64,000 bases of DNA, taken from NCBI RefSeq assembly GCF_018860915.1, contig NZ_JAHKQD010000053.1, forward strand, positions 124,001 through 188,000, read 5' to 3'. The DNA is from Colwellia sp. C2M11 (GTDB lineage Bacteria > Pseudomonadota > Gammaproteobacteria > Enterobacterales > Alteromonadaceae). The position numbers were made by a program, and so were the translations under genes. A model generated the notes under the pieces. The model was not told the origin of the DNA. It searched no databases and saw nothing but the letters and a program-made list of their open reading frames with translations. This document shows, piece after piece, positions 1-64,000 of the stretch. Every line of letters begins with the position of its first letter. Position 1 is the stretch's first letter.

Positions 1-42
1 GACGTACAAAATGTTTATCATAATGCAGAAATTAAAGACTAA
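1..42 (+). CDS. C-terminal end of YebC/PmpR-family protein (partial)
   Basis: The first 13 codons read DVQNVYHNAEIKD and then stop. This closely matches the C-terminus I recall for YebC/PmpR family proteins (E. coli YebC has a DVQEVYHN-type segment near its end). The family binds DNA or acts as a translation-associated factor in the cytoplasm. Only the tail is present, so the call rests on a short match. A terminator hairpin follows. Confidence 0.6.
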   Translation, partial: DVQNVYHNAEIKD

Positions 43-78
43 ATAAACGCGTAACATTGTTGCTCTAGTCGCCATATC

Positions 79-106
79 AAGCCTATCTTAGTGATAGGCT
101 TTTTTA
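79..106 (+). terminator. Rho-independent terminator after the YebC-like gene
   Basis: A perfect 9-bp stem (AAGCCTATC, 79-87, with GATAGGCTT, 93-101) encloses a 5-nt loop and runs into a T tract at 100-105. It lies between convergent genes and reads as a terminator for the plus-strand gene. Confidence 0.85.
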
Positions 107-158
107 TTTACATTTATTAAACATGACTTTGTTGAGCCGAACATGGTTGAATTCGAGC

Positions 159-1877
159 CTAAAACGCTTCATCGACATTAAACGTCATTTCTTCCTGGCT
201 AACAGGATGCCTTAACGTTAACCTTTGTGCATGAAGGTGTAAGCGCTGAGCAATATTGTCATTGTTATTTCCATATAAATCGTCACCCAATATTGGCGTA
301 TTTAACCCTTGTGGATGAGCACAATGAACCCTTAATTGATGTGTTCTTCCTGATTCAGGGCATAAATATAACTTTATTTTTTTATCGGTATGTTCAATAA
401 CTTGCCAATGGGTTTTCGATGCTTTTCCAGCCTCAAAACACACTAACTGTCGGGGTCTATCGTCCAAATCACCTCTTAACGGCAGATTAATTTCCCCTTC
501 ACTTTGTTCAACTATTTTATCAATGTTAGCCGCTACTTTATTTTCAAGTAATGCCACATAACGCTTTTTAATAGTACGATTAATAAATTGTTGCTGTATG
601 TTTTTTTGTGCCCGTTTAGTTAACGCTAATACCATTACGCCTGAAGTAGACATATCTAATCGATGCACAATTAGAGTGCCCGTTGCTTCTGGAAACTGTT
701 CTTTTATTCTTAGATAAACAGAATCTTCAATGTTTTTACCGGGCACAGATAAAAACTCATGCGGTTTATTAACCACCACAATATCGTTGTCTTGATAAAT
801 AATATCTAACGCTTTACCTTCTGCGGGGTTAACCAATAAAGGGTTATCATCTAATGTCATGCCCTCTAGCATATGCGCTAAAATTGGTTGACATTTACCA
901 GAGCATGCACCATAAAACTTTTTATGTTGACGTATTTCAGACTTAGGCCCCCGACCCCACCAAAATTCGGCCATCGCTAGTGGTGTCATATTATTCATAA
1001 AAGCATATTGTAATAATTTTGGTGCGGCACAATCACCAGTACCTGCTGGTGGCATTGGATGGCGTGTGTCTTGAAATAATTCAAGTAAATCTCTTTCAAC
1101 GCCAGCACTGTTTAATAAACTATACTGTTTAAATAGTTTTTTTTGTAACCTTGTCGACAACCGTTTTCGTTTATTTTTAACGGCATCAACTTCATCAGTT
1201 AACGCGGTTAATTTTTCTTGCGTTGCTGTTATTAAATCAAGCCAATGCTGTTTTAACGCTTTTAATTCATTTTTATCATAAACACTTTGTTTTGCTAATT
1301 CTTTCAGCTGCTGTGCTAACTGTTCTTCAGTAAAATCATCCCTTACTTGGCTACGTTTAGCTTTTCTCGTTTTCCGATTAAACGCCATTTTTTCATGCTG
1401 CTGAGCAAGCTGTTCTTCTTGTTGAATAGCAAGTGATGTAAGTTGAGATTGGTACTCTTCTAACTTCGGGTTAACTAAGAGTTGCTCGAGTTCATGATTA
1501 AGTCGATTGATAATAATACTGTCATCGTGATACCACTCGGCTTGATCATTAAGCTCAAAAACAGGTGGTACAAAGGTCATATTATTTTTAAGCGAAGCTT
1601 GTTGAATAGAAAGATCAAAGTGTTTTCCTGAAAAAGCAATAAGATAACCTATGTCACCTTGCTGATTTTTTACTAACAGCACGCCAAACATTTTCCCTTG
1701 TTGTTCAAGCTCTTTTGACAGTTGTTGATGGTTTTCAAGTTGGTTTTGTAATTCTGTTGCCGCTAATAAGCACAATGGATGAGGATCATAGCAAAATGGG
1801 AAAGTAAAACGTTCGGGTAGAGTGTAATCTTTTATATTCTGACTAAAAGCGTTAAAACAAGTTTTCGGGTAGATCAT
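159..1877 (-). CDS. RluA-family RNA pseudouridine synthase, long form
   Basis: Predicted cytoplasmic enzyme that isomerises uridine to pseudouridine in rRNA or tRNA. The catalytic half is C-terminal, from about residue 350, where IVVVNKPHEFLSVPG is followed by the HRLDMSTSG motif carrying the catalytic Asp. The signature SGRTHQLRVHCAHP lies near the end. At 572 residues it is much longer than RluA (about 220). The first 340 residues hold a charged coiled-coil stretch (about 130-250) and several Cys residues (GTGDCAAPKLL, CSGKCQPILAHM) that suggest an accessory RNA- or metal-binding part. Such long forms occur in Shewanella/Vibrio relatives. The exact target RNA position cannot be told from sequence. 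Confidence 0.88.
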   Translation of the reverse strand: MIYPKTCFNAFSQNIKDYTLPERFTFPFCYDPHPLCLLAATELQNQLENHQQLSKELEQQGKMFGVLLVKNQQGDIGYLIAFSGKHFDLSIQQASLKNNMTFVPPVFELNDQAEWYHDDSIIINRLNHELEQLLVNPKLEEYQSQLTSLAIQQEEQLAQQHEKMAFNRKTRKAKRSQVRDDFTEEQLAQQLKELAKQSVYDKNELKALKQHWLDLITATQEKLTALTDEVDAVKNKRKRLSTRLQKKLFKQYSLLNSAGVERDLLELFQDTRHPMPPAGTGDCAAPKLLQYAFMNNMTPLAMAEFWWGRGPKSEIRQHKKFYGACSGKCQPILAHMLEGMTLDDNPLLVNPAEGKALDIIYQDNDIVVVNKPHEFLSVPGKNIEDSVYLRIKEQFPEATGTLIVHRLDMSTSGVMVLALTKRAQKNIQQQFINRTIKKRYVALLENKVAANIDKIVEQSEGEINLPLRGDLDDRPRQLVCFEAGKASKTHWQVIEHTDKKIKLYLCPESGRTHQLRVHCAHPQGLNTPILGDDLYGNNNDNIAQRLHLHAQRLTLRHPVSQEEMTFNVDEAF

Positions 1878-1971
1878 AAATTTCCAAGGGTCTTTATACG
1901 GCTAGGCGATTTTACAACAAAATAATCTCTAAATTATAGCATCACTTAACACCATTAACCGTTAGTACTTT

Positions 1972-2495
1972 TTAGGTATAATAATTGACATAGTTAGGTG
2001 TGTATTCAACTAGCTTGGCATAATTGTCAGGTGAAGTAAGCCCTTTGGTTCCCCAATTCATTGACATCTTAAATAAATCTGACTGTTCATCTTGCATTTG
2101 CACAATACTCATTAAAATTTCTTTGTCACTTTTACCCTTTGCACGCCCCTGACTAATAAGATCTTGTTCTAAATTTAACACATTCTGGTGTGCTTGTTTT
2201 AATGGCTCTTGTAAACGATTTATTCTTTCGGCTATTTCAAAACCATTATCGGCATTCATAATTTCATTTAAATTAATCGCCGCCATTGACGGCATTCGTC
2301 CGATTAAGGAATCAACCTTTGCGGTTAGTTCTTCAGGTGAAGCGTTTTCAATAAAAGAACTGCATATTTTCGGGTATCGTAATGAACGATAGCCTTGGTT
2401 TCTTGCGTGTTATCTGCCGAAATTTGTTCAACTTTATTGGTATTGTTTCGAACTTGTTGAACAGCATAGTGTTGTGAACTAATTGAATTTATCAC
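1972..2495 (-). pseudogene. Frameshifted hypothetical gene (about 175 aa if repaired)
   Basis: The intact part (2295 to 1972, 107 aa) has no close RBS of its own, and its reading frame stays open upstream with protein-like sequence (FIENASPEELTAKVDSLIGR directly before MPSMAA). A second frame starts with GTG at 2493-2495, behind a good AGGAAG ribosome site. It encodes NSISSQHYAVQQVRNN and onward to about DTRKYA, then hits a stop at 2325-2327. The two frames differ by one base, with the break near 2345-2375, where short A and T runs lie. The parts read as one protein broken by a single-base indel. No family is recognised; the product is helical, charged and has no signal peptide. It could also be a sequencing error. 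Confidence 0.65.
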
Positions 2496-2876
2496 TTATC
2501 TTCCTTAATCGTTTTTTTCATTCCTATTGATAAGTAATCTGTTATGTACATAATAAAATGACAGACTAATATGATGATTTAACTCTTTACGATACTAAAC
2601 TAAAGAGCAAATAGCGTACCAACCCTCGTCAGCTATAAATTGTTAGCCGTGTATTGATTTACTCAATATGACCCAATAAAAACGGCAAAAAGTGCCTTTG
2701 AGTATTTTTACATCGGCAATAAATTGCCATTTATTTGTAATTGATATGGTAAGAACAATCATAATTATTGATGGTTAACAAGCGCGACAAAACATAAGTG
2801 GTAATGGTACATTTTTTGCTAAATATTGACTAAGAATCTGTATATTTATATGACGTAATCAAGTATCGAGGATAAA
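2496..2876. other. Divergent intergenic region, 381 bp
   Basis: AT-rich spacer between the frameshifted minus-strand gene and the plus-strand hypothetical gene. It must hold both promoters. TTGACT at 2826-2831 followed by AT-rich hexamers is visible, but the spacing to a -10 is poor. No RNA gene or repeat is seen. Confidence 0.4.
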
Positions 2877-3569
2877 ATGGAAGTCACCACTACAAATTTT
2901 CAAATTCATTCACAAAATGTGCAACAAACAAATAACACAACAGCTAACGCTAGTAATACTGGCACTACTTTTTCACAAGTTTTTGCCCGTTATCAATCAG
3001 CTAGTGCACAAAGTACAACTCCTGAAGAAATAAAGGAAAGTGCTGTATTTAAGATGAATACAAGTAAAGGTGATCAAACAGCAATTAATCTAGATGAATA
3101 TCTGACTCCGGGACAGCAATCAACGCCAGTGAACTTGGATGATCTACCGTTATTACTTCCTACGACCCATAACATTGATACTTTGTCGAAATATTCACAA
3201 GAACAATTCAAAGACTTGTTGGCGCAATATAACATTCCATCGCCGCCAGCAACCGTAGAATTTGATAATCACGGTCAGGTCGTTTTACCTGCGGATTATG
3301 CTTATGCCGACCAATTAAAACAGGCATTATCTGAAAATCCAAAAGTTGAAAATGCACTACGAACAACGGCTGCTTTAGCAAGTCATTACGCCGGCATCAT
3401 GGAAGGACAACCCTTTCGTGATGAAATGTCTACCGCAAGAACCCAAGCAGACAGAGACAGAATAATTGAAAAATATAGCGAATTATTTGACGATAATCGC
3501 CCTAGTAAGCAAATTATTTTAACCTTCTTAGAAAATGGCAATATGTTGGTAGGTAAGAAAGAACAGTAG
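2877..3569 (+). CDS. Hypothetical protein, 230 aa
   Basis: No family is recognised. It starts with ATG behind GAGG (2868-2871). There is no signal peptide or membrane segment. The first 60 residues are rich in Asn, Thr, Ser and Gln and probably disordered. The rest is mixed helical, with a conserved-looking end (LTFLENGNMLVGKKEQ). It is divergent from the frameshifted gene at 1972-2495, whose N-terminus is similarly rich in Asn, Gln and Ser; the pair may be functionally linked, but this is inference. Confidence 0.6.
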   Translation: MEVTTTNFQIHSQNVQQTNNTTANASNTGTTFSQVFARYQSASAQSTTPEEIKESAVFKMNTSKGDQTAINLDEYLTPGQQSTPVNLDDLPLLLPTTHNIDTLSKYSQEQFKDLLAQYNIPSPPATVEFDNHGQVVLPADYAYADQLKQALSENPKVENALRTTAALASHYAGIMEGQPFRDEMSTARTQADRDRIIEKYSELFDDNRPSKQIILTFLENGNMLVGKKEQ

Positions 3570-3620
3570 TAAAAAGAGGATAACACCGAGGAAATTAAGC
3601 AAATGCCAATTAAAAAAGCC

Positions 3621-6509
3621 TCATAACGTTAATGATAAACCAACAACAAAACGACGGCCAAAATCTTCTGCTTTCATTAATGAAGCGGCGGCATCTGTTT
3701 TAGCGGTACTAAAAATGGGTTCATTGGTTACATTAAAAACATCCACCCGTAAGCGTAAACTATCTGAATACAGCCAGCTGAAGCTTAAATCCGTACTAGT
3801 ATAAGCTTTAATATAGCTATCAGCATTGTTTGTCACATCCCTATCAGTAAGGAATTCACTCCGATGGTTAACATTCAGTCCAGCTTGCCAACTATCATCA
3901 CTGACAACAAAACGTACGTTAGCGGTAAAATCGGAAACACCGTCAATTCGAACATTACTCTCATCTGGCGTGGTAAAATTTGCGTTGATAATACGTGTTA
4001 TATTAGCGCCTACACTACTTTCTGAAAACCAAGCACTACGCAATGGTAGTAACCAGTGAATACTTGCCTGTAAACCGTTAATATTACCAGCGCCGTCATT
4101 TGTTCTTTGTAATGAGTTGTATTCTATATTTTGGTAATTAAAAGACTCTTTTTGTTCTACAATCAAGTTATCTATATTATGATTAAAACCCAACAATTGA
4201 GCATTTAATGATGTTTGTAACCAGGTAACAGAAAACGTAGTCGTATTTGCGACAACCGGTTGTAAAGCAGGATTCCCCAGTTCAGCATAAGGCAAACCAC
4301 CAGAGTTCACATGAACTTTAGGATTTAAATCCGAGTAATTCGGACGATTATAAGAACGGCTATATCCCGCCCGCCACTGCCAATATAAAGACGGTTGCCA
4401 CAGAATATTTAATGACGGTAACCAGGTTACAAAACTAAGGCTATCGTTGAGTGGAAAGACAGCTTCAGTTGCTGCATTTAATTGCGCCCCCGCTATTTGA
4501 CTTTTCATATCACTATAGCGAAGCCCTGTATCAAATGACCAATGCCCTAACTGCCATTGCGATTGTAAATATCCCTCTTTTGAAACATAAGTTACTTTAT
4601 AACTATTGAGTAAATCATTATCAGTAACACCTCCAAAGGGTAAACTTATATCGTACAATTGAAATAAATCACTTTTTGGAATCAGCCAATCTTGCGTATC
4701 TGAATTCATAAAGTCAGCGGAAAAAAGATCGGGAATAGATTCTAGCCATCGGCCATCTAATTTAGGTAATGCCGCTAAAGCAGAAACCGATAAACTTACA
4801 TCACGACGGGTATATTTATACGCTTGGGCTGAATGTAAAAAACCAAAGTTTAACGTTTTCAATCTTTTACCCAAAAGAGAATCCCCAGTTGAATCCCATT
4901 GACTATCAATGCCCCATTCATCTACTTTATTCAATACATTAATGTTACGTTTACTCATCTGATTAATATTTGAATAACTACTGACCAGTTTTAGATTACG
5001 ATCAAAGGTAAACTTATCAACCGAATAGTTTTGTAACTCAACAAGAGCATCCATCGGCGAGAGCCCTACATGTACTCGAGAAATAGGCTCTTTAGTCAAA
5101 CTGTTAGCTACACTATGACTATAAAATGGTGTTATTATTAAGCGTTGATGAGGTTGCCACTTCATGTCTGTTTGAAAGGTTTTATTAGCATAATAGAGTG
5201 TTGACTCTTCACGGCTAGATTTGCCAGTAACATTTGAAAATATAAACTGATCTAAGCTATTTTTATTATGAATTGCCTTTGCTTTGGCCGACTGACTTAA
5301 TGGATTTATCGATAGTCGATATTCATCAAAAGCAAAATCAGTTTCAGAACGAAACCACAATGTATTAATCGTTAATAGTTCGCTTGGTTGCCATGCTAAA
5401 GCACTATAAATCGTTGCTCTAATACGATCTTCATTTTCAATGGTTAGTGCCAAGCCATCCGTTGGCACTAAAATATCATCATCAATATCAGGCCACTGAT
5501 AAACATTTAATGCACCGCCATTTTCCCCCCAATGCCAAGACTCAAATTGAAACTGACGCTGCAGTCGACTTTCATAATTCATCTTCACAATTAAACCGAC
5601 GGTATCATCGGCAAATTTAGTATTTGCAGTTATTCCAAAACTAGGCTGAAGATCTCGCTCTCCCTCTAACGCAGCAACCGTCAACCTGACGTCTAAGTTG
5701 TTTTTTTGATAGTCTAATGGGGCATCGCTAAATAAATTAACGGTTGCACCTATTGCACCGCTAGGTAACCGAGGATCAGCAGTTTTAGAAACAGCGACAT
5801 TTGAAAATAACCCCGCGCTAAAAATATCAAAACGATGCGCTTTACCATATTGATTTGAATTGCGAACATTTTCAGTATTAGCAAGACGACGGCCATTAAA
5901 CAGCGTTAATTGATACTCTGCGCCTAACCCCATCGCATTAATATTAAGTGCCTCACCACGATCTCGAGTAATACTTAGTCCTGGAACCGCTTGTAATGCT
6001 TCAGCTAAATTTTCAGCAGGTAATTGGGTAAGCATAGCGCCTAAAATAAAATCGGTTTCGCCTGCATTATTACTTTTTATTAATTGTGCATAATCAACGG
6101 ACTGTTGATATTTATCATTATATCTCTCAGTTAACGACCCCGTTGGCAATTGTCCAATAACAGTGACTTCTTCTAATTGATTTACTGAATTTTCAATTGA
6201 TTTTTTAGGGATATTATTAACGTTATAAATGAGAATACCTGACGAGGTTTGCTTCCAGTTAAGCTGGTGCGATTTTAGCCAAGTCGTCAACTGCTTATTA
6301 AAATCAATACGATTAATGTCGTTATTTGGGGCACTACTTGCTTCTACCTCGACCCCTTCAAGTAATGATCTGTCATAAATAATCGCGATTGAAAACTTCT
6401 CAGAAAAATTGTTGAGCTGTTCAATTAAACTAACCCGTGCCGCATTAACATAAAAAGACAAGCCACATAACATGGCACTTAAGGCTAAATATAAAAAACG
6501 TTTCAACAT
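3621..6509 (-). CDS. TonB-dependent receptor with N-terminal STN signalling domain (FecA type)
   Basis: Outer-membrane active transporter that takes up a ligand using TonB energy and also reports its presence to a FecR/FecI pair. A signal peptide (1-23, ending VNAA) precedes an STN domain (about 25-95, LIEQLNNFSEKFSIAIIYDR). A TonB-box-like EEVTVIG follows near residue 133. Then comes a plug (NLAEALQAVPGLSITRDRGE) and a long beta-barrel ending in FGRRFVVGLSLTL. At 962 residues it is full length. It is the last of three co-directional genes: sigma factor, FecR, receptor. The STN domain is what normally contacts FecR in the periplasm. The ligand is unknown; the neighbouring Pho box and phosphoesterase hint at a phosphorus compound rather than iron. 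Confidence 0.92.
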   Translation of the reverse strand: MLKRFLYLALSAMLCGLSFYVNAARVSLIEQLNNFSEKFSIAIIYDRSLLEGVEVEASSAPNNDINRIDFNKQLTTWLKSHQLNWKQTSSGILIYNVNNIPKKSIENSVNQLEEVTVIGQLPTGSLTERYNDKYQQSVDYAQLIKSNNAGETDFILGAMLTQLPAENLAEALQAVPGLSITRDRGEALNINAMGLGAEYQLTLFNGRRLANTENVRNSNQYGKAHRFDIFSAGLFSNVAVSKTADPRLPSGAIGATVNLFSDAPLDYQKNNLDVRLTVAALEGERDLQPSFGITANTKFADDTVGLIVKMNYESRLQRQFQFESWHWGENGGALNVYQWPDIDDDILVPTDGLALTIENEDRIRATIYSALAWQPSELLTINTLWFRSETDFAFDEYRLSINPLSQSAKAKAIHNKNSLDQFIFSNVTGKSSREESTLYYANKTFQTDMKWQPHQRLIITPFYSHSVANSLTKEPISRVHVGLSPMDALVELQNYSVDKFTFDRNLKLVSSYSNINQMSKRNINVLNKVDEWGIDSQWDSTGDSLLGKRLKTLNFGFLHSAQAYKYTRRDVSLSVSALAALPKLDGRWLESIPDLFSADFMNSDTQDWLIPKSDLFQLYDISLPFGGVTDNDLLNSYKVTYVSKEGYLQSQWQLGHWSFDTGLRYSDMKSQIAGAQLNAATEAVFPLNDSLSFVTWLPSLNILWQPSLYWQWRAGYSRSYNRPNYSDLNPKVHVNSGGLPYAELGNPALQPVVANTTTFSVTWLQTSLNAQLLGFNHNIDNLIVEQKESFNYQNIEYNSLQRTNDGAGNINGLQASIHWLLPLRSAWFSESSVGANITRIINANFTTPDESNVRIDGVSDFTANVRFVVSDDSWQAGLNVNHRSEFLTDRDVTNNADSYIKAYTSTDLSFSWLYSDSLRLRVDVFNVTNEPIFSTAKTDAAASLMKAEDFGRRFVVGLSLTL

Positions 6510-6561
6510 TTATAGGCCCCGAAAAACGTAATCAAAACAGCATAGTAATAGTGCAAATATA

Positions 6562-7428
6562 TTAATCAGTAGAGGACAATATAATGCTGTCATCAAAAGT
6601 ATTGATTGAAAGCTTATTTAATTGCGCAATAAGGGTTAACGCACCAAGCACATCATTCGTTTTAAAACGTCCACTAACCCGTAAATTGGCATCAACCTTA
6701 CTCAGTACAACTGGCCTTTGAGCATAACGATTAAGTTGATAAACAGCATTACTAATAGAGACATCGTCAAAATTAAGCCAACCAAGTTGCCAATCAGGTT
6801 GTTTGGCTGTAAAAGTAGAAACAATTATATTATTGTTATATACACGTGCTCGTTGTCCTTTAACCAGTTCAATCTGCTGTTTACCGTCAATAGTCTTTAC
6901 GGAAACTTTCCCATGAAAGACATCAATATTTGTTTCACCTAAGGTATTATTCACATTAAAGGCAGTACCAAGCACACGTATAGTCGCGTTACCGACTTCC
7001 AGTGTAAAAGGTCTTTCAATATCTCTTTTTATTGAAAAATAAGCTTCTCCCTTACTTAATAGTGCAGTTCTTGATTGACTATTTTCACTAAATTTTAACG
7101 TTGAATGTTGATTTAAAGCGACTTTAGACTCATCAGACAAAATTAAATTTTCAGCATCATTACCACTATAATACTGCGCAGCTACACTAGCTGGAGCAGA
7201 AGTCGTAACGTCTGATTTGATAAAATTAAAGCTTATAAAAGAAAAAATAACACTCGCAGCTAAAGCGCCTCCCCATGTCCAAAGCTTAAGTTTGCGAGGT
7301 TCTTTTACAAGGAGGTGAACCTCTGCTTCTTCCTCTACTTTTTGTAAGGCTTCAATAAGCGCAGGATCATGCCAAATCTGTTGCGTTAATTGCTCATTGT
7401 TAGCGTTTTTTTTGGATGTCGATACCAT
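6562..7428 (-). CDS. FecR-family anti-sigma/sigma regulator
   Basis: Single-pass inner-membrane protein that holds or activates an ECF sigma factor in response to the outer-membrane receptor. A short cytoplasmic N-terminus is followed by one membrane segment (about residues 52-70, WTWGGALAASVIFSFISF). Next is the FecR domain (LSDESKVALNQHSTLKF through VLGTAFNVNN and VFHGKVSVKT). The C-terminal part (VYQLNRYAQRPVVL to LNKLSINTFDDSIIL) is STN-like. I start at the ATG at 7428 rather than the in-frame TTG four codons earlier. It sits 95 bp after the sigma-factor gene and 52 bp before the receptor gene. Confidence 0.9.
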   Translation of the reverse strand: MVSTSKKNANNEQLTQQIWHDPALIEALQKVEEEAEVHLLVKEPRKLKLWTWGGALAASVIFSFISFNFIKSDVTTSAPASVAAQYYSGNDAENLILSDESKVALNQHSTLKFSENSQSRTALLSKGEAYFSIKRDIERPFTLEVGNATIRVLGTAFNVNNTLGETNIDVFHGKVSVKTIDGKQQIELVKGQRARVYNNNIIVSTFTAKQPDWQLGWLNFDDVSISNAVYQLNRYAQRPVVLSKVDANLRVSGRFKTNDVLGALTLIAQLNKLSINTFDDSIILSSTD

Positions 7429-7523
7429 TAAATGTCTCAATTTTTTAACTTAAACTTATTCTTATAACTAACTATGTTTCATTACTAATATGAATGACGG
7501 TTTAATCTCTACTAAGGGGACAA

Positions 7524-8063
7524 TCAATTATTAATTAATGTTGATATAGCGTTTTTCAACATATCCATAGCACGCGATATATGCTTTTTGACCGCTTCTT
7601 CAGATACACCTAAATTTTTTGCGATTAATTGCCGACTTTCACCATGTAACCGACGACGAATAAAAACGTCACGACGCAATGGTGACATTTGCATTAACAC
7701 TTGCTGATATAACCGCATACGCTGTTCATGTTCGAGTAAGTTTTCAAGTGATAAAGCTTCACTTTCTGGATCATGTTCAAGACTTTCTGGAAATTTTTTT
7801 TGATCTCTATGATGATCAATAACTAAGTGTTTCGCCATGCGAAAACCATACGCAAGTAAGTTATCTATATGCTCCGTATTTTCTATTTTTAACGCCTTTA
7901 ACAAAAGCTTTTGAAATAAATCATCAGCATCAGCATGATCATCTACCGACCGACGAAAAAATTCCTGAAGCGAATTTTGGTTCGCTATAAAGCACCTAAC
8001 TAATGGTCCATGTTGCTGAGTATTTTTACTAATAATCGGTGATGACATTTTAGTGAGGGACAT
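7524..8063 (-). CDS. ECF RNA polymerase sigma factor, FecI-like
   Basis: Cytoplasmic alternative sigma factor of the group paired with FecR regulators. Sigma-2 features (ADADDLFQKLLLKAL, AYGFRMAKHLVIDHHRD) occupy about residues 40-90. The sigma-4 helix-turn-helix (MSPLRRDVFIRRRLHGES, KNLGVSEEAVKKHISRAM) occupies about 125-170. The 179-residue length is normal. The ATG at 8063 has AAGAGA upstream. It heads the sigma/FecR/receptor set and would be expected to drive the receptor gene. The spacer to the divergent receptor gene carries a candidate Pho box. Confidence 0.9.
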   Translation of the reverse strand: MSLTKMSSPIISKNTQQHGPLVRCFIANQNSLQEFFRRSVDDHADADDLFQKLLLKALKIENTEHIDNLLAYGFRMAKHLVIDHHRDQKKFPESLEHDPESEALSLENLLEHEQRMRLYQQVLMQMSPLRRDVFIRRRLHGESRQLIAKNLGVSEEAVKKHISRAMDMLKNAISTLINN

Positions 8064-8189
8064 GATTCTCTTTTTTGTATAGTTATTTACAGCGTCAAGT
8101 TATTAATCAATGAGCATTAAAATGGCGCTAATATTCGCTTAGAAAATACAGGTTTATTATGATGATTTAATGACAATTTTATGAAACTT

Positions 8190-8218
8190 CTGTAGTAAAA
8201 CTGACATAAAAGTTTCAT
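8190..8218 (+). promoter_or_regulatory. Candidate PhoB-binding Pho box with overlapping promoter
   Basis: CTGTAGT (8190-8196), CTGACAT (8201-8207) and GTTTCAT (8212-8218) are heptamers repeated every 11 bp and separated by AAAA. Against the E. coli Pho box (CTGTCAT, 4 A/T-rich bases, CTGTCAY) the first two units match 15 of 18 positions. CTGACA (8201-8206) with TATATA (8223-8228) at 16-bp spacing gives a plausible promoter toward the TonB receptor at 8314. Confidence 0.6.
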
Positions 8219-8313
8219 CAAATATATACGTCCCCTTTTCATTTTATGTTGCGTCTTTAGTGGAGAAATAACTTATTAAATCTTAATAAATACTAACAAA
8301 TAGGAATAACGTA

Positions 8314-11079
8314 ATGTCTAACCGAATGTTTCAACTATCGCCATTAGCACTTGCTTTAAGTACTTTATTTATAAGCCAAGTTCACGCACAAGAAAATGAT
8401 TCAAATGAACACGCTATGGAAGAAGTTGTTGTTACCGCTAGCTATTCAAAAAGCTTAAAAAAGGCAGTCGATTTAAAACGCGAAAATATCGGTTTTTCTG
8501 ATTCGATTGTCGCATCTGATATCGCGGACTTCCCAGAACAAAACTTAGCAGAGGCATTACAAAGAATGCCAGGGGTAACAATTGAACGTAATAAAGGTTT
8601 AGGGCAAAAAGTAAATGTTCGAAGTTTACCTAGTGATTTCACCTTTGTGTCTATTAATAACCTGGCAACAGCATCTGGTAGTGGTGGGCGTGACGTAGAA
8701 TTTGATATTTTTGCCTCAGAAATAATTCAAAGTGTTACTGTAAAAAAATCACCTACTGCCGCAGATGAAGAAGGTGGTATTGCTGGTTCGGTTGATATTA
8801 ATACAGCAAGGCCTTTTGATTACAATGAACGTAAAATTGTGGTTTCACTAGAAGGTGCTTATAACGAAATATCAGAAGAAACTGATCCTAAACTTGCCCT
8901 ATTAGCTAGCGATACCTTTGGAGATTGGGGGGCATTAGCATCTTTCGCATACTCAGAACGTACCAACCGTTCAGACAGTAATTCAGGTATAGATTTTCGC
9001 CCTATTTCTCGTTGGTTAGAAAAAACCGGTTCATCGCAATTTCAAGCTGACCAAACAGCAGAAGTATTAGAGCGTGATGCAGGTATAATAATTAACGACC
9101 GATTTGATGATGATGAGACTAGCCGAGTTGTCTTTTTGAATAAAGTAGGTGATCGCGCTTACTTAACAGAGCAAGAAAAATGGGGGGCTACATTATCTTT
9201 GCAATATAAACCTAATAGTAACTTTAGTTTAACGTTAGATGGTTTAGTGGGAAATTTTGATGACCATGAAGACGAATACGATGCAGCAGCCTACACAGCA
9301 TCAAGTATTAGTTCGCTTGAAAAAGTACATGCATATGACAATACAACCCTGTCAGAATATGGAATTACAGTAATAACAGATGCTGATTACGCTGCTACAC
9401 AACATGAGCTTTTAAGTAAAGAAAATAGCAACAATACTGACTACCAACAATATAGTCTGACAATGGATTCATTACTTGGACAATGGGATATTTATGGTGT
9501 AATTGGTTATAGTGGTGCTCAAAAAACATCAGAAAACACCAATTTAAAGCACACAGCTTACCGTGCAACACGCTCTCGTTATACGAGTACAGGCGCAGAG
9601 ACTCTTTCAAGTGATAACGCCGAAAGTTTTGATATGTACAATACACCCGAAGCTTATTTATTTGATTATAATGAAGTAAATATTGAAGATATTTCAGATG
9701 ACAAATATGCCGCTCAATTAGACTTTTCACGCCAATTAAACTTAGCTTATTTACCTGCATTATCAAGTATTCAATTCGGTGCTCGCTATACCGATAAATC
9801 AAAAGAACGTAACTACGGCTCTAACCGTGTCACAGGTCCAACTGCTGGCGACTCGTCATGGGTAGGTACACGCACATTAGCTGACAGCCAACTAACAAGT
9901 ATTTCAGAACTAGTCTCAGGTGGCGAATACTTACCTGAAGTTTCATCAAAAGTAGATTGGAGCCAAGTATCAAATAGCTATGCACGTAATGAATTAAGAT
10001 ACGACGGTTTTACCGTTGATTTTGAACCTGATCAATTTTATCAAGTTAAAGAAAAAACCTCTGCCATATATGCTATGGCAGATTTTTCTTTTCATATTGG
10101 CAAAATGCCCGCAACCCTAAATGCTGGTGTTCGTTATATTGATACTGAGGTGATTTCGTCTGGTTACCACCAAATACAAGGTAGCGATGGTACAACGAGT
10201 TACACATCCGCCCCTATATCAAAAAGCGGTAACTACACTGACTTATTACCAAGCATAAACTTCTCTCTTGATCTGAGTGACAACTTAGTCTTACGTGCTG
10301 CTGCATCCGAAACTCTTATTCGCCCAGCCTTAACTGACATTGCTTACAAGCGAACAGTCAGCCTAAGTGAATTTAAATACCGTGATGGTAACCCTGATCT
10401 ACAGCCAACGTATGCCGACCAATGGGAAATGGGCTTAGAATGGTACTTAGAAAAAGGAGGTTTATTAGCCATTTCTTACTTTGAAAAAGAGATTAAAGGC
10501 GTAGTGCGAGAATCATTAACTGGCGTTGTTAATGATGTAACTAAATACAATGATAACGGTAGTATTGATGGTGTGTACGACTTTGATATTTATCAAAAAG
10601 TTAATGCCGAAGGTGCCTACGATGTCAGTGGTATTGAATTAATTGCACAAATTCCATTTGGACGTTTTCACAGTACATTAGAAGGGTTTGGTGTTAATGC
10701 TAACTACACTTCTTTAGATAATTCATTAACAGGCTCATCAGATTTAGGTATTCCAACCCCAGCAGAAGGTCTAGCTGACGAAACTTACAACGTAACCTTC
10801 TATTATGAAAACCTCAATTTCGATGCTCGTATTTCTTACAACTATAAAGATAAATATGTTGAATATATAGAGCGCGATATATATCCAGTTTATCGTGATG
10901 CTTATGGTCAAACAGATATTTCTCTTGGCTATAATATTAACGACACAATTAAAATGACATTAGAAGGTATTAATATTACAGACGAAGCCACTAAAGGCTA
11001 TACACTTGATTCTGCTTTCCCGACAATGTATGAGTTTTCGGGTAGACGAATATCACTAGGTTTGCGTGCTATTTTTTAA
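8314..11079 (+). CDS. TonB-dependent receptor (long marine type, no STN domain)
   Basis: Outer-membrane TonB-driven transporter. A signal peptide (1-25, ending VHAQ) is followed by EEVVVTAS, a TonB-box-like segment. The plug contains SIVASDIADFPEQNLAEALQ and MPGVTIERNKG, phrases typical of the large receptors first described in Caulobacter and common in marine bacteria. The barrel runs to a C-terminal GRRISLGLRAIF ending in Phe. At 921 residues it is complete. It lacks an STN domain, so it is unlikely itself to signal to FecR. It stands right behind the candidate Pho box and 96 bp before a secreted phosphoesterase. A role in uptake of a phosphorylated or phosphate-released substrate is inferred. 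Confidence 0.92.
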   Translation: MSNRMFQLSPLALALSTLFISQVHAQENDSNEHAMEEVVVTASYSKSLKKAVDLKRENIGFSDSIVASDIADFPEQNLAEALQRMPGVTIERNKGLGQKVNVRSLPSDFTFVSINNLATASGSGGRDVEFDIFASEIIQSVTVKKSPTAADEEGGIAGSVDINTARPFDYNERKIVVSLEGAYNEISEETDPKLALLASDTFGDWGALASFAYSERTNRSDSNSGIDFRPISRWLEKTGSSQFQADQTAEVLERDAGIIINDRFDDDETSRVVFLNKVGDRAYLTEQEKWGATLSLQYKPNSNFSLTLDGLVGNFDDHEDEYDAAAYTASSISSLEKVHAYDNTTLSEYGITVITDADYAATQHELLSKENSNNTDYQQYSLTMDSLLGQWDIYGVIGYSGAQKTSENTNLKHTAYRATRSRYTSTGAETLSSDNAESFDMYNTPEAYLFDYNEVNIEDISDDKYAAQLDFSRQLNLAYLPALSSIQFGARYTDKSKERNYGSNRVTGPTAGDSSWVGTRTLADSQLTSISELVSGGEYLPEVSSKVDWSQVSNSYARNELRYDGFTVDFEPDQFYQVKEKTSAIYAMADFSFHIGKMPATLNAGVRYIDTEVISSGYHQIQGSDGTTSYTSAPISKSGNYTDLLPSINFSLDLSDNLVLRAAASETLIRPALTDIAYKRTVSLSEFKYRDGNPDLQPTYADQWEMGLEWYLEKGGLLAISYFEKEIKGVVRESLTGVVNDVTKYNDNGSIDGVYDFDIYQKVNAEGAYDVSGIELIAQIPFGRFHSTLEGFGVNANYTSLDNSLTGSSDLGIPTPAEGLADETYNVTFYYENLNFDARISYNYKDKYVEYIERDIYPVYRDAYGQTDISLGYNINDTIKMTLEGINITDEATKGYTLDSAFPTMYEFSGRRISLGLRAIF

Positions 11080-11091
11080 ATAACGTTTAAA

Positions 11092-11122
11092 AAACAGGGA
11101 TCATTATGATCCCTGTTTCTAC
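11092..11122 (+). terminator. Hairpin between TonB receptor and phosphoesterase genes
   Basis: A perfect 12-bp stem (AAACAGGGATCA, 11092-11103, with TGATCCCTGTTT, 11107-11118) has a 3-nt loop. The T tract after it is short, so it may be a partial terminator or an mRNA-stabilising hairpin that lowers expression of the downstream gene. Confidence 0.65.
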
Positions 11123-11175
11123 ATAATTAAAAAATAATAAACTTAACTCATTGATACGGTTGACAGGAACTAAGC

Positions 11176-13095
11176 ATGAAAGCCTTACTGCTCATCATTA
11201 GCTTAATAAGCATAACAACACACGTACAGGCTAACACTAAAACCCAAGTCGCTTTTATACCAGACATTCATTTTCATGATATTTACGGCGATTTTTCTCA
11301 ACAAGGGTTTAAGGGGATTCAACTAGCGAAAGATATCCCACCGGTGAGTATTCGAAGTATGAGATCGCAAATTCATTCTACACGTTTATTTAATGAAAAT
11401 TACTTTGCTTTAATTACCACACTTAACGATATTGCAGCTAAGGGTATAACACTTGTTGCTCTACCGGGTGATTTTACCGACGATGGCCAACTTGTACACC
11501 TTTATGGTCTAAAAAAAATTCTTAATAAATATACAAAAGAGTATGGTATGCGTTTTTTTGCCATTCCTGGTAATCATGATCCGGTAAAGCCATTTAAAAG
11601 TGCGGGTGGTAAACCTGACTTTTTAAATGAAAAAGGACAAGAACTAGCTATTTATTCAACAGAGCACCTTCGTTGCACCAAGAAAGTGCTCAACAACACA
11701 AACATAAACACTGATAATAAAAAAGTAATATGCAGTGACGATATAGCGCATGGAGGCTACAAAGAAGTAGTTGAGATTATGGCACCTTTTGGACTAATGC
11801 CCAGCAACAATGAACTTTTATGGGAAACGCCGTTCTCAAAAGGCCCCTCATTAGCTGAACGTAGCTACGTGCAATGCGCCGAAAATGATAAAAGCAACTG
11901 TATAAATATCCCTGATACTAGCTACTTAATTGAACCCTTAGCAGGCCTTTGGTTATTAGCTATTGATGCAAACGTATATATCCCTCAAGTAAAAAATGGT
12001 GTATTTGATTTTCAAGGCTCGGGGAATGCAGGATATAACAAAGTACTTTCCGAAAAACCTTTTCTACTCACTTGGATCAAAGAAGTAGTACAACGTGCAA
12101 AAACACAGAACAAAACATTAATCGCATTTAGTCATTTTCCAATGGGTGAGTTTTATGACGGTCAAACAGAGTCAATACAAGCATTATTTGGTAATACAGC
12201 TTTTCAACTAAAACGTGAACCTACAAATGACACTCGAAAATTACTCGCTGAAACAGGCTTAAGACTGCATATTGGCGGACATATGCACATGAACGATACA
12301 TCAGTAATTAAAAGCAAAGAAAACACACTATTTAATATTCAAGCGCCATCAATTGCAGCATATCGACCTGCTTACAAGTTAGTTAGCATAGAAAACAGTT
12401 ACGCGACTGTAAGCACGGTAACTATTGATAATGTTAAACACTTTAATCTTCTATTTAGCGCGTATCAAAAAGAACATAAATATCTGTTAAAGCATGATCC
12501 TGAACACACCTGGAATAAAGAAATTTTAAGCGCTAATAATTACCAGAATTACACTAAAATGCACTTGCAAGCACTTGCTAAATGGCGGTTTATACCTCGT
12601 GAATGGCCAGCAAGTTTTCGTGATGACGTCCTTAAACGCTCATTATTTGATACGTTAATGTTAACTAACAACCTTGATCATTGTGCAACAGAAGATCCGC
12701 CTTGCTTGCCAAGCGAATCTACCTCACAACGGCTAAATACAAAACAGCTTCACGCTCTGAAAAATACAACCGTATTCGATTTTATTTCAGACTTTTATTT
12801 AGTGCGTAATGCCGGTTCACTAGCCTTTGCCGACATTTCAGAAGAAACTCAACAAATATATACAACAATGGGTACTTTGCTTAAAGAAAATAATTCATGT
12901 AGATCAAAAAACCTAGCATACTCAACCTTAAACAACCTTTGCCAAGTTACAGATGCTTTAGCACGTGCTTTTGTCATTTACGAAAAATTCAGTAATGCAC
13001 TACCCGACAGTTGTTTAGTGATTGATTTGTCATCACAAGCTCCTATACAACATTGCGCCATTAACAATACCGCTATTAAACGTCATTCAATGTAG
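11176..13095 (+). CDS. Secreted calcineurin-like metallophosphoesterase
   Basis: Predicted exported hydrolase of phosphate esters with a two-metal active site. A signal peptide (1-19, ending VQA) precedes all five family motifs: DIHFHD (about residue 31), PGDFTDDG (97), PGNHDP (132), FSHFP (322) and GGHMHMND (372). At 639 residues it is larger than simple phosphodiesterases, with an insertion that holds Cys pairs (RCTKK, ICSDD, CAENDKSNC) and a helical C-terminal region after about residue 430. It may be co-transcribed with the upstream TonB receptor. The exact substrate cannot be read from sequence. Confidence 0.9.
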   Translation: MKALLLIISLISITTHVQANTKTQVAFIPDIHFHDIYGDFSQQGFKGIQLAKDIPPVSIRSMRSQIHSTRLFNENYFALITTLNDIAAKGITLVALPGDFTDDGQLVHLYGLKKILNKYTKEYGMRFFAIPGNHDPVKPFKSAGGKPDFLNEKGQELAIYSTEHLRCTKKVLNNTNINTDNKKVICSDDIAHGGYKEVVEIMAPFGLMPSNNELLWETPFSKGPSLAERSYVQCAENDKSNCINIPDTSYLIEPLAGLWLLAIDANVYIPQVKNGVFDFQGSGNAGYNKVLSEKPFLLTWIKEVVQRAKTQNKTLIAFSHFPMGEFYDGQTESIQALFGNTAFQLKREPTNDTRKLLAETGLRLHIGGHMHMNDTSVIKSKENTLFNIQAPSIAAYRPAYKLVSIENSYATVSTVTIDNVKHFNLLFSAYQKEHKYLLKHDPEHTWNKEILSANNYQNYTKMHLQALAKWRFIPREWPASFRDDVLKRSLFDTLMLTNNLDHCATEDPPCLPSESTSQRLNTKQLHALKNTTVFDFISDFYLVRNAGSLAFADISEETQQIYTTMGTLLKENNSCRSKNLAYSTLNNLCQVTDALARAFVIYEKFSNALPDSCLVIDLSSQAPIQHCAINNTAIKRHSM

Positions 13096-13301
13096 GATTA
13101 TTTCTATATATGAGTATTACTATTCTATGCTCTTAATTGGTTGAAAAAGCGAAACTGATATTTTTTAACAAACGCTGTAGATGTAAATGATGAATAAACT
13201 TAATAGAGTAAAAATAAAAGGCTCTTAAGCTAAGTTCAGGTTGATTACTAAAAAGAAAAACACCATGATAACTATTCTTAATTATTTTGATGGAATTCTT
13301 T

Positions 13302-14255
13302 ATGGCTGGCGCTAGTTTACTTACTTTACTTGATGATATTGCCATGTTGCTCGATGACATTGCAGTGCTGTCTAAAGTAGCAGCTAAAAAAACAGCAGGT
13401 GTTCTTGGTGATGACCTTGCCGTCAATGCAGAACAGCTTTCTGGTGGTATACGTGCTGATCGAGAATTACCTGTAGTTTGGGCGGTATTTAAAGGTTCAA
13501 TGCTCAACAAGGCCATGTTAGTTCCTATAGCCCTGTTACTTAGCTATTTCTTACCCATGCTCATTATGCCGTTACTTATGCTAGGTGGAGCCTATTTATG
13601 CTACGAGGGTTTCGAAAAAGTTTGGCATAACATTACAGATAAAGCCGCAGTTGAAGCGCATAAAGCAAAATTAAAATCCGCATTACAAGATCCAAACATA
13701 GATTTAAAAAGTTTTGAAAAAGATAAAATAAAAGGCGCTATCAGAACAGATTTTATACTATCTGCTGAAATTATAATTATTGCCCTAGGTACTATTGCTG
13801 ATAAAGACATCTCAACACAAATATCAGTATTGGTTTTTGTCGCAATTTTAATGACTGTTGGCGTATATGGATTAGTTGCATGTATTGTTAAAATTGATGA
13901 TGGGGGTTTAGCGCTAATACAAGATAAGTCGGCATCGATATGGGGAAAGTTCAAACGTGCTTTAGGAAGGCTGATGATTGGCTTTGCTCCGAAATTAATG
14001 AAATTTTTAGCCATTGCAGGCACAGCAGCCATGTGGCTTGTTGGTGGTTCACTTATCACACACGGTATACATGCCACGCAAACTTATATAACCGCAGTCG
14101 CTGACTTTATGGCAACAACTCCATTTATCGGAAATGTACTTTCAATGATTACACCATTGACCATCGATTTAATTGTTGGCTTTTGTTTAGGTGCTTTGTT
14201 GGTTTTTATTGAAGTTATGATTAGAAAAATAGTCGTTAAACCTGAGCATGCATAG
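13302..14255 (+). CDS. YedI/DUF808-family inner-membrane protein
   Basis: Multi-pass membrane protein of unknown function. The N-terminus MAGASLLTLLDDIAMLLDDI, with AAKKTAGVLGDDLAVNAEQL after it, is the YedI hallmark. I therefore start at 13302, although ATG at 13290 is in frame. Hydrophobic segments fall at about residues 67-100, 155-205, 240-260 and 280-305. The 317-318 residue length is close to E. coli YedI (about 305). It is a single gene that ends in a dispersed-repeat region. Confidence 0.9.
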   Translation: MAGASLLTLLDDIAMLLDDIAVLSKVAAKKTAGVLGDDLAVNAEQLSGGIRADRELPVVWAVFKGSMLNKAMLVPIALLLSYFLPMLIMPLLMLGGAYLCYEGFEKVWHNITDKAAVEAHKAKLKSALQDPNIDLKSFEKDKIKGAIRTDFILSAEIIIIALGTIADKDISTQISVLVFVAILMTVGVYGLVACIVKIDDGGLALIQDKSASIWGKFKRALGRLMIGFAPKLMKFLAIAGTAAMWLVGGSLITHGIHATQTYITAVADFMATTPFIGNVLSMITPLTIDLIVGFCLGALLVFIEVMIRKIVVKPEHA

Positions 14256-14262
14256 TTTTACA

Positions 14263-14540
14263 AATCGTTATGCTGTGTAGTTCAAGAGACTCAGGGTCTC
14301 AGCTTTATTCAACCGTACGTTTGGGATTCCGTATTAAGTGACCTACGGAATGACAGCGCTTGGTGATCATTCTGAACTTGATTCAGAATCCCAATCGTTA
14401 TGCTGTGTAGCTCAAAGGGCTCAGAATCCCTTTCTTATTCAACCACACGCGTGGGATTCCGTATTAAGTGACCTACGGAATAACGGCGCTTTGTCCGTTA
14501 TGCTGCACGCTTTGTCGCCATTCTGAATATTCTCCGTTAT
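14263..14540. repeat. Two tandem copies of a mosaic palindromic intergenic repeat
   Basis: Two units with a period of 130 bp begin with AATCGTTATGCTGTGTAG (14263 and 14393). Each carries the inverted repeat ATTCCGTA/TACGGAAT (14326-14351 and 14456-14481). The first also has ATTCTGAA/TTCAGAAT (14369-14389). The same modules occur at 19877-20060, 27171-27200, 28575-28595 and 57380-57510. It lies between convergent genes and carries no credible coding sequence. Confidence 0.85.
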
Positions 14541-14566
14541 TATAAACTTAATTCAGGCTCTTACGT

Positions 14567-17431
14567 TTAATGTCTAACAACCTCGCCTACTTTCTTTGTT
14601 GTTACTTTATCAACTAAGTAAATAATCGACTGATAATCAATACCCGCGTGTTGAGATAAGCCAATCTCACAGGTTCTGCTATTACTATAACCTGCGGTAC
14701 AACCTTGAGGTACTTGAGCTTTTAACGGCGCCAGTGCGTTGTCATTTAGCTCAGGCGTGGTAAACCCTTTATCGCCCGCGAAACCACAACATTGAATATG
14801 CTCAGGAATTACCACCTGAGTACTACAACGCTCGGCTAATTGTTGCATTTTTCCAGCTAAGCCCATTTTACTGCTAGAACAGGTAATGTGTAACATAATA
14901 GGTTCATCAACAGGAGTGAAGTTCAAATGATTAATCAAAACTTCTTCAACAAAACCAAAAGGTTCAAATAGTGAAAGCCCCCTAATTTTATCTTTATTTT
15001 CTAATAACATCGATTTACAAGGGCTGGTATCGATTAAAATAGGATACTTACCTTGCTCACTTAATATCGCTAACTTATCGAGCATTGCATTACTTTTTTG
15101 CTCTGCTTGTGAAAACATCCCTTTACTATTAAATGGCATACCACAACATTCGCCCGTAAAATCTGGACTAATAACATCAAATCCAGCTTTTTCTATCAAC
15201 GATAAAGTAACGTCTGTTAGCGAGCGCTGGTCTGTTGCCGTTAATGATTGCCCCATGTTGCGACTTGAGCAGCTTGGGATATAAACCACTTTAGGTCGAG
15301 AACCTGCTTCGTTAACATTGCTATTAGCTTTAATTTTCGTAGGATTATAGTGTGCTTTTTGTGGTATATATTTATTCCACAGAGGTAACTTATTTGCTGA
15401 AAGCTTTCTAATAGTACCTGTCACTCCTGCCATCACTTTATTACCCAATAAACGTTGGCCAAAGCTTGCGACTGCTAATGTCATTCGAGTTGTTTTTTCA
15501 ACTGTAGAGAAGTTATTAGCAAAGGCATTAGCCACACCTTGGTGACCTTCATTATTGCGATGACGAAGCTCTCTAATAAGGTCACCCGTATTAATACCGA
15601 CGGGGCAACGTTCAGCACACAAGCCTGTTGCAGCACAAGTATCGATACCTAAATAATTAAAGTCTTTTTTCAGCTCTGCTAACAATTCAGGGTTTTCATT
15701 AGTCGAAGTTAAACGACTAATTTCTCGATAACTGGTAATACGTTGACGCGGCGTGAAACTAAGGCCATTAGATGGACAGACAGGCTCACAAAAACCACAC
15801 TCTATACATTTATCAACAATAATATCTGCGGCGGGTAAGGCTTTTAAGTTGGTAATATGTGCATGAGCATTATCATTAATAATTACACCAGGATTAAGCA
15901 AACTTTGAGGATCAAACAACTGCTTTATTTGCTGCATTAATGCCAACCCTTCGCTGCCCCATTCTAGCTCAACAAAAGGGGCCATATTACGGCCAGTACC
16001 ATGTTCTGCCTTTAAAGAACCTTGGTAATCGACAGCAACAAGTTGACAAACATCATCCATAAATGACTGATAACGCTTTATTTCTTTTTCTGTTGAGAAG
16101 TCTTGAGTGAAAACAAAATGTAAGTTCCCTTCAAGAGCATGACCAAAAATAATTGCTTCATCATATTGATATTTAGTAAATAACAATTGCAAATCAGCAA
16201 CCCCATCAGCAAGCCTAGCAACAGGAAAAGCAACATCTTCAATAATTACAGTCGTTCCCGTTTCTCGAACAGCGCCAACAGCAGGAAAAGTGCCCTTTCT
16301 TATTGCCCACAATTGAGAATATTCACTCGCAACATCAGTAAATTTAATCGCATTGGTTTGTTCAAAATCAGCTAACATTAATTCAAGTTCAGCCACTTGT
16401 TGCCTTAATATTTCAGCGTTAGCTGCACAAGTTTCGATTAACAGGGCGCCAACATGTTCATCAAGCGTATTGATAAAGTCAGGCAAACCATCCATATCGC
16501 TAACCGAAGCTAACGCACGTCTATCCATCAACTCCACGGCTGAAACATTTGCACTAGCTAATGCAGAGACAGCATGACAAGTAATTTGCATAGTGGGGAA
16601 AAAAACTAAGGTTGATGCACGATATTTATGTTCAACAACCGTGTTATAAGTGATAGAAGAAATAAAGCCTAAGGTACCTTCAGAGCCGATCATTAAATGC
16701 GCTAAAATATCGATAGGATCCTCAAAATCCACTAACGAATTAATAGCATAACCAGTGGTGTTTTTTAATCTATATTTATGATTGATTAACTGGCGTAAAT
16801 TTTCATTCTTATTTGTTTCTAACGCCAAGCTTTTAATACCGCTTAACAAGATACTATGCGTTTTTCTAAATTCACTAACACTATCTTTATCGCCAGTATC
16901 TAACACGGCACCATCATGTAAAACAACACGAATACTATCTAAGGTGTGATAACTATTTTGTGCCACACCGCAGCACATACCACTAGCATTATTAGCAGCA
17001 ATACCTGCAACTTTACAGGTGTTAATGGAAGCAGGATCAGGTCCTATTTTTCGGCCATAAGGCAGTAAATATTTATTTGCATCTGCACCAATAACTCCAG
17101 GTCCTAATTTTATTTTTAATCCTAAATCGACTATTTGATGATTTCGCCAACTAGTGGTTAATAAAATAAGGATAGAGTCAGATTGAGCTTGCCCAGAAAG
17201 ACTAGTACCAGCAGCTCTAAAAGTAACCGGTAATTTAGCAATAGCAGCGTGATTTAATACTTTTACCACCTCCGCTTCGGTATCAAGTATTAATACTAAT
17301 TTAGGGACTAGTCGATAAAAGCTTGCATCAACCCCAAAAGCTAGCCGCTTGGCATAACTACTAATAATTCGTTCTTCAGGCAAGAAGCAAGCTAACATTT
17401 TCGCAAAGTGTTGGTACGGTGGAAGTAACAT
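14567..17431 (-). CDS. FAD/Fe-S D-lactate dehydrogenase-type oxidoreductase
   Basis: Membrane-associated flavoprotein that probably oxidises D-lactate (or a related 2-hydroxyacid) and passes electrons to quinone. An N-terminal FAD-binding domain has FRAAGTSLSGQ (about residue 73) and PYGRKIGPDPAS. An FAD-oxidase C-terminal domain follows to about 520. Two [4Fe-4S] ferredoxin motifs come next (CIECGFCEPVCP about 538, CAATGLCAERCP about 600). Two CCG cysteine domains follow (ECCGMPFNSKG about 760, QCCGFAGDKGF about 880). The 954-residue fusion matches the Dld-II enzyme I recall from Shewanella. The related YdiJ family, of uncertain substrate, is the main alternative. The gene is single and divergent from the U32 gene. 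Confidence 0.85.
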   Translation of the reverse strand: MLLPPYQHFAKMLACFLPEERIISSYAKRLAFGVDASFYRLVPKLVLILDTEAEVVKVLNHAAIAKLPVTFRAAGTSLSGQAQSDSILILLTTSWRNHQIVDLGLKIKLGPGVIGADANKYLLPYGRKIGPDPASINTCKVAGIAANNASGMCCGVAQNSYHTLDSIRVVLHDGAVLDTGDKDSVSEFRKTHSILLSGIKSLALETNKNENLRQLINHKYRLKNTTGYAINSLVDFEDPIDILAHLMIGSEGTLGFISSITYNTVVEHKYRASTLVFFPTMQITCHAVSALASANVSAVELMDRRALASVSDMDGLPDFINTLDEHVGALLIETCAANAEILRQQVAELELMLADFEQTNAIKFTDVASEYSQLWAIRKGTFPAVGAVRETGTTVIIEDVAFPVARLADGVADLQLLFTKYQYDEAIIFGHALEGNLHFVFTQDFSTEKEIKRYQSFMDDVCQLVAVDYQGSLKAEHGTGRNMAPFVELEWGSEGLALMQQIKQLFDPQSLLNPGVIINDNAHAHITNLKALPAADIIVDKCIECGFCEPVCPSNGLSFTPRQRITSYREISRLTSTNENPELLAELKKDFNYLGIDTCAATGLCAERCPVGINTGDLIRELRHRNNEGHQGVANAFANNFSTVEKTTRMTLAVASFGQRLLGNKVMAGVTGTIRKLSANKLPLWNKYIPQKAHYNPTKIKANSNVNEAGSRPKVVYIPSCSSRNMGQSLTATDQRSLTDVTLSLIEKAGFDVISPDFTGECCGMPFNSKGMFSQAEQKSNAMLDKLAILSEQGKYPILIDTSPCKSMLLENKDKIRGLSLFEPFGFVEEVLINHLNFTPVDEPIMLHITCSSSKMGLAGKMQQLAERCSTQVVIPEHIQCCGFAGDKGFTTPELNDNALAPLKAQVPQGCTAGYSNSRTCEIGLSQHAGIDYQSIIYLVDKVTTKKVGEVVRH

Positions 17432-17566
17432 AAAAACTCTCTAATTAACGAGTAAGCCCTAAGCAAAGGCGACTCAACTTATTTAACGCTATTCTTTCGG
17501 TAAGTATACGGGTAAAATCCCTCTTTTAAAATTATACCAATCAAAGTTGTAAAGTAGGTTATAAAA

Positions 17567-19849
17567 ATGAGTTCTGAAATTGAATTATTAGCACCCGGTG
17601 GCGATGTTGATGCGATTAAAGCGGCAATAATTGCTGGTGCCGATGCGGTTTACTGTGGTCTAGATACATTCAATGCCCGAAATCGAGCGTCTAACCTATC
17701 CTTTGATGAATTAGTGGGTGTTATTCGATTAGCACACCAGTATCAATGTAAGATATTTCTCACATTGAATATCGTTATTTTAGAGCGCGAATTTAAATCA
17801 TTAGCAAAACTGCTAAGTAAATTAGCCAATACCACGCTTGATGGGGTAATAGTGCAAGATATTGGCATGTTCAATTTAATCACCAAGCACTTTCCTACAT
17901 TAGACATTCACGCATCAACACAACTTACCACGCATAATGTTGGTCAAATTCCATTCTTGAAAAAGTTAGGTGCTTCACGCGTTAACTTATCAAGAGAGTT
18001 GAGCTTAAAAGAAATTAAAGTGATAACAGCGGTAGCCGCAGAGCATGAAACCTTAGTAGAAGTTTTTGTGCATGGTTCACTCTGTGTTGCTTTTTCAGGT
18101 TTATGTTATTCAACTTCTGCCAGTGTTGGTAATTCAGGTAATCGAGGCCGTTGTAGCCAAGCTTGTCGTGAAGAATATGAAACAACGCCTTCGGGCAATA
18201 ACTTTCCGCTGAATATTAAAGACAATTCGGCCTTTTTCGACTTACCAGCCCTTATTGAGGCAGGTGTTCATTCATTTAAAATTGAAGGTCGTATCAAAGG
18301 CGCAAACTATGTACATACCGTAGTAGATAGCTTTCGAAAACAAATTGATGGCTTCGTAAATACTGGTGAGCTAACCGAAGATGGCGAGCGTCTTTATCAA
18401 GTATTTAACCGTGACTTTTCTAATGCTTTCTTACGTGGTGACTTGAACCAGTCAATGTTTATTGATAACCCACGCGATAATTCAACTAAGCATGCAGTAG
18501 ATAAAAGCAAAGCAATTTCTGTGGTTCAAATACATGAAGTTGAACAAGAGCTTCATCAACAAAACAAAGAAATTAAAGCCACTGTTTTTGATAAGATCAA
18601 ACATTTAACCATTGAAAAACTATCACTGACATTAACCTTTTCAGGTGCACTGGATCAGCCTTTAACGATCACAGCAAATGTGATTGAAAAAGACGATAAT
18701 ATTGAATTTAAAGTGCAATCAACCAGCTTACTTACACAAAGTGATAAAGCGAGTATTGATTCAAGCGTTATCGATAAGCGTTTTAAAAGCTTTAACAACA
18801 GCAGCTATAATTTAACAGCAATCAATATTGATAATTTAGCACAAGGGTTAAGTATTCCGTTTAAAGAATTAACCGAATTGAAAAAGCAACTCGCGTTAAC
18901 CTTAAATAACAACAAAGCAGTATTACCCGAAGTGACACTGCCACCACTTAAAAATTATCCTAAACCGACAAACGCTCAAGCAGAATATGTTAAGCCTAAG
19001 TTATCTTTACTGATTTGTGATGAAGAAGATATTAATTTAACTAACGTAACAAATGCTAACGTTTACTTTAAATTACCCGATGCTTATAAACGTGGTTGCA
19101 CTAAATACGTTGATTTTTTCAAACAAAATCCAAAATTAATCCCATGGTTTCCATCGGTATTAATAGGTAAAGATTACGACGTTGCTTTAAATATTTTACA
19201 GCAAGTCAAACCTGAATTGATTGTAACAAATAACACAGGTATCGCTTATGAAGCACACCGGTTAGGCATTAAATGGATTGCAGGTCCATTTTTAAATACA
19301 ACAAACTCTTATGCTTTATTAGCAATGAAAGAAACCTTTGATTGTAGCGGTGCGTTTATCTCAAACGAAATTAACAAGCAACAAATGAGAAGTATTGCCC
19401 GTCCTGAAAATTTTGAATTGTTCTACAGTATTTATCATCCTATTTTATTGATGACTAGCCGACAATGCTTCTTCCAACAAAGTGTCGGTTGTGAAAAACC
19501 AAGAATAGATAACGGTTGCATGCTCTCGTGTGATAAATCAACGAGCATAACCAACTTGAAAGGTGATAATTTTGCTATTGATAAACAAAAAGCAGGTTAC
19601 CCAAGTATTTATAATCAGGATCAGTTTTTAAACATGGAGATCATTAACGATCTCTCTGATTTATATGATGGTTTTATGATTGACCTTACCAACATTGGCG
19701 CCGGCGATAAAGAGTCACCAGATAAAGTTGTATTGATCCGACAGTTTGAGCAACTACTAGCTAAAGCTGCGGATGAAAAAGAGGTTGAACATAATATTAA
19801 TGCACTAGTACCACAGTCAACGAGTGTTCAATATTACAATGGCCTTTAG
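17567..19849 (+). CDS. U32-family protein, RlhA/TrhP-like (predicted RNA hydroxylation)
   Basis: The family was first called peptidase U32. Members RlhA and TrhP in E. coli are needed for hydroxylation of 23S rRNA C2501 and of tRNA wobble uridine. The N-terminal barrel reads LLAPGGDVDAIKAAIIAGAD, then the conserved Cys cluster HGSLCVAFSGLCY with RGRCSQACREEY (about 171-202). KIEGRIKGANYVHTV follows. A second cluster (CFFQQSVGCEKP, GCMLSC) lies near 631-655. The length of 760 fits the long RlhA-type members better than TrhP (about 450). It is a single gene followed by a repeat region. Confidence 0.82.
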   Translation: MSSEIELLAPGGDVDAIKAAIIAGADAVYCGLDTFNARNRASNLSFDELVGVIRLAHQYQCKIFLTLNIVILEREFKSLAKLLSKLANTTLDGVIVQDIGMFNLITKHFPTLDIHASTQLTTHNVGQIPFLKKLGASRVNLSRELSLKEIKVITAVAAEHETLVEVFVHGSLCVAFSGLCYSTSASVGNSGNRGRCSQACREEYETTPSGNNFPLNIKDNSAFFDLPALIEAGVHSFKIEGRIKGANYVHTVVDSFRKQIDGFVNTGELTEDGERLYQVFNRDFSNAFLRGDLNQSMFIDNPRDNSTKHAVDKSKAISVVQIHEVEQELHQQNKEIKATVFDKIKHLTIEKLSLTLTFSGALDQPLTITANVIEKDDNIEFKVQSTSLLTQSDKASIDSSVIDKRFKSFNNSSYNLTAINIDNLAQGLSIPFKELTELKKQLALTLNNNKAVLPEVTLPPLKNYPKPTNAQAEYVKPKLSLLICDEEDINLTNVTNANVYFKLPDAYKRGCTKYVDFFKQNPKLIPWFPSVLIGKDYDVALNILQQVKPELIVTNNTGIAYEAHRLGIKWIAGPFLNTTNSYALLAMKETFDCSGAFISNEINKQQMRSIARPENFELFYSIYHPILLMTSRQCFFQQSVGCEKPRIDNGCMLSCDKSTSITNLKGDNFAIDKQKAGYPSIYNQDQFLNMEIINDLSDLYDGFMIDLTNIGAGDKESPDKVVLIRQFEQLLAKAADEKEVEHNINALVPQSTSVQYYNGL

Positions 19850-19876
19850 TTGAGTACAATTAGCTTATAATAGGAG

Positions 19877-20060
19877 GTTCCGTATTAAGTGACCTACGGA
19901 ATGATGGAATCGACGACTACCGAATTAGCTTCTCGTCATTCTGAACTTGAGTCAGAATCTCATTCGTTATATTCCGTAGTTCAAGGGATTCAGGATCTCA
20001 CGCACTATTCAACCACACGTGTGGGATTCCGTATTAAAATACCTACGGAATGACGGAGCT
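19877..20060. repeat. Mosaic palindromic intergenic repeat, two modules
   Basis: Contains two copies of the CCGTA...TACGG inverted repeat (19877-19902 and 20026-20051), one of ATTCTGA...TCAGAAT between them, and CCACACGTGTGG, a 12-bp palindrome, just before the second copy. It sits between the convergent U32 and GGDEF-EAL genes and may act as a bidirectional hairpin. Confidence 0.85.
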
Positions 20061-20115
20061 AGTGACCTAAGAAGTAGCATTTGAGAAGATCAATGTCATG
20101 AACGTATGTGGGTCA

Positions 20116-22275
20116 TTAGCTTGAATGAGACTCAAAATCTTTCTTTTTTTGATTTTGAAGTAACATAATAAAAGAGCTAAACTCAATTGGCTTACTAAAA
20201 AAGTAACCTTGCACTGAGTTACATGAGTTTTGTTCAAGGAAGTCTAACTGTTCTTGAGTTTCAACACCTTCAGCAATAACCCCTAAATTTAAATTATGTG
20301 CCATAGCAATAACAGCTCTAACAATCGCTTTATCGTTATCATCACTAACAATATCTCTAACAAATGATCGATCAATTTTCAAAAAATCTAAAGGTAGTTT
20401 TTTTAAATACGCCAGCGAACTATAGCCAGTTCCAAAATCATCAATAGAGACACTTACACCAATAGCTCTTACTTTATTCAGTAATTTTTCAGTAATAGCA
20501 TAATCATCAATCATCACGCCTTCCGTGATTTCTAACTCTAATAAACATGGGTCTATTTTATTATTCTTAATACAAGCATGCAGATGAGGAAAAAGGTTTT
20601 CATCAAACACTTGAGCAGGTGACAGGTTCAGTGATATTTTAACTTTATGTCCCATTTTGTTAATTTTATCCACCATTTGACAAGCTGTATCAATTACCCA
20701 CTTACCAATAGTAATAATTAAGCCGCTTTTTTCAGCAATAGCAATAAAAGAGTCAGGAAACAGCATTCCTTTCGTAGGATGATTCCAGCGAATTAACGCC
20801 TCTGCTTTTACAATTTTATTAAGTTCTAAATCTATAATAGGTTGCAAAAACAATTCAAATTCATCATTTTTGATAGCTTCTCTTAGCTCATGCTCAACTT
20901 CAATAATAAGGCGCGATGCATCTTTCATAGACTGAGAATAAAACTGTAATGAATTAGCTTTTGATCTTTTACCGTTATAAGCACTTAAATCAACAAACTT
21001 CATTAATTCTTCAACACTATGTGCATCATGGGGGAAGTTAGCAGCACCTATACTTAAATTAACATTAAAGCTCTCTAATTCACTTGTTTGAAATGGCTCT
21101 CTGGTACAGTCAAGAATTCTTTCAACTACACCTTCACAACAAGCTTGATTATCGATATCAGTTAATATAATAGCAAATTCATCACCGCCTACCCTTGCGA
21201 TGAAATCAGATGTTTTAATACTACTTTTAATACGACCACTGACTTCAATAAGTAACTTATCTCCTTCATCATGACCATAGAATTCGTTATGACGCCTAAA
21301 ATCATTAACATCAACATACAATAAATAAAAAGGAATATTAGATATTATTTGTTTTTCCAATCTTTGCCAAAACGAAATTCGGTTAGGTAGTTGAGTTAAC
21401 AAATCCTGTAAATCACTTTTTTCATTTCGTTGTACTAAATATTTAATATTACTTATGTCATTAGCAAAAATAATCCAGTTCTTTATTTCATTTAAATCAT
21501 CTAAAACGGGATATAAAGCAACTTTTAACCATTTCAATGTCGATGGTGGCGACATCCAACATAGCTCGCCATCCCAACTAGATTTAGTAGCGATAATACG
21601 TTCATATTCTGGTAATTGATTTTTTAAAAGTTGTACAATAATATCTACAGGATTTGAAGACTCATGAGTTGAAGAGCCACCTTGTTCAAATAAATGTAAC
21701 GCAGCTGTATTAGCAATAATAGTCGTTAAATCACTTTTTGTAATAAGTACTGCAAAGCCGGCATTCTCAATTGCTTTCGTTAGCGCGGTAATAATATTTT
21801 CTTGTTCGTAAGGTTTATTAAAAATAGCGAGAATTCTTGTATGCAAATACTCATTTTGTTCTATTAAATGATCATTATAGAGAGAGAGTTCTCGAGCAGA
21901 CTGCATTGTACTTTGGCGAAGTGTAAAGTCTTCAGTTTGATTGCTGATAATCAGTAAACTTTGATCGTCTTGTTTAATTGCAATCGCTTCTAAATGTAAT
22001 TCTTTGTTGTTTGCAACAACTTCAGTCCAAAAGCCAGAGCGAACCCGATTATCTTCACTGCCATTCCATATTAGTTGCGCATCAATAAGAAAATCTTGTA
22101 AAAAAGGTGTGTTATCGTCAATACTAAAAACTTTTTGACTAGCAGAAAGAGGAAGTAATTCAGTTGCCCATAAGCAAGAGCCCCCAACAAGTTTAAAAAG
22201 ATTAAGACTACCCTCAACAGGTTCTATAATCACTTGTTGCATTGCATTGAGTACATTATTTAGTATCGAAGTCAT
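20116..22275 (-). CDS. PAS-GGDEF-EAL cyclic-di-GMP enzyme
   Basis: Predicted soluble enzyme of cyclic-di-GMP turnover. An N-terminal region of about 130 residues of unrecognised type (LVGGSCLWATELLPL) is followed by a PAS-like sensor (about 170-290). A GGDEF domain has VGGDEFAI (about 300-455). An EAL domain has EALIRW, LELEITEG, DDFGTGYSSLAYLK and IAEGVETQEQ (about 470-715). Both catalytic signatures look intact, so synthesis, breakdown or both are possible. I choose the ATG at 22275, 4 bp after the GTPase stop with AAGAGAG upstream, over an earlier ATG that overlaps the GTPase gene. It is the last gene of the GTPase operon. Confidence 0.9.
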   Translation of the reverse strand: MTSILNNVLNAMQQVIIEPVEGSLNLFKLVGGSCLWATELLPLSASQKVFSIDDNTPFLQDFLIDAQLIWNGSEDNRVRSGFWTEVVANNKELHLEAIAIKQDDQSLLIISNQTEDFTLRQSTMQSARELSLYNDHLIEQNEYLHTRILAIFNKPYEQENIITALTKAIENAGFAVLITKSDLTTIIANTAALHLFEQGGSSTHESSNPVDIIVQLLKNQLPEYERIIATKSSWDGELCWMSPPSTLKWLKVALYPVLDDLNEIKNWIIFANDISNIKYLVQRNEKSDLQDLLTQLPNRISFWQRLEKQIISNIPFYLLYVDVNDFRRHNEFYGHDEGDKLLIEVSGRIKSSIKTSDFIARVGGDEFAIILTDIDNQACCEGVVERILDCTREPFQTSELESFNVNLSIGAANFPHDAHSVEELMKFVDLSAYNGKRSKANSLQFYSQSMKDASRLIIEVEHELREAIKNDEFELFLQPIIDLELNKIVKAEALIRWNHPTKGMLFPDSFIAIAEKSGLIITIGKWVIDTACQMVDKINKMGHKVKISLNLSPAQVFDENLFPHLHACIKNNKIDPCLLELEITEGVMIDDYAITEKLLNKVRAIGVSVSIDDFGTGYSSLAYLKKLPLDFLKIDRSFVRDIVSDDNDKAIVRAVIAMAHNLNLGVIAEGVETQEQLDFLEQNSCNSVQGYFFSKPIEFSSFIMLLQNQKKKDFESHSS

Positions 22276-22279
22276 GCGA

Positions 22280-22774
22280 TTAACTCTCTTGCAGCAATTT
22301 AGCCAACTCAATAAACATGTTATCTACATTTGCACCGGTTTTAGCACTTGTATAGAAATGTAAATCAAACAAATCGTTATAATCTTCTAGCCCTTTATCT
22401 TCCCAATGCCAACTTGGTTGTAAATCACTTTTATTGATAGCCAGAATAGCAGGACATTTAGCAACTTTACGGGCGAGACTGTGAATCTCTAAACCTTCAA
22501 TTAAAGAGGTTGTGCGTGTTTGATCAGCCACAATAATATAGGCTGAGGCGCCACGTAAATAACGTTCTTGAAAAGCATTATAGCGATCATTACCTTCAAT
22601 ATCCCAAAGCATAAATTGCAGAGAATTATTTTCTAGCGTGACAACCTTTTTATCAATTTTAACACCGATAGTGGTTAGGTATTTTTCATTAAAAATGCCT
22701 TCCACAAATTGCTTAACTAAACTTGTTTTTCCTACGCTAGACGCACCGAGTAAACAAATTTTCTTTTGAATCAA
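22280..22774 (-). CDS. Ras/Rab-like small GTPase
   Basis: Small GTP-binding switch protein of the Ras superfamily, 164 residues with no extra domain. G1 is GASSVGKT (10-17), the G2 Thr is T35 in YLTTIG, G3 is WDIEG (57-61), G4 is NKSD (114-117) and G5 is TSAKTG (142-147). The position matching Ras Gln61 is Asn62, so intrinsic GTP hydrolysis may be slow or need a partner. There is no C-terminal Cys for lipid attachment. It lies between a roadblock-like/OmpA protein and a GGDEF-EAL enzyme in one operon. Prokaryotic Ras-like proteins of the MglA and Rup groups are the known relatives; the exact group was not determined. Confidence 0.9.
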   Translation of the reverse strand: MIQKKICLLGASSVGKTSLVKQFVEGIFNEKYLTTIGVKIDKKVVTLENNSLQFMLWDIEGNDRYNAFQERYLRGASAYIIVADQTRTTSLIEGLEIHSLARKVAKCPAILAINKSDLQPSWHWEDKGLEDYNDLFDLHFYTSAKTGANVDNMFIELAKLLQES

Positions 22775-22802
22775 AAGCCGTCTCCAATTTCTGTATAGTG
22801 CT

Positions 22803-22841
22803 GTTAAAATGCCAGTTGATATACGGCATATCCCTTTTAAC
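22803..22841 (-). other. Imperfect hairpin in the gap before the GTPase gene
   Basis: GTTAAAA (22803-22809) pairs with TTTTAAC (22835-22841), and ATGCC (22809-22813) with GGCAT (22825-22829), leaving a small bulge. It fills the only real gap (96 bp) in the four-gene operon and could set relative expression of the genes either side. Confidence 0.4.
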
Positions 22842-22870
22842 GTTTATTCTACATTTACATTTGTACTTGA

Positions 22871-24652
22871 TTACATTTCATTGTTTGTTTTTTCATCATT
22901 ACTTACATATAGCACGTTAAAGATAACTTTTCTTGCATTATTTTTTACTTTCATAATATCTATTTGCCCTAAACCTGTAACATACATTTGCGCTTTACTT
23001 AGCCCTAAAAGGTTTAAAGCATCACCCGTATTTTCTCCGCGTTGCCTACTTAATAACGTATTCTTAGCAATACTACCTGAATTATCACTACAGCCAATAA
23101 TGACTAGACCAACGTTTAAATCAAGTTGATCGGCTAATTGATTTAGTTGATGAAAGTATTGATAAAGTTGCTGCAGAGTTAATTGCATACTAGGTGTTAC
23201 ATCAGCACTAGCAACAGGAAACTCAAGTTGAATCGTTGATATTCTACCAACTAAATCTTTAAATATTTGCGCTTTAATCGCCTTACTTGTAATAGCTTCA
23301 TTAGCAAAAGGAGGCTTAATATCCTCTATTATTAAGTTTCTTTCTAACGTAAAACCAGCAGCCGTCAGTGCACTTAGTAGTTTTGCAGACTTTAATACCG
23401 CTAATGTCCCCGACAAGTGTAAAATTTTGCTATGCCACATCATGGTAATTTCAGGGTATTCGAGCAAAATTCTCTGTGCTCTAGTATTTAGAATTTCAAG
23501 GTCTAAAGAATGATAAAGTCGCTCAGTTAGTGATAATTGCTCAATAGTTAAATCATTTTTTTGTAACCAATCAGAAACAGAGATAGCATCAGGATCACGT
23601 AAAATATCAAGCACAACCTTATTATGATCTTGTACTTCAATATGATTAATAACAACACCTGACTCATGATCTAAAGTCATCAACTTATCGTTTAATACTT
23701 GATTTTCCCACCACTTTACTGTCTGAAAGCCAAGAATAATGATAAAAAATAAAACAGCTAACCAAGCAAACCAAGGTGTTTTGTTATTTTTAGGTTCAGT
23801 TGTTTTTTGCTCTGCTAATAAACAATCTCTCAGTAAATTTTCGGCAGTAACAAAGGCTTCATTATCGCCGTTAAACTGCATAAGCTCACTAGCATATAAA
23901 CTGTGAATACTTTCTAATATTATTTGTAGTTTATCACTAACTTTTTGCGGTGGTTTACCTGTTACCGCAGCTACAACCAAGGCATTAGGCCCAGGCTTTA
24001 TTAATAAGGTGAAATTATCGGTTGTCACCGTTTCTAGCTGTTCTTTTAATCCATCTTCATTATCTAAGAAAGAATCACCAACAAAGTCATTAATTGCCGT
24101 TAACATAGAAGAAATTAAATCAGCATCACTTTTCGCTGTGTTATTAAAATTAACCGAGTTAAGTAATAAACCTGTTTCTCGGTGGATCAAAAAAACATGT
24201 TCAACTCGATAGACAAATGTTTGTGAAGCAACATATTGGGAGAATTTAACCCCCGCTTGCCAAGCTTTAATACGCCAAGTTAACCCCTTAAATGTGAGAC
24301 TACTATCAATTAACTGATTTGTTTTTTCCATAAAATCAGTTAGAAAAGCTGTCACGGATTTTCTAACTAAACTGCCCATTAAGGGATAAAGAGAATTAAC
24401 TAATCTGTCACTATTATGTGCAACCGAATCTTCGACTGCATTTTCTACAATAGGCAATAAAACTTTATTAACTGAGCCATCTTTTTTTTGTCTATCATGT
24501 AGTGCTTCAGAAAGTACTTCACCCACAATAGTACGTGCTTCTTTTTGAATAGCGTCGGTTACCACATGACTGTTTTTACCCAGTATTAGCGATCTTAATT
24601 GTTCAAGTTGCTGCTGAGATTCAACTTGTTTGGCTTCGGTCGACTTCGACAT
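22871..24652 (-). CDS. Roadblock-like / single-TM / OmpA-domain envelope protein
   Basis: Predicted inner-membrane protein that links cytoplasm to cell wall. Residues 15-25 (LEQLRSLILG) match a motif in the co-operonic coiled-coil protein. Residues 81-100 read SDRLVNSLYPLMGSLVRKSV. About 148-265 (VFLIHRETGLLLNSV, DADLISSMLTAINDFVGDSF, GPNALVVAAV) resembles a roadblock/longin-type small-GTPase regulator fold. One membrane segment lies at 294-312. A periplasmic stretch with BON-like character leads to an OmpA peptidoglycan-binding domain (about 485-580, IIGCSDNSGS, LSRQRGENTGDAL). Its start overlaps the upstream stop (TAATG). The roadblock assignment is by pattern only. Confidence 0.78.
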   Translation of the reverse strand: MSKSTEAKQVESQQQLEQLRSLILGKNSHVVTDAIQKEARTIVGEVLSEALHDRQKKDGSVNKVLLPIVENAVEDSVAHNSDRLVNSLYPLMGSLVRKSVTAFLTDFMEKTNQLIDSSLTFKGLTWRIKAWQAGVKFSQYVASQTFVYRVEHVFLIHRETGLLLNSVNFNNTAKSDADLISSMLTAINDFVGDSFLDNEDGLKEQLETVTTDNFTLLIKPGPNALVVAAVTGKPPQKVSDKLQIILESIHSLYASELMQFNGDNEAFVTAENLLRDCLLAEQKTTEPKNNKTPWFAWLAVLFFIIILGFQTVKWWENQVLNDKLMTLDHESGVVINHIEVQDHNKVVLDILRDPDAISVSDWLQKNDLTIEQLSLTERLYHSLDLEILNTRAQRILLEYPEITMMWHSKILHLSGTLAVLKSAKLLSALTAAGFTLERNLIIEDIKPPFANEAITSKAIKAQIFKDLVGRISTIQLEFPVASADVTPSMQLTLQQLYQYFHQLNQLADQLDLNVGLVIIGCSDNSGSIAKNTLLSRQRGENTGDALNLLGLSKAQMYVTGLGQIDIMKVKNNARKVIFNVLYVSNDEKTNNEM

Positions 24653-25188
24653 TACAGCTGGTCATCTTCCAAGTTTGTTGCCATTGTCGCTAGCAACTTA
24701 GCCAGTGTTTTCCGGTCTGTTTTAGATGAGCTTAATTCATTTGATACCGCATCAAGGTGATTTTTAAGTTGCTCTAGTTGCTCATTAAAACCATTAGACA
24801 GTAAGGCACTTTCGCTGTTCAGCGCCTGTTCAATATCTTTAAAGTCTTGCTGTGTGGCTACGGTAAACATTTCAAATTCTGATACAAGATTGGTATGTTC
24901 TTTTTGCATACTCTCTTCATTGTCATCATGGCGTTTATCTACAAAATTTACTTGTTTTTCTATATTGTCTAACTGCTGACTAATATCTCTTTGTATTTTT
25001 TCTAAACGAATTGTAAACTTTCTCTCCTGTTCGTTGATGGCATGTTCCATATCGCTTCGTAATGTCGTTAGTTGTGTAATTAACTGCTGTTGGGCATCAC
25101 CAAAGACAATTTGTCTAAGTTGATCAAGTTCTCCAAGGGGGGTAATAGGCTCTTGTGCTGCTTTATCGTTTTTGTTTTTATTTGACAT
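24652..25188 (-). CDS. Coiled-coil protein, first gene of the GTPase operon
   Basis: No named family is recognised. Residues after about 20 read LDQLRQIVFGDAQQQL, matching the LEQLRSLILG motif at the N-terminus of the next gene product. The remainder (about 35-160) is almost all heptad-like, with many Glu, Gln, Lys and Asn residues, so it is probably a long cytoplasmic coiled coil. I start at the ATG at 25188 (GGAA upstream) rather than an in-frame TTG seven codons earlier. Its stop overlaps the start of the OmpA-domain gene, which implies translational coupling and perhaps a physical complex. Confidence 0.75.
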   Translation of the reverse strand: MSNKNKNDKAAQEPITPLGELDQLRQIVFGDAQQQLITQLTTLRSDMEHAINEQERKFTIRLEKIQRDISQQLDNIEKQVNFVDKRHDDNEESMQKEHTNLVSEFEMFTVATQQDFKDIEQALNSESALLSNGFNEQLEQLKNHLDAVSNELSSSKTDRKTLAKLLATMATNLEDDQL

Positions 25189-25570
25189 ACGAATATTCCA
25201 TTTAAGCAAAAATAGTGCGTTATATTTTTTGTATTCCAGTAAATTTAAATATACTTATCGAGATAGAGCTTTTTAAACTGATTTAAATTAATACTATAGC
25301 ACCACAATGATTATTATCTATACAGTATCCTAACTTTATTTTTTAAACTTACTTAATAAAGCTAACATTAAAATTAGCGCAACTATTGAAAAGTTTACTG
25401 CTATAGTTATGAGCGTCTTAATAGCTCTTTTAATAGCTCTACTTACCCATAATCAGTGTTTAAAATATAACAAATATATATAATTCAATTAGCTACATTA
25501 AAAAATATTGACTATAATGGCGTAGCAAAATAAATAAAACGAAGTTTCAAAGTTAACTAAAGGATAATAA
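25189..25570. other. Divergent promoter region, GTPase operon and chemoreceptor
   Basis: AT-rich spacer of 382 bp. On the minus strand TGCTATAGT (25293-25301) is an extended -10 for the GTPase operon. On the plus strand TATAAT (25513-25518) is a -10 for the chemoreceptor, with no clear -35. TTAATAGCTCT occurs twice 12 bp apart (25418-25428 and 25430-25440), a possible operator. No small gene or RNA is seen. Confidence 0.45.
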
Positions 25571-27109
25571 ATGGCTAATACAACCAACAAAGAACTCAAT
25601 TTTTCAAATGATGAACAATTAGTTTCTATCACCGACTTACAAGGAGATATTGTTTATGCAAATGAAGAGTTCTGTCGGGTAGCTGGCTATACTTTAGAAG
25701 AACTTAAAGGACAACATCACAATATTGTTCGCCACCCGAACATGCCAAAAGAAGCGTTTGCTGATATGTGGAAGAAGTTAAAAAATGGTGAATCTTGGCG
25801 TGGTATGATTAAAAATCGTTGTAAAAATGGCGATTATTATTGGGTAGATGCCTACGTAACCCCTTTATCAGAAGGAGGTAGAATTACCGGTTATCAATCA
25901 GTCAGGGTAAAACCCACGACTCAACAAAAAAATGATGCTCAAAATTTTTATGATAAATTAAATGCTCAAAAAACTGTGACAGATTTTCACGCAAACACAA
26001 AATTAAAACGTCTTATTATCGGACTTATTCTCGCCACTTCCCTTTTATTTTCTTTATTATATTTAGACTCATATATCACCGCAGTTATTATTTTGTTTAA
26101 TATCATGGCCACAGCACTTATTTTTTCTGAAGAATTATTTACCTTTCCAAACTATGTAGAAGAAATTAAAAAACGATCTGATAGTCCATCTCGCTTTATT
26201 TTTACCGGTAAGGGCTTAACCAATATAACGAAATATCAAACTACCTTATTGCAAGCGCGTATACGTACAGTTCTAGGTCGTAGTTATGACGCAGGAAAAA
26301 TATTATCAGGTCAAGCGAATGCTTTAAAGGTAGCCTCAAACGAAATGCTGACAGGAACTGCCAATATTAATCAACAATTAGAGCAATTCTCTACTGCTAT
26401 TGGTGAAATGAGTGGCACGATTAATAATGTTAGTGAAAATACGGTATCGACCCATGATAAAGTAACACAAGTTCAACAAGAATGTGACGATGCGACCAAT
26501 TTAGTAACAAACAATCAGAAAAGAATGAAGAGCCTCGCTAATGATGTTCATTCTGCTGCAAACAGTGCTGAGAGTTTAGTGCTCGATGTTGATAAAATTT
26601 CAGGAATCATGAGTGAGATTCAAGGTATTGCTGATCAAACTAATTTACTAGCTCTTAATGCTGCAATTGAAGCAGCAAGAGCTGGAGAGCAAGGACGAGG
26701 CTTTGCTGTGGTTGCCGATGAAGTTAGAACATTAGCGAGTAGAACTCAAGATGCAACCGGAGATATACAACGTTCAGTGTTAGAATTACAAAAAACTTTA
26801 CAAGAGTGGAGTAAAGTAATGCTAGTGAGTAAGGATAGTGCTGAAGCATGCTCTGCTAATACATTAATTATTAAACAAGCTATCGAAAATATCATGAACA
26901 GTATTGGTGATGTCAGTGATATGACCGCACAAATATCAACCGCTACAGAAGAACAAAGCGTGGTGTCTGAGCAGATGAATAAGCAAATTACAGATATAGA
27001 TATTATTTCAAAAGAAAATGAAATGCTATGTAATAAAGTAAGTTTAAGTGGAGAAAATGTTAACAAAAGTGCCAAAGAAATCGAAGAATTGAGTACTACA
27101 TTCCACTAA
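25571..27109 (+). CDS. Methyl-accepting chemotaxis protein with Aer-type PAS domain
   Basis: Chemoreceptor that signals to CheA/CheW. An N-terminal cytoplasmic PAS domain (about 10-120, [52 protein letters not shown]) matches the Aer type, which senses redox or energy state via bound FAD. Two close hydrophobic segments (about 147-185) form a membrane hairpin with almost no periplasmic part. The signalling tip reads [20 protein letters not shown] followed by [12 protein letters not shown] (about 355-390). At 512 residues it is near Aer length (506). ATG follows AAAGGATAATAA. It is divergent from the GTPase operon. Confidence 0.92.
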
Positions 27110-27153
27110 CCCTCTGATTCATCATTAGGCTTAAAAAGCAATTATCAGTATTA

Positions 27154-27200
27154 TTACTCCGTAAATAGTTTATTCCGTAACAAGTGATTTATGGAGTAAC
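27154..27200. repeat. Diverged copy of the palindromic intergenic repeat
   Basis: ATTCCGTAACAAGTGATTTA (27172 onward) aligns with the ATTCCGTATTAAGTGACCTA module found at 14326 and 19877. It lies within a larger inverted repeat, TTACTCCGTAAAT (27154-27166) with ATTTATGGAGTAA (27187-27199), 12 of 13 paired. It follows the chemoreceptor stop and may terminate its transcript. Confidence 0.65.
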
Positions 27201-27353
27201 CTATGGAGTAACTGAATTATAAAATATAACTCGACTATGGATTATTACTTTTGCCGATCACAAATCTAACAAAACACACTAAAATGAAAAAGCACCGTGA
27301 TATAACCAACGACAGTGCTACCAATACCCCCAGTGATATAAAGGGTAACCTTA

Positions 27354-28514
27354 ATGTTTAATAACGTATTAATGATTATTCTTATTATCTGCTTAACTAG
27401 CTGTAAAACCACACCAAACTTTGATTCTATTCGAAGCGCCGAAACATTAATTAAGCAAATAGAATCCGATAACCCAGATATTATAGCCATTGCGCAGCAA
27501 GCGGTTCACACTAATAAACTGATTCAAAAAGATGTCGATGATATTAAAGCATTGCTCAATGAATTAAGCCAAAAAATTGCTGAGGTGTGGGGCGAAAAGA
27601 AACCGCAAGTACCTAATAATAAAAAACTGGTTAAATATACAAATAACTACAGAGCTCGTGCCATTGTTGACTTTGAAAAAGGCACTGTGTTGATCGAAAC
27701 TTTAGCAGATAACTCTCAAACTAAAACACTTACTAATTTACAAAATGCCATTACTACTACTCTATTATCAACAGCAGATCCAAGTAAAACCGATATATTT
27801 TCCAGTGATGCTCCAACACTATCAGGCCAACCTTATTTATATCAGCAAGTACTTGATCATGATAATAAAGCGATTCAATACCAATGGCGTGCTAATCGAT
27901 TCTCCAAGTATTTGACTGAATTCAAGTTACAAAAATACAGTAACAACGGAAAACAAATTTACGCAGTTAGAATTGATATGGTTGAAAAACATCAACATCT
28001 ACGTGAACAAAAATACAGTACCTTTGTACTCGCTGCAGCTAAGCGTTATCAAATATCACCACAATTAATCTACGGCATAATTGAAACTGAAAGTAGTTTT
28101 AACCCGTTTGCAGTGAGTTCAGCTAATGCTTACGGCCTGATGCAAGTTGTGCCCAAAACCGCAGGTGCTGATGTATTTCAGCGTATTAAAAATAAAAGTG
28201 GTATGCCAACCAAGCAGCAACTATTCGATCCTGCTTATAACATTGATATTGGTACTGCCTATTTATATATTCTCAATAATAACTATTTAAATGCCGTAAC
28301 TAATGCTACAAGTCGTCATTATTCAATTATTTCTGCCTACAATGGCGGTGCAGGAAATGTATTAAAAACCTTTCATAGTAACCGAACAACAGCGATGAAA
28401 GTTCTCAATACTAAAACATCTAAAGACGTTTATTATTTACTTACCCAAAAGCATCCAAAATCAGAATCTCGCCGTTACTTAGAAAAAGTAACTAAGGCTG
28501 AAAAAAGTTACTGA
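27354..28514 (+). CDS. mltC: Membrane-bound lytic murein transglycosylase, MltC-like lipoprotein
   Basis: Outer-membrane lipoprotein that cleaves peptidoglycan glycan strands to form anhydro-muropeptides. A lipoprotein signal ends in the lipobox LTSC (Cys17). The MltC-type N-terminal domain spans about 20-200 (YRARAIVDFEKGTVLIETLA). The SLT catalytic domain follows, with the acid Glu in IIETESSFNPFAVS and the family phrases AYGLMQVVPKTAG and SIISAYNGGAGNVLKTF. At 386 residues it is close to E. coli MltC (about 359). The gene stands alone, not beside mutY/yggX as in E. coli. Confidence 0.88.
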   Translation: MFNNVLMIILIICLTSCKTTPNFDSIRSAETLIKQIESDNPDIIAIAQQAVHTNKLIQKDVDDIKALLNELSQKIAEVWGEKKPQVPNNKKLVKYTNNYRARAIVDFEKGTVLIETLADNSQTKTLTNLQNAITTTLLSTADPSKTDIFSSDAPTLSGQPYLYQQVLDHDNKAIQYQWRANRFSKYLTEFKLQKYSNNGKQIYAVRIDMVEKHQHLREQKYSTFVLAAAKRYQISPQLIYGIIETESSFNPFAVSSANAYGLMQVVPKTAGADVFQRIKNKSGMPTKQQLFDPAYNIDIGTAYLYILNNNYLNAVTNATSRHYSIISAYNGGAGNVLKTFHSNRTTAMKVLNTKTSKDVYYLLTQKHPKSESRRYLEKVTKAEKSY

Positions 28515-28574
28515 TAGATAATAAGTAGAACGCCTCACGATAATAGTCAGTTCTGGGCTGTTGAATAAACCGAG

Positions 28575-28595
28575 ATTCTGAATCAAGTTCAGAAT
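28575..28595. repeat. Single palindromic module of the intergenic repeat
   Basis: ATTCTGAATCAAGTTCAGAA and one more base form an 8-bp inverted repeat. It is the reverse orientation of the module at 14369 and 57435 and continues into GACGG as the other copies do. It lies after the mltC-like gene. Confidence 0.75.
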
Positions 28596-28698
28596 GACGG
28601 AGGATATTCATAATAACAAAAAAATGCACATTATTTGCACATTGACCTATTATTATCTACAGCATATGAATCAATCGTAAATATTCCCCCTTTGGAGA

Positions 28699-29343
28699 AT
28701 GTGTCAAATGAAACCATCGCTATTACACATAAAAAAAACGTTAAGCTGTAACAATAATGCAAATACCTTACTAAGTTTATTGCTAGCCTCTTCGCTTGCG
28801 GCTTGCGGTAGTGGTGCTAGCGATCCAGCTGACGTAGATGATGTCGATAATACTGTAGGCACTAACACAGTACCTTTTGCTAATGCTGGTGAAGACCAAA
28901 TCTTACTTATTGGTAGTACCGCCACATTATCAGGCGAAGCAAGTAGTGATACTGATGGCGATACACTTAGCTACTCATGGAGTTTATCTACGTTACCTGA
29001 CGGCAGTATTGCTACATTATCTAGCGATACAGACTCGACAACATCATTTTCAGCAGATGTAGCAGGTATTTACGTTGTAACGCTAATGGTCAATGATGAT
29101 GAAGCAAATAGCGAAATTGACAGTGTTAATATTACAGTGTCTGAAGTCATTGATAGTTCAACTACAAGTATTTTATGTGATTATAGTTACCATGCCTATA
29201 ATGATTCCGATTCAGTGCAATTAGATAGTATTGTCACCTGGAGTTGTACAGATGAGGATCGTGAAATAGCAGCAAACGGCGTTCCAGATCATGCAGTAGG
29301 TACATTCCCTAATAACAACACCCCAAAGAACAGCCTCCTCTAG
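28699..29343 (+). pseudogene. PKD-domain lipoprotein, truncated before its YHYH-type domain
   Basis: The start codon is uncertain; ATG at 28699 or 28708 would do. A lipoprotein signal ends in LAAC. A PKD/Ig-like domain follows (about 55-150, PFANAGEDQILLIGSTATLSG, DTLSYSWSL). After that comes CDYSYHAYNDSDSVQ then WSCTDEDREIAANGVPDHAV, which resembles the opening of the YHYH domain found in secreted marine proteins. In those proteins the domain continues well past a GTFPN phrase to the YHYH motif. Here GTFPNNNTPKNSLL ends in a stop, so about the last 150 residues are absent. Another frame stays open only briefly, so a deletion is more likely than a simple frameshift. Confidence 0.6.
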
Positions 29344-29403
29344 AAATATCTGTTCTTGACAATATCCAGCTAAATAAAATTAAATAAACTATAAAGTGTC
29401 ATT

Positions 29404-29931
29404 ATGAAATATATAAAAAATAATCTTTTTTCAGTTCTAACCTTATTTTCTAGCATACTCGTGTCACACAACTCATCTGCACATGTCATTGTGGCACAAC
29501 GTGGCACACTTAATATCCTTAATAACGGTGTGTTTATGGTACTTTCATTGCCTATAAGCGCCTTTGAGGGGGTCGATGACGATAATGATGGTAAGCTTTC
29601 TAAAATAGAATTTACTAAACACCGCAGCGTTATCACCAATGTAATTCACGAAAAAGTCGTATTAAAAGATAAAAACAGAAAACTCGTGTTAGAAGATATG
29701 ATGCTTTCTCCCGTCACTTCTCATCAGTCGCCACAAGATCCTGTATCACAATTAGTTGTAATGGGGCGCTATAACTTGACTGACTTACTGAGCCCATTAG
29801 AGTACACAATAGAGTTATTTGGTACGACACCTGCTGAACAAGTATTAGACGTTGTCGCAACCCGTAAAAGTGATAATCAAAAAAGAAAAATAAAGCTAAC
29901 ACCTAAAAATTCGAGTGTTTCTATTTTTTAA
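29404..29931 (+). CDS. Secreted EF-hand protein
   Basis: Exported protein of 175 residues with a signal peptide (1-26, ending SSA). It carries one EF-hand calcium-binding loop, DDDNDGKLSKIEF (about residues 59-71), with Asp, Asn/Asp, Gly and a final Glu in the expected places. The rest looks like beta-strand (VVLKDKNRKLVLEDMML, PLEYTIELFG). It lies 60 bp after the truncated PKD lipoprotein and may have been its partner. No enzymatic function is visible. Confidence 0.72.
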   Translation: MKYIKNNLFSVLTLFSSILVSHNSSAHVIVAQRGTLNILNNGVFMVLSLPISAFEGVDDDNDGKLSKIEFTKHRSVITNVIHEKVVLKDKNRKLVLEDMMLSPVTSHQSPQDPVSQLVVMGRYNLTDLLSPLEYTIELFGTTPAEQVLDVVATRKSDNQKRKIKLTPKNSSVSIF

Positions 29932-30288
29932 TAAAAGTAATTACAGAGTGAATATCGTCTGTTAATAGATGAATTACGATTAACTTTTCTGTTGATATAA
30001 TATCAATCTCACTAGCTATGTGATCATTTCTACTGGCTAAAATCACCAACCACATCGTTATTTATTTAATAATTATAACAACTAGTTATTGAAAAAAACG
30101 CCTTGTGTTTTACGGTTTTTTTACGTATAAAATTGTTCACTTAATTAATGAAACGGGTATAGAGTATTCGAAACTATTCTACTGTGTTAACAAAAAAGGG
30201 TAATAACAGTGATGTTATTACCCTTTCTAATATTACAGGTCTAAGCCTAACTAAGCTAACGAGAAGCTTTCATTAAACTCAGCTCACT
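29932..30288. other. Convergent intergenic region, 357 bp
   Basis: Apart from the strong hairpin at 30192-30226 this AT-rich stretch shows no coding sequence, tRNA or recognisable RNA. It separates the plus-strand EF-hand gene from the end of the isc operon. Confidence 0.6.
30192..30226 (-). terminator. Terminator of the isc operon
   Basis: A perfect 14-bp stem (AAAGGGTAATAACA, 30195-30208, with TGTTATTACCCTTT, 30213-30226) has a GTGA loop. On the minus strand the stem runs straight into T residues (complement of the A run at 30192-30197), so it terminates transcripts from fdx. Confidence 0.9.
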
Positions 30289-30627
30289 TTAATGATTTTC
30301 CGATACCATATTCACAGTATACTTAGGAATATCAACAACTAAATCTTCATCACCAACAATAGATTGACAGCTTAAACGAGACTCAGGCTCTAAACCCCAT
30401 GCTTTATCTAGCATATCTTCTTCCAGTTCATCGCCCTCTTCGATAGAATCGAACCCTTCTCTAATAATCACGTGACACGTTGTACAAGCACAAACTTTTT
30501 CACAAGCATGTTCAATACCGATGTCATTTCTTAAGGCTACGTTTAATACACTTTCGCCTTTTTCAGCTTCAACGACGGCGCCATCAGGACATAACTCTTC
30601 GTTGGGTAAAAATATAATTTTTGGCAT
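30289..30627 (-). CDS. fdx: ISC-type [2Fe-2S] ferredoxin
   Basis: Small cytoplasmic electron carrier that supplies electrons to Fe-S cluster assembly on IscU. The cluster ligands are in ACEKVCACTTCHVII and RLSCQSIV (C-x5-C-x2-C and a distal Cys). REGFDSIEEGDELEEDMLDK is typical of ISC ferredoxins. I start at the ATG at 30627 (MPKIIFLPNEE), giving 112 residues as in E. coli Fdx. The longer open frame would overlap the end of hscA and has no family support. It is the last gene of the cluster; iscX, which follows fdx in E. coli, is not present here. Confidence 0.95.
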   Translation of the reverse strand: MPKIIFLPNEELCPDGAVVEAEKGESVLNVALRNDIGIEHACEKVCACTTCHVIIREGFDSIEEGDELEEDMLDKAWGLEPESRLSCQSIVGDEDLVVDIPKYTVNMVSENH

Positions 30628-30682
30628 GTTATTTATCTCTTTTTCTCTTTGTTTTGTCATAAGATACAAGTAAGTTGTTTCT

Positions 30683-32566
30683 TTATAATTTATCGACAGA
30701 CTGACCACTTAGCGCTTTATTAATAGAACTATCCATACGTCGTTCAGCAAATACATCTGTCGCTTGATCTAATTTTTTAATCGCGGCTTCAATTGCATCG
30801 GCATCATCACCTTGACTGATTTCAGCTAACGAATTTATCACTTGCTCAATAGTAGACGTTTCTTCTGCATCAAGTAAATGATGGTCTAAGGCGATTGCCG
30901 CTTTAACCGATTCAATAACCCGCGCAGCCTCAACCTGTTGCTCTTTTAACATACGAGCATCAATATCCGCTTTAGCGTTGTTCATTGAATCTTTAAGCAT
31001 TTGTGCAATTTTACTATCGTCTATGCCAAAAGAAGGTTTCACTTCAATGCTTGCTTCAACACCTGATGATTTTTCCATTGCACTAACTGATAATAACCCG
31101 TCAGCATCAACTTTAAATGTTACACGGATATGGGCGGCACCTGCTGTCATGGCAGGAATACCTCGTAATTCAAAACGGGCTAACGAACGACAATCATCAA
31201 CAAGCTCTCGCTCACCTTGTAAAACATGCACAGCCATGGCTGTTTGGCCGTCTTTGAAGGTAGTAAACTCTTGCGCTTTTGCTACAGGAATAGTGGTATT
31301 ACGATGAATAACCTTTTCAACCAAACCGCCCATCGTTTCTAAACCAAGCGATAACGGAATAACATCAAGTAATAATATATCACTGTCAGGTTTATTACCC
31401 GCAAGGATATCAGCCTGAATAGCAGCACCAATGGCAACAACTTTGTCTGGGTCAATCGACGTTAATGGTGTTTTATTAAAATATTTTTCTACTTCACTGC
31501 GTACTAAAGGCACACGTGTAGAACCACCAACCATTACAACTTCAAGCACTTCATCAACACTAATATTAGCGTCTTTTAAGCTTCGACGGCATGCTCTTAA
31601 GGTTTTTTTCACTAACGCTGAAATCAAGCCATCAAACGTTTCTTTTGAGATGTTAGTTGACCATACTTGTTCATTCTTTTCGTTTGATTCATCAGCACTC
31701 AGCGTTAAGGTAACCTCAACATTATCCAAGGTCGTTAGTTGTTCTTTTGCATAACAAGCTTGTTTTATTAATTGACGCTCAAGTGTCGGAGACAATGGAC
31801 GAGTTAAACCAGCCTGCTCAACTAAATAATCAGCAAGAACAACATCAAAATCATCACCACCTAATGCTGAATCACCTCCGGTAGAAAGTACTTCAAAAAC
31901 CCCTTTATTCAAACGTAATACAGAAATATCAAAAGTACCACCGCCTAAATCATAAATAGCAATAACACCTTCTTGTCCTGAATCAAGACCATAAGCAACA
32001 GCTGCTGCCGTTGGCTCATTAAGAAGACGTAATACATTAACACCCGCTAATTTTGCTGCATCTTTAGTACTTTGGCGTTGTGCATCATCAAAATGGGCAG
32101 GTACAGTAACAACGACGCCGGTAAGCTCTCCACCGAGTGCTTGTTCAGCACGTTGACTTAAACTTTTTAGAATTTCAGCCGACACTTGTACAGGGTTAAT
32201 ATTACCTTTACGTGTAACAATTTCTGGCTTATTTTCGTCACCCGTAAATTGATATGGTAAAGAAGGATACTTACTTTGAATATCAGCTAAAGAGCGACCA
32301 ATTAAACGTTTAGCCGATACTATAGTATTTTGAGGATCACTCACGCTTAATGATTTTGCTCCTTCACCTACCAAGATATCATTGGGTTGATAACTCACAA
32401 TAGAAGGTAATATATCACGCCCATCTTGGTCAACTAATGTGCTCGCTTCACCACTTTGCACACTCGCAATAAGTGAATTTGTGGTACCTAAATCGATACC
32501 TGCAGCTAATCTATGTTCATGAGGTACTGTGCTAAGTCCGGGTTCTGCTATTTGTAATAAAGCCAT
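30683..32566 (-). CDS. hscA: Hsp70-type Fe-S assembly chaperone HscA
   Basis: Cytoplasmic ATP-dependent chaperone that, with HscB, binds the LPPVK motif of IscU and promotes cluster transfer. The nucleotide domain has [29 protein letters not shown] and [14 protein letters not shown]. The substrate domain follows ([29 protein letters not shown]). The length of 627 is close to E. coli HscA (616). It follows hscB by 50 bp and precedes fdx by 55 bp. Confidence 0.97.
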
Positions 32567-32616
32567 GTTTTAATTATGTTCAGTTATTTGAGTTAAAAAG
32601 TAAAAGACGCTGTTTG

Positions 32617-33144
32617 CTAATCGTCAAACAAACTATCTTCAAGACGATCTACTTCAATATTGAGTTTTTGATAAAATTTCAATTTACGTAAGTTATCGCA
32701 TGCTAACATATTAGCTGCATCAGTGTTTTCGCAAATTTGTGCTTGTAACAAGCTAAAATGTTGCTGATATTCTTGAGCAAGCTCTTGTTGGGCAGCAGCT
32801 AAAGCCGCATCAACATCTTCAGCATGAGTAACCTCTTCCAACATCTCTCTAAGTTCCATTTGCCTCATTAAAAAGCGAGTATCACCAAAAGTATGTTGCT
32901 CGTTCGGTAATTCTACACCTCGTAAAGTAAGAATATATTCCGCACGTGCTAAAGGTTGTTTGATTGTTTGATAGGCATCGTTAAGCTCTGCCGACTTTTG
33001 TACTGCAATGAGCTGTTCTTGGCTAGAAGCATGGGCAAACTTGTCAGGATGAACCGACTTTTGCAGTGTTTGATAGGTTTGAGACAGTTGATTTAAATCG
33101 ACATCGAAACTAACTTCAATCCCGAATAATTGGAAGTAATTCAC
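32617..33144 (-). CDS. hscB: Co-chaperone HscB (J-domain)
   Basis: J-domain protein that delivers IscU to HscA and stimulates its ATPase. The N-terminal J-domain has the HPD motif in SVHPDKFAHAS (about residue 33), with MNYFQLFGIE at the start as in other HscB proteins. The C-terminal part is the three-helix IscU-binding bundle. The 175-residue length is standard. An unusually long 314-bp gap separates it from iscA upstream. Confidence 0.96.
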   Translation of the reverse strand: MNYFQLFGIEVSFDVDLNQLSQTYQTLQKSVHPDKFAHASSQEQLIAVQKSAELNDAYQTIKQPLARAEYILTLRGVELPNEQHTFGDTRFLMRQMELREMLEEVTHAEDVDAALAAAQQELAQEYQQHFSLLQAQICENTDAANMLACDNLRKLKFYQKLNIEVDRLEDSLFDD

Positions 33145-33458
33145 TTGGTTACCTAAAAAATTTAAACTCGATTAAGTTTTTGAATGATAGTTAAAGTTAA
33201 CGTTATTTAGTGCTAATACAATAAAAGCTAAAACAAGAGCACGAAAATAGACCTTAATCATTATTTCGTACATCCTGTTTTGTGCTCTATACTTGTATTT
33301 TGTACTTCAGTTCAATTATTACTTTTTATGCTTGCATTCCGACTCAGTATTTTTTAGCAATTGACTCTTCAGATAATAATATATTATTCAACGAATTTAT
33401 AAATACTAATAACACAATACTAGAGCCAAACAGAAGCAAACAATAAAGTACTTAGCCG
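33145..33458 (-). other. Long gap inside the isc operon with inverted repeats
   Basis: The gap between iscA and hscB is 314 bp, although isc genes are usually close. GAGCACGAAAATAG (from about 33237) can pair partly with TATTTCGT and GTGCTC (to about 33283), giving alternative stems. No coding frame or RNA family is recognised. It may hold an internal promoter, an attenuator or an RNA processing site. Confidence 0.5.
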
Positions 33459-33782
33459 TTATACGTTAAAGCTTTCACCACAGCCACATTCGCCCTTAGC
33501 GTTTGGGTTGGTAAACTTAAAGCCCTCATTTAGGCCTTCTTTAACAAAATCTAACTCGATACCATCAAGATAAACTAAGCTTTTAGTGTCAATGATTATG
33601 TTAACGTTTTCAATATTAAACATATGATCATCTTCATTTAAATCATCAACAAACTCAAGTACATAAGCCAAGCCTGAGCAACCTGTCGTTTTAATACCTA
33701 AACGCAAACCAAGACCTTTGCCTCGATTCGTCATAAAAGATTGAACTCGCTCTGTTGCCGCTGGCGTCATGGTAACTGACAT
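33459..33782 (-). CDS. iscA: A-type Fe-S carrier IscA
   Basis: Cytoplasmic scaffold or carrier that receives clusters from IscU or supplies iron. The three ligand cysteines are visible in [13 protein letters not shown] and the C-terminal [11 protein letters not shown]. The 107-residue length is that of E. coli IscA. It follows iscU by 60 bp. Confidence 0.96.
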
Positions 33783-33842
33783 ACTACTTTTCCTGTTTTG
33801 ATTCTTGTACTGAACTTATCTTATTAACTTAAACTCGGTTTA

Positions 33843-34223
33843 TTAACCGTTTTTACTTTTATAATCTTCAATTGCCGCTTTAATAGCGTCTTCAGCTAAA
33901 ATTGAGCAATGAATTTTTACCGGTGGTAAAGCTAATTCTTCAGCAATGGCTGTATTTTTAATCTGACCGGCTTCTTCAATTGATTTACCCTTCACCCATT
34001 CTGTTACCAATGAGCTTGAAGCAATTGCAGAACCACAACCATAAGTTTTAAATTTAGCATCTTCAATAACGCCATCAGCTGAAATTTTAAGTTGTAACTT
34101 CATTACATCACCACACGCAGGTGCACCAACCATACCTGTTGCTACAGATGGATCACTCTTATCCATAGAACCAACGTTACGTGGATTTTCATAATGATCG
34201 ATTACTTTTTCGCTATAAGCCAT
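33843..34223 (-). CDS. iscU: Fe-S cluster scaffold IscU
   Basis: Scaffold on which [2Fe-2S] and [4Fe-4S] clusters are built from IscS sulfur. The ligand residues are in GAPACGDVMKLQL, KTYGCGSAIASSSL and KIHCSILAEDAI. The LPPVK motif bound by HscA stands just before the last Cys. The 126-residue length is standard. ATG follows a TAGGAGAA ribosome site. Confidence 0.97.
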   Translation of the reverse strand: MAYSEKVIDHYENPRNVGSMDKSDPSVATGMVGAPACGDVMKLQLKISADGVIEDAKFKTYGCGSAIASSSLVTEWVKGKSIEEAGQIKNTAIAEELALPPVKIHCSILAEDAIKAAIEDYKSKNG

Positions 34224-34298
34224 AATATTTTCTCCTAACAGTTATCACTTTCTTTTTAATCCTTACCAACCTAATTGCCAGTAAGGAATAGATTAAAA

Positions 34299-35513
34299 TT
34301 AGTGAGCTGCCCATTCAATTGAGTCTAAATCAATACCGTCTTTGAACATTTCCCAAAGCGGTGACATATCACGTAAGTGACCAATAGATTTCTGTATTAA
34401 GTCGATTGCATAATCAACTTCTTCACTTGTAGTAAAACGACCAAAGCTAAAACGAATTGAGCTATGTGCCATTTCATCATTTAAACCAAGCGCTCTTAAC
34501 ACGTAAGAAGGCTCTAAACTTGCAGAAGTACAGGCACTGCCTGATGATACAGCTAAGTCTTTTAACGCCATAATTAATGATTCACCTTCAACAAAGTTGA
34601 AGCTTACATTTAAATTACCAGGATAACGTTTGTCAAAGTCGCCGTTAACAAACACTTGTTCCATTTGGTTTAAACCAGCCCATAAACGATCGCGCATAGC
34701 AGTTGCATGTGCAAGATCTTGTGCCATTTCTTCTTTTGCTATACGGCAAGCTTCACCCATACCAACAATTTGGTGAGTCGCTAATGTACCAGAACGCATA
34801 CCACGTTCATGTCCACCACCGTGCATTTGTGCTTCAAGACGAATACGAGGTTTACGACGTACATATAATGCGCCAATACCTTTAGGACCATACATTTTGT
34901 GAGCTGAAATTGATAACAAATCTACTTTTAGATGCTGTAAATCAATATTAATTTTACCAGCACTTTGTGCAGCATCAACATGGAAAATAATTTTACGTGC
35001 ACGACACATTTCGCCGATTTCGCCAATATCTTGAATAACACCAATTTCATTATTTACATGCATAATACTAACTAAAACAGTATCTTCGCGCATAGCTGCT
35101 TCAAGTTTTTTCAAATCAATCAAGCCATTATCTTCAGGATCAAGATACGTAACTTCAAAGCCTTGACGTTCTAATTCACGACATGGATCTAATACAGCTT
35201 TATGTTCTGTTTTACACGTAATAACATGCTTACCTTTTTTACTATAAAAGTTAGCAGCACCTTTAATAGCAAGGTTGTCTGACTCTGTAGCACCTGAAGT
35301 AAAAACAATTTCACGTGGGTCAGCATTAATTAATTCAGCAATTTGGTTACGCGCAACATCAACTGCTTCTTCGGCTTGCCAGCCAAACTTATGTGAACGG
35401 GATGCAGGGTTTCCGAAATGACCATCAGTAGTCATATACTGCATCATTTTTTCAGCAACACGTTTGTCAACAGGGGTCGTTGCTGAGTAATCAAAATAAA
35501 TAGGAAGCTTCAT
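34299..35513 (-). CDS. iscS: Cysteine desulfurase IscS
   Basis: PLP enzyme that takes sulfur from cysteine as a persulfide and gives it to IscU and tRNA thiolation partners. The PLP lysine lies in [16 protein letters not shown]. The persulfide-forming loop is [17 protein letters not shown]. The [10 protein letters not shown] segment binds the cofactor. The length of 404 equals E. coli IscS. It lies after iscR by 98 bp and before iscU by 75 bp. Confidence 0.97.
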
Positions 35514-35611
35514 TGGCTCTCTCTCTCCACTTGTACGAATATTTAACTTAGCGCTTTATCAACTAACTATTGCTCTAAATACAGCACTAAATTAATGTAA
35601 AAGTTAATACG

Positions 35612-36103
35612 TTATAAATTAATAGGAATAATGGTTTCTAACGATGACTCTTTTTTACCAGATATATGCATATCACTTTGGCGTTGTGACACAGTTTTCA
35701 CATCATTTTTAGTAATAAGTTCAGCCAATGATATGTTTTGTAAAAACTCTTCAATACGCTGACTCAAACCTTGCCATAGAGAATGCGTTAAACATTGCTC
35801 TCCTCCTTGACAGTTACCCTTGCCCTGGCACTTTGTCGCATCAACGCTTTCATTAACAGCGCTAATAACATCAGCAATAGCAATTTGTGCTGAACATCGA
35901 CCTAAGCGATAACCACCACCAGGGCCTCGGATGCTAATCACTAAACCGCTTTTACGTAATTTAGAAAACAATTGCTCTAAATACGATAAAGAAATGCCTT
36001 GTCGCTCTGAAATATCAGCTAATGATACCGGGCCACTTACTGCATGAATTGTAACATCAAGCATTGCAGTTACGGCATAACGACCTTTAGAAGTTAATTT
36101 CAT
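35612..36103 (-). CDS. iscR: Fe-S-responsive transcription regulator IscR
   Basis: Rrf2-family regulator that, as a [2Fe-2S] protein, represses its own operon and, as apo-protein, controls other genes. The N-terminal winged helix reads [17 protein letters not shown]. The cluster-binding loop is [16 protein letters not shown], with three Cys and the His ligand spaced as in E. coli IscR. The 163-residue length matches. Two near-consensus IscR sites stand upstream of the promoter, consistent with self-regulation. Confidence 0.97.
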
Positions 36104-36212
36104 AATGTGCCCATTTAATCCACGTTAGTGACATATTTGATGACATATATAATCAGCTATTTTAATAGTACATAACATTGCGATAACGCACTGAATGCGA
36201 TAATTGAGCGCA

Positions 36213-36240
36213 ATTTTACATAACCCTACAAAATAGTCAA
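36213..36240 (-). promoter_or_regulatory. Promoter of the isc operon
   Basis: Read on the minus strand, TTGACT (36240-36235) and TAAAAT (36218-36213) are spaced by 16 bp, about 110 bp before the iscR start. The -35 overlaps a half IscR site (TAGTCAA). Confidence 0.65.
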
Positions 36241-36244
36241 ACAT

Positions 36245-36269
36245 ATACCCGAGTAATCTAGTCAAGTAT
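36245..36269. promoter_or_regulatory. IscR type 1 binding site, promoter-proximal
   Basis: Against the E. coli type 1 consensus (ATASYYGACT, RWWWY, AGTCRRSTAT) the 25 bases here match at 23 positions, with half-sites ATACCCGAGT and AGTCAAGTAT. It sits directly upstream of the -35, where binding would affect polymerase access. Confidence 0.8.
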
Positions 36270-36299
36270 TTTACACTAAGATCATTAAATGGAAAAGTA

Positions 36300-36324
36300 A
36301 TACTTGACTATTTTAATCAACTAT
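36300..36324. promoter_or_regulatory. IscR type 1 binding site, distal
   Basis: Half-sites ATACTTGACT and AATCAACTAT flank a five-base ATTTT-type core. The 25 bases match 24 of 25 positions of the E. coli type 1 consensus. It lies 30 bp upstream of the first site, recalling the paired sites at the E. coli iscR promoter. Confidence 0.82.
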
Positions 36325-36422
36325 TACTTTTATAGTAAGAAAATCAAAAACAAAAAAGACAGTAATTAAAACAAAATCAACAGCTTATATTTAAATTATA
36401 TTTATTAAAGCTACATTTCTGT

Positions 36423-37271
36423 TTAAATTTCAGGATCAAAGCTTTCTACTTTGCTTTCTCGGCGTTTAGCCGCAGCTTTTTTATCTTCCACAAATTCGCC
36501 AACACGTAACTCAGGTAAATCGTTCGGGCAAATATTACCACCTAACTGATTCACTTCTTTACAAACCTTTGAAACACGATCGTCCATTAAATGCATATGA
36601 TCTAACAAGCGCCCTATTGCTTTAGCCACAGGATCAGGACTATCCGCAGAAACGGCATAAGCATCGAAGCCGAATTTTTTCGCCGCTTTATCGCGCGACT
36701 CTTTATCTAAACTGGCACCAAGTTTTTCACCCAACTCTTTATCAAGTAACGAGTTAGTACGGCCATTAACAATACGTGCAGGAATACCAACGGCAGTCGC
36801 ATTTGCAGGTAAATCTTTAACAACAACAGAATTGGAGCCGACTTTACCGCCCTTACCAATAGTAATAGGACCAAGCACCTGAGCACCAGCACCAATAACT
36901 ACGTTGTCTTCTAGCGTAGGGTGACGTTTTCCAGCGTTCCAACTAGTACCACCTAAGGTTACGCCATGGTACAAGGTAACATCGTCACCAATTTCAGAGG
37001 TTTCACCAATAACAACGCCCATACCGTGATCAATAAAAAAGCGACGACCGAGTTTTGCACCTGGGTGAATTTCAACACCCGTTAACCATCGAGAAAATGT
37101 AGATAGTACACGTGCCAATAACTTCCAATTAGCCTTCCATAGTTTATGACTTAATCGGTGAATCCAAATAGCATGTAAGCCGGGGTAATTAAGTAATACT
37201 TCAAGGCTGGTACGGGCGGCAGGATCTCTGTCGAAAACACTATTAATGTCTTCTTTAATACGGCTAAACAT
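36423..37271 (-). CDS. cysE: Serine O-acetyltransferase CysE
   Basis: Makes O-acetylserine from serine and acetyl-CoA, the step that commits to cysteine synthesis. An N-terminal helical domain ([19 protein letters not shown]) is followed by left-handed beta-helix hexapeptide repeats with the active-site phrases [20 protein letters not shown] and [10 protein letters not shown]. The length of 282 is close to E. coli CysE (273). It stands between trmJ and iscR, fitting cysteine supply for IscS. The 319-bp spacer to iscR holds the isc promoter, so the isc genes have their own control. Confidence 0.95.
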
Positions 37272-37386
37272 ATTGGTTCCTTTCTTTCATTCACTGACTA
37301 AACTTACTGACTGGCTACTAACCATAATTTAATAGTTACTGAGCGCTTTCACAGAGTATTTCTCTTATTAAAATTACAGAACAGTA

Positions 37387-38232
37387 TTAATTTTTTTCAC
37401 TTTTATGATCGGATGCTTTGTCTATTGAAGTCTTAGCAGAAGCTCTTTCAACTGAAGCAAGAATACCACGCATCATTTTTATTTCTTTTACGTCTGGGCG
37501 AGCACGGTTAAACAATCGTCTTAACTTAGTCATCACTAGACCAGGGTGACTTTCAACAATAAAACCAGTACCTAACAATGCATTCTCAAAATGCTGATAA
37601 AAGCGCTCAGTTTCTTCCGTTACTGGATACACTTCATTGTCTTCACTTTTCGCATTAATTATTTTTTTACCGATATAATTACCATTACCAGTACTACGCT
37701 CTTGATGTTCATTATCAATAGACAACAAATAACTAGTACGAACCTCATAGCTTAGGGTTTGCACTGCCATAGCTAAATTTAATGAACTGTAATCAGGATT
37801 AGCTGGGATTTGCACATGAAAATGACACAGCTGTAGTTCGTCATTAGTCAATCCACTGCTTTCTCTACCAAAAACTAAGGCAACCGGATATTCATGTGCT
37901 TCAGCAATTAGTTTTTCACCACAACCTCGTGGCTCTAACATAGGCCAAGGTAAGGTACGTGAACGAGCACTGGTGCCAACAACCAAGCCACAATCTTCAA
38001 TTGCTTCACTTAAAGTACTAACAACTTTGGCATTTGCTAACACATCAGTGGCACCAGCAGCTAACGCTTGCGCTTGACCATTAGGCATTTCTATTGGATC
38101 AACCAAAATTAACTGGCTTAACCCCATTGTTTTCATCGCTCTTGCAGCGCTACCAATATTACGGCAATCGGACGTATTTACTAAGACAATACGCACTTGA
38201 TCTAATAAACTATTACTTTTTGAATCTGACAT
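37387..38232 (-). CDS. trmJ: tRNA 2'-O-methyltransferase TrmJ
   Basis: SPOUT-class enzyme that methylates the ribose at position 32 of several tRNAs. The knot motifs are [34 protein letters not shown] and [16 protein letters not shown]. The 281 residues exceed E. coli TrmJ (246) by a C-terminal extension rich in Ser and Lys. Its position upstream of the isc genes is conserved in gammaproteobacteria; here cysE lies between them. Confidence 0.93.
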
Positions 38233-38629
38233 GTTACTTTATGCTCTTACTTTGTTTCATTGTTGGCTGGCTTTACACTACATTAAAGAAATATATAAAG
38301 TAATTGCCTCCCAGTTTTTATGCCTGTGATTCTAACATAGAAGAATACTGCTGTGACTAATAAAAAACACGTAAAATCAACAAATCAAATTCGCTTAACA
38401 TAGTTTATTTTCCTATATAGCTGCTCACACAAAGTCATAGCAAACATAAACAGCTTATAAATTAAACTATTTATTTCAAGTTCCCCCCTCGCTAAAAAGA
38501 TTAGAACTTGCTATACTGCGCGCGCTTGAAATTATAAGGGGACTTATCCCTGATAGATAAAAATATATTTTCTCTATCTTTCAAAGCGACTCGTTCTTTT
38601 AAAAGCCATTTACAAATAGGTACATTATT
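38233..38629. other. Divergent intergenic region between trmJ and suhB
   Basis: AT-rich, 397 bp. Apart from the suhB promoter at 38509-38525 I see no gene, RNA or repeat. A C run (38483-38488) and the GC-rich discriminator stand out from the local composition. Confidence 0.5.
38509..38525 (+). promoter_or_regulatory. suhB promoter: extended -10 with GC-rich discriminator
   Basis: TGCTATACT is an extended -10 element, followed at once by GCGCGCGC (38518-38525). No -35 is clear. A GC-rich discriminator in such an AT-rich genome is typical of genes under negative stringent (ppGpp) control. Confidence 0.6.
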
Positions 38630-39433
38630 ATGCATCCCATGCTAAATATTGCCGTGCGCGCTGCGCGCAATGCAGGAAAAGTTATTATTCGCTCATTTGA
38701 GCAACTTGATAAAGTAGAAATTGAATCAAAAGGTTCTAACGACTTTGTGACCAGTGCTGATCTTGCAGCAGAAGAAGCAATCATTGAAACTATTCGTAAA
38801 TCATACCCTGCTCACACTATTATAGGTGAAGAGTCAGGCGTATTAACTGGCTCAGACGATGACTATCAATGGATTATTGATCCATTAGATGGCACAACAA
38901 ACTTTATTAAAGGCATTCCACATTTTTCAGTATCAATTGCACTGAAAGTAAAAGGAAAACTTGATCAAGCCGTAGTATTTGACCCTATTCGTGGTGAAGT
39001 ATTTTCTGCAAGCCGTGGTAAAGGCGCACAATTAAACGGTATGCGTATTCGTGTAAAAGCTCATAAAGAATTATCAGGCACAATTATAGCGACGGGTTTC
39101 CCACATAAACAAAAGCAGCATACAACGGCCTATATGGCAATGTTTACTACTTTATTTAAAAAATCATCCGATCTTCGCCGTGCAGGCTCTGCAGCATTAG
39201 ACTTAGCCTATGTTGCCGCGGGTCGAGTTGATGGTTATTTCGAAATAGGTTTAAAACCTTGGGATACTGCTGCGGGTGAATTACTTGTTATCGAAGCCGG
39301 TGGTTTAGTAACAGATTTCGTTGGTGGTCATAACCATGCTTCATCTGGAAATATTGTGGCAAGTAGTACAAGACTACAAAAAGAAATTTTACAAAATATT
39401 CGTCCGCATTTAGGCGAAGCGTTAAGTAAGTAG
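38630..39433 (+). CDS. suhB: Inositol-1-monophosphatase SuhB
   Basis: Mg-dependent phosphatase of the IMPase family that also acts in rRNA transcription antitermination in E. coli. Metal-binding motifs are IGEESG (Glu), IDPLDGTTNFIKGIPHF and KPWDTAAGELLVIEAGG. MHPMLNIAVRAARNAGK is the typical start. The 267-residue length equals E. coli SuhB. The leader of about 105 nt after the promoter is long enough for the feedback regulation known for suhB, but I cannot show that here. Confidence 0.95.
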   Translation: MHPMLNIAVRAARNAGKVIIRSFEQLDKVEIESKGSNDFVTSADLAAEEAIIETIRKSYPAHTIIGEESGVLTGSDDDYQWIIDPLDGTTNFIKGIPHFSVSIALKVKGKLDQAVVFDPIRGEVFSASRGKGAQLNGMRIRVKAHKELSGTIIATGFPHKQKQHTTAYMAMFTTLFKKSSDLRRAGSAALDLAYVAAGRVDGYFEIGLKPWDTAAGELLVIEAGGLVTDFVGGHNHASSGNIVASSTRLQKEILQNIRPHLGEALSK

Positions 39434-39516
39434 TTAGTTGCATAACTAAGTCACTATTTAACTAAGTAAGTGGCTAGCACAGCTAACAATACCAACAACG
39501 TATAAGTTATATTTTT

Positions 39517-39543
39517 AAAAAGCGCCTATTGGCGCTTTTTTTG
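39517..39543 (+). terminator. Terminator after suhB
   Basis: A 10-bp stem (AAAAAGCGCC with GGCGCTTTTT) with a TATT loop runs into a T tract. It separates suhB from cobA. Confidence 0.9.
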
Positions 39544-39679
39544 CTTTAATAAAAGATGAAACATAAATACAATTAAAAAATTATCTTCTGTTAGCGTCTT
39601 AATTAGAAGTAAAAACTAGTAACTAATACTGAAACAGTTACGAATATTAACCCCACTATTAAAAGCAGCCAGATCCATA

Positions 39680-40489
39680 ATGAAATCTTTTCCGCAGTAT
39701 ATACCACCAGCACACAAACAACTTTTCACCCATGGCGAAGTTGCTTTAGTTGGCGCAGGCCCTGGTGATCCTGATCTATTAACCTTACAAGCTTTTCGAT
39801 TCATTCAACAAGCAGAAGTTGTCATTTATGATCGTTTGGTAAGTGAAGAGATAATGGCGCTATTGCCCGCTAGCTGCGAGAGAATCTACGTAGGTAAAAA
39901 ACAGGCTGACCATCGTGTTCCACAAGACACTATTAATCAAATTCTAGTAGACAATGCCAAGTTAAATAAGAAAGTATTACGACTAAAAGGTGGTGATCCC
40001 TTTGTGTTTGGACGTGGCGGTGAGGAAGCGAAATTTATAGTAGATAGAGGTATTGCTTGTCATATCGTTCCTGGAATGACAGCCGCATCCGCCTGTACCA
40101 GCTATGCAGGTATTCCATTAACACATCGAAAAGTTGCTCGAAGCTGCACCTTTATTACCGGTAATGTGCAAGATAATGGTGCACTTGACCTGCCTTGGAA
40201 GACATTAAATGATCCTGAGCAAACCGTTGTGTTTTATATGGGGATAAAAAGTTTACCTATTATAACCCAACAGCTAATTGAGGCTGGCCGTAGTGAAAAT
40301 ACACCAGCAGCATTAATCAGAAAAGGCACACATCAAAATCAACAAGTAATTAAAGGTAACTTAGCAACGTTAGAAGAGCTTGTAATATTACATAACATCA
40401 AGCCACCTAGCCTAATTGTTATTGGTGATGTGGTTGATACCTTTGCTGAGCTAGAGTTGAAAAACTTAGGCTATTTAACACCCGCGTAA
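39680..40489 (+). CDS. cobA: Uroporphyrinogen-III C-methyltransferase
   Basis: SAM-dependent enzyme that makes precorrin-2, the branch point to siroheme and cobalamin. SUMT motifs: VALVGAGPGDPDLLTLQAF, VIYDRLVSEEIMAL, RLKGGDPFVFGRGGEEA, VPGMTAASACTSYAGIPLTH. The 269-residue length is that of a monofunctional SUMT. It lacks the CysG oxidase/ferrochelatase domain, which must be encoded elsewhere. It is a single gene after its own terminator-bounded region. Confidence 0.93.
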   Translation: MKSFPQYIPPAHKQLFTHGEVALVGAGPGDPDLLTLQAFRFIQQAEVVIYDRLVSEEIMALLPASCERIYVGKKQADHRVPQDTINQILVDNAKLNKKVLRLKGGDPFVFGRGGEEAKFIVDRGIACHIVPGMTAASACTSYAGIPLTHRKVARSCTFITGNVQDNGALDLPWKTLNDPEQTVVFYMGIKSLPIITQQLIEAGRSENTPAALIRKGTHQNQQVIKGNLATLEELVILHNIKPPSLIVIGDVVDTFAELELKNLGYLTPA

Positions 40490-40573
40490 GCACATTAACA
40501 ATATAAACGAAGAGCGATAACAAGAGATACCTTAGCCGCTATTATTTAGCTAAACTTGAATGTGACTAATAAA

Positions 40574-40638
40574 ACTTAAGTACGATTAAATTGTTCCTAC
40601 AACCTATTCGATATAGGCATTTTTAAACGTACTTAAGT
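40574..40638. other. Long inverted repeat between cobA and rhlE
   Basis: ACTTAAGTACG (40574-40584) and CGTACTTAAGT (40628-40638) are perfect 11-bp arms. CCTAT/ATAGG sits inside. The second arm lies within GTACTTAAGTAC, a 12-bp palindrome. It lies at the convergent 3' ends of two genes, so it may fold as a terminator, but there is no T tract. Confidence 0.55.
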
Positions 40639-40651
40639 ACTCTGTAGTGGT

Positions 40652-42037
40652 TTATGTGTTGTTGTTTCTTCTTTTACTTGCTGTCGCAGGTTTAGCATTA
40701 CGTGGCTTTTGCTGGGCATTACTGTTATTTTTATTGTTAACACTTTTCTGACCATTGTTGCCAGAACGTTGACCAGCTTTATGTTCAACCTTTTCACCAT
40801 TAAACGCTTTTGCTTTCTTTGGCTTCTTCGCTTTTAATGCTCTAATTGCTCTAGACTCACCTAACTCATTAACAGGAATAAATTGCTCTAGTATTTTACG
40901 TTCAATATGTTGCTGAATAACATTTTCAATATCCCATAGTAAACTCAATTCATCAGCACAAACAAGTGATACAGCTTGCCCTGTGTTACCTGCACGCGCG
41001 GTACGTCCAATACGATGAACATAATCTTCCGGTACATTCGGTAAATCAAAGTTGACTACATTAGGTAGCAAGTCAATATCAATACCACGCGCGGCAATAT
41101 CAGTGGCAACTAATACCTGTACAGTACCGTCTTTAAAAGACGCTAACGCTTTAGTACGTGCACCTTGGCTTTTATTACCGTGAATAGCCGCTGCGGTTAA
41201 CCCCTCAGCTTCTAAATATTTCGTGAGTTTATTTGCACCATGTTTAGTTTTGGTAAACACAAGCACTTGTCGCCATTCATTTTCTTTAATTAAATGTGTT
41301 AATAGCGCTGGTTTACGTTTTTTATCTACCGGTGTTAGCCATTGCGTCACTTTTTCTGCAGTTGAATTTTCAGCATTAACAGAAATTTCTAATGGGTTAT
41401 GTACTAATCCTTTAGCTAAAGCACGAATATCAGCTGAAAATGTAGCTGAGAAAAGCAAATTTTGACGCTGCTTAGGTAGAACAGAAATAATTTTTTTAAT
41501 ATCACGAATGAAGCCCATGTCTAACATACGGTCAGCTTCATCTAAAATAAATACTTCTAATTGAGAGAATTTAACTGCATTTTGATTATATAAATCCATC
41601 AAACGACCAGGAGTCGCAACTAATACATCAACCCCTTGCCTAAGTCGCATCATTTGTGGATTAATTTTAACGCCACCAAAAACAACAGTTGAATGAAGAT
41701 CTAAATATTTGCCGTAGGTTGCAATACTGTCACTAACTTGTGCTGCTAGTTCTCTAGTTGGCGTTAAAACTAAGGCTCTAACATTATTTGATTGCACTCG
41801 ACTTTTTGCAGTACCACCTTTGGATAACTTTTCTAATAAAGGTAAGGTAAAGCCTGCTGTTTTACCTGTGCCTGTTTGTGCGGCTGCCATTACATCTCTA
41901 CCAGCAAGTACTGCAGGAATAGCCTGTGCTTGTATTGGTGATGGTGTGTCGTAACCTTGGTCACGTACGGCTTTAAGTAATGGCTCAGATAAGCCTAAGT
42001 CAGTAAATTTAATTGTATTAGTGGCAATGGTGCTCAT
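40652..42037 (-). CDS. rhlE: DEAD-box RNA helicase RhlE
   Basis: ATP-dependent RNA helicase likely to act in ribosome maturation or RNA decay, often important in cold-adapted bacteria. Motifs run in order: Q motif ([14 protein letters not shown]), [38 protein letters not shown], and [12 protein letters not shown] with [10 protein letters not shown]. The C-terminal tail from about residue 405 is basic and Asn/Lys-rich, as in RhlE proteins. The region before the start (42038-42218) is long and could be a structured leader with AATGGTATAA/TTATACCAAT arms (about 42095-42127). Confidence 0.93.
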
Positions 42038-42218
42038 AAATAATCTCTTGGGTGATGTTCTGGAATACGAGCAGCGATATCAGCGATTAATACCTAATGG
42101 TATAAGACAACCTGCTAATTATACCAATGGGGACATTAGAACGGTGCAGCATACAGTATGCGTGTCTGTAGTGCAAAACTTTACCCCTTTTACTCATAAA
42201 AAATCGCTGTTGGCGTAT

Positions 42219-42256
42219 AAAAAAACCGAGCAACAAAGTTGTTCGGTTTTTTTTAT
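42219..42256 (-). terminator. Terminator after secF
   Basis: A 14-bp stem with one G-T pair (AAAAACCGAGCAAC, 42221-42234, and GTTGTTCGGTTTTT, 42238-42251) has an AAA loop and A/T runs on both sides. It ends secDF transcripts and could work in both directions. Confidence 0.88.
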
Positions 42257-42303
42257 TGAGTAGGTTAACCAAGATATTGGATAGCCCGTAAAATAAGACT
42301 AGC

Positions 42304-43251
42304 TTATGGCATCATTTCTTCTTGATCTTCACCTTCTTTTTCAATAACTTCTGGTATTAGATCTTCTCTTGAAATCCCCAAACCTAATGCAACTAAAGAG
42401 GCTACATAAATTGAAGAGTAAGTACCTACAAACACACCAAATAGTAAAGCCGTTGCAAAGCCGTGAATTAATGCCCCACCTTTCCAGAACAATGCAGCTA
42501 ATACTAATAACGTTGTTATTGACGTAATAATTGTTCTGCTCAACGTTTGAGTCAGTGACATATTAATTATTTCTTCTGGTGAAGTATCACGTATTTTTCT
42601 AAAATTCTCTCGAATTCGATCTGACACAACAATAGTATCATTAAGTGAATAACCAATAACGGCTAATATTGCTGCAAGTACGGTTAAATCAAATTCTAAC
42701 TTTAAGAAAGAGAATAGTCCAAGTGTTAATAAAACATCATGAAACAAAGCAACTACAGAGCCAACCGCAAAGCGCCATTCAAAACGAAAAGCAACATATA
42801 CTAAAATACAAATAAGCGCTGTTAGCATGGCTAAGCCACCCTGCTCTGCTAATTCATCACCAACACTAGCACCAACAAACTCAATACGGCGCATATCTAC
42901 TTTTTGATGTGTACCTTCTTCAAGAATAGCCAGTATTTCATTACCCAGCATTTCCGCTTTCACGTCATCACGTAGACCTAAACGAATAACAACATCACGA
43001 CTACTACCATAAAATTGCACCTTGGCATCTTCATGATTATTGTCTTCCATAAGTTGACGTAGTTTTTGTAAGTCGGCAGCTTCTTCAAAACCAACTTCAA
43101 TTAACGTACCACCAGTGAAGTCTAAACCAAAGTTTAACTTATTAACCGCTAATGAATAGGCTGCAGCCATCATTAATAAAGCACTAAAAACCATCGCAAA
43201 TTTGCGATACTTCATAAAGCTGACGGTTTCTTTTAACTGTAAAATTTGCAT
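42304..43251 (-). CDS. secF: Protein translocase subunit SecF
   Basis: Inner-membrane partner of SecD that uses the proton gradient to help protein export. One N-terminal membrane segment is followed by a periplasmic domain. The conserved phrases are LNFGLDFTGGTLIEVGF, RIEFVGASVGDEL and VIGYSLNDTIVVSDRIREN. The remaining five membrane segments lie after about residue 130. The length of 315 is close to E. coli SecF (323). It follows secD by 21 bp. Confidence 0.96.
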   Translation of the reverse strand: MQILQLKETVSFMKYRKFAMVFSALLMMAAAYSLAVNKLNFGLDFTGGTLIEVGFEEAADLQKLRQLMEDNNHEDAKVQFYGSSRDVVIRLGLRDDVKAEMLGNEILAILEEGTHQKVDMRRIEFVGASVGDELAEQGGLAMLTALICILVYVAFRFEWRFAVGSVVALFHDVLLTLGLFSFLKLEFDLTVLAAILAVIGYSLNDTIVVSDRIRENFRKIRDTSPEEIINMSLTQTLSRTIITSITTLLVLAALFWKGGALIHGFATALLFGVFVGTYSSIYVASLVALGLGISREDLIPEVIEKEGEDQEEMMP

Positions 43252-43272
43252 TATATTTAAATTCCCGTCTGA

Positions 43273-45120
43273 CTATATCGATAACTTTTCAAGGCGTTTT
43301 CCACCCCAAATAGAATTTACTACGGTTCGTGAAGCAATAACCGATGTAAACATTGAAGTAATAATACCTATTGATAAGGTAACTGCGAAGCCTTTAACAG
43401 GCCCAGTGCCAACAGCAAATAATATTAATGCGGCAATTAAAGTAGTTATATTGGCATCAATAATGGTTGAAAACGCTGCTTCATACCCTTGGTGAATTGC
43501 TTGTTGAATTGTTTTGCCTTCACGTATTTCTTCACGAATACGTTCAAATATGAGTACGTTAGCATCTACCGCCATACCTACTGTTAGTACAATACCCGCC
43601 ATACCAGGCAATGTTAATGTAGCTCCAGGAATTAACGACATTATGCCCACAATTAAGACTAAGTTAGCAAGTAATGCAACGTTAGCGACTAAACCAAAAG
43701 CACGGTAATAAATAGCCATAAATACAAATACTAAGCCAAAACCTAGTAAGATAGCTTGGAAACCTAATTGAACGTTTTCAGCACCTAATGTTGGACCAAC
43801 TGTACGTTCTTCAACGATGGTAATTGGCGCAATTAACGCACCAGCACGTAATAATAAAGCTAAGTTATGCGCTTCAGCTTGTGAGCCAGATCCAGTTATA
43901 CGAAAGGTTTTACCTAAACGTGCTTGGATAGTAGCAACTGAAATCACTTCTTGAACTTTTTCAAAAATAATATTTCCGTCGGCATCACGACGTTCTGTTG
44001 GCTTATATTCAATAAATACTGTAGCCATAGGCTTGCCAATATTGCTTTTAGTACCGTTAGACATTTTACTACCGCCAGCACTATCAAGTGAAATATTAAC
44101 TTGTGGACGAGAGTACTCATCAAAACCTGAAGTAGCGTCAGTAATATGATCACCGGTTAACATAATACGCTTTTTCAATAAGGTCGGTTGACCGTCTTTA
44201 TCTGTTAGTAAAATAGAGCTAGGTGGAATTCTGCCATTTAATGCAGCAGATAAGTCACCTTCTGTATCAACTAAACGAAACTCTATTGTTGCCGTAGCAT
44301 TTAGAATTTCTTTTGCTTTGGCGGTATCTTGAACGCCAGGTAATTCAATAACAATATGCTTTTTACCTTGGCGTTGAACCAATGGCTCAGCAACACCTAA
44401 CTCGTTCACACGGTTACGAATAATAGTAATGTTTTGTTGAAGGGCATATTCTTGAATTTCTTTAAGTTTTGCCTCAGTCATTTGTGCTGTAAGCGTTAAC
44501 GTGTCGTCATCAGAGTTGAATAATAAATCGTTATAACGTCTTTTCAGTAACGATAAACCTTGCTCTAGATCTTCTATTTTACGGAACTTAACTGTAATAA
44601 AGTCGCCATCATCTTTTACGCTGCGGTAACGAATTTTTTCGTTAAGTAAATCACCACGAAAATCACCAACCATACCTTCTTTAACTTTGTTAATGGCTTC
44701 TTGCATATTAACTTCCATTAAGAAGCTAACACCACCACTCAAATCTAAACCTAGTTTCATTGGTGTGCCACCAATGCTTGCCAGCCAATCAGGCGTTGCC
44801 GGTGTTAAGTTTAGGGCTACTGAATATTCGTTTCCTAGACTATCATCTAACACATCACGTGCTTTTAATTGGTCTTCGGTATTTTTAAAACGTGTTAATA
44901 CTTGGCCGTTTTCTAAGGCAACACTAGCGTATTCAATATTGTTGTCAGTTAAGTGCCCTTTAATTGTATCAAGGGTGGTAACGTTTGCTTCAACACCACG
45001 TAAACCAGAAACTTGTACGGCTGGATCTTCACCATATAAGTTAGGTGTGGCATAGAGCGCACCTAAAGCAACGATTAACGCTACCATTAGTGTTTTCCAT
45101 AAAGGGTATTTATTTAACAC
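43273..45120 (-). CDS. secD: Protein translocase subunit SecD
   Basis: Large subunit of the SecDF complex. [20 protein letters not shown] is the first membrane segment. The periplasmic domains include [34 protein letters not shown] and [10 protein letters not shown]. The five C-terminal membrane segments contain [20 protein letters not shown]. The length of 615 equals E. coli SecD. It is preceded by a 331-bp gap from yajC. Confidence 0.97.
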
Positions 45121-45451
45121 AATTCTTCCTTTTTCTATTTATTGTGTTCATGTTTTATTCTTATAATAATTAAGTTAATCTAATTATTTGAATGAAACAT
45201 AAACGAAACAGCTATTAGTTTTCTTTATTTAAACTTTTCTCTTTATAGCTTTCGTTAATGCATCAACTATTCACTATATATCAACGACCTACCTGCCGTT
45301 AGTGTTAAACTTGTGATCTCATATTTAAACATCTATTCAGTTAGTAATGTCACTAAAAGGAAATACTAAATTGACTAATACCAATAAGTATTTCCTTCCT
45401 GCTACAATGTTAAATAATCTCAATTCAAGTTAAATAGCAAAGAGGTGAATA
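45121..45451 (-). other. yajC-secD gap, 331 bp, with a strong hairpin
   Basis: AT-rich spacer, unusually long for this gene pair. An 11-bp perfect inverted repeat (45357-45367 with 45387-45397, AAGGAAATACT/AGTATTTCCTT) encloses 19 nt. On the minus strand it runs into CCTTTTAG, so it could be a weak terminator or attenuator after yajC. No coding frame is supported. Confidence 0.6.
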
Positions 45452-45787
45452 CTATAAAGATTTCATTGTGCCTTTAGGAAGTACTGCATTAACAGCGCCT
45501 TTTTGTACTGTTACTTCTGTACCTTCAGCGATGCTTACAACGATAAAGTCTTTTTCGTCAGATACTTTAGTTATTTTACCAACGATGCCACCTTGCGTTA
45601 AAACTTCATCACCTTTCGATAAAGCTGACATTAAGTTTTTATGTTCTTTAACACGTTTAGCTTGTGGACGATAAATCATAAAGAAAAATACTAAACCAAA
45701 TACCGCTAACATTATCATCATTTCCATACCACCACCGGTTGATGCTGGAGCGCCTGCGGCGTGGGCTGTACTTATAAATAAACTCAT
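45452..45787 (-). CDS. yajC: Preprotein translocase accessory subunit YajC
   Basis: Single-pass inner-membrane protein associated with SecDF. The membrane segment is MEMMIMLAVFGLVFFFMIYR. The conserved FMIYRPQAKRVKEHKNL, LSKGDEVLTQGGIVGKI and a basic C-terminal domain follow. The 111-residue length is standard. It lies between tgt and secD as in E. coli. Confidence 0.96.
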   Translation of the reverse strand: MSLFISTAHAAGAPASTGGGMEMMIMLAVFGLVFFFMIYRPQAKRVKEHKNLMSALSKGDEVLTQGGIVGKITKVSDEKDFIVVSIAEGTEVTVQKGAVNAVLPKGTMKSL

Positions 45788-45951
45788 AATATCCTCTTAC
45801 TTTTTTATAATTAGTTAGTTGCTTTTCAAGTAATGCTAAGCGACTAGGTTATTTCACATTTGACGATTATTCGTCGTTTTTTTCTACTATATGATGTGCT
45901 CTTAATATATATATTCTAAACATTTATATTGTAAACATTCATATCTGAATT

Positions 45952-47103
<1,152 letters not shown>

Positions 47104-47202
47104 TTATTCCTACCTATCAGCGAAACAGGCTGATGGTTCTTATTCAAAGTGTCTACCTTGTACGGCTAAACATTAATTATTGTTCCGTTAGTGATAGTGT
47201 TG

Positions 47203-48261
47203 TTAACTATTTTTAGCAAGTTCTTGTTTTGTAAGAAACATAGCATCACCATAACTAAAGAAACGGTATTTTTCACTAATCGCATGTTGATATGCATTCA
47301 TAATATGATCATAACCTGCAAAAGCGCTCACTAGCATTAATAAAGTTGATTCAGATAAATGAAAATTAGTTAATAATGCATCAACTAACTGAAATTCATA
47401 CCCAGGTGTAATGAAAATATCAGTATCACCATAAAAAGCCGTTAACTCAGTTCCTTTTTCTTGTGCTGATTTTGCCGCACTTTCTAATGAACGCACAGAG
47501 GTCGTACCAACAGCAACAACTCTGCCACCAGCAGCTTTAGTTTTATTTATTTGACTAACAACTTCATCTGGCACTTCAACATATTCGGCATGCATAATGT
47601 GGTCTGCAATTTCATCAACTTTTACTGGCTGGAATGTGCCTGCGCCTACATGCAAAGTAACAAACGCAAGTTCAACACCTTTAGCTTTAATTTGCTCAAG
47701 TAAGGCATCGTCGAAATGTAACCCTGCGGTCGGTGCAGCTACAGCACCAGGCTTTTCATTGTATACAGTTTGATAGCGTTCACGATCACTATTTTCATCT
47801 GGTCTATCTATGTATGGCGGTAACGGCATATGGCCAATATCATCCAAAATAGAAAGTATTGATTTATCACCTTTAAATTTCAGCTCAAATAAAGCACCAT
47901 GGCGAGCAACCATCGTTGCTTCCGCCTTTCCTTCAAGTATAAGCTCAGCACCTATTTTAGGTGATTTACTCGCACGTATATGCGCCAATACTGTACTTTT
48001 ATCAATGAGTCTTTCAACCAAAACTTCAATCTTACCACCACTGGCTTTTTGTCCAAACATGCGTGCTGGAATAACGCGGGTATTATTAAACACTAATAAA
48101 TCACCTGCGGTTAATTGTGCCAATATGTCTTTAAAACCAAGATCAGCGATTGCGCCACTATTGCCGTTAAGCGTCATTAAACGACTTCCTGTGCGTTCTG
48201 CCATAGGAAAACGAGCAATTAACTCGGAGGGTAAATCAAAAGAAAAGTCAGATACACGCAT
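47203..48261 (-). CDS. queA: S-adenosylmethionine:tRNA ribosyltransferase-isomerase
   Basis: Transfers and isomerises the ribose of SAM onto preQ1-tRNA to give epoxyqueuosine. Family phrases: [62 protein letters not shown] and [20 protein letters not shown]. The 352-residue length is near E. coli QueA (356). It is the first gene of queA-tgt-yajC-secD-secF and divergent from aceK. Confidence 0.97.
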
Positions 48262-48507
48262 AGTAAATAGTTAAGAAAACCTTGCTGAAAATAAAGAGAA
48301 ATATGAAGCGCGTAATTTTAGAGATCCCCGCCTTTGATAGCAAGTTAAATAATGTTTTTCCCTTTACAAATGCTAGTTTAAGCTCTGTTACATTAATACA
48401 TATCAATATAACTATGAATTATGTTGAATATTTTACTAAAAGAGTCTGTTTAATTACTTATTTTCGAGTATGCTTTTATTATCTTTTCTCAATATTTGTG
48501 CCTGATT

Positions 48508-50259
48508 ATGACTAACCTTGCTTCTACAATAGCGAAACATATAATTAACGGATTTGACCGACATATACACCTGTTTATTGAAATTACGAAATCAGCACAA
48601 CAACGTTTTCAGCAGTGTCAATGGGCAGAAATTCAAAAGGCTGCGAAAGCAAGAACTACTTTTTATGAACAACGAGTAGAAGAGTCTTTTAATACACTTA
48701 AAAAAGATTTTTCAATTACGTCGCTTGATGACGAACTATGGTTACAAGTTAAAAAAGAATATATCGACTTATTAGCTGTTCATAACCAACCGGAACTTGC
48801 TGAAACATTTTATAATTCAGTATTTTGCCGTTTATTTGAACGTAAGTATTATCACAATGATTATATTTTTGTAGAGAGTACCGCTCATCGTTTAGATGAT
48901 AGACCAACCCCTAAAATTTACACTAGTTACAAACCAGCTGAAAAAGGTTTAAATCAAACCATTTGCGATATTATGAACGCGCACAAAAGCACAGTGCCTT
49001 TTGTTGATCTTGAGGGTGATGTAGAAGTATTAATTCGTGCCTTTCGCCGCAAAGCACACAAAACACTTGCGAAGGTTAAAGATTTACAATTTGATATTTT
49101 AAACTTCACTTTTTACCGCAATAAAGGTGCTTACTTAATTGGTAGAGTTTTATCACCTGCCGGTGAAACACCTTTTATTGTTGCTGTTTTAAATAATGAA
49201 AAAGGCGGTTTGTACATTGATGCGTTACTAACTAAAAGTGAAGATATGGCGGTAGTATTCGGTTTTGCTCGTGCTTACTTTTTTGTTGATTGTATACATC
49301 CTTATGCATTAGTAAATTTCTTAAAGAGTTTAATTCCACATAAAACAAAAGCTGACTTATATTCTGCTATTGGTTTTCATAAAGAAGGAAAAACACAATT
49401 TTACCGAGATTTTTTAAATCATCTTGATAACAGTGATGATAAGTTAACCTTAGCGCCTGGCATAAAAGGCATGGTGATGTCGGTATTCACGTTGCCGTCA
49501 TACCCTTATGTTTTTAAAATAATTAAAGATAAATTTTCCCCAAGTAAGAATATGACTCGCGCTGATGTAAAAGGAAAGTACCGTTTAGTTAAACTTCATG
49601 ATCGCGTAGGACGTATGGCGGATACCATGGAATATTCCGAAGTTGCCTTTCCTAAAGATCGATTTAACGATGAATTATTAGAAGAACTTCACAAAGTTGC
49701 TCCCTCCCTAATTCGCTATGAGGATGATTTACTGATTATTGAGCATTTATATATAGAACGCCGAATGGTGCCGCTAAACCTTTATTTAGCAAAAGCGAAT
49801 GATGAAGAGTTAGAGGAAGCACTCTACGGTTATGGTCAAGCCATTAAGCAACTTATTTCGGCTAATATATTCCCTGGTGATATGTTGCTAAAAAACTTTG
49901 GCGTGACTCGACATAATCGTGTGATATTTTATGATTATGATGAAATTACCTATATGAATGAAGTTAACTTCAGAGTAAAACCTGTTGCGGTTACTGAAGA
50001 GCAAATATATGCCGCTGAACCTTGGTATTCTGTTGCACCTGGCGATATGTTCCCTGAAGAAATAGCAACATTTGCCTTGGCAAACCCTAAATACCTGAAA
50101 GCATTTAAAATTCACCATGAAGATTTACTAACGGCAAGTTACTGGCAAGAGTGTCAGAAAAATGTAGCAAAAGGTCTTTATGTTGATGTTTATCCTTATC
50201 CCGATAAATTCAGGTTTTGTGAAATGAGAAAGTCGATGAACAAGCAACCTGTGACTTAA
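48508..50259 (+). CDS. aceK: Isocitrate dehydrogenase kinase/phosphatase
   Basis: Bifunctional enzyme that phosphorylates and dephosphorylates isocitrate dehydrogenase, directing carbon between the TCA cycle and glyoxylate shunt. The N-terminus (MTNLASTIAKHIINGFD, ITKSAQQRFQQCQWAEIQ) aligns with AceK, so I start at 48508 rather than an in-frame TTG four codons earlier. Kinase-fold features: YPYVFKIIKDKFSPSK (ATP-binding lysines), NMTRADVKGKYRLVKLHDRV, GDMLLKNFGVTR and IFYDYDEITYM. The 583-residue length is normal. Unlike in E. coli it is not next to aceBA. Confidence 0.95.
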   Translation: MTNLASTIAKHIINGFDRHIHLFIEITKSAQQRFQQCQWAEIQKAAKARTTFYEQRVEESFNTLKKDFSITSLDDELWLQVKKEYIDLLAVHNQPELAETFYNSVFCRLFERKYYHNDYIFVESTAHRLDDRPTPKIYTSYKPAEKGLNQTICDIMNAHKSTVPFVDLEGDVEVLIRAFRRKAHKTLAKVKDLQFDILNFTFYRNKGAYLIGRVLSPAGETPFIVAVLNNEKGGLYIDALLTKSEDMAVVFGFARAYFFVDCIHPYALVNFLKSLIPHKTKADLYSAIGFHKEGKTQFYRDFLNHLDNSDDKLTLAPGIKGMVMSVFTLPSYPYVFKIIKDKFSPSKNMTRADVKGKYRLVKLHDRVGRMADTMEYSEVAFPKDRFNDELLEELHKVAPSLIRYEDDLLIIEHLYIERRMVPLNLYLAKANDEELEEALYGYGQAIKQLISANIFPGDMLLKNFGVTRHNRVIFYDYDEITYMNEVNFRVKPVAVTEEQIYAAEPWYSVAPGDMFPEEIATFALANPKYLKAFKIHHEDLLTASYWQECQKNVAKGLYVDVYPYPDKFRFCEMRKSMNKQPVT

Positions 50260-50280
50260 ATAGAAAATGAAACTCGCTCC

Positions 50281-50321
50281 TAAGCTAAATGTTCTACTTA
50301 ACATTTAGCTTATTATTTTCT
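50281..50321 (+). terminator. Terminator after aceK
   Basis: A 13-bp perfect stem (TAAGCTAAATGTT, 50281-50293, with AACATTTAGCTTA, 50300-50312) has a 6-nt loop and a T-rich tail. Confidence 0.85.
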
Positions 50322-50507
50322 TTAATTAGCTATTTTCAAGCTCATTAACAAACTAATGAGCCAAATTCAGGTTTTCACTTAAACTGCTGTCACTCAATTT
50401 AGCGACTAAGGTTATTCCAAATGAATCATAGTTAGTCGTAAATACAACAAATTATGGCGGTTAAATAACCGAACAGACAAATAATTCAATTTTATAACAA
50501 TTTATTC

Positions 50508-50535
50508 TTTACCTTTTGCTGTTCATCAGTATAAT
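50508..50535 (+). promoter_or_regulatory. tRNA-Trp promoter
   Basis: TTTACC (50508-50513) and a perfect TATAAT (50530-50535) are spaced by 16 bp. The -10 ends 13 bp before the mature tRNA 5' end. Confidence 0.65.
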
Positions 50536-50548
50536 TCAAATCCGTTGC

Positions 50549-50625
50549 AGGGGTGTAGTTCCAATTGGTAGAACAGCGGTCTCCAAAACCGATGGTTGGG
50601 AGTTCGAGTCTCTCCACCCCTGCCA
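50549..50625 (+). tRNA. tRNA-Trp (CCA)
   Basis: A complete cloverleaf with the 7-bp acceptor stem AGGGGTG/CACCCCT, D arm, anticodon loop CTCCAAA (anticodon CCA at 50583-50585), and T arm GGGAGTTCGAGTCTCTC. The CCA end is encoded (TGCCA). It closely resembles E. coli tRNA-Trp. It is a single gene with its own promoter and terminator. Confidence 0.97.
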
Positions 50626-50632
50626 TATTCTT

Positions 50633-50661
50633 AAGGCCTAGAATTTATTCTAGGCCTTTTT
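50633..50661 (+). terminator. Terminator after tRNA-Trp
   Basis: An 11-bp perfect stem (AAGGCCTAGAA with TTCTAGGCCTT) has a TTTA loop and a T tract. The rest of the spacer to holD (50662-50937) shows nothing more than AT-rich promoter-like sequence. Confidence 0.92.
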
Positions 50662-50937
50662 CGTTTCTTCTTCTTTATTTTTTATTGCTTAGGGTAAACA
50701 TTCGAAGAATCTCCCCTCACAATCAATATTCTTTGATTAGACCTTATTTATAGCAATCACCCTGCACAATTTTCAGACCATATAGTTTAAGGTTGGCTAT
50801 TCTTTAGTAAAGTTTACTTTTTAGTTTTTACTAATTCTGGCATCATGTGCCCTAGTATCATTTTCAAATTGATACTTTCTAACTTATACGTTCTAATTTA
50901 TACAGATAGAACTAAAGCCTTTTTATGAGTACCTTTT

Positions 50938-51339
50938 ATGGCTATTAACCAAAGACAATTCGAGCAACTTACTGAAATGGGCATTAGCTTGTGGCAGCAT
51001 AAGATTGTGGCAGGTAACCATAACTCATCAAATAAAGATAACGGAAAGGCGGCAATAGATTATCTAGCACAAACAGAAATGACATTATCTGATTTATTAA
51101 CTAAACAAGTTTTTATCGATATATTACAATCTGTCGATATCTCTATTGGTGAAGTTAGTTATAAAAAAAATCACCTCGACTTAGGCTTATTTAATTGGTA
51201 TTTCAATTCAACAGAGAATAATGAAATAGCCATTTATTGTGATAACAATAATTTATTTAGCCCAAGTATTGCAAAGATCAGTCAATCTCCAACATTAAAA
51301 AAACAATTATGGCAAACCATTACCCAAAAACTACTTTGA
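50938..51339 (+). CDS. holD: DNA polymerase III psi subunit (HolD-like)
   Basis: Clamp-loader accessory subunit that, with chi, links the loader to SSB. The protein is divergent, but the N-terminal QFEQLTEMGISLWQHK and C-terminal SPSIAKISQSPTLKKQLWQT match the spaced motifs of E. coli HolD (QLGITQW and NPTARAALWQQI). The 133-residue length is like E. coli (137). The next gene is rimI, and holD-rimI is a conserved gammaproteobacterial pair. Confidence 0.85.
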   Translation: MAINQRQFEQLTEMGISLWQHKIVAGNHNSSNKDNGKAAIDYLAQTEMTLSDLLTKQVFIDILQSVDISIGEVSYKKNHLDLGLFNWYFNSTENNEIAIYCDNNNLFSPSIAKISQSPTLKKQLWQTITQKLL

Positions 51340-51432
51340 ACCACTAATAATAAAAACTAAGACTTCAAAAGAGTACTTAACGTTATTAACTGAAAATAAG
51401 CAGTACTAAATTAAGAGCCAACGATTAAAACC

Positions 51433-51891
51433 ATGAGTAATTTATTGAAATATACCCCGATAACAACTGACGATATATCTCAGTTAATGCCGATAGAAAA
51501 TACTTGTCATTCTCACCCATGGACTGAAAAAACTTTTTCAAGTTGTATTGGTGGACGATACTTTGGTGAAAAGCTTGCGGAGACAACAGAAAAAATCATT
51601 GGCTTTTATGTTGGTGAATTTGTAGTTGATGAAGCAACTTTAATGGATATATGTGTTGATCCAACAGAGCAAAGTAAAGGCTATGGCAAAAAACTATTAC
51701 ATCACTTTATTGAGCAAGCAAAAGCAAAAGGTGCTATTAAAATTTGGTTAGAAGTACGAGCAAAAAATATAAGTGCGCAAATGCTATATATGAATGCTGG
51801 CTTTATCGAGATAAGCCGTCGAACTGGTTATTATCCAAGTAGTAAAGGCTTTGGCTATGAAGACGCTATTGTTATGTCGCTTAAGCTCTAG
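51433..51891 (+). CDS. rimI: Ribosomal protein S18 N-acetyltransferase RimI
   Basis: GNAT enzyme that acetylates the N-terminal Ala of S18. Acetyl-CoA-binding motif: DICVDPTEQSKGYGKKLL. Family phrases: LEVRAKNISAQMLYMNAGF and RRTGYYPSSKGFGYEDAIVM. The 152-residue length is standard. It lies 93 bp after holD and is followed by a terminator. Confidence 0.93.
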   Translation: MSNLLKYTPITTDDISQLMPIENTCHSHPWTEKTFSSCIGGRYFGEKLAETTEKIIGFYVGEFVVDEATLMDICVDPTEQSKGYGKKLLHHFIEQAKAKGAIKIWLEVRAKNISAQMLYMNAGFIEISRRTGYYPSSKGFGYEDAIVMSLKL

Positions 51892-51965
51892 CTATACAGT
51901 TATGCCATATAAGAAAATTATTTAGCATTACCTAACACAAAAATAAGTTAATCTGCACAAAAATA

Positions 51966-51995
51966 AAAAGTCGCTTAATGCGGCTTTTTTTTTTG
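51966..51995 (+). terminator. Terminator after rimI
   Basis: AAAAAGTCGC and GCGGCTTTTT form a 10-bp stem with one G-T pair and a TTAAT loop, ending in ten or more T residues. Confidence 0.88.
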
Positions 51996-52090
51996 TGCTA
52001 TAATGCGCCAAATTTTTTTTCAATTATGATTATCCTTAAAATATAAGGGTTTTCATGTTGAGTACCTTTGTGTTTACCAAGGCAGTATTA

Positions 52091-53680
52091 ATGACAACCG
52101 ACACTTTACAGGCAGCAGCGGTAAATATCCGCAGAACCTTTGCTATTATTTCGCATCCTGATGCGGGTAAAACGACTATAACTGAAAAAGTACTTTTATT
52201 TGGTCAAGCCCTACAAAAAGCCGGTACGGTAAAAGGCAAGAAATCAGGTCAACATGCAAAATCTGATTGGATGGAAATGGAAAAAGATCGTGGTATTTCA
52301 ATTACTACTTCAGTAATGCAATTTCCTTACAATAATTGTTTAGTTAACTTGCTTGATACGCCAGGTCATGAAGATTTTTCTGAAGATACTTACCGTACTT
52401 TAACAGCGGTTGATTCATGTTTGATGGTTATTGATGTAGCTAAAGGTGTTGAAGCACGTACCATTAAATTAATGGAAGTTACTCGTTTACGCGATACACC
52501 TATTATTACTTTCATGAACAAAATGGATCGCGATGTACGTGATCCAATGGAAGTGATGGATGAAGTGGAAGATGTACTAAAAATTAAATGTGCTCCTATC
52601 ACCTGGCCAATAGGTATGGGTAAAGAGTTTAAAGGTGTTTATAACTTAATCACTAACGAAACTTTTTTATATCAGTCTGGCTTAGGTCATATGATTCAAG
52701 ATGTTCGCATTATTAAAGGTTTAGACAACCCAGAGCTTGATGCAGCTGTTGGTAGTTATGCAGAAGATTTACGAGATGAATTAGAACTTGTGCAAGGTGC
52801 ATCACACGAGTTTAATTTAGAAGAATTTTTAAAAGGTGAATTAACACCGGTATTTTTTGGTACAGCTTTAGGTAACTTTGGCGTTGACCATATGCTTGAA
52901 GGCTTAACAAAATGGGCACCTAAGCCACTTCCTCGTGAAACAAATGTTCGTACTGTTCATGCGGAAGAAGAAAAATTTTCTGGCTTTGTATTTAAAATTC
53001 AAGCCAATATGGACCCTAAACATCGTGACCGTATTGCTTTCATGCGTATTTGTTCAGGCAAATATGAAAAAGGCATGAAAATGAAACAAGTTCGCTTAGG
53101 TAAAGATGTTAAAATTGCTGACGCGGTAACCTTTATGGCAGGCGATCGTTCAAATGTTGAAGAGGCTTACGCCGGCGATATTATTGGGCTACATAACCAC
53201 GGTAGCATTCAAATTGGCGATAGTTTTACTGCTGGTGAAGATATGAAGTTTAGTGGTATTCCTAACTTTGCACCTGAAATGTTCCGTCGTATTCGTTTAC
53301 GTGATCCGCTTAAAGCCAAACAATTACAAAAAGGCTTAATTCAGTTATCTGAAGAAGGTGCCGTTCAAGTATTTAGACCATTTATTAACAACGACATGAT
53401 TGTTGGCGCTGTTGGTGTTCTTCAGTTTGAAGTGGTTGTGCAACGCTTAAGAACTGAATATAAGGTTGATGCGATTTATGAACCAATTAGCGTAGCAACA
53501 GCACGTTGGTGTACTTGTGATGATGAACGTACTCTAGAGCAGTTTAAGAAGAAAGCGGGGGATAACTTAGCATTAGATGGAGGTGATAACTTAACGTATA
53601 TTGCACCAACGATGGTTAATTTGTCTCTAGCGCAAGAGCGTCATCCAGAAATAGCGTTCCATTCAACCCGTGAACACTAA
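52091..53680 (+). CDS. prfC: Peptide chain release factor 3
   Basis: Translational GTPase that removes RF1/RF2 from the ribosome after termination. G motifs: [19 protein letters not shown] (G2), [11 protein letters not shown] and [11 protein letters not shown]3-specific phrases: [20 protein letters not shown] and [15 protein letters not shown] start at 52091 ([11 protein letters not shown] upstream), which places the N-terminus 13 residues before RRTFAII as in E. coli RF3; an in-frame ATG 12 codons earlier is possible. The length is 529 residues (E. coli 529). Confidence 0.97.
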
Positions 53681-53855
53681 TTTTGCTTCCTAAATAAATT
53701 TTTTGCGGTATTGTCGGCGTAATTTTATCTAGTCACATAGGAGCCTATGCTCCCTGATAAAATTGCTTAACGGCTTTACTAAAATCCAATTTAGTTTGCA
53801 AAATACGTGAACTACTATTGGCAAACGAATAAAATAAACGAAAAGATTAAACAAT

Positions 53856-55616
53856 ATGAATATTAAACAAATACTTGCCGAAAAAGTTAGTGCCGCTATG
53901 GTTGCTGCTGGTTTACCTGAAGACACTAACCCCGCTATTAGTTTGTCAAACCGTCCACAATTTGGTGACTATCAAGCCAATGGTGTGATGGGTGCAGCGA
54001 AAAAACTTAAAACTAATCCACGTGAATTAGCGACTAACGTTGTTGAGCAATTAGATTTATCTGGTATCGCAAGCAAAGTTGAACTGGCAGGCCCAGGCTT
54101 TATTAATATTCATTTAGATGAAGCTTGGTTAACAGTTCAACTAAACCAAGTCGCTAAAGATGACTTTACCGGCGTGACACAACGTGGTGTTAACGCTAAT
54201 GATGACGCGAAAACAGTGGTTGTTGATTACTCCGCACCTAACCTAGCTAAAGAAATGCATGTTGGTCATTTACGTTCAACTATTATTGGTGACGCAGTTG
54301 TACGTGCTTTAGAATTTCGTGGTGACAAGGTTATTCGCCAAAACCACATGGGTGATTGGGGCACGCAATTTGGCATGTTAATCGCTCATTTAAGCGATAA
54401 ACTGGCAGGTAATGAAGTTGCTGAAACAGCACTTGCTGATTTAGAAAATTTTTATCGCGAAGCAAAAATTCGCTTTGACAACGAGGAAGGCTTTGCCGAT
54501 AGAGCTCGTGCTGACGTAGTTAAATTACAAAGTGGTGATGAAGCCTGTGCTAAATTATGGCAACAGTTTATTGATATTTCTATTACCCACAGTGAAGAGA
54601 TTTACGAAAAGCTTAATGTCTCATTAAAACGTTCTGACATTATGGGTGAAAGTGCTTATAACGATGACTTATCTACCGTTATCGATGAGTTAATGGCAAA
54701 AAAAATTGCTGTTGAAGATCAAGGCGCTAAAGTTGTTTTCATTGATGAAATGGCAAATAAAGACGGTGAGCCATCAGTATTTATAGTACAGAAGTCTGGT
54801 GGTGGCTTCTTGTATGCAACTACCGATTTATCAGCCTGTCGTTACCGTAGCGGTAAGTTAGCTGCTGATCGTATCATCATATTTACGGATGCTCGCCAAG
54901 CACTGCATTTTAAACAAGTTGAAATTGTTGCTCGTAAAGCTGGCTTCTTACCTGAAAATGTCGGCTATCAGCATTGTCCGTTTGGTATGATGATGGGGGA
55001 TGATGGAAAACCATTTAAAACACGTACCGGTGGCACAATTAAGCTAGCTGAATTACTTGATGAAGCGGTTGTTCGTGCAAGCGCTTTAATTAAAGAGAAA
55101 AACCCTGAAATTAGCGACGATGATTTAGCGCTAATCTCTAAGAAAGTAGGTATAGGCGCTGTTAAATTTGCTGACTTATCTAAAAACCGTACCAGTGATT
55201 ACATCTTCAACTGGAAAACTATGTTGAGCTTTGAAGGTGCAACAGCACCTTATTTACAATATGCTTACTCACGAATTCAAAGTATTTTTTCTAAAGCGGG
55301 TATTAAGCCTAGTACATTAAAAAATGATGTAACGATTAATATTATTGAGCCACAAGAAAAGGCGCTTGCCTTAAAGATATTACAACTTGAAGACACGATT
55401 GATGCAGTAATTAGTGAATGTACACCGAACTTATTATGTAATTACCTTTACGAATTAGCTAGCCTGTATATGACTTTTTATGAAGCCTGCCCTATTCTTA
55501 AAGAAGACATTAGTGATGACGTAAAAACATCACGTTTAGCATTATGCCAAGTAGTTTCAGATACATTAAAACAAGGCTTAGACATTCTAGGTATTGAAGT
55601 AATGGACCGTATGTAA
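53856..55616 (+). CDS. argS: Arginyl-tRNA synthetase
   Basis: Class I synthetase charging tRNA-Arg. The N-terminal additional domain (about 1-110) is followed by the HIGH-like HVGH in [20 protein letters not shown]. The KMSK equivalent is [11 protein letters not shown]. The C-terminal anticodon-binding DALR domain ends in [11 protein letters not shown]. The length of 586 is near E. coli ArgS (577). The spacer before it has a small GGAGC/GCTCC hairpin (53741-53754) with no T tract. Confidence 0.97.
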
Positions 55617-55658
55617 AAGTCAATTTTTACAAGTAAAGCCTATCTTACAAGTAAAAAC

Positions 55659-55696
55659 CATGAGATTCCGTTGTTCACCGAATACGGAGTCTCATG
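55659..55696. repeat. Palindromic hairpin related to the intergenic repeat family
   Basis: CATGAGATTCCGT (55659-55671) and ACGGAGTCTCATG (55684-55696) are inverted with one mismatch. The GATTCCGT/ACGG core recalls the dispersed repeat. It sits between the convergent argS and zinc-ribbon genes and probably acts as a two-way terminator. Confidence 0.65.
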
Positions 55697-55729
55697 AATT
55701 GACTATGCCAGTTAACTATTTAGCATTAG

Positions 55730-55987
55730 CTAAGCAAAATCTAACTGCAGATCAGTACAGCCTTTTTTACAACGAATACCAGGAATAATACTACTGTCAG
55801 TAGTGAGTTTTTCCTGCTTACTCTTATCTGACTTAGCTTGCTTTGGAGTAGAAAGTAGCAGTGGTTGCTGACATTCAGGGCAAATAACAGTTTGTCCTGC
55901 CATAACTTTTTTCATCATTTGTTTTTGTTTGGCAAATGAGTCTTTACTCGCTTTTTGTAATGCTGCAAACTTTTCAATATCTATCAT
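55730..55987 (-). CDS. Small zinc-ribbon-like protein
   Basis: An 85-residue cytoplasmic protein of unknown role. The N-terminal half is helical and basic (LQKASKDSFAKQKQMMKK). Then come CPECQQPLL and a second pair of sites in RCKKGCTDLQ, giving C-x2-C and C-x3-C knuckles that could bind zinc. It lies 26 bp after the RraB-like gene on the same strand, so they are probably co-transcribed. Confidence 0.7.
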   Translation of the reverse strand: MIDIEKFAALQKASKDSFAKQKQMMKKVMAGQTVICPECQQPLLLSTPKQAKSDKSKQEKLTTDSSIIPGIRCKKGCTDLQLDFA

Positions 55988-56013
55988 TATTCTTTCTTCT
56001 TTTATATGAAAAG

Positions 56014-56349
56014 CTAAACACAGTAAAAGCCATCAAACTTGCCGTTTAAAGGCGCACAACTCGCTTCTAATAACTCTTGATAAGCACTAATATTCTCATG
56101 ACTTAACGGCATTTCTGGGTAAGCTGTTATTTCCCAAGGATAGGCTTCATCATCTTCAAAAGGTGTAAAAGATAACTTTTGATTATTCTCAAGTAATAAT
56201 TGACCAAATTGTAACGCTAACGTCTGCGATGGAAATAATACTGAGAATTCGACTTCTCTTGGAACTTCTAGATCACCACCACTTTGCTCAAGCTCCCACA
56301 GGAAATTACCAATATTGTCTTGGGGGAAAAGGCTTAAATCACGACTCAT
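56014..56349 (-). CDS. RraB-like protein (RNase E inhibitor family)
   Basis: A 111-residue cytoplasmic protein. Its second half (DDEAYPWEITAYPEMPLSHE, then ISAYQELLEA and GKFDGFYCV) has the pattern of the RraB family, whose E. coli member binds and inhibits RNase E. The N-terminal half contains FLWELEQSGGDLEVPREVEF, also of that type. The acidic tail of E. coli RraB is missing, so the inhibitory role is not certain. Confidence 0.7.
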   Translation of the reverse strand: MSRDLSLFPQDNIGNFLWELEQSGGDLEVPREVEFSVLFPSQTLALQFGQLLLENNQKLSFTPFEDDEAYPWEITAYPEMPLSHENISAYQELLEASCAPLNGKFDGFYCV

Positions 56350-56453
56350 ATTACACTCTTTAACATCTATATAAACGTCTATCTTACCTGATAACGTTTA
56401 GCGCGTAAAAGTGTTAAACTAAGCTTTATATCTTTTCCACCTTTTTAACATCT

Positions 56454-57356
56454 ATGACTCTTATCTTCGAACACCATATAACATTTGACCCAACACTTAA
56501 TGATATAAGTAATACCGCTTTAGCTGTACTCTGCGCCAGCTTGAAAGAAACAGAGTATGCCCTTAGCACAAGTCAAATTAAGCAAGCGATCAGTAAAGGT
56601 GCTTTATGGCTAACGCGCGGTAAACACACGCAACGGTTAAGACGTGTAAAAAAAGCGCTATTACCTACAGATAAGTTACACTTCTACTATAATGAAGCCG
56701 TACTTGCCAGTGAGGTAACTGATGCAAGGCTAATTAGTGATGAGGGTAAATATAGCGTGTGGTACAAACCTTTTGGCATGTTGTCGCAAGGCTCTAAGTG
56801 GAGTGACCATTGTACTATTGCGAGGTTTGCTCAACAACATTTAACACCTGAACGACCTGTTTTCATTGTTCATCGTTTAGATAAAGCCGCCACGGGATTA
56901 ATACTCATTGCACACAGTAAAAAAGCGGCAAGAGCATTAACTAATATGTTTGAAAGTCGTTCTACTACCGGTAATTTACTCGCCAAAAATTACCAAATTA
57001 TTGTACACGGCAACCATAGCACTAACCCGCAGCCACAAATTATATCTAGCGAAGTAGACGAGAAAGCCGCTCGCAGCATTTTTACTTGCTTAGCTTATGA
57101 TAGAACTCATGATCAGTCGCTTATTAGTGTCAAAATAGATACAGGGAGAAAACATCAAATACGTATTCATGCCGCCAGTATTGGCTTTCCTGTTGTAGGT
57201 GATAGATTACATGGTATTGCGAATAGTGATTCAACAAAGAACTTGCAACTATGTGCGGTAAGTTTATCTTTTATTTGTCCATTTTCTACTGAACAAGGGC
57301 AACCAATTCAAAAGAAATTTGAGATTCCTGATGCGCTTAAACTGAGTTTTGTTTAA
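56454..57356 (+). CDS. RluA-family pseudouridine synthase
   Basis: Predicted RNA pseudouridine synthase of 300 residues. An N-terminal S4-like stretch (STSQIKQAISKGALWLTRG) precedes the catalytic domain with VWYKPFGMLSQGS, VHRLDKAATGLILIAHSK (catalytic Asp) and IDTGRKHQIRIHAASIGFPV. It is distinct from the long RluA-type enzyme at the start of the window. The target site is unknown. A repeat region follows at once. Confidence 0.9.
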   Translation: MTLIFEHHITFDPTLNDISNTALAVLCASLKETEYALSTSQIKQAISKGALWLTRGKHTQRLRRVKKALLPTDKLHFYYNEAVLASEVTDARLISDEGKYSVWYKPFGMLSQGSKWSDHCTIARFAQQHLTPERPVFIVHRLDKAATGLILIAHSKKAARALTNMFESRSTTGNLLAKNYQIIVHGNHSTNPQPQIISSEVDEKAARSIFTCLAYDRTHDQSLISVKIDTGRKHQIRIHAASIGFPVVGDRLHGIANSDSTKNLQLCAVSLSFICPFSTEQGQPIQKKFEIPDALKLSFV

Positions 57357-57379
57357 GGTAGCATCCTGAGCTATTCAAC

Positions 57380-57510
57380 CACACGGATGGGATTCCGTAT
57401 CAAGACACCTACGGAATGACGGCGATTTGTCGCCATTCCGAACTTGATTCAGAATCTCTCATTTTATTCAACCACACCCTTGGAATTCCTCATTAAGATA
57501 CCTACGGAGT
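57380..57510. repeat. Mosaic palindromic intergenic repeat
   Basis: Contains the CCGTA...TACGG inverted module at 57392-57416, the ATTC(C/T)GAACTTGATTCAGAAT module at 57435-57455, and a diverged third module at about 57484-57510. TATTCAACCACAC precedes two of the modules, as in the other copies. It lies between convergent genes. Confidence 0.85.
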
Positions 57511-57572
57511 GAAAGAAATGGTGACACACGCAATGAGAAAATAGCCACCAAAGGAATGATACCGGTAGTGAC

Positions 57573-58172
57573 CTACGAGATGGCTGAATTCAATTGCTTA
57601 TCGTGATACTTAGCAAGGAAAACTATCGCACAAATGGCACCTACTAATGCTATAGCCATATCTGATTGTGTATCCCAAATATAACCTTGCGTACCTAAGA
57701 ATGCTTCAGCATTTTCTCCGCTTAAAATAGCAACCCACCACTCGATTAACTCATAAAAGGCACTAAATGCTAAGCAGATAGAGATTATAAAAGTATTAAG
57801 CCACGTTTTACCATTCACCACCTGTTTCCGGATTAATATCTCACGGGCAAGAATTGCTGGTACAAATCCCTGTGCAAAGTGCCCTACTTTGTCGTAGTTA
57901 TTACGATCTAAATTAAAAATATCTTTAATCGTGTCAAATAATGGCACTTCTGCATAAGTATAGTGACCACCAATCATCAAAATAACACAATGCAGTAATA
58001 TTAAAACATAAAGTAAAGGTGTTAACCGAAAAGAGTAGTAGGTGAATAATAATATTACCGCACCTATCACCGCTGGTAGCACTTCAAGAAACCAAGTAAG
58101 GTAATCTTTAGGGGCAATAGCTGACCACAGCAGTGTTGCTAGGTATATAAAAGCCCATAAGTATTTATTCAT
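57573..58172 (-). CDS. YjdF-like (DUF2238) inner-membrane protein
   Basis: Multi-pass membrane protein of unknown function. About five hydrophobic segments are visible (for example LWAFIYLATLLWS, VLPAVIGAVILLFTYYSF, LLYVLILLHCVILMIGG). The family phrase NNYDKVGHFAQGFVPAILAREI and the acidic AFYELIEWW segment match YjdF/DUF2238. I start at the ATG at 58172; a GTG nine codons earlier is an option. Confidence 0.82.
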   Translation of the reverse strand: MNKYLWAFIYLATLLWSAIAPKDYLTWFLEVLPAVIGAVILLFTYYSFRLTPLLYVLILLHCVILMIGGHYTYAEVPLFDTIKDIFNLDRNNYDKVGHFAQGFVPAILAREILIRKQVVNGKTWLNTFIISICLAFSAFYELIEWWVAILSGENAEAFLGTQGYIWDTQSDMAIALVGAICAIVFLAKYHDKQLNSAIS

Positions 58173-58252
58173 TGTCTGCCATTCTTTTTCACTACTCACT
58201 TTTCGCTTTGTAATTTTAAGTTTTTAGTCTTTTGATGTTAATGTTGACAAAA

Positions 58253-59161
58253 CTAAATACAATATTTAAAAGCATCATCATCAAGTAATGATAAAGATTC
58301 ACCGACAAGGTCACTCGTATTAAGTGCCGCTAATAAATCTAACCCTTCTTGTCTTTGCTCTTTTGTTAAGGCTTTATAAGGTAAACGAAAATTAGTTGAT
58401 ACCGCACCAGTCATCATTAATGCAGTATTAATGGCAATAGGGTTAGGTTCACAGAAAAGCCATTTTATTAAGCTTTGTAAACGACTATTCAATTCAGTAC
58501 TTTCTTTATCCATCAATTGGCGCATTAAGCCAGGAATAATATTAGACGCAACAGAAATTGTACCGTGTGAGCCATGTTGATGTCGTGCAGTATGACACTC
58601 ATCATCATTGCCAGACCAACAAGCAATACCTTGTTTTTCGTAATGAGCAATACGTTCGTTGCCACCACATTCTTTCACACCAATAAAGTTTTTATGTTTT
58701 GCTAATACTTCAATCATATCAGGCGTTATATCTTGACCTGTGCGCCCTGCTACATTATAAATAAATGTAGGACCAATATCTAAGGTATGAGTAAAATGCT
58801 CAAGCACACCCGCAATGGATGTGCGACCATAATAAGGGTTTATTTGTAATGTAGCGTCCATACCTGCAGCAAAACCATGTTTTGTTGCTTTAATAGCTTC
58901 ACTTGTATTATTACTGCCCGTATTACCAATAATTAATAGTTTATCACCAAATTCATGGACACTGTGGGCAATTAATATTAAGTGCTCTTCCCAACTAAGT
59001 AAATGTCCTTCACCTGTTGTACCGCCAACTACAATACCGTCTACACCTGCCTCTATTTGTTTTTTAACAAGGGTGTCATAAGTATTTAAATCAATTTCAC
59101 CTTCGCTTGTATAAGGTGTTTTTATTGCAGTAATTAAACTGGCTGCTTTGAACTTATTCAT
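58253..59161 (-). CDS. dapA: Dihydrodipicolinate synthase, plant-type sequence
   Basis: Aldolase-family enzyme that condenses pyruvate with aspartate semialdehyde in lysine and diaminopimelate synthesis. Catalytic positions are present: GGTTGEG (Thr pair), INPYYG, FIYNV (Tyr), GRT (Arg) and the Schiff-base Lys in FIGVKECGG. Many phrases match plant chloroplast enzymes rather than E. coli DapA: ITAIKTPY, EGHLLSWEEH, WSGNDDECH, EPNPIAINTAL, FRLPY and the final LDDDAF. The usual YNVPGRT Pro is Ala here. The start is the ATG at 59161 with TAGGAAAA upstream (302 residues). The longer open frame would overlap the preceding gene. Confidence 0.85.
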   Translation of the reverse strand: MNKFKAASLITAIKTPYTSEGEIDLNTYDTLVKKQIEAGVDGIVVGGTTGEGHLLSWEEHLILIAHSVHEFGDKLLIIGNTGSNNTSEAIKATKHGFAAGMDATLQINPYYGRTSIAGVLEHFTHTLDIGPTFIYNVAGRTGQDITPDMIEVLAKHKNFIGVKECGGNERIAHYEKQGIACWSGNDDECHTARHQHGSHGTISVASNIIPGLMRQLMDKESTELNSRLQSLIKWLFCEPNPIAINTALMMTGAVSTNFRLPYKALTKEQRQEGLDLLAALNTSDLVGESLSLLDDDAFKYCI

Positions 59162-59192
59162 TATTTTCCTAGCTTTTAAATTGATAGATAAA

Positions 59193-59621
59193 CTAACAAT
59201 GACCAATATTGTCAGTAACTTTTCGCATTATAAAAGTTTCATTTGTCTCAACATGCTGATATTCGAAAACGTGATGATTTAACTGTAATACCTTATAAGC
59301 ATGGTAATTATTACCATCATTTAGATCAGCAGCATAAAGGAGTTCATCTACAATTTCATCTTTAGTAATTGTAAAGTGAATATCGCCTACTAAGCCCCAA
59401 TCACCTAATTCTGTTACTTGCTCAACAATTTTTTCTGCTGCACCAACTGTGACTTGCAAGGTTATAAAGGTAAATTCAAAACTGCCATCAGCATTTATTT
59501 GAGCATACTCTATAATTTTTTTATTAGGCGTTTGAGTATCTTCACGAAACCAACGCCCACATAATAACTCTCTTTCATATTTCACTATAAGTTGCTCACT
59601 GAAAAGAAAAGCAAAAACCAC
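59193..59621 (-). CDS. Hypothetical protein, 142 aa
   Basis: No family is recognised. The likely start is GTG (59621, AAGAAAG upstream), or another GTG twelve codons on. The core (CGRWFREDTQ, INADGSFEFTFITL, HVFEYQHVETNETFIMRKV) looks like a small antiparallel beta-barrel, lipocalin-like in feel. It has no signal peptide. It lies 31 bp before the dapA-like gene and may be co-transcribed with it. Confidence 0.65.
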   Translation of the reverse strand: MVFAFLFSEQLIVKYERELLCGRWFREDTQTPNKKIIEYAQINADGSFEFTFITLQVTVGAAEKIVEQVTELGDWGLVGDIHFTITKDEIVDELLYAADLNDGNNYHAYKVLQLNHHVFEYQHVETNETFIMRKVTDNIGHC

Positions 59622-59839
59622 TTTCTTATTATACGAATTAGAAATTAATATATATACCTAAATTAAGCATTATCCAAACAAAATAATTTTTACCTTCCTT
59701 CATCTTACTTAACACTAAATGTATTAATGTTTTAAAAATTACATACCTTCGAATGAATTTTATAAAGATTTAGATGTAACTCGTTTTAAAAAGGTTTAGA
59801 TTATATAAAATTTTTTTTATTGAAATGAGATTAAAGCCG

Positions 59840-61132
59840 ATGAAGAAACCAAATGTGCAATTGTTATTAACGGGGAATGAATTAATGGCTGGTGATATTG
59901 TTGACAGCAATTCAGCTATGATCGCACAGCAATTAAAAGAGCTAGGATTAGAAATAACAAGAAAAGTGACCATAGCTGACGATTTAGCATTATTGATCAA
60001 TGAAATAAATTTACTGGCAGAGCAAAGTGATATTTTAATTATTAATGGCGGCTTAGGTCCAACAATAGATGACTTAACAGCATTAGCATTAGCCAAAGCA
60101 ACAGATGTTGAACTAGCCGAACATCCACAAGCATTAGACCACTTAACTCATTGGTGTAAACGAAGAGGTGCAACGTTAAATGCGCCTAACTTAAAGCAAA
60201 CGATACTTCCTAAAGACTGCGGTATTATTCCTAATAAAAACGGTAGTGCAGTTGGTTTCAAAGTAAATCATTTACATTGTGATATTTACTGTACTCCAGG
60301 CGTTCCTAATGAGTTAAAGACCATGTTAGTAGAAGAAATAGCACCAGATATCGCTAAAGGACTACCGAATGCTCTCATTTCAGATGTTACTCGTTTGCAA
60401 GTATTTGGTTTAGGTGAATCTGTTTTACAAAAAATGGTAGATGAGCAACTACCCGATTGGCCTGATAATATTGATTTAGGTTTTCGAGCTGGCATGCCAT
60501 TATTAGAGATAAAATTAACTACCACTAATCAAGAGGCTCATCAACAAAAACACTTATGGGAAGCAAAACTAATAAAGGTTTTAGGTGATCACCTAATTGC
60601 ACGTATTGATACGAAACCTTTATCTATGGCAGACCATGTACTGTCAAAAATAGCCGATGAAAATTTAAAAATAACTACAGCAGAGTCATGCACTGGCGGA
60701 TTAATTGCTAGCATGATAACGCAAGTACCTGGCTCTTCTGCACTGTTTGAAGCTGGCTTTGTCACTTATAGTAATAGTATGAAAAGCAAGTTATTAGGTG
60801 TACCTGAGCAGTTATTAGTTGAACATGGCGCTGTTAGCGAAGAAGTTGTTATTGCGATGGCACAAGGTGCTTTAGAAAGATCATCAGCTGATTTAGCGAT
60901 AGCGGTATCCGGTATTGCTGGACCTGAAGGAGGTAGTGAAGAAAAACCAGTTGGTACTGTATGTATAGCTTGGGGAAATAAAAATAATTTAAAATCTATT
61001 TGTTTATTAATGCCTTTATCAAGGCATTATTTCCAAAAGTATGTTGCGGCTATTGGCTTAGATTTAATTAGAAGAGAGTTGATTAAGAGCCAGGAAACGC
61101 CATTATATATTACCGAACGTAAAAGAAAATAA
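59840..61132 (+). CDS. CinA-family protein (nicotinamide-nucleotide amidohydrolase)
   Basis: Two-domain protein. The N-terminal MoCF/CinA domain reads LLLTGNELMAGDIVDSNS and INGGLGPTIDDLTALALAKA. The C-terminal PncC domain has TAESCTGGLIASMITQVPGS, YSNSMKSKLLGV and IAGPEGGSEEKPVGTVCIAW, which carries NMN deamidase activity in characterised homologues. I start at 59840 (MKKPNVQLLLTG); an ATG five codons earlier is in frame. The length of about 430 is normal for full CinA. Confidence 0.9.
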   Translation: MKKPNVQLLLTGNELMAGDIVDSNSAMIAQQLKELGLEITRKVTIADDLALLINEINLLAEQSDILIINGGLGPTIDDLTALALAKATDVELAEHPQALDHLTHWCKRRGATLNAPNLKQTILPKDCGIIPNKNGSAVGFKVNHLHCDIYCTPGVPNELKTMLVEEIAPDIAKGLPNALISDVTRLQVFGLGESVLQKMVDEQLPDWPDNIDLGFRAGMPLLEIKLTTTNQEAHQQKHLWEAKLIKVLGDHLIARIDTKPLSMADHVLSKIADENLKITTAESCTGGLIASMITQVPGSSALFEAGFVTYSNSMKSKLLGVPEQLLVEHGAVSEEVVIAMAQGALERSSADLAIAVSGIAGPEGGSEEKPVGTVCIAWGNKNNLKSICLLMPLSRHYFQKYVAAIGLDLIRRELIKSQETPLYITERKRK

Positions 61133-61321
61133 AATACTATACGCCTGTTTTTTATGCACCCATAACCAATGTAAAGACAAAAATTTATATATTTACATTT
61201 ATATATTTAGATAAACAAACAGTTACGTTATTATGCTAACTGTTTAAACAATTAATTAAAAATAGCTAATTAAGCAATAGCTAGCTGAGCAATAATGCTG
61301 TTTTATATGTAGGAGTCAATT

Positions 61322-61648
61322 TTGGCTGAAAAAAACTTTATTACCAGTGGTCGAAACACCATAATTCACAAAATAAAAAAGTTTGATCTATTAATTATTA
61401 ATGGAGATCATCCCATTGTAATAGTTAGTCATAGAGGTATTGGAATTTATAAAGGATTGATTCCAGAAAAACGCTCTATAGCCAAAAAAGCTTATCAAGA
61501 GATTGTTCATGTTGAATCAAGCGAAATATTTAGTGAAGTAAAAACGCTATTATTTATACAGGCTCTGGATGGACGAGAGTATAAGGTCGATTATAGCAAA
61601 ACGAACACAAATAGTTTTATTAAAATTCATCAAGATAATTATATATAG
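61322..61648 (+). CDS. Hypothetical protein, 108 aa, TTG start
   Basis: No family is recognised. The start is TTG at 61322, six bases after a strong AGGAG (61311-61315); no in-frame ATG offers an alternative near the N-terminus. The protein is basic, with beta-type segments (FDLLIINGDHPIVIVSHRGI, TLLFIQALDGREYKV). It lies 107 bp before the FapA-like gene on the same strand. Confidence 0.65.
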   Translation: MAEKNFITSGRNTIIHKIKKFDLLIINGDHPIVIVSHRGIGIYKGLIPEKRSIAKKAYQEIVHVESSEIFSEVKTLLFIQALDGREYKVDYSKTNTNSFIKIHQDNYI

Positions 61649-61755
61649 TCTTTCCATATAGCGTTTAATAATATGAATTAGAAAACTAATTTAGCTAAAC
61701 CATTTAAGTCATTAGGTTAGGTTGATTTATTAATAATAATATCGGAGTATTTCTT

Positions 61756-63444
61756 ATGACCCAATTCAGTTTAATTGCTAATGACAAAAATAATGTTGAT
61801 TTAATATTAAAGCCAATTAAAGACGGCGATCAGGTTACAGAAACCACAATTCTAGAGCTAATTGAGCAGTCTGAATACAGCCGATTACATATCAACATTG
61901 CAAATATTAAAAATGCGATTTCTGAATTAAATGATGTGCTAAAACCATTACAAAGTGGTAAGTTTGGTCGAGAAATAACCTACCAAGTGTTAGAGCGAAT
62001 TGATGCAACCATCTCAGTATCGATCGACAGTGATCAAATGGCTGCCAGTGCTGAAATAACAACAGCACAAGGTGGTAAAAATTTATCTGCAAAAGCTATT
62101 CTAGAAGCAGCTCAAGCAAGTGGTGTAAACAAAGGGTTTAGTAAAGAACAACTTGTTAAGCTTGCTCAATTAGCCGCAAAAGAAAAGCCATTAAGCTTAG
62201 TGAGTTTACAAATAGCAACAGGTAAACAAGCAATAAAAGGTAAAGACGCTGTAATAAAGCCACTTGTTGAAAGTGCCCAATCTCGTATTTTACGCCCCAA
62301 ACAAAGAAATGATGGTAGCGTTGATATGCGAGACCTAGGTGACATCATTTGTGTCAAAGTTGGTGAGCCTCTCGCAGAAAAAATCCCTCATACTCTTGGA
62401 GAAAATGGCTACACAGTAACCGCAGCTCCCTTAATTGCAGAACCAGGAAATGATATAACTCTAGTCGCAGGTGATGGTACAGAAATAAGTTCAACCAACA
62501 AAAATATACTTGTTTCCCAAAGGGTAGGATTACCCAAAATGATCCCAAATGGCATGGAAGTAGATGAAGTCTACAGGGTTAAAAATGTTACTGTAGGGTC
62601 TGGTAATATTAACTTTACCGGTGGTGTGATTATTGAAGGTGATGTCAACGAAGGTATGAAAGTAATTGCTAGTGGTGATATTACCGTAGGTGGTTGTGTC
62701 GAGTCTGCTATGATTGAGTCAGGTGGTGATGTTACCATCTCTGGCGGTATTATTGGTCATAAGCACGATGTTGAAGCCACTAAGATTACCGATGTAAAAA
62801 TGAGCGTTAGTGTAAACTCAAAAGGTAACTTATATGCAAAGTATTGCCAATACGCACAGATTAGTTGTAGTAAAGATATCCGCATTGAAAAGCAATTACT
62901 CCATAGTTTAATTAATGTTAATGGTAATTTAAAAGTTGGCTCAGAAGACCATGCTAACGGCGTACTCATTGGTGGTTATATTAAAGCAGGTAAAAATGTT
63001 AGCGCTGGTTCTATAGGGGCTACAGCTGGAAATAATACTATTATAAGCTTCGAAAATATTATTAATAAACTCAATGACAAAATGCAAGATATCGAATCAC
63101 GACTACAGTTTGAAAATGACAAAACAACCGAACTAAAAACAGCCAGCGACAAACTAAAACAACTCCCTAAAAGTCCAGCTAACACGGAGATGTTATCTAA
63201 AGTTATTTCAACATACCAATTCCATGCTAAACGTATGGGTGAAATTCTATTTGAAAAAGAAGAACATGAGAATATCGTACAAGCCTATATGGAAAGTGTT
63301 TCTATTGAAGCGACAGATAAGTTATATCATGGTGTGCAATTTATTTTAGGTGATATTAACGATAGAACTCGAAAAGAATATGGTCCAAGTAAAATGAATT
63401 ACAAAGATCGAAAAATTCACATAGATCCCATTGTTAATACGTAA
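61756..63444 (+). CDS. FapA/DUF342-family protein
   Basis: Cytoplasmic protein with a right-handed beta-helix of the DUF342 (FapA) family, linked in some bacteria to polymer or cell-surface functions but not well defined. The first 180 residues are a mixed domain. GDGTEISSTNKNILVSQRVG and NFTGGVIIEGDVNEGMKVIA, with GGDVTISGGIIG, show the repeated Gly-rich turns of the helix (about 240-420). A coiled coil follows (about 435-520). At 562 residues it is normal. GGAG lies upstream of the ATG. Confidence 0.85.
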   Translation: MTQFSLIANDKNNVDLILKPIKDGDQVTETTILELIEQSEYSRLHINIANIKNAISELNDVLKPLQSGKFGREITYQVLERIDATISVSIDSDQMAASAEITTAQGGKNLSAKAILEAAQASGVNKGFSKEQLVKLAQLAAKEKPLSLVSLQIATGKQAIKGKDAVIKPLVESAQSRILRPKQRNDGSVDMRDLGDIICVKVGEPLAEKIPHTLGENGYTVTAAPLIAEPGNDITLVAGDGTEISSTNKNILVSQRVGLPKMIPNGMEVDEVYRVKNVTVGSGNINFTGGVIIEGDVNEGMKVIASGDITVGGCVESAMIESGGDVTISGGIIGHKHDVEATKITDVKMSVSVNSKGNLYAKYCQYAQISCSKDIRIEKQLLHSLINVNGNLKVGSEDHANGVLIGGYIKAGKNVSAGSIGATAGNNTIISFENIINKLNDKMQDIESRLQFENDKTTELKTASDKLKQLPKSPANTEMLSKVISTYQFHAKRMGEILFEKEEHENIVQAYMESVSIEATDKLYHGVQFILGDINDRTRKEYGPSKMNYKDRKIHIDPIVNT

Positions 63445-63451
63445 AAATATT

Positions 63452-64000
63452 ATGACAAAACTATATATTTTATTAATATGCACCAGCTTATTTAGTTTTA
63501 ATAGCGCTGCTAAGCAGTGTAGTGTAAATTTTAATTATGGCGTAATCATTGACCCTAATCATATTCGGATCATTGACCGTAGCAGAACGATTGTACAAAT
63601 TAATGATGAAAAACAACTTTTTGTTGAAGGGCGAGAAATAGCACTAACGAATGAACAAGTAGCGTTAATTCAAAAGTTTTCTCTCGGAATACGCGCTCAA
63701 GTACCAGAAATAGTTTCTATTGCGATAGAAGGTGTTGATATTGGTTTAAAAGCTGTAAATAAAGCGATTGCTAGCTTAACAGGTGAAAATAGCGCTTCTC
63801 AACAAAAAATCCAAGCAAGATTTGATGAACTAAAATGGAGAGTTCGTACTCGCTTTAATCAAAGTGCTAATAACTACTATATAGCACCACAAGATTTTGC
63901 CGACTTTGATGACATCTTTACTGGCGAATTTGAACAAGAAATTGAAGAAATAATTTCTGATTCAATCGGTACAATATTATTAGCTGTAGGTGAAGCTATG
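63452..64000 (+). CDS. YggN/DUF2884-family exported protein (partial, runs off the end)
   Basis: Starts with ATG at 63452, 8 bp after the FapA-like stop, and stays open for 183 codons to the window end. A signal peptide (about 1-20, ending SAAKQC) is followed by VNFNYGVIIDPNHIRIIDRS and KQLFVEGREIALTNEQVALI, the pattern of E. coli YggN. The family is periplasmic and of unknown function. The C-terminus lies outside the window. Confidence 0.82.
   Translation, partial: MTKLYILLICTSLFSFNSAAKQCSVNFNYGVIIDPNHIRIIDRSRTIVQINDEKQLFVEGREIALTNEQVALIQKFSLGIRAQVPEIVSIAIEGVDIGLKAVNKAIASLTGENSASQQKIQARFDELKWRVRTRFNQSANNYYIAPQDFADFDDIFTGEFEQEIEEIISDSIGTILLAVGEAM

Follow-up and report, generated by a model that had tools for sequence, protein, structure and literature searches.

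Most of what is known about bacterial Ras-type switches comes from MglA. From genome comparisons, Wuichet and Søgaard-Andersen (2014) named a further GTPase neighbourhood Group 1 Rup, in which, according to the available text of their paper (PMC4316618), the GTPase is accompanied by exactly three conserved neighbours. One neighbour is a coiled-coil protein. Another has an unknown domain and, in many cases, a membrane helix and then an OmpA domain. The third is an output protein, either a diguanylate cyclase/phosphodiesterase or a histidine kinase, with an invariant N-terminal glutamine. The same text describes the Group 1 Rup GTPases as lacking the G3 glutamine, which the authors suggest may be supplied in trans, and states that no Rup protein had been experimentally characterized as of 2014. 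A later paper cites the group in its available text (PMC4915359); no later functional study of it was found in the accessible literature, subscription papers lying mostly outside the search.

The locus described here occupies positions 20116-25188 of a 64,000-nucleotide stretch of the Colwellia sp. C2M11 genome, a stretch called the window below. It consists of four tightly packed genes, all on the minus strand, as are all features located within them. In order of transcription, the genes encode a coiled-coil protein, called the coil protein below (24652-25188; 178 amino acids from an ATG, with a TTG at 25209 as an alternative start), an OmpA-domain envelope protein (22871-24652; 593 amino acids), a Ras-like GTPase (22280-22774; 164 amino acids from a TTG start) and a PAS-GGDEF-EAL output protein (20116-22275; 719 amino acids from an ATG, or 731 from an upstream TTG). 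The stop of the coil gene and the start of the OmpA gene overlap by one base (TAATG at 24652). The OmpA and GTPase genes are separated by 96 bp, and the GTPase stop is followed after 4 bp by the ATG of the output gene. A promoter and terminator scan of the operon gave nothing above shuffled sequences.

In every feature compared with the available text of PMC4316618, this locus is a Group 1 Rup system. The GTPase is Ras-like, with motifs G1 to G5, a G3 aspartate and no G3 glutamine; one neighbour is a coiled-coil protein, another combines an unknown domain, a membrane helix and an OmpA domain, and the output protein carries the invariant N-terminal glutamine. Nothing in the window departs from the group as presented there. 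The preliminary description of this DNA knew of no described function for the set, but the set itself is in the literature; a new kind of system was rejected as an interpretation, since the neighbourhood is already described. The available text makes no mention, for Group 1 Rup, of a roadblock-like region, a motif shared between two of the proteins, a PAS fold, HD-GYP or cyclase outputs, or the relative conservation of EAL and GGDEF domains.

Relatives confirmed in a scan of named genomes number 508; the 79 loci compared here come from the best 80 of them and are not a random sample. In 73 of the 79, the coil protein, OmpA protein, GTPase and output N-terminal domain are encoded by near neighbours on the same strand, in that order; the coil protein is found in all 79, and the GTPase and the output N-terminal domain in 76 each. 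Gene order is conserved far beyond chance, and this synteny check bears out the earlier proposal of a conserved four-gene unit. Because the four flanking window genes compared (that at 14567-17431 and those for a U32 peptidase, a PAS-MCP and a lytic transglycosylase-like protein) have no match in the 79 loci at E <= 1e-20, the unit is taken to be these four genes. Three of the six exceptions (L081, L100 and L108) are without a recognised output N-terminal domain, and from the other three (L091, L094 and L104) the GTPase is missing, with a Rup-type GTPase present elsewhere in each genome. A further 27 loci from the class (L128-L154) contain the coil protein in 24 cases, the GTPase in 24 and the output N-terminal domain in 21; their flanks are only 1.5 kb, and some of the misses are genes cut by the locus ends. 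Near-identical named sequences were thinned before the alignments designated A3, A4 and A7. At one locus, L115, a stand-alone 172-residue output N-terminal domain without an enzyme part follows a displaced GTPase gene, and is possibly a free regulator.

Within the order, a query made of the cytoplasmic and membrane portions of the envelope protein matches 21 of 394 genomes at E <= 0.001; within the class, an alignment of the whole envelope protein matches 29 of 369 at 1e-20, both counts including the own genome. Nine of 41 near relatives match, four of them through the OmpA domain only (E near 1e-4). Some 5-8% of the genomes sampled in the order and class carry Group 1 Rup systems, which also occur in several other phyla. 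The named relatives are in Gammaproteobacteria and also in records titled Latescibacterota, Coatesbacteria, Gemmatimonadota and Cyanobacteria, with further ones in Acidobacteria/Pyrinomonadaceae, Desulfobacteraceae and Verrucomicrobiae; several of these records are metagenome bins. Some envelope genes are broken. At L006, L011 and L012 (genome G009), L027 and L034 (G315) and L056, the envelope gene lies in two or three frames while the GTPase gene is open, and at L056 the coil gene is split too; recent decay and assembly error are both possible. At L081, an Alteromonas profundi record, the coil, envelope and GTPase genes are present, and no recognised output gene follows the GTPase. The patchy distribution, these broken genes and the missing output at L081 are what one would expect if the four genes were co-transcribed remnants of a dispensable, decaying unit. 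Set against the retention of four genes in order in most loci, across several phyla and with changing flanks, and of catalytic and motif residues, this explanation is highly improbable.

The GTPase matches Pfam Ras (E 5.7e-28) and its nearest solved structures in a PDB search are Rab5 proteins, as its earlier assignment to the Ras/Rab type had anticipated. A paralogue search found one GTPase of this type in the own genome. It had also been called complete from G1 to G5, which stands except for one residue: G1, G2, G4 and G5 are complete, but G3 (22589-22606) reads W-D-I-E-G-N and therefore has Asn where Ras has its catalytic Gln61. Glutamine at this position is found in one of 117 distinct GTPases (that of locus L040), or one of 129 alignment rows, across which G1, G4 and the Asp and Gly of G3 are invariant.

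Like MglA/MglB, the locus pairs a Ras-like GTPase with a possible roadblock-type partner. MglA, however, has Thr in place of the G3 Asp (PMC3000849, available text), whereas Asp is present here in 129 of 129 rows and the threonine of the MglA family is not seen; the partner here is a membrane/OmpA protein. A search for PF03259 (MglB/Robl_LC7) gave no match at E <= 0.1 in the own genome, with control genomes positive. On the strength of the G3 Asp and the lack of PF03259 in the own genome, an MglA-type system was rejected. Actinobacterial conservons (CvnA-D) are similar in being four-gene GTPase signalling operons, but combine an MglA-type GTPase with a histidine kinase, an MglB-type protein and a CvnC protein, and none of these last three was found here in that form. 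Eukaryotic Rab proteins with longin/roadblock GEFs offer another likeness, given the Rab5 structures and the possible longin/roadblock partner; the differences are the missing G3 glutamine, the bacterial envelope setting and the c-di-GMP output.

The envelope protein is predicted to consist of a helical N-terminus, a roadblock/longin-like region, a membrane helix, a periplasmic region and an OmpA-type domain. Its AlphaFold2 model has a mean pLDDT of 83.8 and a pTM of 0.48; the long N-terminal helices are of low confidence and the periplasmic region is mixed. A hydrophobic stretch at about residues 293-316 (23705-23776) marks the membrane segment, modelled as a helix at 294-325. The peptidoglycan-binding OmpA-type domain at residues 478-572 (22937-23221) is recognised by Pfam (28.5 bits, cut-off 27.2), Foldseek and alignment, and Pfam OmpA is found in 65 of 66 envelope-protein relatives. 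Asp523 and Arg538 are at what we take to be the usual ligand positions, as in OmpA/Pal structures. The model and the Pfam match agree with the preliminary description of the GTPase's partner, with its single membrane segment and its OmpA domain, which lies at the C-terminus.

The same description placed a roadblock/longin-like region on the cytoplasmic side, and for this part the evidence is mixed. In the AlphaFold2 model, residues 137-252 (23897-24244) run helix-strand-strand-helix-strand-strand-strand-helix, an order that fits the roadblock fold and speaks for the assignment. In PDB profile searches, the Roadblock/LC7 chain 9jue_D ranks second with alignment A5 (E 0.33) and first with the wider A6, at a non-significant E of 0.095. 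Compared with a profile of 35 Roadblock domains, A6 gives P 4.6e-4 (reversed controls 0.0057 and 0.02), while the narrower A5 gives P 0.028, not better than its reversed controls (0.0045 and 0.03). Thus, the choice of alignment matters, A5 having failed where A6 did better against the controls. Also on the negative side, no Pfam Robl_LC7 match is listed for the roadblock-like regions of 44 members, and the 50 Foldseek matches listed for the whole envelope model are mainly OmpA-type domains, with no roadblock protein among them. Pfam and NCBIfam scans of the region in the 44 relatives gave scattered matches in one to three members each; a single weak match to Fuz_longin_1 (E 0.049) was set aside as no evidence on its own. 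The region itself is conserved among relatives. Overall, we regard the roadblock/longin assignment as probable; if true, it would link Rup GTPases to the way in which MglA and eukaryotic Rabs are regulated.

In the output protein (20116-22275), a PAS-like domain, a helix and a second PAS-like domain precede the GGDEF and EAL domains. A model of residues 1-300 (mean pLDDT 85.5, pTM 0.59) shows, after the PAS-like N-terminal domain, a long helix that starts at residue 114 and then the second PAS-like domain. Foldseek with the N-terminal model returns PAS and LOV proteins, and the PAS-like domain with its exit helix is assigned to residues 1-153 (21817-22275); the Pfam PAS match at residues 175-275 scores 17.7 bits, short of the cut-off of 27. 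Within the exit helix, Gln125 (21901-21903) is a candidate in-trans catalytic glutamine, and we infer that it is the residue of the sequence logo in PMC4316618. Among the distinct outputs covering this column, 102 of 104 have Gln and two have Lys, a count that excludes 3 of 107 cut at locus ends; overlapping own-genome loci and loci already in the set were also left out. A divergent second N-terminal domain family, mostly from other lineages and joined to the first because two proteins match both profiles, has Gln in 18 of 18. When 67 output proteins of several enzyme classes are aligned, this is the sole column conserved at 90% or more. The alignment includes L100, where a PP2C follows the GTPase; it has no recognised N-terminal domain, its Gln in this column is a chance match, and it was left out of the distinct-sequence counts. 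The PAS-like nature of the N-terminal domain and a conserved exit-helix glutamine that survives enzyme swaps are new here.

The two lysines belong to the outputs of L094 and L104, whose GTPase gene now adjoins a different output with Gln; the two look closely related, so the joint loss of Gln125 and GTPase is probably one event. L091 retains Gln125 although the GTPase gene is not adjacent. The idea that Gln125 is lost wherever the GTPase is lost was dropped, given this and the Rup-type GTPases elsewhere in these three genomes. Nor are the G3 and output glutamines mutually exclusive, since L040 has both. The cyanobacterial genome G419 has a divergent second copy (L124), whose GTPase has His in G3 and is preceded by an envelope-protein relative and followed by a PAS histidine kinase-like protein; His was also read by eye at about the Gln125 place of this next protein.

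In our preferred interpretation, Gln125 would stand in for the absent Gln61 of the GTPase, and engagement of the effector would also end the signal. Gln125 could instead be a structural residue. One such alternative makes the roadblock-like region the GAP, as MglB is for MglA, and leaves Gln125 with no more than a structural or signalling part in the PAS exit helix. In its favour, the related MglA is regulated by roadblock proteins, the region is in the same operon and itself conserved, and helix junctions after PAS domains often hold conserved signalling residues. The unique conservation of Gln125 and its persistence in the divergent second family count against this alternative, as does the absence of Gln among the 18 positions that are invariant in the envelope-protein alignment; we consider it unlikely.

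The enzyme part of the window protein has a GGDEF domain with an intact motif (20953-21408; Pfam GGDEF 3e-34) and an EAL domain with its catalytic residues present (20188-20889; Pfam EAL 1e-78). Pfam domains among the 67 outputs are GGDEF (45), EAL (45), HisKA (8), HATPase_c (7), HD_5 (6), class III cyclase (2) and PP2C (1), in a tally where several C-terminal parts are cut by locus ends. HD-GYP proteins are c-di-GMP phosphodiesterases, and two of the six HD_5 outputs show the HD...GYP pattern. The EAL residues checked, which we presume to be the catalytic ones, are each present in 43 to 45 of the 45 EAL proteins and all present in the window protein, whereas the GGDEF motif is exact in 22 of 45 and altered in 23, with the inhibitory-site Arg in three. 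This contrast is new here, and points to c-di-GMP breakdown as the likely conserved output. The earlier statement that the system adjusts c-di-GMP can thus be sharpened to 'probably breaks down'.

Such interchangeable outputs would also suit a recruitment domain, and MglA, in the literature text available to us, sets polarity. The GTPase could then be a localiser that places any output enzyme at a wall platform, at the pole or septum, with enzyme activity independent of nucleotide. We judge this unlikely, as the position of the conserved residue in the exit helix seems better suited to transmission into the output than to mere docking.

The coil protein, whose coiled-coil character was judged from sequence, has two conserved ends and a variable middle. 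Across 79 aligned coil proteins (that of the window and 78 from named loci), the N-terminal F and G are present in all, and the C-terminal consensus K-x-D-R has K in 79, D in 78 and R in 75; in the window, these ends are LDQLRQIVFG (25099-25128; alignment and matrix scan) and KTDR (24712-24723; alignment). The envelope protein has a similar N-terminal motif, LEQLRSLILG (24578-24607), which scores 8.1 with a matrix of the coil motif, against -2.5 for the runner-up site. The common form is L-x-x-(L/I)-R-x-(I/L)-(V/L)-(F/L)-G; with 79 of each protein, R, F and G are present in 76, 79 and 79 coil proteins, and R and G in 74 and 70 envelope proteins, the broken gene of L056 being excluded. The aligned N-terminal site is the best matrix window in 59 of 66 envelope proteins, and the seven failures include L035, where the ORF call starts after the motif site. 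Among 3133 other ORFs, 6 reach a score of 6, roughly the median for envelope proteins, and one reaches 8. The motif shared by the coil and OmpA proteins is new here; the coil protein may dock by both ends.

Putting these elements together, we propose a switch, anchored in the envelope and built on a Ras-type GTPase, that controls a c-di-GMP phosphodiesterase; we put the chances that this model is right at about even. The envelope protein would be fixed to peptidoglycan through its OmpA domain, and its cytoplasmic roadblock/longin-like region would serve as a platform where the GTPase is bound and its nucleotide state controlled. Once loaded with GTP, the GTPase would dock on the output protein, at the PAS-like domain and exit helix, altering the coiled-coil geometry and switching the EAL phosphodiesterase so that c-di-GMP is lowered near the wall site. 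The coil protein, conserved at both ends and resembling the envelope protein at one of them, may bridge the parts. The model is supported in that the four genes and their hallmarks equal those of the published group, as far as its available text goes, with Gln61 lost, Gln125 kept and the EAL domain intact. A more specific version, in which the effector is its own GAP, Gln125 completing the GTPase in trans, and in which a cryptic roadblock/longin domain, tied across the membrane to peptidoglycan, loads the GTPase, is unlikely taken as a whole. If true, each activation would be self-terminating, and the system would be a portable timer linking the wall to a second messenger, in use with at least four enzyme classes. 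With the conserved output glutamine, the phosphodiesterase bias and the shared motif, what was a vague hypothesis from genome context can be addressed with specific assays.

Two other features of the window were noticed. A PAS-containing chemoreceptor gene (25571-27109) is divergent from the operon and was not seen in the loci of the 79 relatives. A palindromic 31-base repeat (TTCCGTATTAA....CCTACGGAATGA) has five copies in the window with up to two mismatches (at 14327, 14457, 19878, 20027 and 57393); its exact core has four copies in the genome, on one strand throughout, and two of the five window copies are just downstream of the operon.
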